Below are positions 1-43,794 of a stretch of 43,794 bases of DNA, piece by piece. The stretch's first letter is position 1, and each line of letters begins with the position of its first letter. The DNA is from Longimicrobiaceae bacterium (GTDB taxonomy: Bacteria > Gemmatimonadota > Gemmatimonadetes > Longimicrobiales > Longimicrobiaceae). Location of the stretch: the NCBI GenBank assembly GCA_035696245.1, contig DASRQW010000050.1, forward strand, positions 1-43,794, given 5' to 3'. The notes below the pieces were generated by a model that did no database searches, was not told the DNA's origin, and saw only the letters and a list, made by a program, of their open reading frames with translations. Position numbers and translations under genes: made by a program.

Positions 1-299
1 CCGATGTACAGGTGGCAGAAGCCGCCGATCTTGCCCAGCGCGTACGCCTCGGCCGTCTTCTCCTCGAAGCGGCGCGCCAGCAGCATGTCGTACGCGATGC
101 GGCGGAGCCGGTCGCGGTCCAGCCCCTGGATCCGCTCCTCGTCGCTCAGCTTCGGCTTGTCGGCCTGCTGCCACGCCGAGTCGGGCGCGGGGTTCACGGG
201 GTGGCCCTCGTGGTTGTCCGGGGCCTCGCCGTTGGGTGTGGGATCGGCCGCGGGCTCGTCGTCCACCGCCAGCGCCGTCTGGTCGTTTTTGTCAGCCAT
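1..299 (-). CDS. pdhA: Pyruvate dehydrogenase E1 component, alpha subunit (partial, N-terminus only)
   Basis: This gene runs off the left edge; only its first 99 residues are visible. E1 alpha binds thiamine diphosphate with E1 beta and decarboxylates pyruvate, passing the acetyl group to lipoyl-E2. The first 55 residues are an acidic, Pro/Ala-rich extension. Residues 66-99 match the start of the E1 alpha fold, with the family hallmarks MLLARRFEEK and GGFCHLYIG. The ATG at 297-299 follows no strong Shine-Dalgarno. It lies 59 bases downstream of the Uma2 gene and in the same direction as lipA, the enzyme that makes the E2 cofactor, which supports a PDH operon. The catalytic residues are outside the window. 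Confidence 0.88.
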   Translation of the reverse strand, partial: MADKNDQTALAVDDEPAADPTPNGEAPDNHEGHPVNPAPDSAWQQADKPKLSDEERIQGLDRDRLRRIAYDMLLARRFEEKTAEAYALGKIGGFCHLYI

Positions 300-358
300 T
301 TCGTCCATCCGTCGGAATTGCGTGCGGGCGCCGGCCCGCGGCGTCCGCCCGGGCGCGC

Positions 359-934
359 TCAGGGGAGCACGCCCTCGTAAACCTCGTCCAGCGCCAGCGC
401 GCACCCGATGCTCTCCAGGGGCAGCGCGGCGCCGGGTCCCTCCGCCATCTCGAACAGCCACAGCCCGCCGGGCTGGCGCACGTACCACTCCGCCCGCCGC
501 GCGTCCTGCCGCAGCAGCACGTACTGCTGCAGCGACGGATTCCGCCGGTACAGGTCCCACTTGGCGCCCCGGTCGAACCGCTCGGTGGAGGGAGAGAGCA
601 CCTCCACGATCACCGAGGGGTTCACCAGCGTGTCGAGCTCGCCGTCTTCGAAGGCGGGCTCGCCACACGCGACCACCAGGTCCGGGTAGAGGTACGCGCC
701 GGTGGACGGCACCCGCACGCGCATGTCGGCCACGTACGCCTCGCACGGCCGCCCGCCCAGCTGGTTTCCCAGCGCGGTCGCGAGCTTGAAGACGATACGC
801 CCGTGCGCGCGGCTGGCGCCGCTCATGGCGCGCGCCTCGCCGCCCACGTACTCGCTGCGGTACTCCGCCCGCCGCTCGCGGACCAGGTACTCGTGGGGCG
901 TGAGCGGCGGATACTCGGTGGTGGTGGGCGTCAC
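359..934 (-). CDS. Uma2 family (DUF820) putative PD-(D/E)xK nuclease
   Basis: The 191-residue protein has the usual length and pattern of the Uma2 family, whose members have a restriction-endonuclease-like fold but mostly no known role. The active-site elements are visible: PD at residues 84-85, E111 in IVEVLSPST, and D121 with K125 in the following DRGAKWDLYR. The N-terminal motif with LTPHEYL is also typical. It sits 36 bases after lipA and 59 before pdhA on the same strand, so it is probably co-transcribed with them, although no functional link is known. Uma2 genes are highly multiplied in Cyanobacteria, Chloroflexi and related phyla and move between genomes, so this may be an insertion into a lipoate/PDH operon. 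Confidence 0.9.
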   Translation of the reverse strand: MTPTTTEYPPLTPHEYLVRERRAEYRSEYVGGEARAMSGASRAHGRIVFKLATALGNQLGGRPCEAYVADMRVRVPSTGAYLYPDLVVACGEPAFEDGELDTLVNPSVIVEVLSPSTERFDRGAKWDLYRRNPSLQQYVLLRQDARRAEWYVRQPGGLWLFEMAEGPGAALPLESIGCALALDEVYEGVLP

Positions 935-970
935 GGCGCCTCGCGGTCTAGAAGGTTGAGCCTGCCTCCC

Positions 971-2092
971 TCAGAAGCTTCCGATCTGGATCAGCTGCGG
1001 TGCGGCCGGCGAGGGCGCGAGCCGTGCCGCCGCCTCGGCGGCGTCGATGCGCACGGCGTCGTCCAGGTCGGCCTCCACGATCTCGGTGATCCGGCCGGGG
1101 CCGCCGGCCTCCACCTCGCGCGCCTGCTCGCGGGCGTGGTAAGACGAGCGCACCAGCGGGCCCGCCTCCACGTGCCGGAAGCCCAGCTCCCGCTCGCCGA
1201 TCTCCTTCCACTGCCGGAACTCGTCGGGGATGACCCAGCGGTCCAGGGGGATGTGGTGCTCGGAAGGGCGCAGGTACTGCCCCAGCGTGAGGATGTCGAC
1301 CGCCGCCTCGCGCAGGTCGCGCATCGACTGGAATATCTCGTCCTCCGTCTCGCCCATCCCCAGGATGATGGCGCTCTTGGTGAGCATGGACGGGTCGAGC
1401 TTCTTCACCGCGCCCAGCAGCGAGATGGAGCGCCAGTAGCGCGCGCCCGGACGCACGGCGCGCACCAGCCGCTCCACGGTGTCGATGTTGTGCGCAAGGA
1501 TCTCGGGCTTGGCCTCGACGACGGCGGCGAGGGCGTGCTCGCGGCCGCGGAAGTCGGGGATCAGCACCTCGACCGAGCAGCCGGGCACGCGCTCGTGGAT
1601 CTGGCGGATGACCGCTGCGTAGATGCCGGCGCCGCCATCGGCCAGCTCGTCGCGGTTCACCGAGGTGATCACCGCGTGCTCCAGGCCCATGGCCACCACG
1701 CTGTCGGCCACGCGGCGAGGCTCGTCCCAGTCCAGCTCGCTGGGCATGCCGTGGGCCACCGCGCAGTACTTGCACGCGCGGGTGCACACGTCGCCCAGGA
1801 TCATGAAGGTGGCGGTGCCGCTCTCCCAGCACTCGCCGATGTTGGGGCAGTGGGCCTCCTCGCACACGGTGTGCAGCCCCTGCTCGCGCATCATCTTCTG
1901 GAGGCGCAGGTAGTTCGCCCCGCCGGGCGCGCGCACCTTCAGCCACTCGGGCTTGCGCGCGCGCGCGGGAATGCCCGCCTGCCCCTCGGCGAGGTGCAGG
2001 GTGGGCTTGCCCTTGCTCTTGACCACCCCGTTGTCCTTGCCGGCCGGCGCGTAGCCGTACGGCGCGGCGGGGGGTGTGATGGAACCGCTCAT
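971..2092 (-). CDS. lipA: Lipoyl synthase (radical SAM)
   Basis: LipA inserts two sulfur atoms into octanoyl groups on E2 and GcvH proteins to make lipoate. The 373-residue protein carries both iron-sulfur sites: the auxiliary-cluster cysteines C77, C82 and C88 (CEEAHCPNIGEC) and the radical SAM CxxxCxxC at C103, C107 and C110. The RSSYHA motif, whose serine ligates the auxiliary cluster, is present near residue 316. The N-terminal extension of about 45 residues is longer than in E. coli. The C-terminal 45 residues past RSSYHA are Ala/Glu-rich and not conserved. The ATG at 2092 is the best start. Gene order lipA, Uma2, pdhA links cofactor assembly to its target enzyme. Confidence 0.97.
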   Translation of the reverse strand: MSGSITPPAAPYGYAPAGKDNGVVKSKGKPTLHLAEGQAGIPARARKPEWLKVRAPGGANYLRLQKMMREQGLHTVCEEAHCPNIGECWESGTATFMILGDVCTRACKYCAVAHGMPSELDWDEPRRVADSVVAMGLEHAVITSVNRDELADGGAGIYAAVIRQIHERVPGCSVEVLIPDFRGREHALAAVVEAKPEILAHNIDTVERLVRAVRPGARYWRSISLLGAVKKLDPSMLTKSAIILGMGETEDEIFQSMRDLREAAVDILTLGQYLRPSEHHIPLDRWVIPDEFRQWKEIGERELGFRHVEAGPLVRSSYHAREQAREVEAGGPGRITEIVEADLDDAVRIDAAEAAARLAPSPAAPQLIQIGSF

Positions 2093-2148
2093 CTATCGGT
2101 CTCCCCGTCGGCGCGGCCGTGGCCGCTCGTGGGATCGTTCGCATGCTC

Positions 2149-2169
2149 CGGGTGAGCGCGGCTCACCCG
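2149..2169. other. Perfect inverted repeat upstream of lipA
   Basis: CGGGTGAGC and GCTCACCCG form a perfect 9-base stem around a 3-base loop. It lies between the end of the acyl-CoA dehydrogenase gene and the start of lipA, both on minus. It could be a terminator for the former or an operator for the latter. No T-run follows on either strand. Confidence 0.4.
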
Positions 2170-2373
2170 CGGGGCCGTGAAGCCCCGGCCTGCCGTGTCG
2201 TGAAAGCCCAAACTTACCCGGCGAGTCAAGGCCCCGCAACGCCGGGCGGGCCGACCGTTCCGCCCGCGCACGTTCAGGGCCGCGCCGCCAGCACACGCAC
2301 GGCAGCAGCCGTCCCAAGCGGAGGAGCTGCCGACCGGGCTGTCGGGTAAAGGCGAACGTACCCCGCCGCACCC

Positions 2374-4074
<1,701 letters not shown>

Positions 4075-4470
4075 GGCGGGTCGGGAGGTGGGATTGTTTG
4101 ATGTGACGGGAGATGCGCAGCCTGCGGTCGGATCGGACCGGAGATGCGGATCGACAGATAGGGTGCTCAGCCGTAGATGAGAACCTGGGATGCAGCCACG
4201 CCGAAGCACATCACGGATGCGCATCTCCCGATACGCACCGGGACATCATCACGGATGCGACGCGCTCCTATCCGAGGTCGGATCCTCGGCGGCAGCCCAC
4301 AGTGGTGAGCTTCATGCCGTCGTAGCCGCGGTTCACCCGCCAGGCTTCTCGCATCTCCCGCAACGCTGGCGCCGTTCCCTTCCGCCTTGCATCTCCCGAG
4401 ACGCTCCGGCGCTCCGCCCGACATCTTCCGAACTCGCCGATCTGCCAGTCGCACCGCACGCATCATCCGC
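4075..4470. other. Intergenic region, 396 bases, carrying a cluster of the CGGGAGATGCG repeat
   Basis: No convincing gene is seen. The short open frames here have no family signature and consist of repeat-derived sequence. The region holds four or five copies of the dispersed motif in both orientations. Confidence 0.7.
4107..4398. repeat. Cluster of dispersed CGGGAGATGCG motifs
   Basis: Exact copies are at 4107-4117 (plus), 4220-4230 (minus) and 4350-4360 (minus). Near copies are at 4138-4148 (CCGGAGATGCG) and 4388-4398 (TGCATCTCCCG). The first two exact copies are inverted relative to each other about 100 bases apart. This is the densest cluster in the window. Confidence 0.85.
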
Positions 4471-5265
4471 TCACCTGAACGACTTCATCACCTTCTTGGC
4501 GGCGCGGAGGACGAGGGAGCGGGGGGCGACGCGGACCGCGGCGGCGGCGATGCCGTTGATGAGGCCGGGAACGACGCTCGCCGTGCCGCGTTCGAGGGCG
4601 AGCAGCGCGGCATCCACCACCTGCTGCGGCGTGCGGATGCCCAGCGTCTTCTCGCTGACCGACGTGCCGGCGACCTGCTGGAACTCCGTCGCGACGGGGC
4701 CGGGGGACACGGCGACGATGCGGACGCCGTCGTCGCGGCTCTCCTCCGCCACGGCTTCGGAGAGGGCGAGGACGAACGCCTTGCTCGCGGCGTACGCGGC
4801 CATGTACGGGATCGGCTGGTAGCCCGCGATGGAGGCGACGTTGACGACGGCGCCGGACCGCCGGCTCCGCATCTCCCGCAGCGCCGCGTGCATCAGCTCC
4901 ATGGGCGCCATGCAGTTGAGCCGCACCATCTCCGCCTGCCTATCGGCGGACAGTTCGTCGAAACGCCCGCGGAGGCCGAACCCGGCGTTGTTGATCAGCA
5001 GATCGATCCGACGTCCATCATCCGAAGCGGAGGCCCACAAGGCGGATGGCGCTCCGGGCTGCGCGAGATCCGCGGGAACCACCACCGTTTGCACGTGGTA
5101 CGCACGGGCAAGCTCGTCCTCCAGCGCGCGCAGCCGGTCCTCGCGCCGCGCGCTCACGGCCACGTGCATCCCCCGCCGCGCCAGCTCGCGCGCGAACGCC
5201 TCGCCGATGCCGGCGGACGCGCCGGTGACCAGCGCCCAGCGGCCGGCGTACTCCCATCTCTCCAT
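4471..5265 (-). CDS. Short-chain dehydrogenase/reductase (SDR)
   Basis: This is a 264-residue classical SDR that oxidises or reduces an unknown substrate with NAD(P). Visible motifs are TGASAGIG at residues 14-21 for the dinucleotide, NNAG at 92-95, the catalytic Ser145, and YAASK with Tyr158 and Lys162. Arg40 and Arg41 after the second beta strand suggest NADPH preference. The C-terminal stretch with VVPGLINGIAAAAVRVAPR resembles DltE/YqjQ-type SDRs. The ATG at 5263-5265 is chosen because the Rossmann fold starts about 10 residues later; a much longer open frame continues upstream but has no homology character. It is followed upstream by a small membrane-peptide gene in the same direction, 50 bases away. 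Confidence 0.93.
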   Translation of the reverse strand: MERWEYAGRWALVTGASAGIGEAFARELARRGMHVAVSARREDRLRALEDELARAYHVQTVVVPADLAQPGAPSALWASASDDGRRIDLLINNAGFGLRGRFDELSADRQAEMVRLNCMAPMELMHAALREMRSRRSGAVVNVASIAGYQPIPYMAAYAASKAFVLALSEAVAEESRDDGVRIVAVSPGPVATEFQQVAGTSVSEKTLGIRTPQQVVDAALLALERGTASVVPGLINGIAAAAVRVAPRSLVLRAAKKVMKSFR

Positions 5266-5315
5266 GCGTCCCCGTTGCGGCCGAGCGGAAGGCCCGCGCT
5301 CCGGACGGGCGCGGC

Positions 5316-5444
5316 TCAGCGGAAGATGCCGAAGTGGCCCAGCAGCCACCAGAGGATGATGAAGATGATGATGGTGCTGAAGCACCCGCCGCCCAGCTTC
5401 TTCGCGCCGTACCCCGCGGCCATGCCCCGAAGCAGCTTGCTCAT
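5316..5444 (-). CDS. Small membrane peptide, 42 residues
   Basis: A short gene with a strong Shine-Dalgarno (GGGGAGAG, 6 bases before ATG) encodes a 42-residue peptide. Residues 1-16 are basic (MSKLLRGMAAGYGAKK). A triple glycine and cysteine follow, then a single hydrophobic helix of about 17 residues rich in Ile/Leu/Trp, ending in HFGIFR. The topology fits a bitopic inner-membrane peptide. It lies 50 bases upstream of the SDR gene on the same strand and may be co-transcribed. Function unknown. The clean ribosome site, membrane-helix pattern and codon use argue for a real gene rather than noise. Confidence 0.68.
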   Translation of the reverse strand: MSKLLRGMAAGYGAKKLGGGCFSTIIIFIILWWLLGHFGIFR

Positions 5445-5538
5445 GTCGCTCTCCCCGTCCGGTCGCTAGTTTTGTCCGTCCGCCGCGCCGCCGCGCGCAC
5501 GGACCATACCAGCGCGCCACCCGCCACCTCCACGATCC

Positions 5539-6084
5539 ATGCGCTCCGCCGCCGCACTGCTCGCCCTCGCTCTCCTGGCCGCCGCGCCCGTCCGCGCGCA
5601 GATGCCGGGAGCCGTCGCGCCGGGCGCGCGCATCCGCGTGTGGCTCACGCCGCTGCCGCGGAAGGTGGAGGGATCGGCGGTGCCGCAGCAGCTGCGCGGC
5701 TCGCTGGTGTCGCTCACGGCGGACTCGATCACCGTCCGCATCCACCCGCAGTCCGCTCCGGTCACGCTGGCGCGGCGGGGCGTGTGGCGCATCGACGTGA
5801 GCCACGGCGTGCCTTCGCGCGTGGAGAGCGCGGCGCGCGCCGGCTTGGGCGGCGCGGTGGTGGGCGCCTTCTACGCACCCATCATCGACTACGACCGGCG
5901 CTACTTCCGGAACACGGGCGAGGCCGCTTGGAAGGGCGCGGCCTACGGGGCGGCGTACGGTGCCGCGCTGGGCGCCATCTTCCCGCGCGAGCGGTGGAGG
6001 CGCGTGCGGCGCCCCGCCCAGCTCACGGTCGGCGCTCCGCCGGCCGGCAAGGGAGTGACGGTAGGCATCCGCATCGGCATGTAG
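5539..6084 (+). CDS. Secreted protein of unknown function
   Basis: The 181-residue protein starts with a clear Sec signal peptide (residues 1-20, cleavage after APVRAQ or so). The mature part has a short beta-rich segment (RGSLVSLTADSITVRI, residues 53-68) followed by Gly/Ala-rich stretches around residues 100-150 with small-residue spacing that resembles a glycine zipper (GAAYGAAYGAALGAIFP). Proteins of this layout are common in Gemmatimonadota and lack assigned roles. It is the first gene of a plus-strand group. Possibly it is an outer-membrane-associated or periplasmic protein. I do not recognise a named family. Confidence 0.75.
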   Translation: MRSAAALLALALLAAAPVRAQMPGAVAPGARIRVWLTPLPRKVEGSAVPQQLRGSLVSLTADSITVRIHPQSAPVTLARRGVWRIDVSHGVPSRVESAARAGLGGAVVGAFYAPIIDYDRRYFRNTGEAAWKGAAYGAAYGAALGAIFPRERWRRVRRPAQLTVGAPPAGKGVTVGIRIGM

Positions 6085-6161
6085 CCCGCGGAAACGCCGA
6101 ACGGCTTCTGGTGGATGCGGGGCCGATCCGGTAGAATCCCGCCCTCGCGACGACCCCGATC

Positions 6162-6172
6162 CGCATCTCCCG
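6162..6172 (-). repeat. Dispersed CGGGAGATGCG motif
   Basis: An exact copy in minus orientation lies 13 bases before the metallophosphoesterase start. Upstream, at about 6114-6121, GGATGCGG can pair with the CCGCATC part of the motif. Confidence 0.7.
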
Positions 6173-6185
6173 ACAACGCGTTCCG

Positions 6186-7454
6186 TTGAAGCCCAAGCTC
6201 CTCGCGTCCGCCCTCCTCTCGCTGCTCGCCACCGCACCCGCGGCCGGCGGGCAGCAGACGTTTCCGCGCGCGCGGGCGCCGCTGTACGCCTGGGTCCAGC
6301 TCGCCGCGGACGACCACTGGCTGGTGCGCGCCGTCTACCCCGCCACCACGCCGGTCTGCCCGGCGCCGACGCGCGTCCGCGCCATGCCCGACGCCGCGTT
6401 CCCCGTCCTGGTCTGCGAGGCGCGCCTGCCACGCACGACCGCGGCGGTCACCGTGGCCGGCCGCCGCTTCGCACGCCCGCGGCGCGACCCCGGCACCATC
6501 GCCATCGTGGGCGACACGGGCTGCCGCGTGAAGCAGACGCAGGTGCAGGAGTGCGACGAGGCCGCCGCGTGGCCGTTCGCGCGCGTGGCGGACCGGATCG
6601 CGGTGACCGGGCCTGGCCTCGTCGTCCACGTGGGCGACTACTACTACCGCGAGGCGTGCCCGGAAGACGCACCGGGCTGCGCGGGCGGCGGGCCCACGGG
6701 CGACACGTGGGCGAGCTGGGAGGCGGACTTCTTCCGACCCGCGGCAAGCCTGCTGCGCGTGGCACCGTGGGCCTTCGCGCGCGGCAACCACGAGAACTGC
6801 GACCGCGGCGGCGAGGGGTGGTTCCGCCTGCTCGACCCGGCGGAGCGCCCGTCGTACGCCGGGGCGGCGTGCTCCACCTTCACGCCCGCGTACGCCATCC
6901 ACCTGGCCGGCCTGGACCTGCTGATGCTGGACAGCGGCTGCGCGCCCGCCGGCGCCTGGTGCCTGCCGAACGACTCCGTGCGCCTCGCCGGCTACACGCG
7001 CGAGGTGGAATCGCTGAAGCGCCTCGCCGGCAGCACGCCCGCCTGGCTGGTGACGCACACGCCGTTGTGGGCCGTCTCCAACCCCGGCGGCGACTCCACC
7101 GGCACCGCGTCGCTCCAGGCCGCAGTCCGCACCGTCGGCCTCCCCGCGTCCGTGCGGATGGTGCTGAGCGGCCACGTGCACCTCTTCCAGTCGCTCGGCT
7201 TCGCGGGCGCTCGGCCGCCGCAGATCGTCGCGGGCAACGGCGGTACCGCGCTGGACGTCCCCGCGGCGCCTCCCGCGAGGGGACGGCCGATGGACGGCGT
7301 GCCGCTCGAAGCCTACTCGTGGTCGGATGCGTTCGGGTACAGCACGGCGCGGCGGGTTCCCGGCGGCTGGACCGTCACCATGCACCCGGTAGAAGGCGGC
7401 ACCCCGCTCACCTGCCGCATCGTGGCGATGCGCTCCACCTGCACCACGCCATGA
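6186..7454 (+). CDS. Secreted calcineurin-like metallophosphoesterase
   Basis: This 422-residue protein has a signal peptide (residues 1-23, ending AAGGQQ) and a two-metal phosphoesterase domain. The metal-binding motifs occur in order: GDTGCR near residue 108, HVGDYYYR near 147, GNHENC near 199, VTHTPLW near 290 and SGHVHLFQ near 331. Spacing and the GDYYYR form resemble purple acid phosphatase-like enzymes. Several cysteine pairs fit an oxidising periplasmic or extracellular location. The start is TTG at 6186; no ATG lies near the signal peptide. It ends with an ATGA overlap with the acetyltransferase gene, indicating translational coupling. Substrate unknown. Confidence 0.9.
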   Translation: MKPKLLASALLSLLATAPAAGGQQTFPRARAPLYAWVQLAADDHWLVRAVYPATTPVCPAPTRVRAMPDAAFPVLVCEARLPRTTAAVTVAGRRFARPRRDPGTIAIVGDTGCRVKQTQVQECDEAAAWPFARVADRIAVTGPGLVVHVGDYYYREACPEDAPGCAGGGPTGDTWASWEADFFRPAASLLRVAPWAFARGNHENCDRGGEGWFRLLDPAERPSYAGAACSTFTPAYAIHLAGLDLLMLDSGCAPAGAWCLPNDSVRLAGYTREVESLKRLAGSTPAWLVTHTPLWAVSNPGGDSTGTASLQAAVRTVGLPASVRMVLSGHVHLFQSLGFAGARPPQIVAGNGGTALDVPAAPPARGRPMDGVPLEAYSWSDAFGYSTARRVPGGWTVTMHPVEGGTPLTCRIVAMRSTCTTP

Positions 7455-8056
7455 GCGGCCCCACGATGCAAACGGCGGATGCGACCTCCACCCGCCCCGG
7501 CCTCACGCTCCGCACGGGCACTGCGGCCGACGCGGCGGCGCTGGCGGAGCTGGGCGCCCGCACGTTCGTGGAGACGTACGCGGCGGACAACCGGCCGGAG
7601 GACATGGCGGCGTTCATGTCCGCCGTGTTCGGTGCGGAGCAGCAGGCCGCCGAGCTGGCGGACCCCGCGTCGCTGTTCGTGCTGGCGGAGATGGGCGGCC
7701 GGCCCGCGGGATACGCGCTGCTGCGCTGGAGCCCGCCGCTGGACTGCGTGCCCGGACCGAGCCCGGTCTACCTCGCGCGGCTGTACGTGGCGCGCGAGTG
7801 GATCGGCGCGGGGGTGGGTCCGGCGCTGCTGCACGCGTCCATGCGGGAGGCGGCGGACCGCGGCGGGCGCACGCTGTGGCTGGCGGTGTGGACGCGAAAC
7901 CCGCGCGCGATCGCCTTCTACCGCAAGCACGGCCTGGAGATCGTGGGCGAGGACACCTTCCAGCTCGGCAGGGATCTCCAGATCGACCACGTGATGAGCC
8001 GCCCCATCGGCCCGGCGCCGGCGGGGCACCACGGCACACCCGAACGGGACGGCTGA
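7451..8056 (+). CDS. GNAT-family N-acetyltransferase
   Basis: This is a 201-residue acetyl-CoA-dependent N-acetyltransferase. Residues 35-60 (ARTFVETYAADNRPEDM) resemble the N-terminal helix of the PaiA-like group, which acetylates polyamines and other small amines. The acetyl-CoA loop is seen as REWIGAGVGPALL, and RAIAFYRKHGLEIVGE is the typical C-terminal helix and strand. The ATG at 7451 overlaps the stop of the upstream phosphoesterase by 4 bases; a second ATG at 7466 is an alternative. The actual substrate cannot be told from the sequence. It is probably co-transcribed with both neighbours. Confidence 0.9.
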   Translation: MSGPTMQTADATSTRPGLTLRTGTAADAAALAELGARTFVETYAADNRPEDMAAFMSAVFGAEQQAAELADPASLFVLAEMGGRPAGYALLRWSPPLDCVPGPSPVYLARLYVAREWIGAGVGPALLHASMREAADRGGRTLWLAVWTRNPRAIAFYRKHGLEIVGEDTFQLGRDLQIDHVMSRPIGPAPAGHHGTPERDG

Positions 8057-8059
8057 GCG

Positions 8060-8380
8060 ATGCGGCGCGGAGACGCGGAAGACGGGGAGATGGCGCGCGG
8101 GCTGCGCGCGGCCGGGGCGACGCTGGGGGCCAGCTACTACGTGCACCTGGGCTGCCTGGCGGACTTCATGGAGCGAGTGGGCCGCAAGCGCCAGGTGGTG
8201 CAGCCGGACCGCATCCGCTGGTTCGGCGCCGCCGAGCTGGTGGAGCGCCGCGACGTGTACGCCTGCGACCAGTGCCACCGCGACTTCCACCCGGCGGACG
8301 AAGGCTGCCTCTGCCTCTGGGTCACCACCCCCGCCGAGCTCGCCGGCTGGCTCCACGCCCGCTTCCATCACCCCGGCTGA
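8060..8380 (+). CDS. Small Cys/His-containing protein of unknown function
   Basis: This 106-residue protein starts 3 bases after the acetyltransferase stop, so it is the last gene of the three-gene plus-strand operon. It has a CDQCHRDFH segment (residues about 74-82) followed by CLCLW about eight residues later, which could bind a single zinc ion. It is otherwise soluble, with no signal peptide or membrane segment. I do not recognise the family. A strong hairpin terminator follows 40 bases downstream. Confidence 0.7.
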   Translation: MRRGDAEDGEMARGLRAAGATLGASYYVHLGCLADFMERVGRKRQVVQPDRIRWFGAAELVERRDVYACDQCHRDFHPADEGCLCLWVTTPAELAGWLHARFHHPG

Positions 8381-8420
8381 TCGCCTCCAGCGAGCGACAT
8401 CTCCGCCGAAAATGCGCAGT

Positions 8421-8459
8421 ACGACGAAGGGCCCCGCACCGCGCGAGGCCCTTCGTCGT
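8421..8459. terminator. Bidirectional hairpin terminator between convergent genes
   Basis: ACGACGAAGGGCC (8421-8433) and GGCCCTTCGTCGT (8447-8459) form a perfect 13-base stem around a 13-base loop. It sits between the plus-strand operon ending at 8380 and the minus-strand MFS gene ending at 8492, so it can end both. There is no T-run; the stem ends in CTTCGTCGTT. Confidence 0.85.
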
Positions 8460-8479
8460 TCACGCCGCATCGGCAGACG

Positions 8480-8490
8480 CGCATCTCCCG
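8480..8490 (-). repeat. Dispersed CGGGAGATGCG motif
   Basis: An exact minus-orientation copy lies directly after the stop codon of the MFS gene, in the short gap before the shared terminator. Confidence 0.7.
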
Positions 8491-8491
8491 C

Positions 8492-10144
8492 TCAGTGCAT
8501 GTCCACACCGGCCGCGGGTGCGCTGGGCTTGCGCAGGAAGAGGATGGCGGGCGCGGTGGCGAGGAAGGAGAGGAGGATCAGCATCCACGCGTCGTTGTAG
8601 GCCAGCATGGTCGCCTGCCGCATCACCATTCCCTCGATCATCTTCATCGCCGTCTGGTTCGCGAGCGCCTCGGGCACACCGCGCGCCGAGATGCCCGCGG
8701 TCACGAGCTGGAGGCGCTGGACGAACGCGGGGTTGTACGGGTTGATGTACGCCAGCAGGTCCACCCGGTGCTGCTGCACGTGGGTGGTGAGGTACGTGCC
8801 CAGGATGGCGATGCCGAACGAGCCGCCGAGCTGCCGCGACAGGTTGATGAGCCCCGACGCCTGCTGCGCCTCGCTGGGCTTGAGCGCGCCGTAGGCGGCG
8901 TTGTTGATGGGCGTGAAGAGCAGCCCCAGTGCCACGCCGCGCACCATCAGCGGCAGCCGCGCGTCGGCCTCGCCGGCGGCGGTGGTCAGGTGCCCCAGGT
9001 CCCACATGGCGAGCACGAAGAAGCTCACCCCCAGCGCGATGAGGATGCGCGCGTCCACCAGCGGCTTCTTGCCGTTCAGCATGGCGCCGCACACCAGCGC
9101 GGTGGCGGCGGTGAACAGGCCGCCCGGCATCATGGTGAGCCCCGTCTCGGTGGGCGTGAAGCCCAGCAGCGTCTGCGTGAAGAGCGGGAAGAGGAACGTG
9201 CCGCCGTACAGGCCGAAGCCCAGGGCGACGAACAGGAAGATGGACGCGGCGAGCTGCCGGTTCTTCAGCACGCGGAAGTCCACCACCGGGTGCTCGTTGC
9301 GCGGCGACAGCTCCCACCACAGCATGGCCGCCAGCGATACGCCGGAGAGGATGGAGAGGCGCAGGATGGTGGGGCTGTTGAACCAGTCGTCGCGGTTGCC
9401 CTCCTCCAGCACGTACTGCAGCGAGCCGACGCCGGTGACGAGCAGCCCCATCCCCAGGAAGTCGACCGGCCCGGAGCGGCGAACGTGCGTGACCGGGTCG
9501 TGCAGGAAGGTGTAGACCAGGAAGGCGGAGACGATGCCGATGGGGATGTTGATGAAGAAGCACCAGTTCCACGTGTAGTTGTCCGTGATCCACCCACCCA
9601 GCGTGGGCCCCAGCGTGGGCGCGACGATGACGCCGAGGAGGAAGACGGCCTGCACAAGGCCCTGCTGCTCGCGCGGGAAGATCTGCCGCAGCGTCGCCTG
9701 CGCGGTGGAGAGCAGCGCCGCGCCGCCCGCGCCCTGCACGATGCGCCAGAACACCAGCGTCCACAGGCTGTGCGACGTCCCGCACAGGAACGACGCGACC
9801 ACGAAGATGACGATGGACGCGGTGAGATAGTTGCGCCGCCCGAACGTGGCCGTGAAGAACGCCGTCATGGGGAGGACGACGACGTTGGAGAGGATGTAGC
9901 CGGTGCTGACCCAACTGATCTCCTGCTGCGTGGCGCCCAGGTTCCCCGCCATCTGCGGCAGGGCGACGTTGATGATGGTGGTGTCCAGCACCTCCATGAT
10001 CGCGGCGGTGATCAGGCCCAGCAGGATCAGCCAGCGGTACTTCTCGATCACGCTCCGGTTGTCCTGAACGGGCGCGGCGGGAGCCTTGGCCCTCGCCGGC
10101 GCCTGCGGCCGGATGCCCGCGGGCGCGGGAATGGATTTCTGCAT
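8492..10144 (-). CDS. DHA2-family MFS multidrug efflux transporter (EmrB-like)
   Basis: This 550-residue inner-membrane pump has about 14 hydrophobic segments, as in the EmrB/QacA branch that exports drugs using the proton gradient. Visible signatures are MEVLDTTIINVALP in helix 1 (the acidic residue of this branch), FGRRNYL in the loop of motif A, RIVQGAGGA, and GPTLGGWIT in the motif C region. The ATG at 10142-10144 is preceded by AAGGAAG about 14 bases upstream; the frame extends further but only into the regulatory region. It is transcribed away from tetR-tolC-emrA, which supplies the adaptor and outer-membrane channel. Together they form a complete tripartite EmrAB-TolC-like pump. Substrate unknown. 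Confidence 0.95.
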   Translation of the reverse strand: MQKSIPAPAGIRPQAPARAKAPAAPVQDNRSVIEKYRWLILLGLITAAIMEVLDTTIINVALPQMAGNLGATQQEISWVSTGYILSNVVVLPMTAFFTATFGRRNYLTASIVIFVVASFLCGTSHSLWTLVFWRIVQGAGGAALLSTAQATLRQIFPREQQGLVQAVFLLGVIVAPTLGPTLGGWITDNYTWNWCFFINIPIGIVSAFLVYTFLHDPVTHVRRSGPVDFLGMGLLVTGVGSLQYVLEEGNRDDWFNSPTILRLSILSGVSLAAMLWWELSPRNEHPVVDFRVLKNRQLAASIFLFVALGFGLYGGTFLFPLFTQTLLGFTPTETGLTMMPGGLFTAATALVCGAMLNGKKPLVDARILIALGVSFFVLAMWDLGHLTTAAGEADARLPLMVRGVALGLLFTPINNAAYGALKPSEAQQASGLINLSRQLGGSFGIAILGTYLTTHVQQHRVDLLAYINPYNPAFVQRLQLVTAGISARGVPEALANQTAMKMIEGMVMRQATMLAYNDAWMLILLSFLATAPAILFLRKPSAPAAGVDMH

Positions 10145-10312
10145 CTGTCGGGTCGTCTTCCTTTGTGTGCCGGCCGCGGGCGCGAGCCCGCCCGTCCAGC
10201 GTCGTCCTCGCCCCGCCTCTCCGCTCCCCTCCGTATCCCGGCCTCGATCGGCCGCCGATATCGCGTCGAGGGACCGGGGTTTGCGGAGGACGAGAAGCCT
10301 CTTGCGCAAATG

Positions 10313-10326
10313 ACTGACTAGTTGGT
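10313..10326. promoter_or_regulatory. TetR-type operator, MFS side
   Basis: ACTGACTAGTTGGT is an imperfect palindrome (AC-NN-ACTAGT-NN-GT). It lies just downstream of the minus-strand minus-10 element, where a repressor would block transcription. It shares ACTGAC and the dyad centre spacing with the operator on the tetR side. Confidence 0.75.
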
Positions 10327-10329
10327 AAC

Positions 10330-10358
10330 ATATTCGCGGAACTCGCCGCCGCTGTCAA
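10330..10358 (-). promoter_or_regulatory. Promoter for the MFS pump gene
   Basis: On minus, a perfect TTGACA (10353-10358) is followed after 17 bases by GAATAT (10330-10335; overlapping AATATG and TATGTT are alternatives). The operator palindrome follows at the expected start of transcription. Confidence 0.7.
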
Positions 10359-10464
10359 GGCAGAGCGGCGCACCCGCGGATAACGGCGTGGATGCTGGGT
10401 TCCCCCGCACTTGCCGAGCCACCGCAAGACCGTTCCCCATCTGCCGTAAACGCGGTTGGGCCGG

Positions 10465-10493
10465 TTGACACGGGGCTGGAGCCGCGCTAGTTT
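10465..10493 (+). promoter_or_regulatory. Promoter for tetR-tolC-emrA
   Basis: A perfect TTGACA (10465-10470) is followed after exactly 17 bases by TAGTTT (10488-10493). The operator palindrome begins at the next base. Confidence 0.78.
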
Positions 10494-10507
10494 ACTGACC
10501 GGCCAGT
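10494..10507. promoter_or_regulatory. TetR-type operator, tetR side
   Basis: ACTGACCGGCCAGT is a near-perfect palindrome (only the T/C pair around the centre differs) placed right after the minus-10 box and 15 bases before the tetR start codon. It fits autorepression by the TetR protein encoded next to it. Confidence 0.8.
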
Positions 10508-10522
10508 TATTTGGAGAATATC

Positions 10523-11224
10523 ATGAGCGATGTCAAGCCCGGCGCCCCCGATGCCGAGGCGGCCGAGGAGAACGACCAGGACTGCCGCCGCTGGCGCAGG
10601 CGCGCCGAGGCGCGGCCGGGCGAGATCCTGGACGCGGCGATGGAGATGTTCGTGGAGAAGGGCTTCGCCGCCACGCGCATGGAAGAGATCGCCCAGCGCG
10701 CGGGGGTGACCAAGGGCACGGTGTACCTCTACTACCAGAGCAAGGAGGCGCTCTTCCGCGCCGTGGTGCAGGACAACATCCTGCCCAGCCTGGAGGAGAG
10801 CGAGCGCCACGTGGCCGAGTGGACGGGCAGCAGCGCCGACCTGCTGGGCGAGATGGTGCGGCGCTGGTGGGCGGTGGTGGGGCGGTCGCGCCTGGGCTGC
10901 GTGCCCAAGCTGATGACCAGCGAGGCGGCCAACTTCCCCGAGCTGGCCACCTACTACATGGAAGAGGTGGTGTACCGCGGCCGCCGCGTGTTCGAGAGCG
11001 TGCTTCGGCGCGGGATCGAGGGCGGTGAGTTCCGGCCGGACCTGGACGTGCGCACCGCGGTGCGGGTGATCCAGTCGCCGCTGCTGAACGCGGCCATCCA
11101 CATGCAGTCGCTCCAGCGCTTCGACCAGGAAGCGCTGGACATCGACGTCTTCTTCGACGTCGCCATAGACATCATCCTCCGCGGCATCGCGGTGAACGGG
11201 CAAAAGGACGGTTCGGATGCGTAA
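10523..11224 (+). CDS. TetR/AcrR-family transcriptional repressor
   Basis: This is a 233-residue regulator. The N-terminal DNA-binding domain spans residues about 33-80, with the helix-turn-helix in FAATRMEEIAQRAGVTKGTVYLYYQSKEALF, a textbook TetR signature (here quoted across the helix pair at residues 48-78). The C-terminal domain should bind an inducer and form the dimer; it cannot be matched to a ligand class by eye. The ATG at 10523 has GGAG 6 bases upstream. The gene overlaps tolC by 8 bases and faces the MFS gene across two palindromic operators, so it almost certainly represses both transcripts of the efflux system. Confidence 0.95.
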   Translation: MSDVKPGAPDAEAAEENDQDCRRWRRRAEARPGEILDAAMEMFVEKGFAATRMEEIAQRAGVTKGTVYLYYQSKEALFRAVVQDNILPSLEESERHVAEWTGSSADLLGEMVRRWWAVVGRSRLGCVPKLMTSEAANFPELATYYMEEVVYRGRRVFESVLRRGIEGGEFRPDLDVRTAVRVIQSPLLNAAIHMQSLQRFDQEALDIDVFFDVAIDIILRGIAVNGQKDGSDA

Positions 11225-12557
11225 GGCCAGGCTCTTCGCCGGCGCGGCCCTGCTGGCGGCGCCGCACGTTTTGAACGCGCAGGAGGCGGCCCCGCCGCGC
11301 GTGCGCCTCTCGCTGGCGGACGCGATCCGCCTGGCGTCCGACACCTCGGCGTCGGTGGTGATCGGCGGGCTGCGGGTGGAGGAGGCACAGGCGCGTGTGG
11401 CGCAGGCCCGCTCGGTGCTGCTGCCGGACGTGACGGCCACCGCCAACGTGGTCAACCAGGACAGCAATCTGAAGGACTTCGGGTTCAGCTTCCCGTCGGC
11501 CCCCGGCGCGGAGCCGCTGCCGGACCGCGCGGGCCCGGTCACGGTCTACAACGCCCGCCCCCGCGCCTCGCAGACGCTGTACGACCCGGCGGCCGTGGTG
11601 CGGCTGCGGGCGGCGCGGGCGCAGGTGCCCGCGGCGGGCGCCGAGCGCGACGTGGCGGTGCAGACGGCGGGACAGCGCGCCGGCACGACGTACCTGCGGG
11701 CGGAGCGCGCGGCGGCGACCATCGCCGCGCGGCAGGAGGACATCCGCATCGCGCAGGAGCTGCTGACGCTGGCGCAGGCGCAGCTCCGCGGCGGCATCGG
11801 CACGGGCATCGATGTGACGCGGGCGCAGACGCAGCTCGCCACGGCGCAGTCCGCCGCGGCGCTGGCGCGGAACCAGCTGGCGCAGGCCAACGTGGACCTG
11901 GCGCGCGCCTTGGGCGTGGACCCGGCCACGCGCTTCGAGCTCGCCGATGGCCTCTCGGCCGACGCGGCGGCTTCCGGCGCCGAGGCGACACGCGCCGCGG
12001 CGGTGCAGCAGGCCCTCGCGCACCGCGCGGAGCTGCGCAGCGCCGAAGCGCAGCTCACCGCCGCGGAGCTGGGGCAGCGCGCGATCCACGCGGAGCGGCT
12101 TCCGCGGGTGGACGTGTCGGCCAACTACGGCATCGACGGCCCGCAGGGGCACATCATCGACACGCACCAGGTGGCGCTCCAGGTGTCCGTCCCCGTCTTC
12201 GACGGCGGCCGCCGCACGGCGCGCGAGAGCGAGCAGGGCGCGGTGATCCGCGAGATCCGCGAGCGCAGCGGCGACATCCGCGAGCAGGTTGCCGCAGAGG
12301 TGGAATCGGCCTTGCTCGACATCTCCAGCGGCGCGGAGCAGCAGGCCATCGCCGCCGACCGGCTGCGGCTGGCCGAGTCGGAGCTGTCGCAGGCGCGCGA
12401 GCGCTTCAGCAACGGCATCGCCGGCAACGTGGAAGTGATCAACGCGCAGTCCAACCTGATCCGCGCGCGCGACGCGGTGATCGACGCCCGCTTCGCCACG
12501 GCGGAGGCACGGGTGAACCTGGCCCGTGCCGTCGGCATGACGCAGACCATCCGTTAA
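11217..12557 (+). CDS. TolC-family outer-membrane efflux channel
   Basis: This 446-residue protein has a signal peptide (residues 1-22, ending LNAQEA) and two homologous coiled-coil halves, the pattern of the OEP family that forms a trimeric channel-tunnel. The Ala/Gln-rich heptads around residues 150-230 and 340-430, and the repeated (R)VNLARA/VDLARALG sequences at the ends of both halves, are typical. It overlaps tetR by 8 bases and precedes the membrane-fusion gene by 18 bases, so all three are one operon. It would carry substrates from the MFS-adaptor complex across the outer membrane. Confidence 0.94.
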   Translation: MRKARLFAGAALLAAPHVLNAQEAAPPRVRLSLADAIRLASDTSASVVIGGLRVEEAQARVAQARSVLLPDVTATANVVNQDSNLKDFGFSFPSAPGAEPLPDRAGPVTVYNARPRASQTLYDPAAVVRLRAARAQVPAAGAERDVAVQTAGQRAGTTYLRAERAAATIAARQEDIRIAQELLTLAQAQLRGGIGTGIDVTRAQTQLATAQSAAALARNQLAQANVDLARALGVDPATRFELADGLSADAAASGAEATRAAAVQQALAHRAELRSAEAQLTAAELGQRAIHAERLPRVDVSANYGIDGPQGHIIDTHQVALQVSVPVFDGGRRTARESEQGAVIREIRERSGDIREQVAAEVESALLDISSGAEQQAIAADRLRLAESELSQARERFSNGIAGNVEVINAQSNLIRARDAVIDARFATAEARVNLARAVGMTQTIR

Positions 12558-12575
12558 ACGAGGACCGTACAGAAG

Positions 12576-13712
12576 ATGCCCAGCAACTCGACCATCGAAG
12601 AGGCTCCCGCGGCTGAGGCCCAGGCCCGCGCCGACCACCCGGTGGGCGGCGCGCCCATCGCCGTGGAGCCCAAGAAGCGCAAGCCGCCCATCCTCCCCAT
12701 CGCCGGCGTGATCGCCCTGCTGGCCGTGCTGTACTTCGGCTACCAGTGGTGGCAGGGGCGCGGCTGGGAGAGCACCGACGACGCCCAGGTGGAGGGCCAC
12801 ATCACCCCGGTGAGCCCCAAGGCGGCGGGCTTCGTCTCCACCATCGCGGTGTCGGAGAACCAGATCGTGCACGCCGGCGACCTGCTGGTGCAGCTCGACA
12901 CCACCGACTACCACGAGAAGCTGAAGCAGGCCGACGCGGATCTGGCCGCCCTCGCGGCGCAGGTCGGCTCGGACGGCCAGGGTGGCCAGATCCAGGCGCA
13001 GGCCGCCGCCGCGCGCGCCGAGGCCGGCGCCGCGCAGAGCAGCATCGCGCAGGCCCAGGCCAACGCCGTGAAGGCGCACCGCGACCTGGACCGCTTCCGC
13101 CCGCTGGCCGAGCGCAACATCATCAGCCGCCAGCAGCTCGACGCGGCCGTCGCCGCCGCGGCAGCAGCGGACGCGCAGGTCGCCGCGGCCCGGCAGACCG
13201 CCGCCGCCGCGGGGTCGCAGGCCAGCGCCGCGACGGCGGGCCTGCGCTCCACCCAGGCGCGCGCCGCGGGCGCGCAGGCCATGCGCGAGCAGGCCGCGCT
13301 CCAGCTCTCGTACACGCACATCCGCGCCCCGGTGGACGGCATCGTGACGAAGAAGGGCGTGGAGGTGGGCCAGCTGGTGGCCGTGGGCCAGCCGCTGATG
13401 ACCATCGTGCCGCTGAGCGACGTGTGGGTCACGGCGAACCTGAAGGAGACGCAGGTGCGCGACGTGCGCCCCGGCGAGAAGGTGGAGCTGGAGGTCGACG
13501 CGTACCCCGGCCTCAAGTTCGAAGGCCACGTGGAGAGCATCAGCCCGGCGACGGGCGCCAAGTTCTCGCTGCTGCCGCCGGACAACGCCACGGGCAACTA
13601 CACCAAGGTCGTGCAGCGCATTCCCGTGCGGGTGCGCGTGGACCGGGCGGACGCGACGCACCCGCTGCGTCCGGGCATGAGCGCGGTGGTCCGCATCCAC
13701 GCGCGGCCCTGA
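12576..13712 (+). CDS. HlyD-family membrane fusion protein (EmrA-like)
   Basis: This is a 378-residue periplasmic adaptor. A single transmembrane helix at residues about 39-56 anchors it. ESTDDAQVEGHITPVSPK (residues 65-82) is the characteristic EmrA/HlyD start of the barrel-lipoyl region. A long Ala/Gln-rich coiled coil spans residues about 110-235, and the second lipoyl half includes SYTHIRAPVDGIVTKKGVEVGQ. The beta-barrel ends with a VRVRVDRAD strand. It links the inner-membrane MFS pump to TolC. Last gene of the operon; a hairpin follows at 13745. Confidence 0.95.
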   Translation: MPSNSTIEEAPAAEAQARADHPVGGAPIAVEPKKRKPPILPIAGVIALLAVLYFGYQWWQGRGWESTDDAQVEGHITPVSPKAAGFVSTIAVSENQIVHAGDLLVQLDTTDYHEKLKQADADLAALAAQVGSDGQGGQIQAQAAAARAEAGAAQSSIAQAQANAVKAHRDLDRFRPLAERNIISRQQLDAAVAAAAAADAQVAAARQTAAAAGSQASAATAGLRSTQARAAGAQAMREQAALQLSYTHIRAPVDGIVTKKGVEVGQLVAVGQPLMTIVPLSDVWVTANLKETQVRDVRPGEKVELEVDAYPGLKFEGHVESISPATGAKFSLLPPDNATGNYTKVVQRIPVRVRVDRADATHPLRPGMSAVVRIHARP

Positions 13713-13744
13713 GCTTGCGCGGGACGCCGGGCAGATGGATCGAG

Positions 13745-13778
13745 CTTCGCCGCGCGCAGACGATTGCGTGCGGCGAAG
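13745..13778 (+). terminator. Hairpin terminator after the efflux operon
   Basis: CTTCGCCGC (13745-13753) pairs with GCGGCGAAG (13770-13778). Inside it GCGCA pairs with TGCGT with one G-T wobble, giving a 14-base stem and a 6-base loop. It begins 33 bases after the emrA stop codon. No T-run follows. Confidence 0.7.
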
Positions 13779-13898
13779 ACGCTTTGAAGTGCCTGCCGCC
13801 ACCTGTTTCCCGAGGCGGCGGGCGATGGAAGACCGCGAGGCGGGCGAGCGTGGCGAAGTGCCGCCGCCCGGCATCCTGAAGAGAGAGGGCGGACGCGA

Positions 13899-14525
13899 AT
13901 GGCGAGGCAACGGCTGATGGGGAAGCTGGCGGCGGCGGCGATGCTGGCTGCGGCGGCTGCATGCGGCGGCGAGAGAACGGCCTCCACGCCGCCGGGAAGC
14001 ATGAGCGAGCAGGCGATCGACTCCGCCGCGGGCGCGATTCCGCGCGGCACGGGCGAGGTGCGCACCGCACGCTTCGGCGGCGGAGGCGGCGGTCCGGCGA
14101 TGGGCGGTGATGCGGTCGCCGGTGGGTCGATGACCGGCGGCGCTTCGGCGTCGGGCGTCGGCGGAGCCGCGGGCGGGGCGATGCCGGGCACCGCTGGCGC
14201 GGGCACGACGCTGTCGGCCGGCGGGGCGGCGGGGATGAGCGGCGCTGCGGGCGGATCCGCGGCCGGAGGGTCGGCGGGAGCGCTGTCGGGTGGATCGTCC
14301 ACCGGCACGTCTACCGGCGGCAGCGTGTCGGGGGCGAGCGTCGGGTCCGCAGGGCCGGGCTATGCGGGACCGCCGGTTCCCCCGGCCGTGCGCCAGCCGA
14401 CCATTGCGGGGCCCGCGGTCGCGGCGACGACACCGTCGGCATCGTCGCCCGCGACGAGCAGCCCGGCCACCAGCTCGCCGACGAGCTCGGGTACGCCTCC
14501 GGCAACGACTCCGCCGCCGGTGTGA
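13899..14525 (+). CDS. Gly/Ser/Ala-rich putative lipoprotein
   Basis: The 208-residue product begins with a short basic region and a hydrophobic segment ending in a lipobox-like AAAACGG, with the lipid-modified Cys predicted at residue 23. The rest is low complexity: Gly/Ser/Ala runs between residues about 54 and 155, then Pro/Thr/Ser-rich to the end. Such tails are usually disordered surface or periplasmic linkers. No enzymatic domain is visible. In this GC-rich genome a long open frame of small residues can arise by chance, but the lipobox and the terminator at 14571 support a real gene. A second in-frame ATG occurs seven codons in. Confidence 0.6.
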   Translation: MARQRLMGKLAAAAMLAAAAACGGERTASTPPGSMSEQAIDSAAGAIPRGTGEVRTARFGGGGGGPAMGGDAVAGGSMTGGASASGVGGAAGGAMPGTAGAGTTLSAGGAAGMSGAAGGSAAGGSAGALSGGSSTGTSTGGSVSGASVGSAGPGYAGPPVPPAVRQPTIAGPAVAATTPSASSPATSSPATSSPTSSGTPPATTPPPV

Positions 14526-14570
14526 GCACGATGGGCGGATGAGCGGTCGTCCGCCGCGTACCGAGACAGA

Positions 14571-14609
14571 CAGCAGGGCACGGCCACCACGCGTGGCCGT
14601 GCCCTGCTG
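14571..14609. terminator. Strong hairpin terminator between convergent genes
   Basis: A perfect 17-base stem pairs 14571-14587 (CAGCAGGGCACGGCCAC) with 14593-14609 around a 5-base loop. It lies between the lipoprotein gene ending at 14525 and the convergent MmcQ/YjbR gene ending at 14778. No T-run. Confidence 0.85.
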
Positions 14610-14777
14610 TGCATCTACCGTCACCTCGCGGTTCGGTGACATTCGGACCGGCGGACGGCCCGCCTGGCGCGTGAACGCGCGGGCTGCGACGGGCGAGGAC
14701 CGCTACGCGGCCTGCCGCGGAGAGATCATCGCCCTACGGACGTCGTTGCATTGGCCGCGGCTCGAGCGCTCGCGAAT

Positions 14778-15143
14778 CTATCGTCCCTGAGCGTCGAGGA
14801 GCGCGAGGAGCTTCTTCGGCGCGACCATCCCGTACGCCTGCACGACGAGCGATTCCAGCTCCGCGTCGTCCACGTGCGGCAGGGAGATGCCGATCCAGCC
14901 CTTGGGGCCCACGTACGGCGGCACGAAGAACTTCTGCTCGTCCGAGCGCACGAGCATCTGCTGAACGCCCACGGGCGCGGGGCACCACAGCGCGATGCGG
15001 CCATCGCGATGGTGGTTGTTCGCGAACATGGCGAACATCTTCTTGCGCACGCGGAACGTCGGCTCGCCCCACGCCTCCACCTCCGCCGCCTCCGGCAGCG
15101 CCAGGCACACGCGCCGGACGCGCTCGATCTGCTCGTCGTTCAT
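14778..15143 (-). CDS. MmcQ/YjbR family protein
   Basis: The 121-residue protein has the full length and landmarks of the MmcQ/YjbR family, which has a double-wing fold suggested to bind DNA but no proven role. Typical features are LPEAAEVEAWGEPTFRVRKKMFA near residues 16-38, the central ALWCPA, the FFVPPYVGPKGWIGISL segment and the final helix with SYxxVAPKKLL-like sequence (AYGMVAPKKLLALL). The ATG at 15143 is the best start. It is a single-gene unit, convergent with the lipoprotein gene and divergent from the TIR gene. Confidence 0.9.
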   Translation of the reverse strand: MNDEQIERVRRVCLALPEAAEVEAWGEPTFRVRKKMFAMFANNHHRDGRIALWCPAPVGVQQMLVRSDEQKFFVPPYVGPKGWIGISLPHVDDAELESLVVQAYGMVAPKKLLALLDAQGR

Positions 15144-15318
15144 CTTCCGCGATGTTGAGGGATGCGGGGCCGGGGGACGATGGAAGAGTAGCCGCCCGCA
15201 CCGGCGCGAAAAAGACCGGCGGCGGGTTTGATACGTGCCGGGCGATGCGATACGTTGTCATCGCGCCGGCTTCCATCCGCCGAGCGCGGGCCTTCGCCAC
15301 GGATCGCCAGGGAAAACG

Positions 15319-16092
15319 ATGAAGATCTTCCTCAGCTGGTCCGGCGAGCGAAGCCGCGGCCTGGCGGCGGTGCTGAAATCGTGGCTGCCCCTCGTGTTGC
15401 AGTACGCCGAGCCGTGGATGTCAGACGACATCCCGGCCGGGAGCCGCTGGAGCACCGAGATCGGCGCGGCGCTCGCGACGGCGGAGTTCGGCATCGTCTG
15501 CGTGAGCAAGGCCAACGTCAATGCGCCCTGGCTGCATTTCGAGGCAGGCGCGATCTCCAGCTCGGCCGGGGCCGACGCCGTCTGCCCGCTGCTGATCGAC
15601 CTTGCGTTCGAAGAGCTTTCCGGACCGCTGAGCCAGTTCCAGGCGAAGCGGCTCGACAAAGCCTCGATGCACACCGTGGTCCGGTCGATCAACGACCGTG
15701 CGGGCGAGAGGCGGCTCGACCCACAGCGTCTCGCGCATCTGGTGGACGTCCTCTGGCCCGTGTTCCTCAGCGAGTGGGCGCGGATTCCTGGCCATCCAGC
15801 CGAGACGCACGTCGAGACATCTCCCGCGCTCCCATCTTCCGGTGCCGAGAGCAGGACGTATCCGGTGACGAGACGGAAGCGGGCCTGCGTCCCGCTCTCC
15901 GACCTCCTCGGCACGGTCGAGCTCTCCGTGCGCGCGAAGCCGCTGGGGAGCGTGGCGGGCGAGATTGGAGTGGGTGGCGAGACGTTGCGCAAGCTGCTGA
16001 CCGGTGCCGACATGCATGCACGGACGGTGCTTCGGCTCGAAGAGTGGTACTGGCGATCTGGCGGGTACAGACCCACGCCGCACGTAACCTGA
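15319..16092 (+). CDS. TIR-domain protein with possible C-terminal helix-turn-helix
   Basis: This 257-residue protein starts at an ATG preceded by AGGGA 5 bases upstream; an upstream in-frame GTG/ATG region lacks homology. Residues 1-155 form a bacterial TIR domain: MKIFLSWSGE, WMSDDIPAGSRW, the strand EFGIVCVSK, and PWLHFEAGA with Glu75 at the position of the NADase glutamate. A linker rich in Pro/Ser follows (about 157-185). The last 60 residues (AGEIGVGGETLRKLLTG, then HARTVLRLEEWYW) look like a small helical DNA-binding module. Bacterial TIR proteins often hydrolyse NAD or make cyclic ADP-ribose signals in phage defence. The stop is 11 bases before purD, suggesting co-transcription. Confidence 0.85.
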   Translation: MKIFLSWSGERSRGLAAVLKSWLPLVLQYAEPWMSDDIPAGSRWSTEIGAALATAEFGIVCVSKANVNAPWLHFEAGAISSSAGADAVCPLLIDLAFEELSGPLSQFQAKRLDKASMHTVVRSINDRAGERRLDPQRLAHLVDVLWPVFLSEWARIPGHPAETHVETSPALPSSGAESRTYPVTRRKRACVPLSDLLGTVELSVRAKPLGSVAGEIGVGGETLRKLLTGADMHARTVLRLEEWYWRSGGYRPTPHVT

Positions 16093-16103
16093 CCGGGCGA
16101 GAC

Positions 16104-17414
16104 GTGAAGATCCTGATCGTAGGCAACGGCGGGCGCGAGCACGCGCTACTGTGGAAGCTGCGGCGCGACGCGCCCGGCGCCGACCTCTTCGTGACGCGCG
16201 CCAACGGCGGCATGGGCGGCCTGGCCACCTCGCTCGACATCGCCCCGGGCGACATTGGCGGCCTGGCGGACTGGGCGGCGTGGAACGGCGCGGGCCTCAC
16301 CGTCGTGGGCCCGGAGATCCCGCTTGACGAGGGGATCGTGGACGCGTTCGTGGCGCGCGGCCTTCCCATCTTCGGCCCCACGCAGGCCGCCGCGCGCATC
16401 GAGAGCTCCAAGGCGTTCTCCAAGCGGCTCATGCGCGACTACGGCATCCCCACCGCCGCCTTCCGGCGCTACTCCTCTACCGACATCGCCACGTTCGACG
16501 CCGATGAGGCGAAGCTGCGGGGGATGGGCGAGTTGCGCGTCGTCAAGGCGTCCGGCCTCGCCGCGGGCAAGGGCGTGCTCGTCTGCGAGACGGTGGACGA
16601 GGCGATCGACGCCGCGCGCGAGATGCTGGCGGGCGACAGCTTCGGTGCCGCCGGGCGCGAGGTGGTGATCGAGGAGTTCATGCACGGCGAGGAGCTTTCC
16701 GTCTTCGCGCTGACGGACGGCACGAACGTCGTGCCCATGCTGCCCGCGCAGGACCACAAGCGCATCGGCGAGGGCGAGACGGGGCCGAACACCGGCGGGA
16801 TGGGCGCCTACGCCCCGGTCGCGCTCGCCACGCCGGAGCTGATGCGGCAGGTCACGGAAGAGATCCTGCGCCCCACCGTCGCCGCCCTGGCCGCCGAAGG
16901 GCACCCCTTCCGCGGCCTGCTCTACGCCGGGCTCATGCTCACCGAAACGGGACCGCGCGTGGTGGAGTTCAACTGCCGTTTCGGCGACCCGGAGACGCAG
17001 GTGGTGCTTCCCCTGCTCGCATCTTCCCTGCTGGACCCGCTGCTCGCCATCGCCCGCGGCGAATCCATCGCGGGAGCATCCCTCGAGTGGCGTTCGGACG
17101 CGGCGGTCACCACCGTGCTCGCCTCCGGCGGCTACCCGGGCGACTACCACTCCGGCATCCCCATCCACGTCGATCCCGCGATCGAGAGCATGGACGACGT
17201 CCTCGTCTTCCACGCCGGCACGAAGACCTCGGCAGATGGCACTCTCGTGACTTCCGGCGGCCGGGTGATGGCTGTGACCGCGCTCGCCCCCACCGTCGGG
17301 GAGGCGGCGGAGCGCAGCCGGGCGGCGGCGGATATGGTCGGGTTCGACGGGCGCTACTTCCGCCGCGACATCGCCCATCGCGAGGTCGCCCGCACGGAGG
17401 TGGCGCGTGCCTGA
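16104..17414 (+). CDS. purD: Phosphoribosylamine-glycine ligase
   Basis: PurD joins glycine to phosphoribosylamine with ATP in the second step of purine synthesis. The 436-residue protein begins at GTG (KILIVGNGGREHAL is the N-terminal nucleotide-binding motif). The central ATP-grasp domain includes RVVKASGLAAGKGVLV, QDHKRIGEGETGPNTGGMGAY and the metal-binding VVEFNCRFGDPE. The C-terminal domain carries the usual VLASGGYPGDY and FHAGT. Length is typical for the family. It overlaps mutM by 8 bases and follows the TIR gene by 11 bases. Confidence 0.97.
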   Translation: MKILIVGNGGREHALLWKLRRDAPGADLFVTRANGGMGGLATSLDIAPGDIGGLADWAAWNGAGLTVVGPEIPLDEGIVDAFVARGLPIFGPTQAAARIESSKAFSKRLMRDYGIPTAAFRRYSSTDIATFDADEAKLRGMGELRVVKASGLAAGKGVLVCETVDEAIDAAREMLAGDSFGAAGREVVIEEFMHGEELSVFALTDGTNVVPMLPAQDHKRIGEGETGPNTGGMGAYAPVALATPELMRQVTEEILRPTVAALAAEGHPFRGLLYAGLMLTETGPRVVEFNCRFGDPETQVVLPLLASSLLDPLLAIARGESIAGASLEWRSDAAVTTVLASGGYPGDYHSGIPIHVDPAIESMDDVLVFHAGTKTSADGTLVTSGGRVMAVTALAPTVGEAAERSRAAADMVGFDGRYFRRDIAHREVARTEVARA

Positions 17415-18225
17415 GCTGCCCGAGGTGGAGACCATCGTCCGCGACCTCGCGCGCCTGCTCCCCGGCGCGAAGATCCGCGACGTCGAGGTGCTGCGCCCGG
17501 ACCTGATCGAGGGCCAGACGGCGGACGAGTTCGCGAAGGGCCTAAAGGGCGCCGAGATCCGCGGCGTCACGCGACGCGCCAAGAACATCGTCTTCGATCT
17601 CGGCACCAAGCCCCTCCTGCTGGTGAACCTGGGGATGACGGGCCGCCTGCTCGTTCCCAAGAAGGACGACCCGCCGCAGACGCACCTGGGCGTCCGCATG
17701 GGCCTGGCCGACGGCCGCGAGCTGCTGTACAACGACAGCCGCCGCTTCGGCCGGCTCTGGCGGATGACGCGCGAGGAGTGGGCCGAGTGGGAGGCGACGC
17801 TGGGCATGGAGCCGCTGGACGACGCCTTCACGGCGGAGTTCATCCACGGCCTCGCCCAGCGGTCGCGCGTCGCGGTGAAGACGTGGCTGATGGACCAGAA
17901 GCGCATCGTGGGCGTGGGCAACATCTACGCGAGCGAGGCCATGTTCCGCGCCGGCCTGGACCCGCGCCGCCCGGCGAACACCGTCACGCTCGCGGAAGCG
18001 GAACGGCTGCGGAACGGCATCCGCGACGTGCTCACGGAAGCGATCGAGTTCCGCGGCACCACGTTCCTGGACTATCGCGACGCCGCGGGCGAGAAGGGCG
18101 AGTTCGCCGGCCGCCTGCGCATGTACGACCGCGCCGGCGAGGCCTGCCCTGGCTGCGGGGGGAAGATCGAGAAGATCGTGCAGGGCGGGCGCTCCACCTT
18201 CTTCTGCCCCGCGTGCCAGCACTGA
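17407..18225 (+). CDS. mutM: Formamidopyrimidine-DNA glycosylase (Fpg/MutM)
   Basis: This enzyme removes 8-oxoguanine and formamidopyrimidines and nicks the resulting abasic site. The 272-residue protein keeps the catalytic N-terminus P2-E3 after GTG start removal (PELPEVETI). Other conserved parts are GMTGRL near residue 77 with the adjacent lysine region, the helix-two-turns-helix GVGNIYASEAMFRAGLDP, and the C-terminal zinc finger with CPGC and CPAC around residues 245-270. The GTG start overlaps the end of purD by 8 bases, indicating coupled translation. Confidence 0.97.
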   Translation: MPELPEVETIVRDLARLLPGAKIRDVEVLRPDLIEGQTADEFAKGLKGAEIRGVTRRAKNIVFDLGTKPLLLVNLGMTGRLLVPKKDDPPQTHLGVRMGLADGRELLYNDSRRFGRLWRMTREEWAEWEATLGMEPLDDAFTAEFIHGLAQRSRVAVKTWLMDQKRIVGVGNIYASEAMFRAGLDPRRPANTVTLAEAERLRNGIRDVLTEAIEFRGTTFLDYRDAAGEKGEFAGRLRMYDRAGEACPGCGGKIEKIVQGGRSTFFCPACQH

Positions 18226-18374
18226 ACGCATGCGTCCCTTCGGGGCCCGCGTGCCGGAGCGGCGTGACGCGCGGCGGGCAGAAAAGCTGGCGCAAAATCG
18301 CCGGGCATTCTATCTTCACCCCTGCGTCTCCGCGGTTCGGCACGGCACCCTGCACGCTCGGTTTAAGCCACCTC

Positions 18375-19652
18375 ATGCCTCAATTTCGCTACGGGCTGCC
18401 GCAGGGCGACGCGAATCGCCGGTGGCGCGTTCCCCCCGCCATACCCTCCGCTCCCGGCGACGAGGTGATGGAGGGGCTGAACGTGCTGGACGAGCTTCCC
18501 GGCGAGCCGGGGCTGGTGCTGTGGCAGGCGTTGCGCGACGTGCTGCTGTGGGCCGGCGCCTCGCCCGAGGCCCGCAGCGGCCTCTTCCCCGCCGCGGCCG
18601 AGACTGCGCGCGTGGCCGCCATGCTCGCCGCGCCCGTGCCCCGCGAGCTGGAGCCCGCGCTGATGACGCTGGCCCGCCTGGGCGCCCGCGGACTGCTGGA
18701 GGAGCCCGTCGCCCTCGCCTGCCGCGAGATCTCGCAATGGCTGGACGAGCGCGGCCTGCTCGCCTCCGCGCTGGCGTTCGCGCACGCCGCCGCGTCGGTG
18801 GCGGTGGGAGATGCGGGCGCCGCCTTCGCCGTGGGCCGCCTGGCCCGCCGCCGTGCGGAGAATGCCCGCGCCGAGGCGTGGTTCAACCGCTCCGTCGTGC
18901 TCGCGCGGCAGGCGGGCGACTGGGGCACCTGCGTGCGCGCGTACATGGGCCTGGGCGTGCTGCACGTGCAGCGCGGCGCGCTCCCCGCCGCGCGCCGCGC
19001 CCGCCTGCGTGCCCTTCGCGCCGCCCGCACCGGCGCGACGCCGGACTACGCAGCGCTGGTGCTGCACGACCTCTTCCTGCTGGCCGTGGAGATGGGCGAC
19101 TGCGCGCGGGCGGACGAGTACGCGGCCGCCGCCTACGCCGCATACTCGTCGACCCACGCCCGCATCCCCGTGCTGGCGCACGACGTGGCGTACTACTGGA
19201 CCACACAGGGCGGCTTCGCACACGCGCTGCCGGTCTTGGAGGGCGTGCTCCCCCGCCTGCCCGGCGAGCGCCTGTGCGTGCTCTCCGTGCTCGCCCGCGC
19301 GGCCGGCGGGGCGGGGCGCCGCGACCGGTTCGACAGCGCGTGGGACGCGGTGTGGAGCGAGATCGGGAACGACGCCGCGGGCGAGAAGACCGCCGCGGTG
19401 CTGCTCGACCTCGCCCACGGCGCAGTGAGCCTCAAGGACTGGGTTCGCGCCGAGATCGCGGCATCGCAGGCCCTGGCGCTCGCCACCGCCCGCGGCGAGG
19501 CCCGCGTGCGCCTCACCGCCGAGGCGCTGCTGGACTGCGCCGTGCACCACCGCGGCGTGGAAGCCCGCACCCGGGCGGCCCGCGCCGCCGCGTCCGACCG
19601 GGCCGCCGCCGCCCTCGCCGCCGAGCTGGTCAGCGCCCTCTCCGCCGCCTGA
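18375..19652 (+). CDS. TPR-like helical repeat protein of unknown function
   Basis: The 425-residue protein starts at an ATG (MPQFRYGLPQGDANRRW) in a longer open frame whose upstream part is a shadow of mutM. After a short N-terminal tail, a segment DELPGEPGLVLWQALRDVLLW leads into alternating Ala-rich helices with the small-large pattern of TPRs through residue 420 (for example AEAWFNRSVVLARQAGDWGTCVRAYMGLGVLHVQRGALPAARRAR, here described by its residues about 172-216). There is no signal peptide, membrane segment or enzyme motif, so it is likely a cytoplasmic scaffold or sensor. It lies 150 bases after mutM. Similar proteins are common in Longimicrobium-type genomes, by recollection. Confidence 0.8.
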   Translation: MPQFRYGLPQGDANRRWRVPPAIPSAPGDEVMEGLNVLDELPGEPGLVLWQALRDVLLWAGASPEARSGLFPAAAETARVAAMLAAPVPRELEPALMTLARLGARGLLEEPVALACREISQWLDERGLLASALAFAHAAASVAVGDAGAAFAVGRLARRRAENARAEAWFNRSVVLARQAGDWGTCVRAYMGLGVLHVQRGALPAARRARLRALRAARTGATPDYAALVLHDLFLLAVEMGDCARADEYAAAAYAAYSSTHARIPVLAHDVAYYWTTQGGFAHALPVLEGVLPRLPGERLCVLSVLARAAGGAGRRDRFDSAWDAVWSEIGNDAAGEKTAAVLLDLAHGAVSLKDWVRAEIAASQALALATARGEARVRLTAEALLDCAVHHRGVEARTRAARAAASDRAAAALAAELVSALSAA

Positions 19653-19736
19653 CGATCGACTCGCGACGGAGCCGGTCGACGCATCCTCGCCCGCCAGGCT
19701 CGCCCGCGGAATCGAAGATGCGATGCCGACCGAGGC

Positions 19737-19862
19737 TCAGCCGACGCCGGCGCCGATGCCCGGTGCGGTCGAGGTGGGACCGAACGGTCCGTTGCCGAGG
19801 CAGCTGCCGCCGGTGAGGTAGACGATCACGGTCGTGCCGATGAGGATGCTGACGGGGTTCAT
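19737..19862 (-). CDS. Putative 41-residue small protein
   Basis: An ATG with GGAG 10 bases upstream opens a 41-codon frame. The product has one hydrophobic segment (PVSILIGTTVIVYLTGG, residues 3-19), a single Cys at 21 and a Gly/Pro/Ser-rich tail ending in GIGAGVG. It could be a small membrane peptide or a secreted peptide precursor. It is alone on minus between two plus-strand genes. The upstream region has a perfect palindrome TGAACGTTCA (19902-19911). No maturation enzyme is visible nearby, so a modified-peptide role is only speculation. Confidence 0.5.
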   Translation of the reverse strand: MNPVSILIGTTVIVYLTGGSCLGNGPFGPTSTAPGIGAGVG

Positions 19863-20205
19863 CGTAGGCTCCGGGTGTCGGGAACGGTTCATGAGTGTGA
19901 TTGAACGTTCACCCCCCGTGAGGTGTGACCCCAATACGCCGGTGCCGCCGCATCGCTCGTTTCAAGACGCCGCATGATGGACAGCGTTGACATACGAATG
20001 CCACGCATTTCCTAAATCCATCTACATCAACCACATACGAGATTGGCTCCCGAGCTTCGGTTCAGGACGGGAGATGCACGGCGGACGGCCGTACCACGAG
20101 CCGAACGCCCTCTCCACGGCCGTCCTTTCGCATCTCCCGGCCGCGCGCTATCTTCGCCCTGTTCGGGTTTTCTTCTCCCGCCTCACGCTGTGCCCCGCAG
20201 TCGCT
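19863..20205. other. Intergenic region with inverted repeats
   Basis: No gene recognised. It holds the palindrome at 19902-19911, a comparatively AT-rich stretch around 19985-20045 that may carry a promoter for the nuclease gene, and the nested inverted repeat at 20068-20139. Confidence 0.6.
20068..20139. repeat. Nested inverted repeat built on the CGGGAGATGC motif
   Basis: CGGGAGATGC at 20068 pairs with GCATCTCCCG ending at 20139. Inside, GGACGGCCGT (20083-20092) pairs with ACGGCCGTCC (20116-20125). The two paired blocks are separated by short bulges and a loop of about 23 bases, giving a two-storey hairpin of about 72 bases, just upstream of the GIY-YIG nuclease gene. Confidence 0.8.
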
Positions 20206-21285
20206 TTGAGAGTCTCCGCCACCCACCCGCTGCGCGACCGCGTCCGCGAAGCGCGCAACCTGCCCGGCACGTACCGGATGCTCGCCGCGGACGGCGAGAT
20301 CGTGTACGTGGGCAAGAGCAAGCAGGTGCGCACCCGGTTGATGTCGTACCTGCGCGCGGACAAGGGCGAGAAGGCGCACCGCATCATCGGCGAGGCGCAC
20401 GCGCTGGCATGGGACTACGAGCCGAGCGAGTTCGCCGCCCTGCTGCGCGAGCTGGAGCTGATCAAGCGCTACCGGCCGCGCTTCAACCACCAGCACAAGC
20501 GTGACGGGCGCTACTCCTTCCTCAAGCTTACGCCCGGCGCCGCGCCCAAGCTGTTCGTGGTCAACGCCGTCACCGACGACGCGGCGGCGTACTTCGGCCC
20601 GTTCCGCGGTGGCAAGCGCATCCAGGAAGCGGTGCGCGAGCTGAACGACCTGCTGGGCCTGCGCGACTGTCCCGTAAGCACCCCCATCCGCTTCTCCGAC
20701 CAGCCCGACCTCTTCGCCTTCCAGGCCGCGCCGCGCTGCCACCGCTTCGAGCTGAAGCTGTGCTGCGGCCCCTGCGCGTCCGCCGTCACGCAGGCGGACT
20801 ACCGGCGCCGCGTGGACCTGGCCCGCGCCTTCCTGGACGGAGACGCGGACGAGCCGCTGCGGTGGCTGGACGAGCGCATGACCGCCGCGGCGGACCGGTG
20901 GGAGTTCGAGTACGCGGCCAACGTACGCGACCGCATTCGCCGCCTGGAGATGCTGCGCGACGAGTTCGGGCGCCTTCGCGAGGCGCTGGACAACCTCTCG
21001 TTCCTCTACCACGTGCCGGGCACGGAGGGCGACGACCGCGTCTACCTGGTGCGCCGCGGCACCGTGCGCGCCGTGGTGCCAGCCCCCCGCTCCGCTCCCG
21101 AGCGCCGCCGCCTCGCGCAGATGGCGCTGGACCACTTCACCCGCCCCGAGCCCGCGGGCGCCCTCGTCCCCCGGCACCAGGTGGACGAGATCCTGCTGCT
21201 CGCCCGCTGGTTCCGCTCCCACCCCGAAGAGTTGGAGCGCACCGTCGCGCCCGACGGCGTGCGCAACCTGCCCCGCAGCGCGTAA
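20206..21285 (+). CDS. Short UvrC/Cho-like GIY-YIG nuclease
   Basis: The 359-residue protein matches the N-terminal half of UvrC. The GIY-YIG nuclease domain spans residues about 15-100: GTYRML, VYVGKSK, the RTRLMSYL arginine helix, and ELELIKRYRPRFN with the metal-binding glutamate. A cysteine-bearing segment LCCGPC follows, then a UvrB-interaction helix pair (DRWEFEYAANVRDRIRRLEML, residues about 228-248). The C-terminal RNase H nuclease and helix-hairpin-helix of UvrC are absent, as in Cho, which makes the 3' incision in an alternative repair route. The start is uncertain; TTG at 20206 is the best fit because no ATG is available. Confidence 0.85.
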   Translation: MRVSATHPLRDRVREARNLPGTYRMLAADGEIVYVGKSKQVRTRLMSYLRADKGEKAHRIIGEAHALAWDYEPSEFAALLRELELIKRYRPRFNHQHKRDGRYSFLKLTPGAAPKLFVVNAVTDDAAAYFGPFRGGKRIQEAVRELNDLLGLRDCPVSTPIRFSDQPDLFAFQAAPRCHRFELKLCCGPCASAVTQADYRRRVDLARAFLDGDADEPLRWLDERMTAAADRWEFEYAANVRDRIRRLEMLRDEFGRLREALDNLSFLYHVPGTEGDDRVYLVRRGTVRAVVPAPRSAPERRRLAQMALDHFTRPEPAGALVPRHQVDEILLLARWFRSHPEELERTVAPDGVRNLPRSA

Positions 21286-21376
21286 GGGGGCGCATGGCAC
21301 GGGCGTTGCGCCCGTGGGCGGCCGGCGCGACCTTTCGCGCGCTCGCCGTCCCATCGCCCCTGCGGAGCCGAAACCG

Positions 21377-22441
21377 ATGCGGAGCACCCGCTCCCTTGCA
21401 CTGCCGCTCGCCGTATGCCTCGCCGCCGCCGCGTGCGGGCGCGACGGGCAGAACCCGTTCAGCCGCACGCCCGTAGCTACCGTCCCAGCCGAGCCCGACA
21501 TCCAGGGGATGTACGGCGCCACCGGCTCGGACAACGTGCGAGTGGTGCCCGTGGAGATCGAGGTCCCCCACCTGCCCGCGGGCTGGGACGGCATCCGCAT
21601 CGCCGCGATCTCCGACTTCCAGCTGGGTCTGTGGGCCGACAACGAGCGCGTCGCCTCCGCCGCCGTGGCGAAGGCCATCGCGGCCAACCCCGACGTCGTC
21701 GTCCTGCTGGGCGACTACGTGGCGCGTGGCGAGGACTACACGCCGCTCGACCGCATCCTGGCTCCGCTCAAAGGCCGCCCCGTCTTCGCAATCCTCGGCA
21801 CGGCCGACGCGGCGGACGACACGAACGGCGAGCCGGACAGCGTTGCGATCCGCACCGTGGCGGCCCTCACGCGGAACGGCGTGCAGGTGCTGCGGAACAC
21901 GCGCGCGCCCCTCACGCGCAACGGCAGCACCGCGTACATCGCCGGGCTGGACCCGTACGTGGCGCGCCGGCCGGACTGGCGCCAGGCGGAGATCTTCAAC
22001 GGCATGGTCGGCGCGCCCTCCACGCCGGTCGTCCTGAGCCACCTCGCTGCGGTCGGCCCGCGCATCCCCGAGGGAAAGTGGCCCGCGATCATCGCCGGCC
22101 ACGCCTTCTGCGGCCGCGTCGAAGTGCCGGGGACGCCGCGCCTGAGCTGGATCAACACCGAGGTCTTCCCGGTGGCGAACGGCTCGCCCACGCAGCGCAT
22201 CTACCGCATGAACGGCAACACGCTGTTCGTGACGTGCGGCATCGGCTATAGCTTCGTGCCCGTGCGCTACGGCGCCCCGCCGGAGGTGGCGCTCATCACG
22301 TTGCGCCCCGCCCTCGACGTGAAGGCGGACAGCGCCAAGACCCCGCAGCAGCCCAACATCGACTCGCTCGTGCAGACCTACCAGGCGCGCCGCGACACTG
22401 CCAGGAAGCAGGAAGCGCCGCCCGAGGCGCCGGTGGATTAG
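21377..22441 (+). CDS. Metallophosphoesterase-fold lipoprotein with degenerate active site
   Basis: The 354-residue protein has a lipoprotein signal peptide (lipobox LAAAAC, Cys near residue 22). The fold of YkuE-like phosphoesterases is clear: IAAISDFQLG, VVVLLGDYVARG, VFAILGTADAADD, VVLSHLAAV and IIAGHAFCGRV occur in order. Several metal ligands differ from the family: DxH is DFQ, GNHD is GTAD, and GHTHGGQ is GHAFCGR. It may therefore bind but not cleave phosphoesters, or use an altered site. It follows the GIY-YIG gene by 91 bases and ends before a terminator shared with a convergent peptidase gene. Confidence 0.82.
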   Translation: MRSTRSLALPLAVCLAAAACGRDGQNPFSRTPVATVPAEPDIQGMYGATGSDNVRVVPVEIEVPHLPAGWDGIRIAAISDFQLGLWADNERVASAAVAKAIAANPDVVVLLGDYVARGEDYTPLDRILAPLKGRPVFAILGTADAADDTNGEPDSVAIRTVAALTRNGVQVLRNTRAPLTRNGSTAYIAGLDPYVARRPDWRQAEIFNGMVGAPSTPVVLSHLAAVGPRIPEGKWPAIIAGHAFCGRVEVPGTPRLSWINTEVFPVANGSPTQRIYRMNGNTLFVTCGIGYSFVPVRYGAPPEVALITLRPALDVKADSAKTPQQPNIDSLVQTYQARRDTARKQEAPPEAPVD

Positions 22442-22482
22442 CGGCGATACCTCATCATGCTGGCGACGGTCGAAATACGGAC

Positions 22483-22518
22483 GAAGGGCGAGGAGACCAC
22501 AGCGTCTCTTCGCCCTTC
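22483..22518. terminator. Hairpin terminator between convergent genes
   Basis: GAAGGGCGAGGAGAC (22483-22497) pairs with GTCTCTTCGCCCTTC (22504-22518) with one G-T wobble and a 6-base loop. It lies between the lipoprotein gene (ends 22441) and the M28 peptidase gene (ends 22559). Confidence 0.85.
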
Positions 22519-22558
22519 TGCTTTCGTCCATCCCGGCCGGCGTCGTACTGCCGGCGAG

Positions 22559-24133
22559 CTACATCCGCGTGCTCTGCGACGTGGTGCGGGCGGCGTCGGT
22601 GCACGCGGGCCAGGAGAACGGCTGGCCGGTCTGCGTGTTCACCGGGAACACCGTGCGCCGGTCACGCGGCACGCGCTGCGGCTCCTCGCTCGCCAGGTAG
22701 ACGAGCATGGCCGTGAGCACCGCGTTGTTGCGCACGTCGTCCCAAACGATCTTGTCGTACGTGTCGCGCGTGGTGTGCCAGGTGTACGCGCCGTAGTCCC
22801 AGCTCAGCGAAGACAGGCCGAACGCCGGCGCCCCAGCGCAGATGAACGACGCGTAGTCGCTGCCGCCCGTGCTGGGCACCCCCGGATTGTCCAGCGTGAT
22901 CTGCTTGCCGATCTCGGACGGCACCAGCGCCAGCCACTTGCCCATGAACCCGGCCGCGCCCGTCAGCCCCTGCATGGAGATGCTTGTCACGCGACCGGTT
23001 CCGTTGTCTTGGTTGAACAGCGCCTGCAGGCCGTTCACCACCGCGGGGTGGTCCTTCACGTAGGCGCGTGACCCGTTCAGCCCCTGCTCCTCGCCGCTCC
23101 AGTGGCCCACGACGATGGTGCGCTTGGGGTTGGGATACACGGTGCGGAGGATGCGCAGCGCCTCCATCATGGTGATCGTGCCCGTGCCGTTGTCCGTGCT
23201 GCCCGAGCTGCCGTCCCACGAGTCGAAGTGCGCCGACAGCACGATGTACTCGTTGGGCTTCTGGCTGCCGCGGATCTCCGCGATGGTGTTGAAGACCGGC
23301 AGCTCGCCCAACTCCTCGGACTGTGCGTCGAGGCGCACCACCGGCCCCTGGTGATGCTCGGCGAGGCGGTAGACCAGCCCGTAGTCCTCGCAGCTCAGGT
23401 CGAACGTGGGCACCTGGTGCGTGCGGGCGTTGAAGATGCGGTCCACGCCCCACCCGCCCGACCACAGCGACGTGAGCACGCCCGCCGCCCCCGCCTGCTC
23501 AAGCCGCGGAGCCAGGTCGCGCGCCGCCACGCCCGTGCGCTGGATGCGCGCCGTCCACGCGGCGGTCGCCGCCGTGCGCGCGTCCTTCATGCGCGCGAAG
23601 CTGGAGTCGGTGGCGAACTGCTTCCAGTTGTCGTCGGGCCGGCAGGTGGGCTGCGGCATGGAGATCGCCACGAGCTTGCCGCGGATGCTGGGCAGCCACG
23701 CCTCGAACGCGGCCTGGTCCGCGAAGTCCGGCAGCGCCACCACGGGAGCCGTCACCGGCCCGTTCGTGCCCGGGCTCCACGCCAGCATCGTCCCCTCCAG
23801 CGACCGCACACGCGGCTGCACCAGGTCCGCGTGCGAGTAGCCGCGCCGCCATCCGCGGAAGGTGCCGTACTGCTCGTTCCGCGCGGTGATGCCCCACGAG
23901 CGGTACGTGTCGATCAGCCACTGGTTCCCCGCACGGATCCCCGGCGACGCCGTGAGCCGCGGCCCGATGGAGTCCGACAGCGCCTGCCCCAGCCGCTCCA
24001 GCTGCGAGTTGCGCGTCCCCTCCTCCCAGATGCGGCGCAGCACGGGGTTCTCCGTCGCGAACGACTGCGCCCCCGCCGGCGCCGCCGCAAAGGCCAGCCC
24101 AGCCGCGATGACGTACGAAACGTTGCGGTTCAT
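22559..24133 (-). CDS. Secreted M28-family zinc peptidase
   Basis: This 524-residue protein is exported by a Sec signal (residues 1-22, AGAQ cleavage). Residues 25-290 are a long pro/PA-like region; the peptidase domain follows with the two-zinc ligands of the M28 family: H302 and D304 in AHFDSWDG, D314 in STDNGTG, the catalytic E348-E349 in SGEEQG, D376 in NQDNG and H453 in TWHTTRDTYD. The organisation resembles carboxypeptidase Q-like aminopeptidases. The likely role is digestion of peptides in the periplasm or outside the cell. It is a single-gene unit on minus. The start ATG at 24131-24133 is followed by a well-formed signal peptide. Confidence 0.95.
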   Translation of the reverse strand: MNRNVSYVIAAGLAFAAAPAGAQSFATENPVLRRIWEEGTRNSQLERLGQALSDSIGPRLTASPGIRAGNQWLIDTYRSWGITARNEQYGTFRGWRRGYSHADLVQPRVRSLEGTMLAWSPGTNGPVTAPVVALPDFADQAAFEAWLPSIRGKLVAISMPQPTCRPDDNWKQFATDSSFARMKDARTAATAAWTARIQRTGVAARDLAPRLEQAGAAGVLTSLWSGGWGVDRIFNARTHQVPTFDLSCEDYGLVYRLAEHHQGPVVRLDAQSEELGELPVFNTIAEIRGSQKPNEYIVLSAHFDSWDGSSGSTDNGTGTITMMEALRILRTVYPNPKRTIVVGHWSGEEQGLNGSRAYVKDHPAVVNGLQALFNQDNGTGRVTSISMQGLTGAAGFMGKWLALVPSEIGKQITLDNPGVPSTGGSDYASFICAGAPAFGLSSLSWDYGAYTWHTTRDTYDKIVWDDVRNNAVLTAMLVYLASEEPQRVPRDRRTVFPVNTQTGQPFSWPACTDAARTTSQSTRM

Positions 24134-24541
24134 CTACCGTTCCTGTTCACGTGTGGATGTGGAGATACGACGAAACGACTACAAGCAGATATACGATGGA
24201 TGCGGATCGAACGTCCGATCACGTAACACGCACTCGCTCAACGGGAGGCGAGCAAACCACGACTACCACGGCTAGAAGTTCAGTCTCCGTAGCCTCTATC
24301 CGCCCAACACCCGCGCCGCCGAGAGAACCCGCAGCAACGCGAACCCGCTCCAGCAGCCCCACCGCAGGCGCGCAGCGCCGAGCCGCCACCCTCCCCGCCC
24401 CGACACCCGCCCGCTCGACCAGTCACGGCTGGGGCAGCCGTGGACCCTGTTTCTTCTCCCGCTTGCGGGAGAGGACAGGCGAGGCACGAGCCAGGTGAGG
24501 GCCCCCTTCCGACGCGCCATAGCCCGGAGCGCGATGCCCCC
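24134..24541. other. Intergenic region upstream of the M28 peptidase
   Basis: No gene is convincing. The first 150 bases are relatively AT-rich and probably hold the peptidase promoter, although no clean minus-35/minus-10 pair could be assigned. A hairpin that looks like a dispersed element is at 24453-24474. Confidence 0.6.
24453..24474. repeat. Hairpin resembling the common CTCTCCCGC-GCGGGAGAG dispersed element
   Basis: CTTCTCCCGC and GCGGGAGAGG pair around TT with one wobble. It is flanked by GGACAGGCGAGGCACGAGCCAGGTGAGGG, i.e. the GGTGAGGG tail seen about 20 bases after such hairpins in many genomes (positions 24495-24502). It may also serve as terminator of the YfcE gene, which ends at 24542. 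Confidence 0.5.
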
Positions 24542-25021
24542 TTACCTCTCGTTCCGCAACTCCACCAGCTCCACCCGCGCCCGCCCATCCTCCAGCGTCG
24601 CGATGGCGAGCGTCGGCTTCCCGCGAAACCGGATCGGCCCCGCGCTTCCCGGATTCACCGCGAGCACCGAGCCGACCGTGCGGATCACCGGCACGTGCGA
24701 GTGCCCGAAGACGACCATCCCCGCGTCGGGATACGCCGCCGCCATCTTCTCCACCGTCGGCGAGCCCACCTGCATGCCGTGGACGACCACGATGCGCACG
24801 CCGCCCAGCGTCACCTCCGCCACCTCGGGCACGCGCGCGCGGATGTCGAACCCGTCCGTGTTGCCCCACACCGCCGTCACCGGCGCGATGGCCTCCAGCT
24901 CCGTCAGCAATTCCGCCGGGCCGACGTCGCCCGCGTGGAGGATGTGCTCCACGTCCGCGAACCGCTCGAACACCTCGCGCCGCAGCAGCCCGTGCGTGTC
25001 CGAGATGACGCCCACCTTCAT
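24542..25021 (-). CDS. YfcE/MJ0936-like metallophosphodiesterase
   Basis: The 159-residue cytoplasmic protein has all motifs of the small calcineurin-like phosphodiesterases: SDTHG (D8, H10), LHAGDVG, WGNTDG in place of GNCD, VVHGMQ and FGHSHVP. Family members hydrolyse bis-p-nitrophenyl phosphate or 2',3'-cyclic nucleotides; the natural substrate is unknown. The ATG at 25019-25021 is preceded by GGGGAG about 8 bases upstream, part of a near copy of the dispersed repeat. It follows ubiX by 37 bases on the same strand and may be the last gene of the quinone operon. The upstream extension of the frame has no homology. Confidence 0.93.
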   Translation of the reverse strand: MKVGVISDTHGLLRREVFERFADVEHILHAGDVGPAELLTELEAIAPVTAVWGNTDGFDIRARVPEVAEVTLGGVRIVVVHGMQVGSPTVEKMAAAYPDAGMVVFGHSHVPVIRTVGSVLAVNPGSAGPIRFRGKPTLAIATLEDGRARVELVELRNER

Positions 25022-25024
25022 CCG

Positions 25025-25035
25025 CGCATCTCCCC
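25025..25035 (-). repeat. Near copy of the CGGGAGATGCG motif acting as ribosome site
   Basis: GGGGAGATGCG on minus differs by one base from the repeat. Its GGGGAG lies at Shine-Dalgarno distance from the YfcE start codon, so part of the repeat may work in translation here. Confidence 0.5.
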
Positions 25036-25058
25036 TGCACCGCCAGATGCGAATCGGC

Positions 25059-25670
25059 TCACGTCGCCGCCTCCTGCTCGCCGCTGCGCCACCGCCGCCC
25101 GATGCCGTGCTGCACGCCCAGGTGGTCGAGGATGCGCGCCACGACGAAATCCACAAGGTCGTCGATGCTCTGCGGCCGGTTGTAGAAGCCCGGCGCCGCC
25201 GGCATGACCGTCGCGCCGGCGCGCGTGAGCCGCGTCATGTTCTCAAGGTGGATGAGCGACAGCGGCGTCTCGCGCGGCACGAGCACGAGCGGGCGCCGCT
25301 CCTTCAGCGCGACGTCGGCCGCGCGCTCCACCAGGTTGCGGGACGTGCCCGCGGCGATGGACGCCAGCGTGCCCATTGAGCACGGGCAGACCACCATCCC
25401 CGCGGACGGAGCGGAGCCGGAGGCCGGCGTGGCGCCCCTGTCGAGCGAATCGTACAGCTCCACGCGCGACCAGTCTCCCGTTGCCGCACGGAGCGCATCC
25501 ACCCCGTCGATGCCGGACTCCTCCGCCATCAGCCGCCAGCCGTACGACGACACGATCAGCCGCACCGGCGTGGCCGCCTCGTTCAGCGCGCGCAGCAGCC
25601 GCACCGCGTACGGCGCGCCCGAGGCGCCCGTGACCCCGAAGGTGATGGGCGCGCCGGGCGTGGCGCTCAA
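25059..25670 (-). CDS. ubiX: Flavin prenyltransferase UbiX
   Basis: UbiX attaches dimethylallyl to FMN, making prenyl-FMN, the cofactor of UbiD decarboxylases. The 203-residue protein shows GVTGASGAPYA near residues 12-22 for FMN, CPCSMGTLASIAAG, the DVALKERRPLVLVPRETPL strand, and the C-terminal PAAPGFYNRPQSIDDLVDFVVARILDHLG helix region. The start is TTG overlapping the ubiA stop (TTGA), so translation is coupled; no ATG is present near the N-terminus. The neighbouring ubiD and ubiA support a role in menaquinone synthesis (equivalent to MqnM in the futalosine route). Confidence 0.95.
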   Translation of the reverse strand: MSATPGAPITFGVTGASGAPYAVRLLRALNEAATPVRLIVSSYGWRLMAEESGIDGVDALRAATGDWSRVELYDSLDRGATPASGSAPSAGMVVCPCSMGTLASIAAGTSRNLVERAADVALKERRPLVLVPRETPLSLIHLENMTRLTRAGATVMPAAPGFYNRPQSIDDLVDFVVARILDHLGVQHGIGRRWRSGEQEAAT

Positions 25671-26572
25671 GCGAGCAGCCTTCCCCCCAGCACAACCAGG
25701 AAGAAGACGACGGAGATGACGCCGTTGATCGTGAAGAACGCCGCGTCGATCTTCGAGAAGTCGTCGTGCTTCACCAGGCTCTGCTCGTACACCAGCATCG
25801 CGGCGATCACTCCCACCGCGGCGAAGTACGTCCTCCCCAGATCCGGCAGCAGCAGCCCGACGGACAGCAGGCAGAGCGCCGCGCACACGTGCAGGAAGCG
25901 CGACGCCAGCAGCGCGCCCTTCGCCCCCAGCGCGGCGGGAATCGAGTGCAGCCCCTCCGCACGGTCGAATTCGATGTCCTGCAGCGAGTAGAGGATGTCG
26001 AACCCGGCGCCCCAGCACAGCACCGCTCCCGCCAGCGCGAGCAGCGCCGTCCACGGCTGGCTCCAGCGCCCTGCGACCGCCAGGTACGCCCCGACCGGCG
26101 CGATGCCCATCGCGAAGCCGAGGAAGACGTGAGCGAAACGCGTGAACCGCTTCGTGTACGAGTAGAAGAAGACGCAGCCCAGCGCCAGCGGCGACAGCTT
26201 CAAGCAGAGCGGGTTGAGGAAGCCGGCCGCGGCGATGAAGATCGCGCTCGCGACGACCACGGCCACGGCCGCCTGCCGCACCGACAGCTTGCCTGACGGG
26301 ATCTCGCGCATCAGCGTGCGTGGGTTCTTCGCGTCGATCGCGCGGTCGGCGATGCGGTTGAAGCCCATCGCCGCGAACCGCGCCGCCGTGAACGCCACCA
26401 GGATCAGCACCACCTCGCGCGCCGTCACCGGGTAGCGGTACGACGCGAGCGTCGCCCCCACCAGCGCAAACGGCATGGCGAACACCGTGTGCGGCAGCTT
26501 CACCAGGTTCGAATAGTCCACCAACCGCCCGCTCCCGCGAACGTGCTGCCCCTCCATCGTGCGCTCACTCAT
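25667..26572 (-). CDS. ubiA: UbiA-family prenyltransferase (probably MqnP-type)
   Basis: This 301-residue integral membrane enzyme joins a polyprenyl chain to an aromatic ring. Two Asp-rich motifs bind the magnesium-diphosphate: FNRIADRAIDAKNPRT (N72-D80) and LQDIEFDRAEGLHSIP (D199 and D203). About eight or nine hydrophobic helices are seen. Association with ubiX, ubiD and ubiE/menG, without other ubiquinone genes, points to the futalosine menaquinone route, where MqnP prenylates 1,4-dihydroxy-6-naphthoate. The ATG at 26570-26572 overlaps the upstream nucleotidyltransferase gene by 8 bases; a second ATG is five codons later. Confidence 0.93.
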   Translation of the reverse strand: MSERTMEGQHVRGSGRLVDYSNLVKLPHTVFAMPFALVGATLASYRYPVTAREVVLILVAFTAARFAAMGFNRIADRAIDAKNPRTLMREIPSGKLSVRQAAVAVVVASAIFIAAAGFLNPLCLKLSPLALGCVFFYSYTKRFTRFAHVFLGFAMGIAPVGAYLAVAGRWSQPWTALLALAGAVLCWGAGFDILYSLQDIEFDRAEGLHSIPAALGAKGALLASRFLHVCAALCLLSVGLLLPDLGRTYFAAVGVIAAMLVYEQSLVKHDDFSKIDAAFFTINGVISVVFFLVVLGGRLLA

Positions 26573-27020
26573 CGCGTTGCTGCTCCTCGAGCATGATGAC
26601 GTCGGCCACATCCTTCGGCCGGCCGGTTGCTCGCTTGTTGGCCAACAGATGCTTCCGGCTCAACACCGGGACCATCACTCCATCCACGGGATGGTACTCG
26701 CGCTCGGCCCACGCTTCCTCGAACGTGACCCCGTCGATCTCCGTCAGCATGTCGATCCGTGCGGGAACGACTCCGATCTGGTAGAACATCCCGGGGCGAG
26801 CCAGCTCATCCACGGTGAGATTGCTGATTGGAGCGCCGTAGCGCGCCAATGCCCTCCACACGCGCGACGCGTTCTCCGGGTCGGGCCGCAGCCAGAAATC
26901 CATGTCACCCGTCGCTCTCGGCATCCCGTGGGCCGCGAGGGCGAACGCGCCGATCACCAGGAACTCAGCGCCCTCGGCGAACAATTCCTCCAACATGTCT
27001 CTGTAGTCTGAACTCAGCAT
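26565..27020 (-). CDS. Nucleotidyltransferase-fold protein, possible toxin-antitoxin component
   Basis: The 151-residue protein contains the nucleotidyltransferase signature GAFALAAHGMPRATGDMDFWL (residues about 24-44), with the GxxxxxxHGxxRxTxDxD pattern of the AbiEii/DUF6036-like group. A second acidic region (PARIDMLTEI, about residues 88-97) gives the third metal ligand. Such proteins act either as toxins or as antitoxins in two-gene modules. The ATG at 27018-27020 has AAGGGGTG upstream. It overlaps the small upstream gene by about 56 bases and ubiA by 8, so all are translated from one message. It has no obvious place in quinone synthesis. Confidence 0.85.
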   Translation of the reverse strand: MLSSDYRDMLEELFAEGAEFLVIGAFALAAHGMPRATGDMDFWLRPDPENASRVWRALARYGAPISNLTVDELARPGMFYQIGVVPARIDMLTEIDGVTFEEAWAEREYHPVDGVMVPVLSRKHLLANKRATGRPKDVADVIMLEEQQRDE

Positions 27021-27174
27021 CGGAGCACCCCTTGAAGGCATAAGCGTTCCTTGTGAGTTCCCACATCATGCCGAGACATTCTTCGGGCGTCGGCTGCGGT
27101 ATGCCGCTGTTCATCTCGTCGTGAGACGACACCTTCCGCACGACGTAGTTCGATCTGTCTTTCCGTTCCGGCAT
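26965..27174 (-). CDS. Small partner protein of the nucleotidyltransferase
   Basis: This 69-residue basic protein (MPERKDRSNYVVRKVSS) contains TPEECLGMMWELTRNAYAF and a C-terminal ...EFRLQRHVGGIVRRGR. The pattern of E-R/C-L-xM-WELT-xxA-(Y/W)AF followed by RLxRxVxxxxRRG recurs, by recollection, in small proteins encoded just before nucleotidyltransferases. It is therefore probably the other half of a two-gene module. The start is ATG at 27172-27174 with GAGGTGA close upstream; a GTG lies two codons earlier. It begins 7 bases after the ubiD stop and overlaps its downstream neighbour. Function unproven. Confidence 0.72.
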   Translation of the reverse strand: MPERKDRSNYVVRKVSSHDEMNSGIPQPTPEECLGMMWELTRNAYAFKGCSDAEFRLQRHVGGIVRRGR

Positions 27175-27181
27175 CTTCACC

Positions 27182-28669
27182 TCAGTCGATCGGGTGAATT
27201 CCCAGCTTGCTCCACATCGCGTCCACGCGGGCTTTGACGTCGGTATCCATGTCGATCATCGCCGGCCAGGGGCGGGTGAAGCCCTCCTCGGCCCACTTCC
27301 GCGTGCCGTCGATTCCCATCTTGCTGCCGAACGCGGCGACCTGCGCGGCGTGGTCCAGGTCGTCGACCGGGCCCTTCGTGAAGCGCACGTCGCGCTCCGG
27401 GTCGATGTTCGCAAGCGCATACCACCACGCCTCCTGCACGTTCCGTACGTCGATCCCCTCGTCCACCACCACGATCACCTTGGCGAGCGACATCAGCCCC
27501 ATCCCCCACAGGCCGTTCATCACCTTGTAGGCGTGCCCCGGGTACTCCTTGCGGATGGAGACGAAGACGAGGTTGTGGAACACGCCCTCCGGCGGCATGT
27601 GGTAGTCCACGATCTCCGGCATGGTGAGCTGCGCCAGCGGGAGGAAGATGCGCTCCGTGGCGCCGCCCAGGTACACGTCCTCCACAGGCGGCCGGCCCAC
27701 GAGCGTCGCGGGGTACACCGGGTCCGACCGCATCGTCACCGTGGTCACGTGAAAGACCGGGTACAGGTCCTCCAGCGTGTAGAAGCCGGTGTGATCGCCG
27801 AACGGGCCCTCCACCGCCAGCTCCTCGTCGGTGTCCACGTAGCCCTCCAGCACGATCTCCGCCTGCGCGGGGATGGTCATCTCGCCGGTCAGCGACTGCG
27901 TGGTGTAGACCGGCTCGCGCCGCAGGAAGCCGCCGAAGAGGAACTCGTCGATGCCGGGCGGAAGCGGCGCGGTCGGCGTGTACATCGTCGCCGGATCGCC
28001 GCCGAGGGCGACCACCACGGGCATCCTCCCGCCCGGCCCGCGCTTCCACGCACGGTAGTGCGCGGCGCCGCCCTTGTGCCGCTGCCAGTGCATGCCCGTG
28101 GTGTTGGGCCCGAACACCTGCATGCGGTACATGCCGATGTTCTGCCCGCCCGTCTCCGGGTCGCGGGTGAAGACCATGGGCATGGTGATGAAGGGCCCGC
28201 CGTCGTCCGGCCACGTCTTCAGCACGGGCAGCCGGGTCAGATCGAACTCGCGCTCGCGGAGGACGATCTCGTGGCACGGGGCCTTCCCCTTGAAGGGGCG
28301 CGGCGGGACCTTCGTGAGCTCCGCCAGCTTGGGCAGCATCTGCATCTTGGCCCACAGCCCCTTGGGGATGTCGGGCTTCACCAGCTCGCGGATGCGCGTG
28401 GCGTGCTCCTCCAGGTCGTCCACGCCCAGCGCCGCCGTCATCCGCTTCCACGAGCCGAAGACGTTGATGGCCACGGGGATGTCGCTCTCGGTGCCGTCCA
28501 TCAGCACCGGCCGCTCGAAGAGCAGCGCGGGGCCGCCGCCGGGCAGCTTCATCGTGCGGTCCGCGATCTCCGCCATCTCCAGGTCCACCGAGACGGGGCG
28601 CCGGATACGCACGAGCTGGCCCGTGCGGTCCAGGTAGCGGAGGAATTCGCGCAGGTTCTGAAAGGTCAT
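27182..28669 (-). CDS. ubiD: UbiD-family prenyl-FMN decarboxylase (MqnL-type)
   Basis: This 495-residue decarboxylase uses the prenyl-FMN made by UbiX. Residues forming the cofactor and catalytic site are seen in NIGMYRMQVFGPNTTGMHW (Arg), EIVLEGYVDTDEE and AVEGPFGDHTGFY (Glu residues of the E-R-E network). The C-terminal RFTKGPVDDLDHAAQ and GSKMGIDGT are also family marks. In the futalosine route the equivalent MqnL removes the carboxyl group after prenylation. The start ATG at 28667-28669 directly precedes the typical UbiD N-terminus, MTFQNLREFLRYLDRTG. It is followed by the nucleotidyltransferase pair. Confidence 0.95.
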   Translation of the reverse strand: MTFQNLREFLRYLDRTGQLVRIRRPVSVDLEMAEIADRTMKLPGGGPALLFERPVLMDGTESDIPVAINVFGSWKRMTAALGVDDLEEHATRIRELVKPDIPKGLWAKMQMLPKLAELTKVPPRPFKGKAPCHEIVLREREFDLTRLPVLKTWPDDGGPFITMPMVFTRDPETGGQNIGMYRMQVFGPNTTGMHWQRHKGGAAHYRAWKRGPGGRMPVVVALGGDPATMYTPTAPLPPGIDEFLFGGFLRREPVYTTQSLTGEMTIPAQAEIVLEGYVDTDEELAVEGPFGDHTGFYTLEDLYPVFHVTTVTMRSDPVYPATLVGRPPVEDVYLGGATERIFLPLAQLTMPEIVDYHMPPEGVFHNLVFVSIRKEYPGHAYKVMNGLWGMGLMSLAKVIVVVDEGIDVRNVQEAWWYALANIDPERDVRFTKGPVDDLDHAAQVAAFGSKMGIDGTRKWAEEGFTRPWPAMIDMDTDVKARVDAMWSKLGIHPID

Positions 28670-28701
28670 CTATCCGCCATCGCCCGTCCCGAAGGCGGGG
28701 C

Positions 28702-28977
28702 TCAGTGTCCGCCGAAGGTCTGGACGAGCAGCATCACCACGCCGTAGCTGAGGTATGCCGCCATCGTCACGATGATGAGCCGGCGGGCCAGCAGCATCTG
28801 CCGCAGGCCCGTGTCGTCGAACTGCTCCGGCCGGGGCTTCCACACCGAAGCGACGGAGGCCTGCGCTCCCGGCCGCGAGTGCCGCGTCCACGCCAGGATC
28901 TGCAGCAGCGCGGACCCGATCGCGCACCCCATGGACGTGAGCAGCAGCGAGGAGAGGAGGATGCCGAGCGCCGCCAT
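28702..28977 (-). CDS. Small membrane protein within the menaquinone cluster
   Basis: The 91-residue protein has two hydrophobic helices (residues about 5-28 and 67-89) joined by a polar loop rich in Arg/Pro/Gln (about 32-65). Its ATG overlaps the menG stop codon (TGATG), and it ends 32 bases before ubiD, so it is co-translated with quinone genes. No family is recognised. It might help to organise the quinone enzymes at the membrane. This is inferred from position only. Confidence 0.75.
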   Translation of the reverse strand: MAALGILLSSLLLTSMGCAIGSALLQILAWTRHSRPGAQASVASVWKPRPEQFDDTGLRQMLLARRLIIVTMAAYLSYGVVMLLVQTFGGH

Positions 28978-29717
28978 CAGGCTCGCGTCCCCCAGTGCAG
29001 CGCCGCGATCCCGCCGGAGAGCGTCTTCCACCCCACGTCGCCGAAGCCCGCGCGCTCCATGCGCGCCGCGAGCTCCTTCGGCTCCGGGAAGTGCAGCACG
29101 GATTCCGGGAGATAGGTGTACGCCGAGTTGTGTTTGGAGACGAGGCGGCCCACGAGGGGCAGCATCTTCAGGAAGTAGAACATGTAGAGCCCGCGAAACG
29201 GCTGCCATGCGGGCGTCGTGAACTCCAGGATGACCAGCTTCGCCCCGCGCCGCAGCACCCGCGCGGACTCGCGCAGCCCGGCGTCGAGATCGGCGAGGTT
29301 GCGCACGCCGAAGCCGACGGTGGAGCCGTCGAAGCTCTCGTCCGCGAACGGGAGCGAGAGCGCGTCGGCGCAGGCGGGGGCGACGGGCACACCCGCCGTC
29401 TTGTCCGCCCCGTGCGCGAGCATGGCGTACGTGAAGTCGCTGCCCACCACGCGTCCGCGGAACCCCGCGCGCTTCGCCAGCTCCACGGAGAGGTCGAGCG
29501 TGCCTGCGCAGTTGTCCAGGTACGTTCCCTCCGGGCGGCGCTCCCAGCCCAGCCGGTTCACGGCCCAGCGGCGCCACAGCTTGTCCACGTTCAGCGAGAG
29601 GACGTGGTTCAGCAGGTCGTAGCGCGGCGCGATGGACGAGAACATCCGGCGCACCTGCGCCGCCTTCTCGTCGTGGGCCGGCAGCGCGGTGGCGCGTTCG
29701 GTGGTTTGTGGCGGCAT
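28977..29717 (-). CDS. ubiE: Demethylmenaquinone methyltransferase (UbiE/MenG)
   Basis: This 246-residue enzyme methylates demethylmenaquinone with S-adenosylmethionine, the last step of menaquinone synthesis. Family hallmarks are MFSSIAPRYDLLNHVLSLNVDKLWRR near residues 25-50, GFGVRNLADLDAGLRE, and the C-terminal YTYLPESVLHFPE. Motif I, LDNCAGTLDLS (residues 67-77), deviates from the usual LDxxxGTGDL: the second conserved Gly of GTG is Leu. Methyl donor binding should still be possible but is worth testing. It is the first gene of the minus-strand quinone operon, read away from the ECF sigma gene. Confidence 0.93.
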   Translation of the reverse strand: MPPQTTERATALPAHDEKAAQVRRMFSSIAPRYDLLNHVLSLNVDKLWRRWAVNRLGWERRPEGTYLDNCAGTLDLSVELAKRAGFRGRVVGSDFTYAMLAHGADKTAGVPVAPACADALSLPFADESFDGSTVGFGVRNLADLDAGLRESARVLRRGAKLVILEFTTPAWQPFRGLYMFYFLKMLPLVGRLVSKHNSAYTYLPESVLHFPEPKELAARMERAGFGDVGWKTLSGGIAALHWGTRA

Positions 29718-29797
29718 CGCGTAGAATCGCTTCCGGGTTTAGAATAGAGGCCGAAAGCTACCCCCCGCCCACGCCCGGAGCAAGCCTGCCGGGCGCT

Positions 29798-29824
29798 TGA
29801 AACTCCGCCCCAGCACGCCGCGTA
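29798..29824 (+). promoter_or_regulatory. ECF-type promoter upstream of the sigma gene
   Basis: TGAAACT (29798-29804), a 16-base spacer and CGTA (29821-29824) make an ECF sigma promoter. The same arrangement with identical spacing precedes the downstream anti-sigma operon. The spacer bases next to CGTA are also conserved (CACGCCG). Position supports autoregulation of the sigma gene. Confidence 0.8.
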
Positions 29825-29840
29825 CGTTCCCCGAGGAACG
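29825..29840. promoter_or_regulatory. Inverted repeat at the sigma transcript start
   Basis: CGTTCC (29825-29830) and GGAACG (29835-29840) are complementary around CCGA. The repeat begins at the base after the minus-10 CGTA, so it would form a hairpin at or near the 5' end of the message. Confidence 0.6.
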
Positions 29841-29851
29841 CTCCCGACACG

Positions 29852-30457
29852 GTGCCACCGGCATTGAACCCGACCGAACCGACCGACCACGAACTCGTCG
29901 TCCGCGCCCAGAAGGGCAGCCAGACGGCTTACCGGGAGCTTCTCGGGCGTTACCAGCGCCCGGTGTTCTCGCTCATCTACCGCATGGTCCGGGACAGGGA
30001 GCTGGCCGAAGACCTCGCGCAGGAGACCTTCGTGCGCGTGTTCAACAACATCGACCGCTACGACCCGCGCTTCAAGTTCAGCAGCTGGATCTTCAAGATC
30101 GCCACCAACCTGACCATCGACTCCATGCGCAAGAAGGAGCCGAAGACGGTCTCGATAGACGGCTCGCGGTACGCGACGTCGAACGACGAGGTGGAGGCGA
30201 CCACGATCACGGTGATCTCGGACGACGAGAACCCCGAGGAGCTGCTGGAGGCCAAGGAGCTGGGCGAGGAGATCGAGCAGGCCATCGGCAAGCTGCGGCC
30301 CGAGTACCGCACGGCCATCCTCCTGCGCCACGTGGACGGGCGCCCGTACGAGGAGATCGCCGAGATCATGGCGCTGCCGCTGGGCACGGTGAAGACGTAC
30401 ATCCACCGCGCCCGGAATGAGCTCCGCGGCAACCTCCAGCACCTGAGGGTCGCGTGA
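29852..30457 (+). CDS. ECF sigma factor (RpoE-like)
   Basis: This 201-residue sigma-70 family factor has region 2 at residues about 27-95 (RPVFSLIYRMVRDRELAEDLAQETFVRVF, FSSWIFKIATNLTIDSMRKK) and region 4 at about 135-190 (LRPEYRTAILLRHVDGRPYEEIAEIM, GTVKTYIHRARNELR). An acidic linker of about 35 residues separates them. No region 3 or 1 is present, as expected for ECF factors. GTG at 29852 is the likely start. It faces the quinone operon and lies 136 bases before the next gene, the anti-sigma candidate. The TGAAACT-N16-CGTA promoter in front of both genes suggests self-activation. Confidence 0.95.
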   Translation: MPPALNPTEPTDHELVVRAQKGSQTAYRELLGRYQRPVFSLIYRMVRDRELAEDLAQETFVRVFNNIDRYDPRFKFSSWIFKIATNLTIDSMRKKEPKTVSIDGSRYATSNDEVEATTITVISDDENPEELLEAKELGEEIEQAIGKLRPEYRTAILLRHVDGRPYEEIAEIMALPLGTVKTYIHRARNELRGNLQHLRVA

Positions 30458-30535
30458 TGCGCGGACGGAAGACGCGGCCCGGCTCGAAGCTCCGAAACGA
30501 TTGCCGCATCGGCCGATGTACCGCGCCGGCAGCTC

Positions 30536-30562
30536 TGAAACTTTGCCGCACCACGCCGCGTA
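30536..30562 (+). promoter_or_regulatory. ECF-type promoter of the anti-sigma/envelope operon
   Basis: TGAAACT (30536-30542), 16 bases, CGTA (30559-30562). The spacer shares CACGCCG before CGTA with the promoter of the sigma gene. Transcription would begin near 30568, about 25 bases before the first start codon. Confidence 0.8.
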
Positions 30563-30564
30563 AT

Positions 30565-30578
30565 CTCGTTGCAACGAG
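30565..30578. promoter_or_regulatory. Perfect palindrome at the transcript start of the envelope operon
   Basis: CTCGTTGCAACGAG is a perfect 14-base palindrome beginning two bases after CGTA. It may be an operator or, in RNA, a 5' hairpin. The equivalent position of the sigma promoter also holds an inverted repeat with CGTT/AACG. Confidence 0.65.
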
Positions 30579-30592
30579 CGAAAACCGAGTAC

Positions 30593-31231
30593 ATGGGGAT
30601 CACCGTGCCTGAACACGCACACCTGCCCGACTGGACGCTGGACCTCCTCGCCGAAGATGCGCTGCCGCACGCGGAGCGCACCGCGGCCGAGGCGCACCTG
30701 CGTTCGTGCCCGCCCTGCGCGGCGGAGCTGGACGCCGCGCGGGCGGTGATCGCCTCGCTGAACGCGCTGCCCACCTTCTCCCCCGCCCCGGACTTCGCCG
30801 AGGCGGTGATGGCGCGGGTGGTGCTGAAGCCGGCCGTGGCGCCGGAGCTGGCGCGCTCACGCCGCTGGCTGCCGCGCACGACACGCGGATGGATGCTGGC
30901 GGGCGCCGGGGTGATGGCGCCGCTGGCGCCCCTCGCCACGCTGCTGGCCTGGCTGCTCTCGCACCGCATGGTCACGCTGGGCGGCCTGTGGAGCATGAGC
31001 GAGACCTGGGCGAGCGACACGGCGTGGGCCGGCCTCACGCACCTGCTGGGCGCCATCGTGGGCAGCTCGGCGTTCGCGTGGGCCAGCAACGCGGCGGAGC
31101 GGCTGGTGGCGGCTTCTTCCGGCGAGCTGGGGATGGCGGCTCTACTCTACGCAGTGGCGATCCCGCTCTCGGGCTGGGCGCTGGTTCGTCTTCTTCGGGC
31201 CCCGACGGGGGGAGTCACTCATGCGAGCTGA
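30593..31231 (+). CDS. Zinc-finger anti-sigma factor-like membrane protein
   Basis: The 212-residue protein has an N-terminal anti-sigma zinc-binding motif, HLRSCPPC (H35, C39, C42), after the helix PDWTLDLLAEDALPHAERTAAEAH. Three hydrophobic segments follow (residues about 101-123, 145-166 and 180-201), so it is an inner-membrane protein with a cytoplasmic sigma-binding head. It should hold the sigma factor encoded just upstream until an envelope signal releases it. The ATG at 30593 is used; a GTG four codons later is an alternative. It overlaps the next gene by 11 bases. Confidence 0.85.
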   Translation: MGITVPEHAHLPDWTLDLLAEDALPHAERTAAEAHLRSCPPCAAELDAARAVIASLNALPTFSPAPDFAEAVMARVVLKPAVAPELARSRRWLPRTTRGWMLAGAGVMAPLAPLATLLAWLLSHRMVTLGGLWSMSETWASDTAWAGLTHLLGAIVGSSAFAWASNAAERLVAASSGELGMAALLYAVAIPLSGWALVRLLRAPTGGVTHAS

Positions 31232-32357
31232 TCGGTTCAAGTACCCGCTCCTCACCGCGGGCCTCACGCTGGCGCTGGGCGCGGCGGCGCTGGGCGCCCA
31301 GGACACGCTGGCCCCTGCGCAATCTGCCGTGGCGTCGCCCCGCGTGTCCGGCGACCGCCTGGGCTTCGGCGGCACGGTCGTCTCGCGCGGCGAGACGGTG
31401 GACGGCGACGTGGTCTCGGCCGTGGGCGACGTCCGGGTGGAGGGCCACGTGCGCGGCGACGTGACGGTGGGCCGCGGCAACCTGCTCGTGGAGCCCGGCG
31501 CCTCCATCGACGGCGACGCCACGGTGAGCGCGGGCAACCTCTCCAACCACGGCACCATTCGCGGCAGCGCTCGCGTGGCCAGCGGCAAGCTGGTGAACTG
31601 GGGCCGCGTGCTGGGCGAGATGCGGGCGGAGGACGCGCCCCGCGCCACCATGGGCCAGCCCCACGCGGCGGGTACCACGGCGCTGCACGTGCGGCGCACG
31701 TTCCTGGGCCGCATGGGCGACGGCCTGGCCGGCCTGGTCTCCACCCTCGCCTTCGCGATGGTGCTGGCGGCCATCGGCGCGGCGCTGGTGTTCTACGCCC
31801 TGCCCCGCGTGGAGAAGGTGGGCGACGTGGTCCGGACCTCCACGCTGCGCGCCGGGGCCGTGGGCCTGGCGGCGGCGTTCCTCGCCATCCCCGTGGGCCT
31901 CGCCCTGATGGTGGCGCTCGCGTTCAGCATCGTGGGCATCCCCCTCATCTTCCTGGCCGTTCCGCTGTACATGCTGGCGCTGGCGGGTGCCGGGGCGATG
32001 GGGCTGGTCGCGGTGGCGCACGCCATCGGCGAGCGGACGGCGGAGCAGCGCGGCTCGTTCGAGACGCTGCACCGCAACGCGTACACCTACGTCTTCACCG
32101 GCCTGGGCGTGCTGCTGGCCCCGCTGGCGGCGGCGCACCTCCTCCAGATGACGGGCTTCCTGGGCGTGCTGGGCGACATCCTGCAGTTCTTCGCGGTGAT
32201 GCTGGTGTGGGCCGCGGCCATCGTCGGGTTCGGCGCGGTGGTGATGACGCGCGCCGGCGGCTGGGCGGACCGTCTGCGCTGGCGCCGCTACGACCCCATC
32301 TTCGACGCGGACCCGGTGTTCGACTCCACGCCCGGCGCGAGGGCGGGCCATGTTTGA
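31221..32357 (+). CDS. Bactofilin-like (polymer-forming) membrane protein
   Basis: The 378-residue protein has a signal peptide (1-26, ALGAQ). Residues about 43-135 consist of short beta-helix rungs of the bactofilin type (VDGDVVSAVGDVRVEGHVRGDVTVG, ASIDGDATVSAGNLSNHGTIRGSARVASG are in residues 60-118). The C-terminal half has four hydrophobic helices between residues about 165 and 355. The design suggests a periplasmic beta-helix tethered to the inner membrane. It overlaps the anti-sigma gene by 11 bases and the toastrack gene by 8, so translation of all three is coupled. The role is likely envelope sensing or reinforcement, from context. Confidence 0.85.
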   Translation: MRADRFKYPLLTAGLTLALGAAALGAQDTLAPAQSAVASPRVSGDRLGFGGTVVSRGETVDGDVVSAVGDVRVEGHVRGDVTVGRGNLLVEPGASIDGDATVSAGNLSNHGTIRGSARVASGKLVNWGRVLGEMRAEDAPRATMGQPHAAGTTALHVRRTFLGRMGDGLAGLVSTLAFAMVLAAIGAALVFYALPRVEKVGDVVRTSTLRAGAVGLAAAFLAIPVGLALMVALAFSIVGIPLIFLAVPLYMLALAGAGAMGLVAVAHAIGERTAEQRGSFETLHRNAYTYVFTGLGVLLAPLAAAHLLQMTGFLGVLGDILQFFAVMLVWAAAIVGFGAVVMTRAGGWADRLRWRRYDPIFDADPVFDSTPGARAGHV

Positions 32358-33207
32358 CACTTTCCGCTCCCGTGCTGCGGCGGCCCTCGCGGTGGGCGCG
32401 CTGCTGGGCGCCACGCAGCCGGCGCACGCGCAGACCTGGCGCACGGTGACGTCCGCCCGCCAGCGCGGGGCTGAGAAGGCGCTGGCCGTGCACGTGCAGT
32501 ACGGCGCGGGGCACCTTACCGTATCGCCCGCGTCCGCCGGGCTGCTCTACCGGTTCGAGATGCGGTACGACGAGGACAAGGTGCGCCCGCTCACCGAGTA
32601 CAGCGCCGCCTCGGGCACGCTGCGGCTGGGGATGGAGCAGCGCGACCGCGAGGGCATCCGCGGCATCAAGCGCGAATCCCGCGCGGCGGTGTCGCTCAGC
32701 CCGGAGGTGCCCACCGCGCTCCGGCTGGAGTTCGGGGCGGGCGATGCGGACCTGGACCTGGGCGGCCTGTCGCTCAGCGACGTGGACATCTCCACCGGCG
32801 CGAGCGAGACGCGGATCAGCTTCGGCGCGCCCAACCGGATCGCGGCGCGGCGGGTGAAGATGGCGGCGGGCGCGGCGAGCCTGAACGTGTCGGGCCTGGG
32901 CAACACCGGCGCGCCGCGCTTCGAGTTCGAGGGCGGGATGGGGCACACCACGCTCGACTTCGGCGGGCGGTGGACGCACAGCGCGTCGGCCACGGTGGAG
33001 ATGGGTGTGGGGTCGGTGACGCTGCGGCTGCCGCGGGCGCTGGGCGTGCGCGTGACCAAGGACTCGTTCCTGAGCAGCTTCGACGGGGCGGGGATGGTGA
33101 AGCGGGGCGACGCGTGGTACTCGCGCAACTGGGCCACGGCGCCGTACAAGCTGACGGTGGACATCGATGCCGCGCTCGGCTCGATCGACGTCGTCTGGAT
33201 CGACTGA
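32350..33207 (+). CDS. Secreted toastrack-fold protein (LiaF/DUF2154-like)
   Basis: The 285-residue protein has a signal peptide (1-28, ending AHAQ). The rest is a series of short beta strands with DADLDLGGLSLSDVDISTGASETRISF, AARRVKMAAGAASLNVSGLGN and the final KLTVDIDAALGSIDVV, the layout of the toastrack family, including the LiaF C-terminal domain that senses envelope stress in Gram-positives. No membrane helix is seen, so it should be periplasmic. It overlaps the preceding bactofilin-like gene by 8 bases. Its neighbours strengthen a stress-sensing role. Ligand unknown. Confidence 0.85.
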   Translation: MFDTFRSRAAAALAVGALLGATQPAHAQTWRTVTSARQRGAEKALAVHVQYGAGHLTVSPASAGLLYRFEMRYDEDKVRPLTEYSAASGTLRLGMEQRDREGIRGIKRESRAAVSLSPEVPTALRLEFGAGDADLDLGGLSLSDVDISTGASETRISFGAPNRIAARRVKMAAGAASLNVSGLGNTGAPRFEFEGGMGHTTLDFGGRWTHSASATVEMGVGSVTLRLPRALGVRVTKDSFLSSFDGAGMVKRGDAWYSRNWATAPYKLTVDIDAALGSIDVVWID

Positions 33208-33245
33208 ACTTCGGACCTGAAAACAACTTCTGCCGGGAGGCTCGC

Positions 33246-33521
33246 ATGATCGCCGCTCTGGTCGCTCTCTTCGTCATCGGCGTGCTGCTCTTCGTCTTCG
33301 CCGCGGTCGCCATCGGCCTCGCCATCGCGGCGGTCGCCATCGCGATGAAGCTGCTGCCGTTCATCCTCGTCGCCTGGCTCGTGATGCGGCTCGTTCGCAG
33401 CAGCGGGCGCTCCTCCTACTCGACTGTTCACGCCAGGCATCCGCCCCACAACTTCCCGCGGCCGACGACGACCGGCGGCATCTCGGTCGAGGACGCGGCC
33501 TGGCTGGATTCGCGCGTGTAG
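33246..33521 (+). CDS. Small membrane protein, last gene of the envelope operon
   Basis: A strong Shine-Dalgarno (GGGAGG, 6 bases upstream) precedes an ATG that opens a 91-residue product. Residues 1-53 are almost entirely hydrophobic and form two adjacent helices (MIAALVALFVIGVLLFVF, then LPFILVAWLVMRLV). The C-terminal 38 residues are polar with a His/Pro-rich patch (HARHPPHNFPRP). It is unlike any family I can name; its position suggests a part in the response to envelope damage, as small phage-shock proteins do. It lies 38 bases after the toastrack gene. Confidence 0.78.
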   Translation: MIAALVALFVIGVLLFVFAAVAIGLAIAAVAIAMKLLPFILVAWLVMRLVRSSGRSSYSTVHARHPPHNFPRPTTTGGISVEDAAWLDSRV

Positions 33522-33540
33522 GCGATCGGGGGGTGCGAGG

Positions 33541-33574
33541 CGGGAGATGCGGGTCGGACGATCCGCATCTCCAG
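33541..33574. repeat. Dispersed CGGGAGATGCG motif paired as a hairpin
   Basis: GGAGATGCGG (33543-33552) and CCGCATCTCC (33563-33572) form a perfect 10-base stem; TCG and CGA inside extend it with one G-T pair to 14 bases around GA. The exact repeat copy is 33541-33551. It follows the last gene of the envelope operon by 19 bases. Confidence 0.8.
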
Positions 33575-33598
33575 AGGACAGAAGAACATCGGATGACG

Positions 33599-33633
33599 GA
33601 AGGGCGGCGATCTCGCGTGGATCGCCGCCCTTC
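33599..33633. terminator. Hairpin terminator between convergent genes
   Basis: GAAGGGCGGCGATC (33599-33612) pairs perfectly with GATCGCCGCCCTTC (33620-33633) around a 7-base loop. It separates the envelope operon (plus) and mrp (minus, ends 33683). Confidence 0.85.
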
Positions 33634-33682
33634 TTCGTTCGATCGCCGTGTGGTCTGGAATCCACGGAAGACTTCGCTGGAG

Positions 33683-34795
33683 CTAGGCGGATGCGAGGCG
33701 TTCGGCGACCTTCTCGGCGATCTCGCGGAGGGCGATGCCGGCGGGGGACTCCGGCTCGCCGAGGACGGCGGGGAGGCCGGCGTCGCCGCCCTGGCGCACG
33801 TGCATCTCCAGCGGCACCTCGCCCAGGAACTCCACGCCGGTCTGCTGCGACAGGCGCGTGCCGCCCGCGCGCCCGAAGATCTCGTAGCGCTCGCCGCAGC
33901 ACGGGCAGACGAAGCCGCTCATGTTCTCCACGATCCCCAGCACGCGCGTGTTGGTTCGCTCGAACATCTTGATCGCCCGAAGCACGTCGCCCGTGGATGC
34001 GTCCTGCGGGGTGGTGACCATGACCACGCCGTCCACCCGGATGGTCTGCACGAGGGAGAGCTGCGCGTCGCCCGTGCCGGGCGGCATGTCGACCACCAGC
34101 ACGTCCAGCTCGCCCCACTCCACCTGCTCCAGGAACTGCTTGAGGATGCCGGCGATCATGGGCCCGCGCATGATGGCGGGCTGCTCGTCTTCCAGCAGGA
34201 AGCCCAGGCTCATCAGCTTGACGCCGTGCGCCACGAGCGGCGCGATCTTCTCCGCGCCCTTCGCGCCCGTCACGGCGGGCTTGCGACGCTCGCCGAACAT
34301 CAGGGGGATGTTGGGGCCGTAGATGTCGGCGTCCAGCACGCCCACGCGCTTGCCCGCGCCCGCGAGCGCGGTGGCGAGGTTCACGGCCACGGTGCTCTTC
34401 CCCACCCCGCCCTTGCCCGAGCTGACGGCGACGATGCGGTCCACGCCCGGCAGCAGGTTCGCGTTTGGTGTGGGCGCAGGCACAGAGCCGGGCCGGAGCG
34501 GCGATTTATTCTGCTGCGCCTTCGTCTGCACGCTCCCCGCGGCGGGCAGAGCGATGTCGATCTTCACCTTCTGCACGCCGGCCACCTTCTCCACCGCGCC
34601 GCGGGCCTGGCGCACGAGGTTGCCGGGGTCGTCGGCCTGGAGGGCGAAGCGGAAGCGCACGGTGCCGTCTTCGGTCACGTCCAGCTCGCGCACGCGGCCG
34701 GACGAGACCACGTCGTCGCCGCTCACGGGGTGCACCACCTGGGTCAGCGCGGCGGCCACGCGCCGCAGCACCTGGTCACGCTCGGTGTTGGTCAA
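33683..34795 (-). CDS. mrp: Mrp/ApbC-type iron-sulfur cluster carrier ATPase
   Basis: This 370-residue cytoplasmic P-loop protein is a scaffold that moves Fe-S clusters to target proteins. Residues 1-85 are the MIP18/DUF59 domain; a Pro/Gln linker follows. The deviant Walker A SSGKGGVGKS lies at residues 125-134, DADIYGPNIP at 155-164, and DMPPGTGD at 236-243. The cluster-binding cysteines are C297 and C300 in GFVCPCCGERY. All expected motifs are intact. It is a single-gene unit, convergent with the envelope operon. Confidence 0.96.
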   Translation of the reverse strand: MTNTERDQVLRRVAAALTQVVHPVSGDDVVSSGRVRELDVTEDGTVRFRFALQADDPGNLVRQARGAVEKVAGVQKVKIDIALPAAGSVQTKAQQNKSPLRPGSVPAPTPNANLLPGVDRIVAVSSGKGGVGKSTVAVNLATALAGAGKRVGVLDADIYGPNIPLMFGERRKPAVTGAKGAEKIAPLVAHGVKLMSLGFLLEDEQPAIMRGPMIAGILKQFLEQVEWGELDVLVVDMPPGTGDAQLSLVQTIRVDGVVMVTTPQDASTGDVLRAIKMFERTNTRVLGIVENMSGFVCPCCGERYEIFGRAGGTRLSQQTGVEFLGEVPLEMHVRQGGDAGLPAVLGEPESPAGIALREIAEKVAERLASA

Positions 34796-35199
34796 AAGGG
34801 CTCCTCTTCTTCTCTATCGGCAGCGGCTGCGCTGGGCGCCGCGTCGTGTCGGTGTGCGGGCGATGCGAAAACGGCCGGCGCTCGTCTGGCGCCGGCCGCG
34901 TGCGGTCGTGGCGGGTCGCGGCGCGCGGCCGCCGGGCGCCATCCCATCTACCGAGCCCCGTTCGCCGTCGCGTCGAGCGAGATGGCGCCGCGGACCGCGG
35001 CGTGCTTGCGCGGGCGCAATTTACGGCTGGCCCGCAGGGGGGGCAAGCAGCCGCCGGGGGTCTGCCGCGCGGCGGGCGCGAGGGTTGGACGTTCGTTGGA
35101 CGAGGCGAGCGGGCGTGGGGTCTTCTTCTTGCTACCGCGCCGCTTCCGTCTGCCGGACGCGCCCGCGCTCCGGTGCGAACGGGCGACGCGGAGGAGTGC
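34796..35199. other. Divergent intergenic region between mrp and the AI-2E transporter
   Basis: About 400 bases with no convincing gene. It holds a perfect hairpin, CGGCCGGCGC (34872-34881) with GCGCCGGCCG (34889-34898), that could act as a terminator or attenuator. No clear promoter could be assigned. Confidence 0.6.
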
Positions 35200-36465
35200 A
35201 TGGAGGAACACACGGGGCGCGAACGGTCGATCGCGCTGGGGGTGCTGGCGGTGGTCGCGGCCGGCGTGGCGCTCCGCCTCGCGGCCGAGGTGCTGGTGCC
35301 CATCGCCATCTCGCTGCTGCTGTTCGCGCTCTTCCGCCCGCTGGTGCGCCGCCTCCAGCGCTGGCACGTGCCCGCCACGCTCAGCGCCATCGTGCTGGTG
35401 CTGGGGCTCGTGGGCCTGCTCTTCGGCATCGGCGCGGCGTTCGCGCAGCCGCTCCAGGAGTGGACGGAGCTGGCGCCCAAGAGCATCGCCGCGGCGCGCA
35501 CGAAGCTGGAAGGCGTCGCGCGGAAGCTCCCGTTCTCCACCTTCGGCGGCGGAAGCTCGTCGGCGGGCGCGCAGGGCTCGAGCGGCGGCGCGGCCGGACA
35601 GCCGTCGACGGGCGGTGCGGCCGCTGCGCAGCCGCATCCCCGGTCCAGCGGACTTCCCGCCGCGGCGCAACGGACCGCCGGATCGGCGGCGGCGGGCGGA
35701 ACGAACCGCGCGGGGGAGGCGCCGGCGGGTGGGGCGGGCGTAAATGGAGGAGGAGGCGCGGGCGCTCCGGGCGGAGGCGGGGGCGGGGGTGGGGGCGGTG
35801 CACCGGGGGACGGGGGGAAGAGCCCGATGGTGGGCATTCTCGCCAAGGTCTTCGGCACCACGGCCAGCCTGATCTCCACGGCGGTAGAAGTGCTGCTGCT
35901 GCTCTGCTTCCTGCTCGCGGCGGGCGACCGGCTGCGCGACAAGGTGAAGAAGGCGATCCACGGCGCGGGCGACCGCGCGACGGCCGTGCAGGTCGCGGAA
36001 GAGATCGAGGCGGTGGTGTCGCGTTACGTGGTGGCGACGGCGCTCATCAACCTGGGGCAGGGTCTGGTCGTCGGCCTCGTGATGTGGGCGCTGGGGATGC
36101 CCACGCCGGCGCTGTGGGGGCTGATGACGTTCATCGTGGAATTCATCCCCTATCTCGGCGCGATGGTCGTCATCACCCTGCTCACGCTGGTGGGCCTCGC
36201 CACGTTCGGCAACCTGGGCCACGCGCTGATCGCGCCCGCGTCGTACCTCGCCATCACCACGCTGCAGAACAACCTGGTGAGCCCCATCGCCTACGGCCGC
36301 GGGCTGAAGCTGAGCCCCGCCGTGATCCTCGTGGCGGTGATGGTGTGGTGGTTCCTGTGGGGCGTGGCGGGCGCCGTGGTCGCCGTCCCCGTCGTAGCCG
36401 CGGTGAAGGTGCTGGCGGACCACGTGCCCGCGCTCAACGGCCTGGGCGAGCTGCTCGGCGAGTAG
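35200..36465 (+). CDS. AI-2E family transporter with a Gly-rich insertion
   Basis: The 421-residue membrane protein belongs to the TqsA/PerM-like AI-2E family. Hydrophobic helices lie near residues 10-45 and 60-83, and in the C-terminal half the family core is complete: NLGQGLVVGLVMWALGMPTPALWGLMTFIVEFIPYLG and NNLVSPIAYGRGLKLSPAVILVAVMVWWFLWG (residues about 270-410, described here by their landmarks). Between helices 3 and 4, residues about 115-208 are an unusual low-complexity insert of Gly/Ser/Ala/Pro with a run of ten glycines. The start ATG has GGAGGAG 5 bases upstream. Substrate unknown; the family name does not prove AI-2 transport. Confidence 0.9.
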   Translation: MEEHTGRERSIALGVLAVVAAGVALRLAAEVLVPIAISLLLFALFRPLVRRLQRWHVPATLSAIVLVLGLVGLLFGIGAAFAQPLQEWTELAPKSIAAARTKLEGVARKLPFSTFGGGSSSAGAQGSSGGAAGQPSTGGAAAAQPHPRSSGLPAAAQRTAGSAAAGGTNRAGEAPAGGAGVNGGGGAGAPGGGGGGGGGGAPGDGGKSPMVGILAKVFGTTASLISTAVEVLLLLCFLLAAGDRLRDKVKKAIHGAGDRATAVQVAEEIEAVVSRYVVATALINLGQGLVVGLVMWALGMPTPALWGLMTFIVEFIPYLGAMVVITLLTLVGLATFGNLGHALIAPASYLAITTLQNNLVSPIAYGRGLKLSPAVILVAVMVWWFLWGVAGAVVAVPVVAAVKVLADHVPALNGLGELLGE

Positions 36466-36501
36466 CTTTCGAGGGGGATGGAAGACATGACGACGCTTCG
36501 A

Positions 36502-36534
36502 GAGATGCGGACCGGAGACGGTTCGCATCTCCCG
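36502..36534. repeat. Dispersed CGGGAGATGCG motif paired as a hairpin
   Basis: GAGATGCGGACCG (36502-36514) pairs with CGGTTCGCATCTC (36519-36531) with one wobble and a 4-base loop GAGA. The exact repeat copy (minus) is 36524-36534. It lies between the transporter gene and pruA, about 70 bases before the pruA start. Confidence 0.82.
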
Positions 36535-36603
36535 TTTGCGGGTGGCGAATCGAGGCCGCGCCGGATAGCTTGTCGGCTTCCACCTGGACCTTGGAGAGGA
36601 CCG

Positions 36604-38235
36604 ATGAGCAGCAGCATTTCGCGGGTTCCGGCGCCGTACAACGAGCCGGTGCTGGGGTACGCGCCGGGCAGCCCCGAGCGCGCCGAGCTGAAGGCTACGC
36701 TGGCCCGCATGGCGGGCGAGCAGATCGAGATCCCCGTGATCGTGGGCGGCAAGGAGATCCGCACCGGCAACACCGAGACGGTGGTGATGCCGCACGACCA
36801 CGGCCACGTGCTGGCGACCTGGCACAAAGCGGGCGACGCAGAGATCCGCGCCGCCATCGACAGCTCGCTCGCCGCGCAGCGCGACTGGGCGCGCTGGCCG
36901 TGGGAGGAGCGCGCCGCCGTGCTGCTGCGGGCGGCCGAGCTGCTGGCCACCCGCTGGCGCCCGATCATGAACGCGGCCACCATGCTGGGCCAGAGCAAGA
37001 CCGCGCACCAGGCCGAGATCGACGCCGCGTGCGAGATGATCGACTTCTTCCGCTTCAACGCGCACTTCGCCCAGCAGCTCTACTCCGAGCAGCCCATCTC
37101 GTCGCCGGGCGTGTGGAACCGCAGCGACCACCGGCCGCTGGAGGGCTTCGTCTACGCCGTCACGCCGTTCAACTTCACCTCCATAGCCGGCAACCTGCCC
37201 ACGGCGCCCGCGCTGCTGGGCAACGTGGCGATCTGGAAGCCGGCGGCCACGGCGGTGTACAGCGGCTGGCACATCATGAAGCTGCTGGAGGAGGCGGGGC
37301 TGCCGCCGGGCGTGATCAACTTCGTGCCGGGCGACCCGGGCCGCATCAGCGAGCTGCTGCTGAACAGCCGCGACCTGGCGGGCGTGCACTTCACCGGCAG
37401 CACCGCGGTCTTCCAGTCGATCTGGAAGACGGTGGGCAACCGCATCGACACCTACCGCTCGTACCCGCGGCTGGTGGGCGAGACGGGCGGCAAGGACTTC
37501 ATCGTCGCGCACGCGAGCGCGGATGCGGAGGCGCTGGCGACGGCCATCGTGCGCGGCGGCTACGAGTACCAGGGCCAGAAGTGCAGCGCCGCCTCGCGCA
37601 TCTACGTGCCGGACTCCATCTGGCCGCGCGTGAAGGAGCTGACGCTGGGGATGATGGAGAAGATCAAGGTGGGCGACCCGGCAGACTTCCGGAACTTCAT
37701 GGGCGCCGTGATCGACCGGAAGGCGTACGACAAGATCACGGGCTACATCAAGCACGCCGAGAAGGCGGACGGCGTGGAGATCATCGCCGGCGGCAAGTAC
37801 GACGACAGCAAGGGCTACTTCATCGACCCCACGCTGGTGCAGGCGCAGGACTCGGCATACCAGCTCATGTGCGAGGAGGTGTTCGGCCCCGTCGTGTCGC
37901 TGCACGTGTACCCCGAGGCGAAGTGGGCCGAGACGCTGCGCATCGTGGACGAGACCACGCCGTACTCGCTGACCGGCGCCGTCTTCGCCAACGACCGCGC
38001 GGCGGTCGCGGAGGCGGACCGGGAGCTGCGCAATGCCGCCGGCAACTTCTACATCAACGACAAGCCCACGGGCGCGGTGGTGGGCCAGCAGCCGTTCGGC
38101 GGAGCGCGGGCGAGCGGCACGAACGACAAGGCCGGCTCCATCCTCAACCTCATCCGCTGGATCTCGCCGCGCACCATCAAGGAGACGTTCTCTCCCCCCC
38201 GCGCGTTCGAGTACCCGTTCATGAACGAGAAGTAA
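36604..38235 (+). CDS. pruA: L-glutamate gamma-semialdehyde dehydrogenase (P5C dehydrogenase)
   Basis: This 543-residue NAD-dependent enzyme completes proline breakdown to glutamate. It belongs to the stand-alone PruA branch (N-terminal YNEPVLGYAPGSPER is typical). The general base Glu293 lies in LVGETGGKD and the catalytic Cys327 in YQGQKCSAASR. The nucleotide-binding FTGSTAVF and C-terminal PFGGARASGTNDKAG are present. The frame is open from 36478, but the ATG at 36604 with GGAGAGG in front is the right start; upstream sequence contains the dispersed repeat. It is not next to a proline dehydrogenase gene in this window. Confidence 0.97.
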   Translation: MSSSISRVPAPYNEPVLGYAPGSPERAELKATLARMAGEQIEIPVIVGGKEIRTGNTETVVMPHDHGHVLATWHKAGDAEIRAAIDSSLAAQRDWARWPWEERAAVLLRAAELLATRWRPIMNAATMLGQSKTAHQAEIDAACEMIDFFRFNAHFAQQLYSEQPISSPGVWNRSDHRPLEGFVYAVTPFNFTSIAGNLPTAPALLGNVAIWKPAATAVYSGWHIMKLLEEAGLPPGVINFVPGDPGRISELLLNSRDLAGVHFTGSTAVFQSIWKTVGNRIDTYRSYPRLVGETGGKDFIVAHASADAEALATAIVRGGYEYQGQKCSAASRIYVPDSIWPRVKELTLGMMEKIKVGDPADFRNFMGAVIDRKAYDKITGYIKHAEKADGVEIIAGGKYDDSKGYFIDPTLVQAQDSAYQLMCEEVFGPVVSLHVYPEAKWAETLRIVDETTPYSLTGAVFANDRAAVAEADRELRNAAGNFYINDKPTGAVVGQQPFGGARASGTNDKAGSILNLIRWISPRTIKETFSPPRAFEYPFMNEK

Positions 38236-38258
38236 GGTCTTCCATCTTCGGAAGATGC

Positions 38259-38296
38259 ACGAAGCGCCCGCAGCCGGTGAGCCGCGGGCGCTTCGT
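38259..38296 (+). terminator. Hairpin terminator after pruA
   Basis: ACGAAGCGCCCGC (38259-38271) pairs with GCGGGCGCTTCGT (38284-38296) over 13 bases with a 12-base loop; CGTT follows. Confidence 0.85.
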
Positions 38297-38302
38297 CGTT
38301 CT

Positions 38303-38313
38303 CGGGAGATGCG
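38303..38313 (+). repeat. Dispersed CGGGAGATGCG motif
   Basis: An exact plus-orientation copy begins seven bases after the pruA terminator stem. No paired copy lies nearby. Confidence 0.7.
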
Positions 38314-38724
38314 ATCCATCAGACGAGCATCCACTACCCCGCTCCACCTCCCGGCGAACTCAACCCGCCGAGTCGCACATGTCGTTGTAGGGGTGCGATT
38401 TATCGCATCCGCTCCTTGCCACATGCGACGCAGGACCGTCGCCCAAACGGTATTTATCCCAAGCGTTTCCGCAGATACGACGCTGGGGACGGGGCTGCGC
38501 ACCGCGGCATCTCGGCGGATGGGCGGCAGAGGCACGCATCCGCCGAAATCCGTAAGCCGTTGCAGTGCAATGAAGTGCGCGATTACAGACAGATCCGCGG
38601 ATGACCGCGCGTCGAAATCCACCCAACGGAACTCGCCGCATCCATGTACCTCTTGCCGACGCGGACGGCACACGGGCCGCCGCGAGGCTCCTCCAGCATC
38701 GAACACTCTACGCGAGGTTCAACG

Positions 38725-39375
38725 ATGAAACGCTCCGTCCTCCTCACCGGCGCCGCGGCGGCGGTCCTGGCCCTGGCCGCCTGCAACGGCGACGCGACGT
38801 CCGCCGCTGCGAACAGCTCGCTCTCGAACGACGAGGCGCAGGCGCTGGCTTCCAGCATGGCCGCCAGCACGGGCGACGCGCTGGCCGAGTCGTTCGGCGG
38901 CTGGGGCACCTTCGACCGCCTCCCCGCCGCGGGCTCGGTGGAGGTCGCGGCCGCGACGGTCACGCGCACCGAGACGTTCTCGCGCACACGCTCGTGCCCG
39001 GCCGGCGGCACCGTGACCGTGGCCGGCACCCGCAGCGGCACCGCCGACGCGGCGACGAAGACCGGGAGCTGGACGGAGACGGCCACGCGAACCGACGCAG
39101 CCTGCGCGCACACGGTGCGGACCGGCGTGACGGTGACGGTGAACGGCGCGCCGAACGTCGCCATCACGTCGTCGCACTCGCGCACCAACGGCACGCCGGG
39201 CACGTGGACGCACACCGAGAAGGGCGCGTTCGACTGGAGCCGCAGCAACGGCAAGAGCGGCCACTGCACCGTGGACGTGACCTCCACCTACGACCCGGCG
39301 GCGAAGACTTACCACACCAAGGGCACCATCTGCAACGTGACGTTCGACAAGACGATCACGCACGACACGCCCTGA
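38725..39375 (+). CDS. Putative lipoprotein of unknown function
   Basis: The 216-residue protein has a lipoprotein signal (lipobox LALAAC, Cys at about residue 19). The mature part is rich in Thr/Ser and alternates as short beta strands (EVAAATVTRTETFSRTRSCPAGGTVTVAG), with four further cysteines that may make disulfides. No known domain is recognised. The ATG at 38725 has GAGG upstream. It is a single-gene unit ended by a strong hairpin at 39399. Similar Thr-rich lipoproteins are common in Longimicrobium-type genomes, by recollection. Confidence 0.78.
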   Translation: MKRSVLLTGAAAAVLALAACNGDATSAAANSSLSNDEAQALASSMAASTGDALAESFGGWGTFDRLPAAGSVEVAAATVTRTETFSRTRSCPAGGTVTVAGTRSGTADAATKTGSWTETATRTDAACAHTVRTGVTVTVNGAPNVAITSSHSRTNGTPGTWTHTEKGAFDWSRSNGKSGHCTVDVTSTYDPAAKTYHTKGTICNVTFDKTITHDTP

Positions 39376-39398
39376 AGCTCGGCGGCGCACGACACGGC

Positions 39399-39430
39399 AG
39401 CGGCCCGCGGGAGTCTCCCCGCGGGCCGCT
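39399..39430 (+). terminator. Hairpin terminator after the lipoprotein gene
   Basis: AGCGGCCCGCGGG (39399-39411) pairs with CCCGCGGGCCGCT (39418-39430) around a 6-base loop, followed by CGTCTTTCC. It begins 24 bases after the stop codon. Confidence 0.85.
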
Positions 39431-39642
39431 CGTCTTTCCAGTACCTTTCTGCTTCGGCCCGCACTCAGGCGTCCGGCACGTCGAGTACCCCTTGCGTAGG
39501 AACGTACCGGCCGCGCCACATCGAAACAGAGCCGCCGGCTATCGGACGGCGTCGTGAAGCCCTCACGCGCACGTTGTCACCGAACGACGAAGGCCCCGAT
39601 CGGCGGAAGCCCCTTCCTTCGGTCCAGAACTCCAGCGGTCCA

Positions 39643-39834
39643 TCAGCCTTTCGCCTCGGGAACGCCGAGCGTGCGGCAGATCTTCCGCGCGAGCAGGTTG
39701 GAAATCTCCACATGACGGGGCACCGCTTCTACCGCACCCGTCGCAGGGTTGCACCAGAGGGAGTGCGCGGCACCCTCGCGCTTGAGAAAACAGCCGTGAA
39801 AGCGAAGATGCCGGAGCAACGCGCCCCGTTTCAC
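39643..39834 (-). CDS. hicA: HicA-family toxin (mRNA interferase)
   Basis: This 63-residue protein has the double-stranded RNA-binding-like fold of HicA, which cleaves mRNA when free of HicB. The N-terminal helix GALLRHLRFHGCFLKREGAAHSLW holds the catalytic-type His24 of the G-x-x-H motif, followed by the CNPATGAVEAVPRHVEI strand and the C-terminal helix. The family sequence around His is usually GSHH; here it is GAAH, so activity may be altered. Its ATG overlaps the hicB stop by 4 bases. It is probably the second gene of a hicB-hicA operon, the less common order. Confidence 0.9.
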   Translation of the reverse strand: MKRGALLRHLRFHGCFLKREGAAHSLWCNPATGAVEAVPRHVEISNLLARKICRTLGVPEAKG

Positions 39835-40046
39835 CCGACGGTCACCGTCTCCCGCACCGCGTCGGCCGGAAGCCCGCGGAGGACATCATCCCGACGGTCC
39901 TCCAGGATCAGCTCGATGGCGGCGGACAGGCTGTCCAGTGCCTCCTCCTTCGTGGTTCCCTGGCCGTTCGCACCCGGAATCTCAGGGCAGTAGGCGACAT
40001 GCCACTCGCCGTCCCTCTCCAGGATAGCCGTAAACTCGTTCTTCAT
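39831..40046 (-). CDS. hicB: HicB-family antitoxin
   Basis: This 71-residue protein has the HicB N-terminal RNase H-like fold (AILERDGEWHVAYCPEIPGANGQGTTKEEALDSLSAAIELI). It would block HicA by covering its active site. The usual C-terminal DNA-binding domain is absent, so it is a short HicB and operon control is unclear. ATG at 40044-40046 has GGAGG upstream; a GTG lies one codon earlier. It overlaps hicA by 4 bases, and the pair lies between a lipoprotein gene and carB, transcribed in the same direction as carB. Confidence 0.9.
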   Translation of the reverse strand: MKNEFTAILERDGEWHVAYCPEIPGANGQGTTKEEALDSLSAAIELILEDRRDDVLRGLPADAVRETVTVG

Positions 40047-40110
40047 CACGCCTCCGAGCTAGGGTTCCCCGCCATTACCCGGCGACCCGTCCCAAGTGCC
40101 TGCGAACACG

Positions 40111-43100
40111 CTACACCGCCGTCAGCCGCGTCTCCGCCACCAGGTGGCCGGTGCGTTCCTGGATGGATTTGACCTCACGGGTGCGGCTGCGAAGGGCGCT
40201 GATCGCGTCGGCGGCGGCGGAGGCGGCGGACATGGTGGTGATGTACGGCACGCCGTGGGTGATGGCCGCGCGGCGCGTGGCGAAGTCATCGAACTGGCTC
40301 TTCTTGCCCAGCGGCGTGTTGATGAGCAGCGCGACCTCGCCGCTGATGATCGCATCGGCCATGTCAGGCCGCGCCTCGCCCACCTTGAAGATGCGCTCGC
40401 AGGCCACGCCGCGGGAGCGCAGGTACTTCGCGGTGCCCTCGGTGGCCAGGATGCGGAAGCCCATGTCGTGCAGGCGGCGCACGATGGGCGTGGCCGTGGG
40501 CTTGTCGGAGTCGTTCACGGTCACGATGACGTTGCCGCCCAGCGGCAGCTCCATCCCGGCGGAGATCTGCGCCTTGGCGAACGCCATCCCGAACGAGTCG
40601 TCGAAACCCATCGCCTCGCCGGTGGAGCGCATCTCCGGTCCGAGGATCGGGTCCACCTCGGGCAGCTTGTTGAACGGGAAGACTGCCTCCTTCACCGCCA
40701 CGCCGCCCACGGGGATCTCGTCCGGCAGCCGGAAGTCCGCCAGCTTCTCGCCCACCATCAGCCGGGCGGCGATGCGGGCGAGCTGCACGCCGGTCGCCTT
40801 GGAGACGAACGGCACCGTGCGCGACGCGCGGGGGTTCACCTCCAGGACGTAGACCGTGCCGTCCAGGATGGCGTACTGCACGTTGATGAGCCCGATGACG
40901 CCCAGCTCAAGCGCGAAGCGGCGGGTGTGCTCGCGCATCTCCTGTATCTGCCGGTCGCCCAGCATGTACGGCGGCAGCACGCAGGCCGAGTCACCGGAGT
41001 GCACCCCCGCCTCCTCGATGTGCTGCATCACCCCGCCGATCACCACCGTCTCGCCGTCGCAGAGCGCGTCCACGTCGGCCTCGAACGCATCTTCCAGGAA
41101 GCGGTCGATCAGCACCGGCCGCTCGTGCGAGACGCGAACCGCGCGCTCGAAGTAGTCGCGCAGCCCCGCCTCGTCGTACACGATCTCCATCCCCCGCCCG
41201 CCGAGGACGTACGACGGACGGAGGAGGGCCGGGTAGCCCACACGCGCCGCGATCTCGGCCGCCTGGTCCACGCTGGTCGCCAGCCCGTTCGGCGGCTGCT
41301 TCACGCCCAGGCGGCGCGCCAGCTCCTCGAAACGCTCGCGGTCCTCCGCGCGGTCGATGGAGTCCACCGGCGTGCCGAGGATGGGGATGCCCAGCCGGTC
41401 CAGCTCCCACGCCAACTTGAGCGGCGTCTGCCCGCCGAGCTGCACGACCACGCCGATGGGGTCCTCCAGGCGCACGATCTCCAGCACGTCCTCCAGCGTC
41501 AGCGGCTCGAAGTACAGCTTGTCCGAGACGTCGAAGTCGGTGGAGTTCGTCTCCGGGTTGGAGTTGACCATGATGGTCTCGAAGCCCGCCTCGCGCAGGG
41601 CCAGCGCCGCCTGCACGCAGCAGTAGTCGAACTCCACCCCCTGCCCGATGCGGATGGGGCCGCTGCCCAGGATCACCACCTTGCGCCGGTCAGAGCGGAC
41701 GGACTCGTTCTCCTCGCCGTAGGTCGAGTAGAGGTACGGCGTGGCGGCCGGGAACTCGCCCGCGCAGGTGTCCACCATGTTGAAGACGGGGTGGATGCCC
41801 ATTCCCCAGCGCCGCTCGCGCGCCGCATCCTCCGTCTCGCCGCGCAGCTCGGCCATCTGCACGTCACTGAAGCCGAGGCGCTTCATGCGCAGGATGTCCA
41901 TCGAGTCGATCCCGCTTGCCTCCGCGAACCGCTTCTCGGCCGTCACCAGCTCGCCGAGCTGGGAGACGAACCACGGGTCCACGTGCGTGAGCTCCGAGAT
42001 CTCCTCGACGCTCCAGCCGGCCTGGATGGCGCGCTTGATCTGGAACGGGCGCTCCGGCGTGGGGCGGCGGAGGGCGTTGCGCAGCGTCGCCGGCTCGTCG
42101 TCCTTCAGGCGGTCGTCCACCAGGCGCGTGCCGATCTCCCAGCCGATGCGGCCGATCTCCAACGCGCGGATCGCCTTCTGCCACGCCTGCTTGAACGTGC
42201 GGCCGATGGCCATCGACTCGCCCACCGCCTTCATCTGCACGCCCAGCGTGGCATCTGCCGCGGGGAACTTCTCGAAGGCGAAGCGGGGGAACTTCACTAC
42301 CACGTAGTCCAGCACCGGCTCGAACGATGCGGGCGTGGTCTTGGTGATGGCGTTGGGCAGCTCGTCGAGCGTATAGCCCACGGCCAGCTTCGCGCCGATG
42401 CGGGCGATGGGGTAGCCGGTGGCCTTGCTCGCGAGCGCTGAGGAGCGGGAGACGCGGGGGTTCATCTCCACCACCAGCAGCTCGCCGTTGGCGGGGTTCA
42501 CCGCGAACTGCACGTTGCAGCCGCCCGCCTCCACCCCGATCTCGCGGATGATGGCGATGGCCGCGTCGCGCATCGACTGGTACTCCACGTCCGTCAGCGT
42601 CTGCGCCGGGGCGACGGTGACCGAGTCGCCGGTGTGGACGCCCATCGCGTCGAAGTTCTCGATGGAGCAGATGATGACCACGTTGTCCGCATGGTCGCGC
42701 ATCACCTCCAGCTCGAACTCCTTCCACCCGATGACGCTGCGGTCGATCAGCACCTCGTGCACGGGCGAGAGGTCCAGGCCGCGTCGGATCATCTCCTCGA
42801 ACTCCGCGCGGTTGTAGGCGATGCCGCCGCCCGTGCCGCCAAGCGTGAACGACGGGCGGATGATGGCGGGATAGCCCGTGTCCTCCACGATGCGCAGCGC
42901 ATCCTCGAACGAGCGCGCGAAGCCGCCGTGCGGAAGCCGCAGGCCGATGCGGCGCATGGCCTTGGCGAACTCGCTACGGTCCTCGGCCATGCGGATGGCG
43001 CGCGCGTTGGCGCCGATCAGCTCCACGCCGTGGCGAGCCAGAACCCCGCTGTCGTGCAGATCCAGCGCGACGTTTAGCGCCGTCTGGCCACCCATGGTCG

Positions 43101-43362
43101 GCAGGATGGCGTCCGGCTTCTCCTTCTCGATCACCCGCTCCACCCACTCGGGGGTGATGGGCTCGATGTAGGTGGCGTCGGCCAGGTCCGGGTCGGTCAT
43201 GATGGTGGCAGGGTTGGAGTTCACCAGGATCACCCGGTAGCCCTCCTCGCGCAGCGCCCGCACCGCCTGCGTCCCCGAATAGTCGAACTCGGCCGCCTGC
43301 CCGATCACGATCGGGCCGCTACCGAGGATGAGGATGCTCTTGAGGTCGGTGCGCTTCGGCAT
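40111..43362 (-). CDS. carB: Carbamoyl-phosphate synthase large subunit
   Basis: CarB makes carbamoyl phosphate from bicarbonate, ammonia and two ATP for arginine and pyrimidine synthesis. The 1083-residue protein is complete. Two homologous halves each start with a GSGPI(V/R)IGQ motif (residues about 14 and 563) and contain an ATP-grasp domain (about 128-330 and 680-870, with [11 protein letters not shown] and [12 protein letters not shown]). The C-terminal MGS-like allosteric domain follows from about residue 940 with [15 protein letters not shown] and [15 protein letters not shown]. It lies about 65 bases from hicB and is read in the same direction. The small subunit gene carA is not in this window. 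Confidence 0.98.
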
Positions 43363-43672
43363 CTATCTACCTGCCTGTTCTGAGTTGTTTCGTTCTGGTC
43401 CCGCGCGCGCGTGCGCGAGCACCCGCTCGTCTGCGGAGGGACGGGCGGGGGTGCGTAGCTAGTACACAATACGCTAGGGAAATTACCTAAAACGGACCAG
43501 GATCGAAAGTACCGGGATATGCACCGGTCCGCGTGGCAGGAAAACCCGCCCCGACCTTTGACCCGCCCGTAAGAATAGATCCGAGCATCGACCGAAATGA
43601 TGGCGCGACCTCTGGCGAAGAGGCATTACTAATACTAGACTAACGTAATCTGACAAACAATACGAAAGGATA
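43363..43672. other. Intergenic region upstream of carB with falling GC content
   Basis: The 310 bases between carB and the last small gene include an AT-richer strip (about 43455-43500) that could hold the carB promoter; no clean minus-35/minus-10 pair was found. Further right the GC content drops markedly (43600-43680), unlike the rest of the window. Confidence 0.6.
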
Positions 43673-43794
43673 ATGATGACTGGCATAGTTCTCGGCGTTC
43701 TTCTCATCGCAATCTTCGGGCTGTTTTGCCCCTTTTTACTTGCTCCACTTCGAGCGTCTCGATCAGGAAAACGCGACATTCCGTTGCATGGAGG
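43673..43794 (+). CDS. Possible small membrane protein (partial)
   Basis: AAAGGA precedes a double ATG (43673 and 43676) that opens a frame to the end of the window. The visible 40 residues start with MMTGIVLGVLLIAIFGLF, a single hydrophobic helix, followed by CPFLLAPLRASRSGKRD, a basic segment. It looks like a membrane-anchored protein start with a positively charged inside end. The frame has no stop before the edge. The GC content is lower than in neighbouring genes. Identity unknown. Confidence 0.5.
   Translation, partial: MMTGIVLGVLLIAIFGLFCPFLLAPLRASRSGKRDIPLHG

Follow-up and report, generated by a model that had tools for sequence, protein, structure and literature searches.

Described TIR systems nearest to the locus

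The TIR domains of SPARTA TIR-APAZ, AbTir, SpbK and Thoeris ThsB cleave NAD or make signals from NAD. To our knowledge, little is understood of the way in which TIR enzymes of the solitary kind detect an infection. The nearest described system is the TIR-TM type of P2-AC1, for which protection of E. coli from lambda, LF82_P8 and P2 was found both in the AC1 lysogen and with the cloned three-gene locus, which encodes the TIR and transmembrane proteins (Rousset et al., PMC9122126). The PADLOC profile TIR-TM (PDLC03016) matches the AC1 protein at 2.7e-118. A more distant case is Swarozyc, whose HTH/winged AUX subunit binds the phage portal (PMC13174449).

We analysed a window of 43,794 nucleotides, which carries a gene for a TIR domain followed by a C-terminal tail with a predicted helix-turn-helix (TIR-HTH). 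The TIR type is shared with AC1 (profile 2e-53), but the transmembrane partner genes of AC1 have no counterpart adjoining TIR-HTH, where a YjbR-family gene, purD and mutM are found instead, and the C-terminal part of the profile is unrelated to the tail. Because the membrane partner is missing and the shared part of the profile does not extend beyond the TIR, we excluded TIR-HTH as a member of the AC1 system, while retaining it as a TIR of the AC1 type. The TIR fold is also common to SPARTA TIR-APAZ, AbTir, SpbK and ThsB; however, there is no APAZ in the 257 amino acids and no Argonaute neighbour, no ThsA (SIR2-SLOG or TM) among the neighbouring genes, and the sensor domain of SpbK is absent. 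Swarozyc resembles TIR-HTH in pairing a NADase with an HTH-like part, but it consists of two proteins, its NADase is of a different family (DUF4062 TIR-like) and its AUX subunit engages the portal; no sequence link is expected.

A preceding reading of the DNA made from its letters alone (hereafter the sequence-only reading) had described this TIR gene as alone, and with the neighbouring genes now identified this stands, since no Thoeris, Argonaute or SIR2 gene adjoins it. Its more general remark, which assigns the majority of TIR proteins in bacteria to Thoeris or to loci with Argonaute/SIR2 partners, understates how common the solitary type is: scans found relatives of this TIR on 316 contigs from genomes and 91 from viruses, in addition to plasmid and phage records.

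The TIR-HTH gene and its TIR domain

Reading-frame analysis of the window gave an open frame on the forward strand (Table 1), with a good ribosome-binding sequence (AGGGA) placed 6-7 nt 5' of the ATG. Pfam TIR_2 matched residues 3-110 (E 1.1e-8) and PADLOC TIR-TM matched the whole of the TIR domain at E 2e-53, covering profile positions 1-167 of 293 only, while a search of NCBIfam with the protein returned no match. The AlphaFold2 model built with 55 homologues exceeded a pLDDT of 90 almost throughout residues 1-155, and Foldseek matched the model to SPARTA TIR-APAZ, plant TIRs, AbTir, SARM1 and SpbK, with TM-scores that are depressed by the unresolved tail. Residue E75, within FEAGA, is invariant across 56 aligned homologues and aligns with the glutamate of AbTir and that of an Arabidopsis TIR, which is catalytic in both. 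The modelled fold and this glutamate together make us confident that the protein belongs to the TIR domain superfamily. The alignment also suggests that E75 is a glutamate of the catalytic type and that the protein would cleave NAD. The sequence-only reading was thus right that the FEAG glutamate is kept.

Table 1. Features of the TIR-HTH locus, in positions of the window.
Feature	Position	Strand	Basis or remark
Intergenic region, 175 bp, separating the TIR gene from a divergently oriented YjbR-family gene	15144..15318	.	without the family operator-like site
TIR-HTH fusion gene, 257 aa	15319..16092	+	open reading frame, ATG to stop; GC3 0.849
TIR domain, residues 1-166	15319..15816	+	Pfam TIR_2, PADLOC TIR-TM, AlphaFold2, Foldseek
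E75 codon, FEAG motif, predicted catalytic glutamate	15541..15543	+	conservation and alignment to the AbTir and plant TIR glutamate
Linker, residues 167-188, predicted disordered	15817..15882	+	pLDDT about 50
Possible internal GTG start of a free 75-aa HTH protein	15865..15867	+	AGGA at 15853-15856, 8 nt upstream; weak
Predicted HTH module of the lambda-repressor-like kind, residues 189-254; belongs to a family of small proteins that is expanded in the window's bacterial family	15883..16080	+	homology and fold model
Predicted recognition helix GETLRKLLT (family usual: SP[TS]GLxKFL)	15976..16002	+	AlphaFold2, helix 39-47 of the tail model
purD, neighbour only, unlinked in relatives	16104..17414	+	

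The GC3 of the gene is lower than that of nearly all other genes of the window (0.90-0.98) and falls to its lowest value in the tail (0.80), which suggests a recent acquisition. There is no defence island around it, the neighbours being purD, mutM, the YjbR-family gene and an efflux set. A 10-bp tandem repeat at 15294-15313, 5' of the ATG, was set aside as compatible with chance (roughly estimated at about 0.1).

The fusion is known only from the genome of the window itself. It was found neither in 395 genomes of the phylum nor among 162 TIR homologues from the genome and viral scans, nor in plasmids or phages; these searches covered the best 80 loci of each scan, so rarer occurrences are possible. 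A scan of genome contigs with the single TIR-HTH protein as query gave no matches, and we found no report in the open-access literature of a single protein that joins a TIR to an HTH tail at its C-terminus.

The loci of TIR relatives that were read closely include moron-like sites in prophage regions, flanked by Q and holin genes, as well as small plasmids and the P2-AC1 defence hotspot, where the AC1 protein is about 42% identical over the TIR. By sequence, the TIR of TIR-HTH is a member of a widespread, phage-borne group. One plasmid with a member of this group, the 14-kb pGT2 of Acidithiobacillus ferriphilus, carries three TIR-domain genes.

The C-terminal tail

Pfam gave no HTH match in the TIR-HTH protein, but the tail could be related to a family of small stand-alone HTH proteins, on members of which Pfam gives sub-threshold HTH_31/HTH_3 matches. 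Residues 189-254 matched these proteins at profile E values of about 1e-25 to 6e-27, with a profile (alignment A1) that includes the tail itself as one row; a single-sequence phmmer search with the tail against small proteins of the window's bacterial family gave a best value of 2.5e-9, the others being weaker. The family has five copies in the window's genome and between one and 24 in 15 of the 21 same-family genomes searched, this one counted, and it is present on viral contigs too. Identity of the tail to its members does not exceed 36%, and the core residues of the family are retained. The HTH module is thus homologous, but the stand-alone proteins have about 60 further residues and often a tandem operator-like site, whereas the tail has neither and lies C-terminal to a TIR. 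These sequence comparisons indicate that the tail module belongs to, and would derive from, the lineage's own small-HTH family.

AlphaFold2 left the tail unresolved when the whole protein was modelled with an alignment that held no HTH homologues. Modelled separately with three viral homologues, the tail gave four helices with pLDDT 75-87 and the HTH at model residues 28-47. The Foldseek matches of this model were nearly all to lambda-repressor-like DNA-binding proteins (434 Cro, HipB, XRE, phage repressors and HigA), with probabilities up to 0.99 and E values of 0.3-2, as expected for a small domain. Searching the sequences of the PDB with the HTH profile returned beta-lactamases alongside HTH proteins, a result that is uninformative taken alone. 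The models support a four-helix lambda-repressor-like HTH fold for the tail, for which DNA binding would be a predicted function. The sequence-only reading had guessed at a C-terminal HTH and proposed a structure prediction of this region; the guess now has support at the level of the fold, and the observation of a real TIR protein ending in an HTH is confirmed by the open reading frame, the Pfam and PADLOC matches, AlphaFold2 and Foldseek.

An operator-like site in the small-HTH family

The intergenic regions of the stand-alone small-HTH genes have in common a tandem site, GTRGACARAGTRGAC. The best upstream match had at most two mismatches in 23 of the 61 domain places scanned, against an average of 5.1 in shuffled controls; this sample was partly selected for divergent TPR neighbours and includes a few spurious frames, which makes the fraction a rough one. 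Exact matches occur only twice in the window's genome, each 5' of a small-HTH gene. The scanned region upstream of the TIR-HTH gene lacks the tandem site, as do those of many other family members, and the recognition helix of the tail deviates, reading GETLRKL where the family has SP[TS]GLxKF. The missing site and the altered helix make DNA binding by the tail doubtful.

Examples of the tandem site are G000:C75:1773-1787 and G000:C203:3918-3932 in the window's genome and one in the L310 intergenic region; some sites are also inverted. Two distant small-HTH relatives (L030, L034) have CTGCACAAACTGCAC in the same arrangement, which suggests that the two sequences may be co-varying candidate operators. 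Among the best 100 small-HTH genes, 17 lie within 1.5 kb of a gene for a TPR protein of one family, where 0.7 would be expected by chance, and all 17 are divergent from it. The TPR family has about 20 paralogues per genome; divergent pairs are found at L304-L319, L053, L059, L061 and L063 and on contig C75 of the window's own genome. The pair looks like a lineage-specific regulator pair. The window has a TPR gene for comparison (18468-19652), which was rejected as a partner of the TIR: it adjoins mutM in at least nine relatives without the TIR and so belongs to the core synteny.

Winged-HTH tails on related TIR proteins

Eight TIR proteins of the same type from further families of this order, and those of two viral contigs, end in a winged-HTH tail (loci L116, L004, L120-L123, L130, L131, L236 and L240); we found no description of such proteins in the papers that we found. 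They resemble TIR-HTH in total length and in having a DNA-binding-like fold at the C-terminus. The profile of their tails matches Sso10a-2 and other winged-helix DNA-binding proteins, but compared with the lambda-type tail it gave a probability of only 5.7%, and the two HTH types are thus unrelated. The winged-HTH proteins are a single group in the tree of TIR domains (100/91), whereas the window TIR falls in a separate, well supported clade of 46 rows (100/93), many members of which have another conserved C-terminal region. Unrelated tails on separate TIR clades imply that HTH tails were gained at least twice, independently. Across the TIR group the C-terminal region is a long conserved one in many proteins, a winged HTH in ten and a lambda-type HTH once, as expected of an interchangeable sensor or regulator. 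That a TIR core has twice acquired repressor-like tails from different sources makes the tail a strong candidate for a sensor or switch, and TIR-HTH, as a small two-domain protein, is amenable to testing this.

The purD neighbourhood

The sequence-only reading placed the TIR gene 11 bases upstream of purD in the same direction, and this was borne out: purD starts with GTG at 16104, 11 bp past the TIR stop, and is followed by mutM. A crude sigma-70 scan found no recognisable promoter between the TIR gene and purD. However, none of the 18 same-family genomes with a purD region has a TIR or HTH gene upstream of purD, and a conserved purD-TIR pairing is therefore rejected; mutM follows purD in nearly all of them. 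The genes that lie 5' of the TIR in the window likewise had no homologues at these 18 loci (genes there having been called with a simple GC-frame caller), which puts the TIR gene at a point of rearrangement. The TIR relatives elsewhere lie in prophages, on plasmids and at unrelated loci, with none beside purD in the loci read. The position beside purD is best read as a chance insertion, incidental to one genome, perhaps with read-through into purD.

The window's genome has a second TIR of the same group (G000:C354:2304, the same as L002:1504-2259), 46% identical over the TIR and with a different C-terminus. It sits just downstream of a dihydrolipoamide-acyltransferase-like (2-oxoglutarate-dehydrogenase-E2-like) gene, with no conserved link evident.

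Weighing the explanations

In our judgement TIR-HTH is probably a solitary TIR enzyme of the TIR-TM or P2-AC1 type, most likely a NAD-consuming abortive-infection effector, in which a repressor-type HTH of the host lineage has taken the place of the C-terminal region usual for the type and serves as a control or trigger module. Bound to DNA or dimerised, the HTH tail would keep the TIR domains separate, or else it would bind an infection cue; engagement of the tail would then let the TIR domains cluster, E75 would cleave NAD, and the infected cell would stop growing. We read the protein as a defence enzyme of the solitary TIR type because of its TIR fold with the invariant glutamate, the fold matches to defence TIRs (SPARTA, AbTir, SpbK), the relatives in phages, plasmids and prophages, and the protection given by AC1. 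The variable C-terminal region of the group, the HTH fold of the tail, the low GC3 and the lack of a purD link in 18 genomes also speak for this reading. Against this stand the lack of an AC1-like transmembrane partner, of a defence island and of the operator-like site, the altered recognition helix, and the restriction to one genome. Of the two possibilities offered by the sequence-only reading, the arrival of a defence gene in a housekeeping operon fits this evidence, the defence role being a prediction. The other, which would connect purine synthesis with transcription and the cleavage of NAD, is unsupported. It would make TIR-HTH a regulator that senses or makes a NAD-derived signal and controls purD and mutM, and the short distance to purD in the same direction, the HTH fold and the missing promoter speak for it. 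We consider it very improbable, given the 18 of 18 purD loci without the gene, the relatives that lie away from purD, the upstream flank unlike that of relatives and the second TIR beside an E2-like gene; the adjacency is not worth pursuing as a metabolic link.

The remaining explanations differ in what they assign to the tail. If the protein works, there is about an even chance that the tail binds DNA, which fits its parentage; binding of a phage protein, which fits the missing operator and the Swarozyc precedent, is a lesser possibility, and some other function is less likely again. Taken as an explanation of the whole protein, a tail that senses a phage protein instead of DNA and triggers the TIR, by analogy with the Swarozyc AUX subunit (PMC13174449), is unlikely: HTH and winged folds can act as portal sensors, the tail has an altered recognition helix and its gene no operator-like site, and in sister families a winged HTH of an unrelated kind takes up the same position at the C-terminus of the TIRs, but the proteins closest to the tail are small and repressor-like, and the tandem site precedes many of their genes, which argues for DNA binding in the family. 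That TIR and HTH were recently fused by chance and are drifting without a selected function seems somewhat less likely still. The single genome, on account of which purifying selection cannot be demonstrated for the fusion, would agree with this, as would the divergent tail, the lowered GC3 and the lack of an operator, but the reading frame is unbroken, the TIR core and E75 are preserved, and the tail still has the core residues of its family and a foldable HTH. An autoregulated arrangement resembling a toxin-antitoxin pair, in which a free HTH protein from the internal GTG would heterodimerise with the full-length TIR and restrain it, appears improbable. The GTG and AGGA lie where some stand-alone members (L006, L017) begin with V-T, and the tail fold resembles the HipB and HigA antitoxins, but the ribosome-binding match is short and could be due to chance, with no relative on which to judge its conservation.

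Plant TIR-NLR proteins offer one further comparison, as RRS1 carries an integrated WRKY DNA-binding domain. By analogy, the HTH of TIR-HTH might be an integrated decoy that switches on NAD cleavage when it engages phage operator DNA or a phage repressor, and unrelated HTH types would have been put to this use on two or more occasions. We regard this as a speculative and rather improbable reading; if true, it would be a bacterial parallel to RRS1.

Elsewhere in the window, a small gene on the reverse strand (26565-26996), nucleotidyltransferase-like by eye and with a GC3 of 0.83, lies between a prenyltransferase-like and a UbiD-like gene and is likely another recent acquisition.
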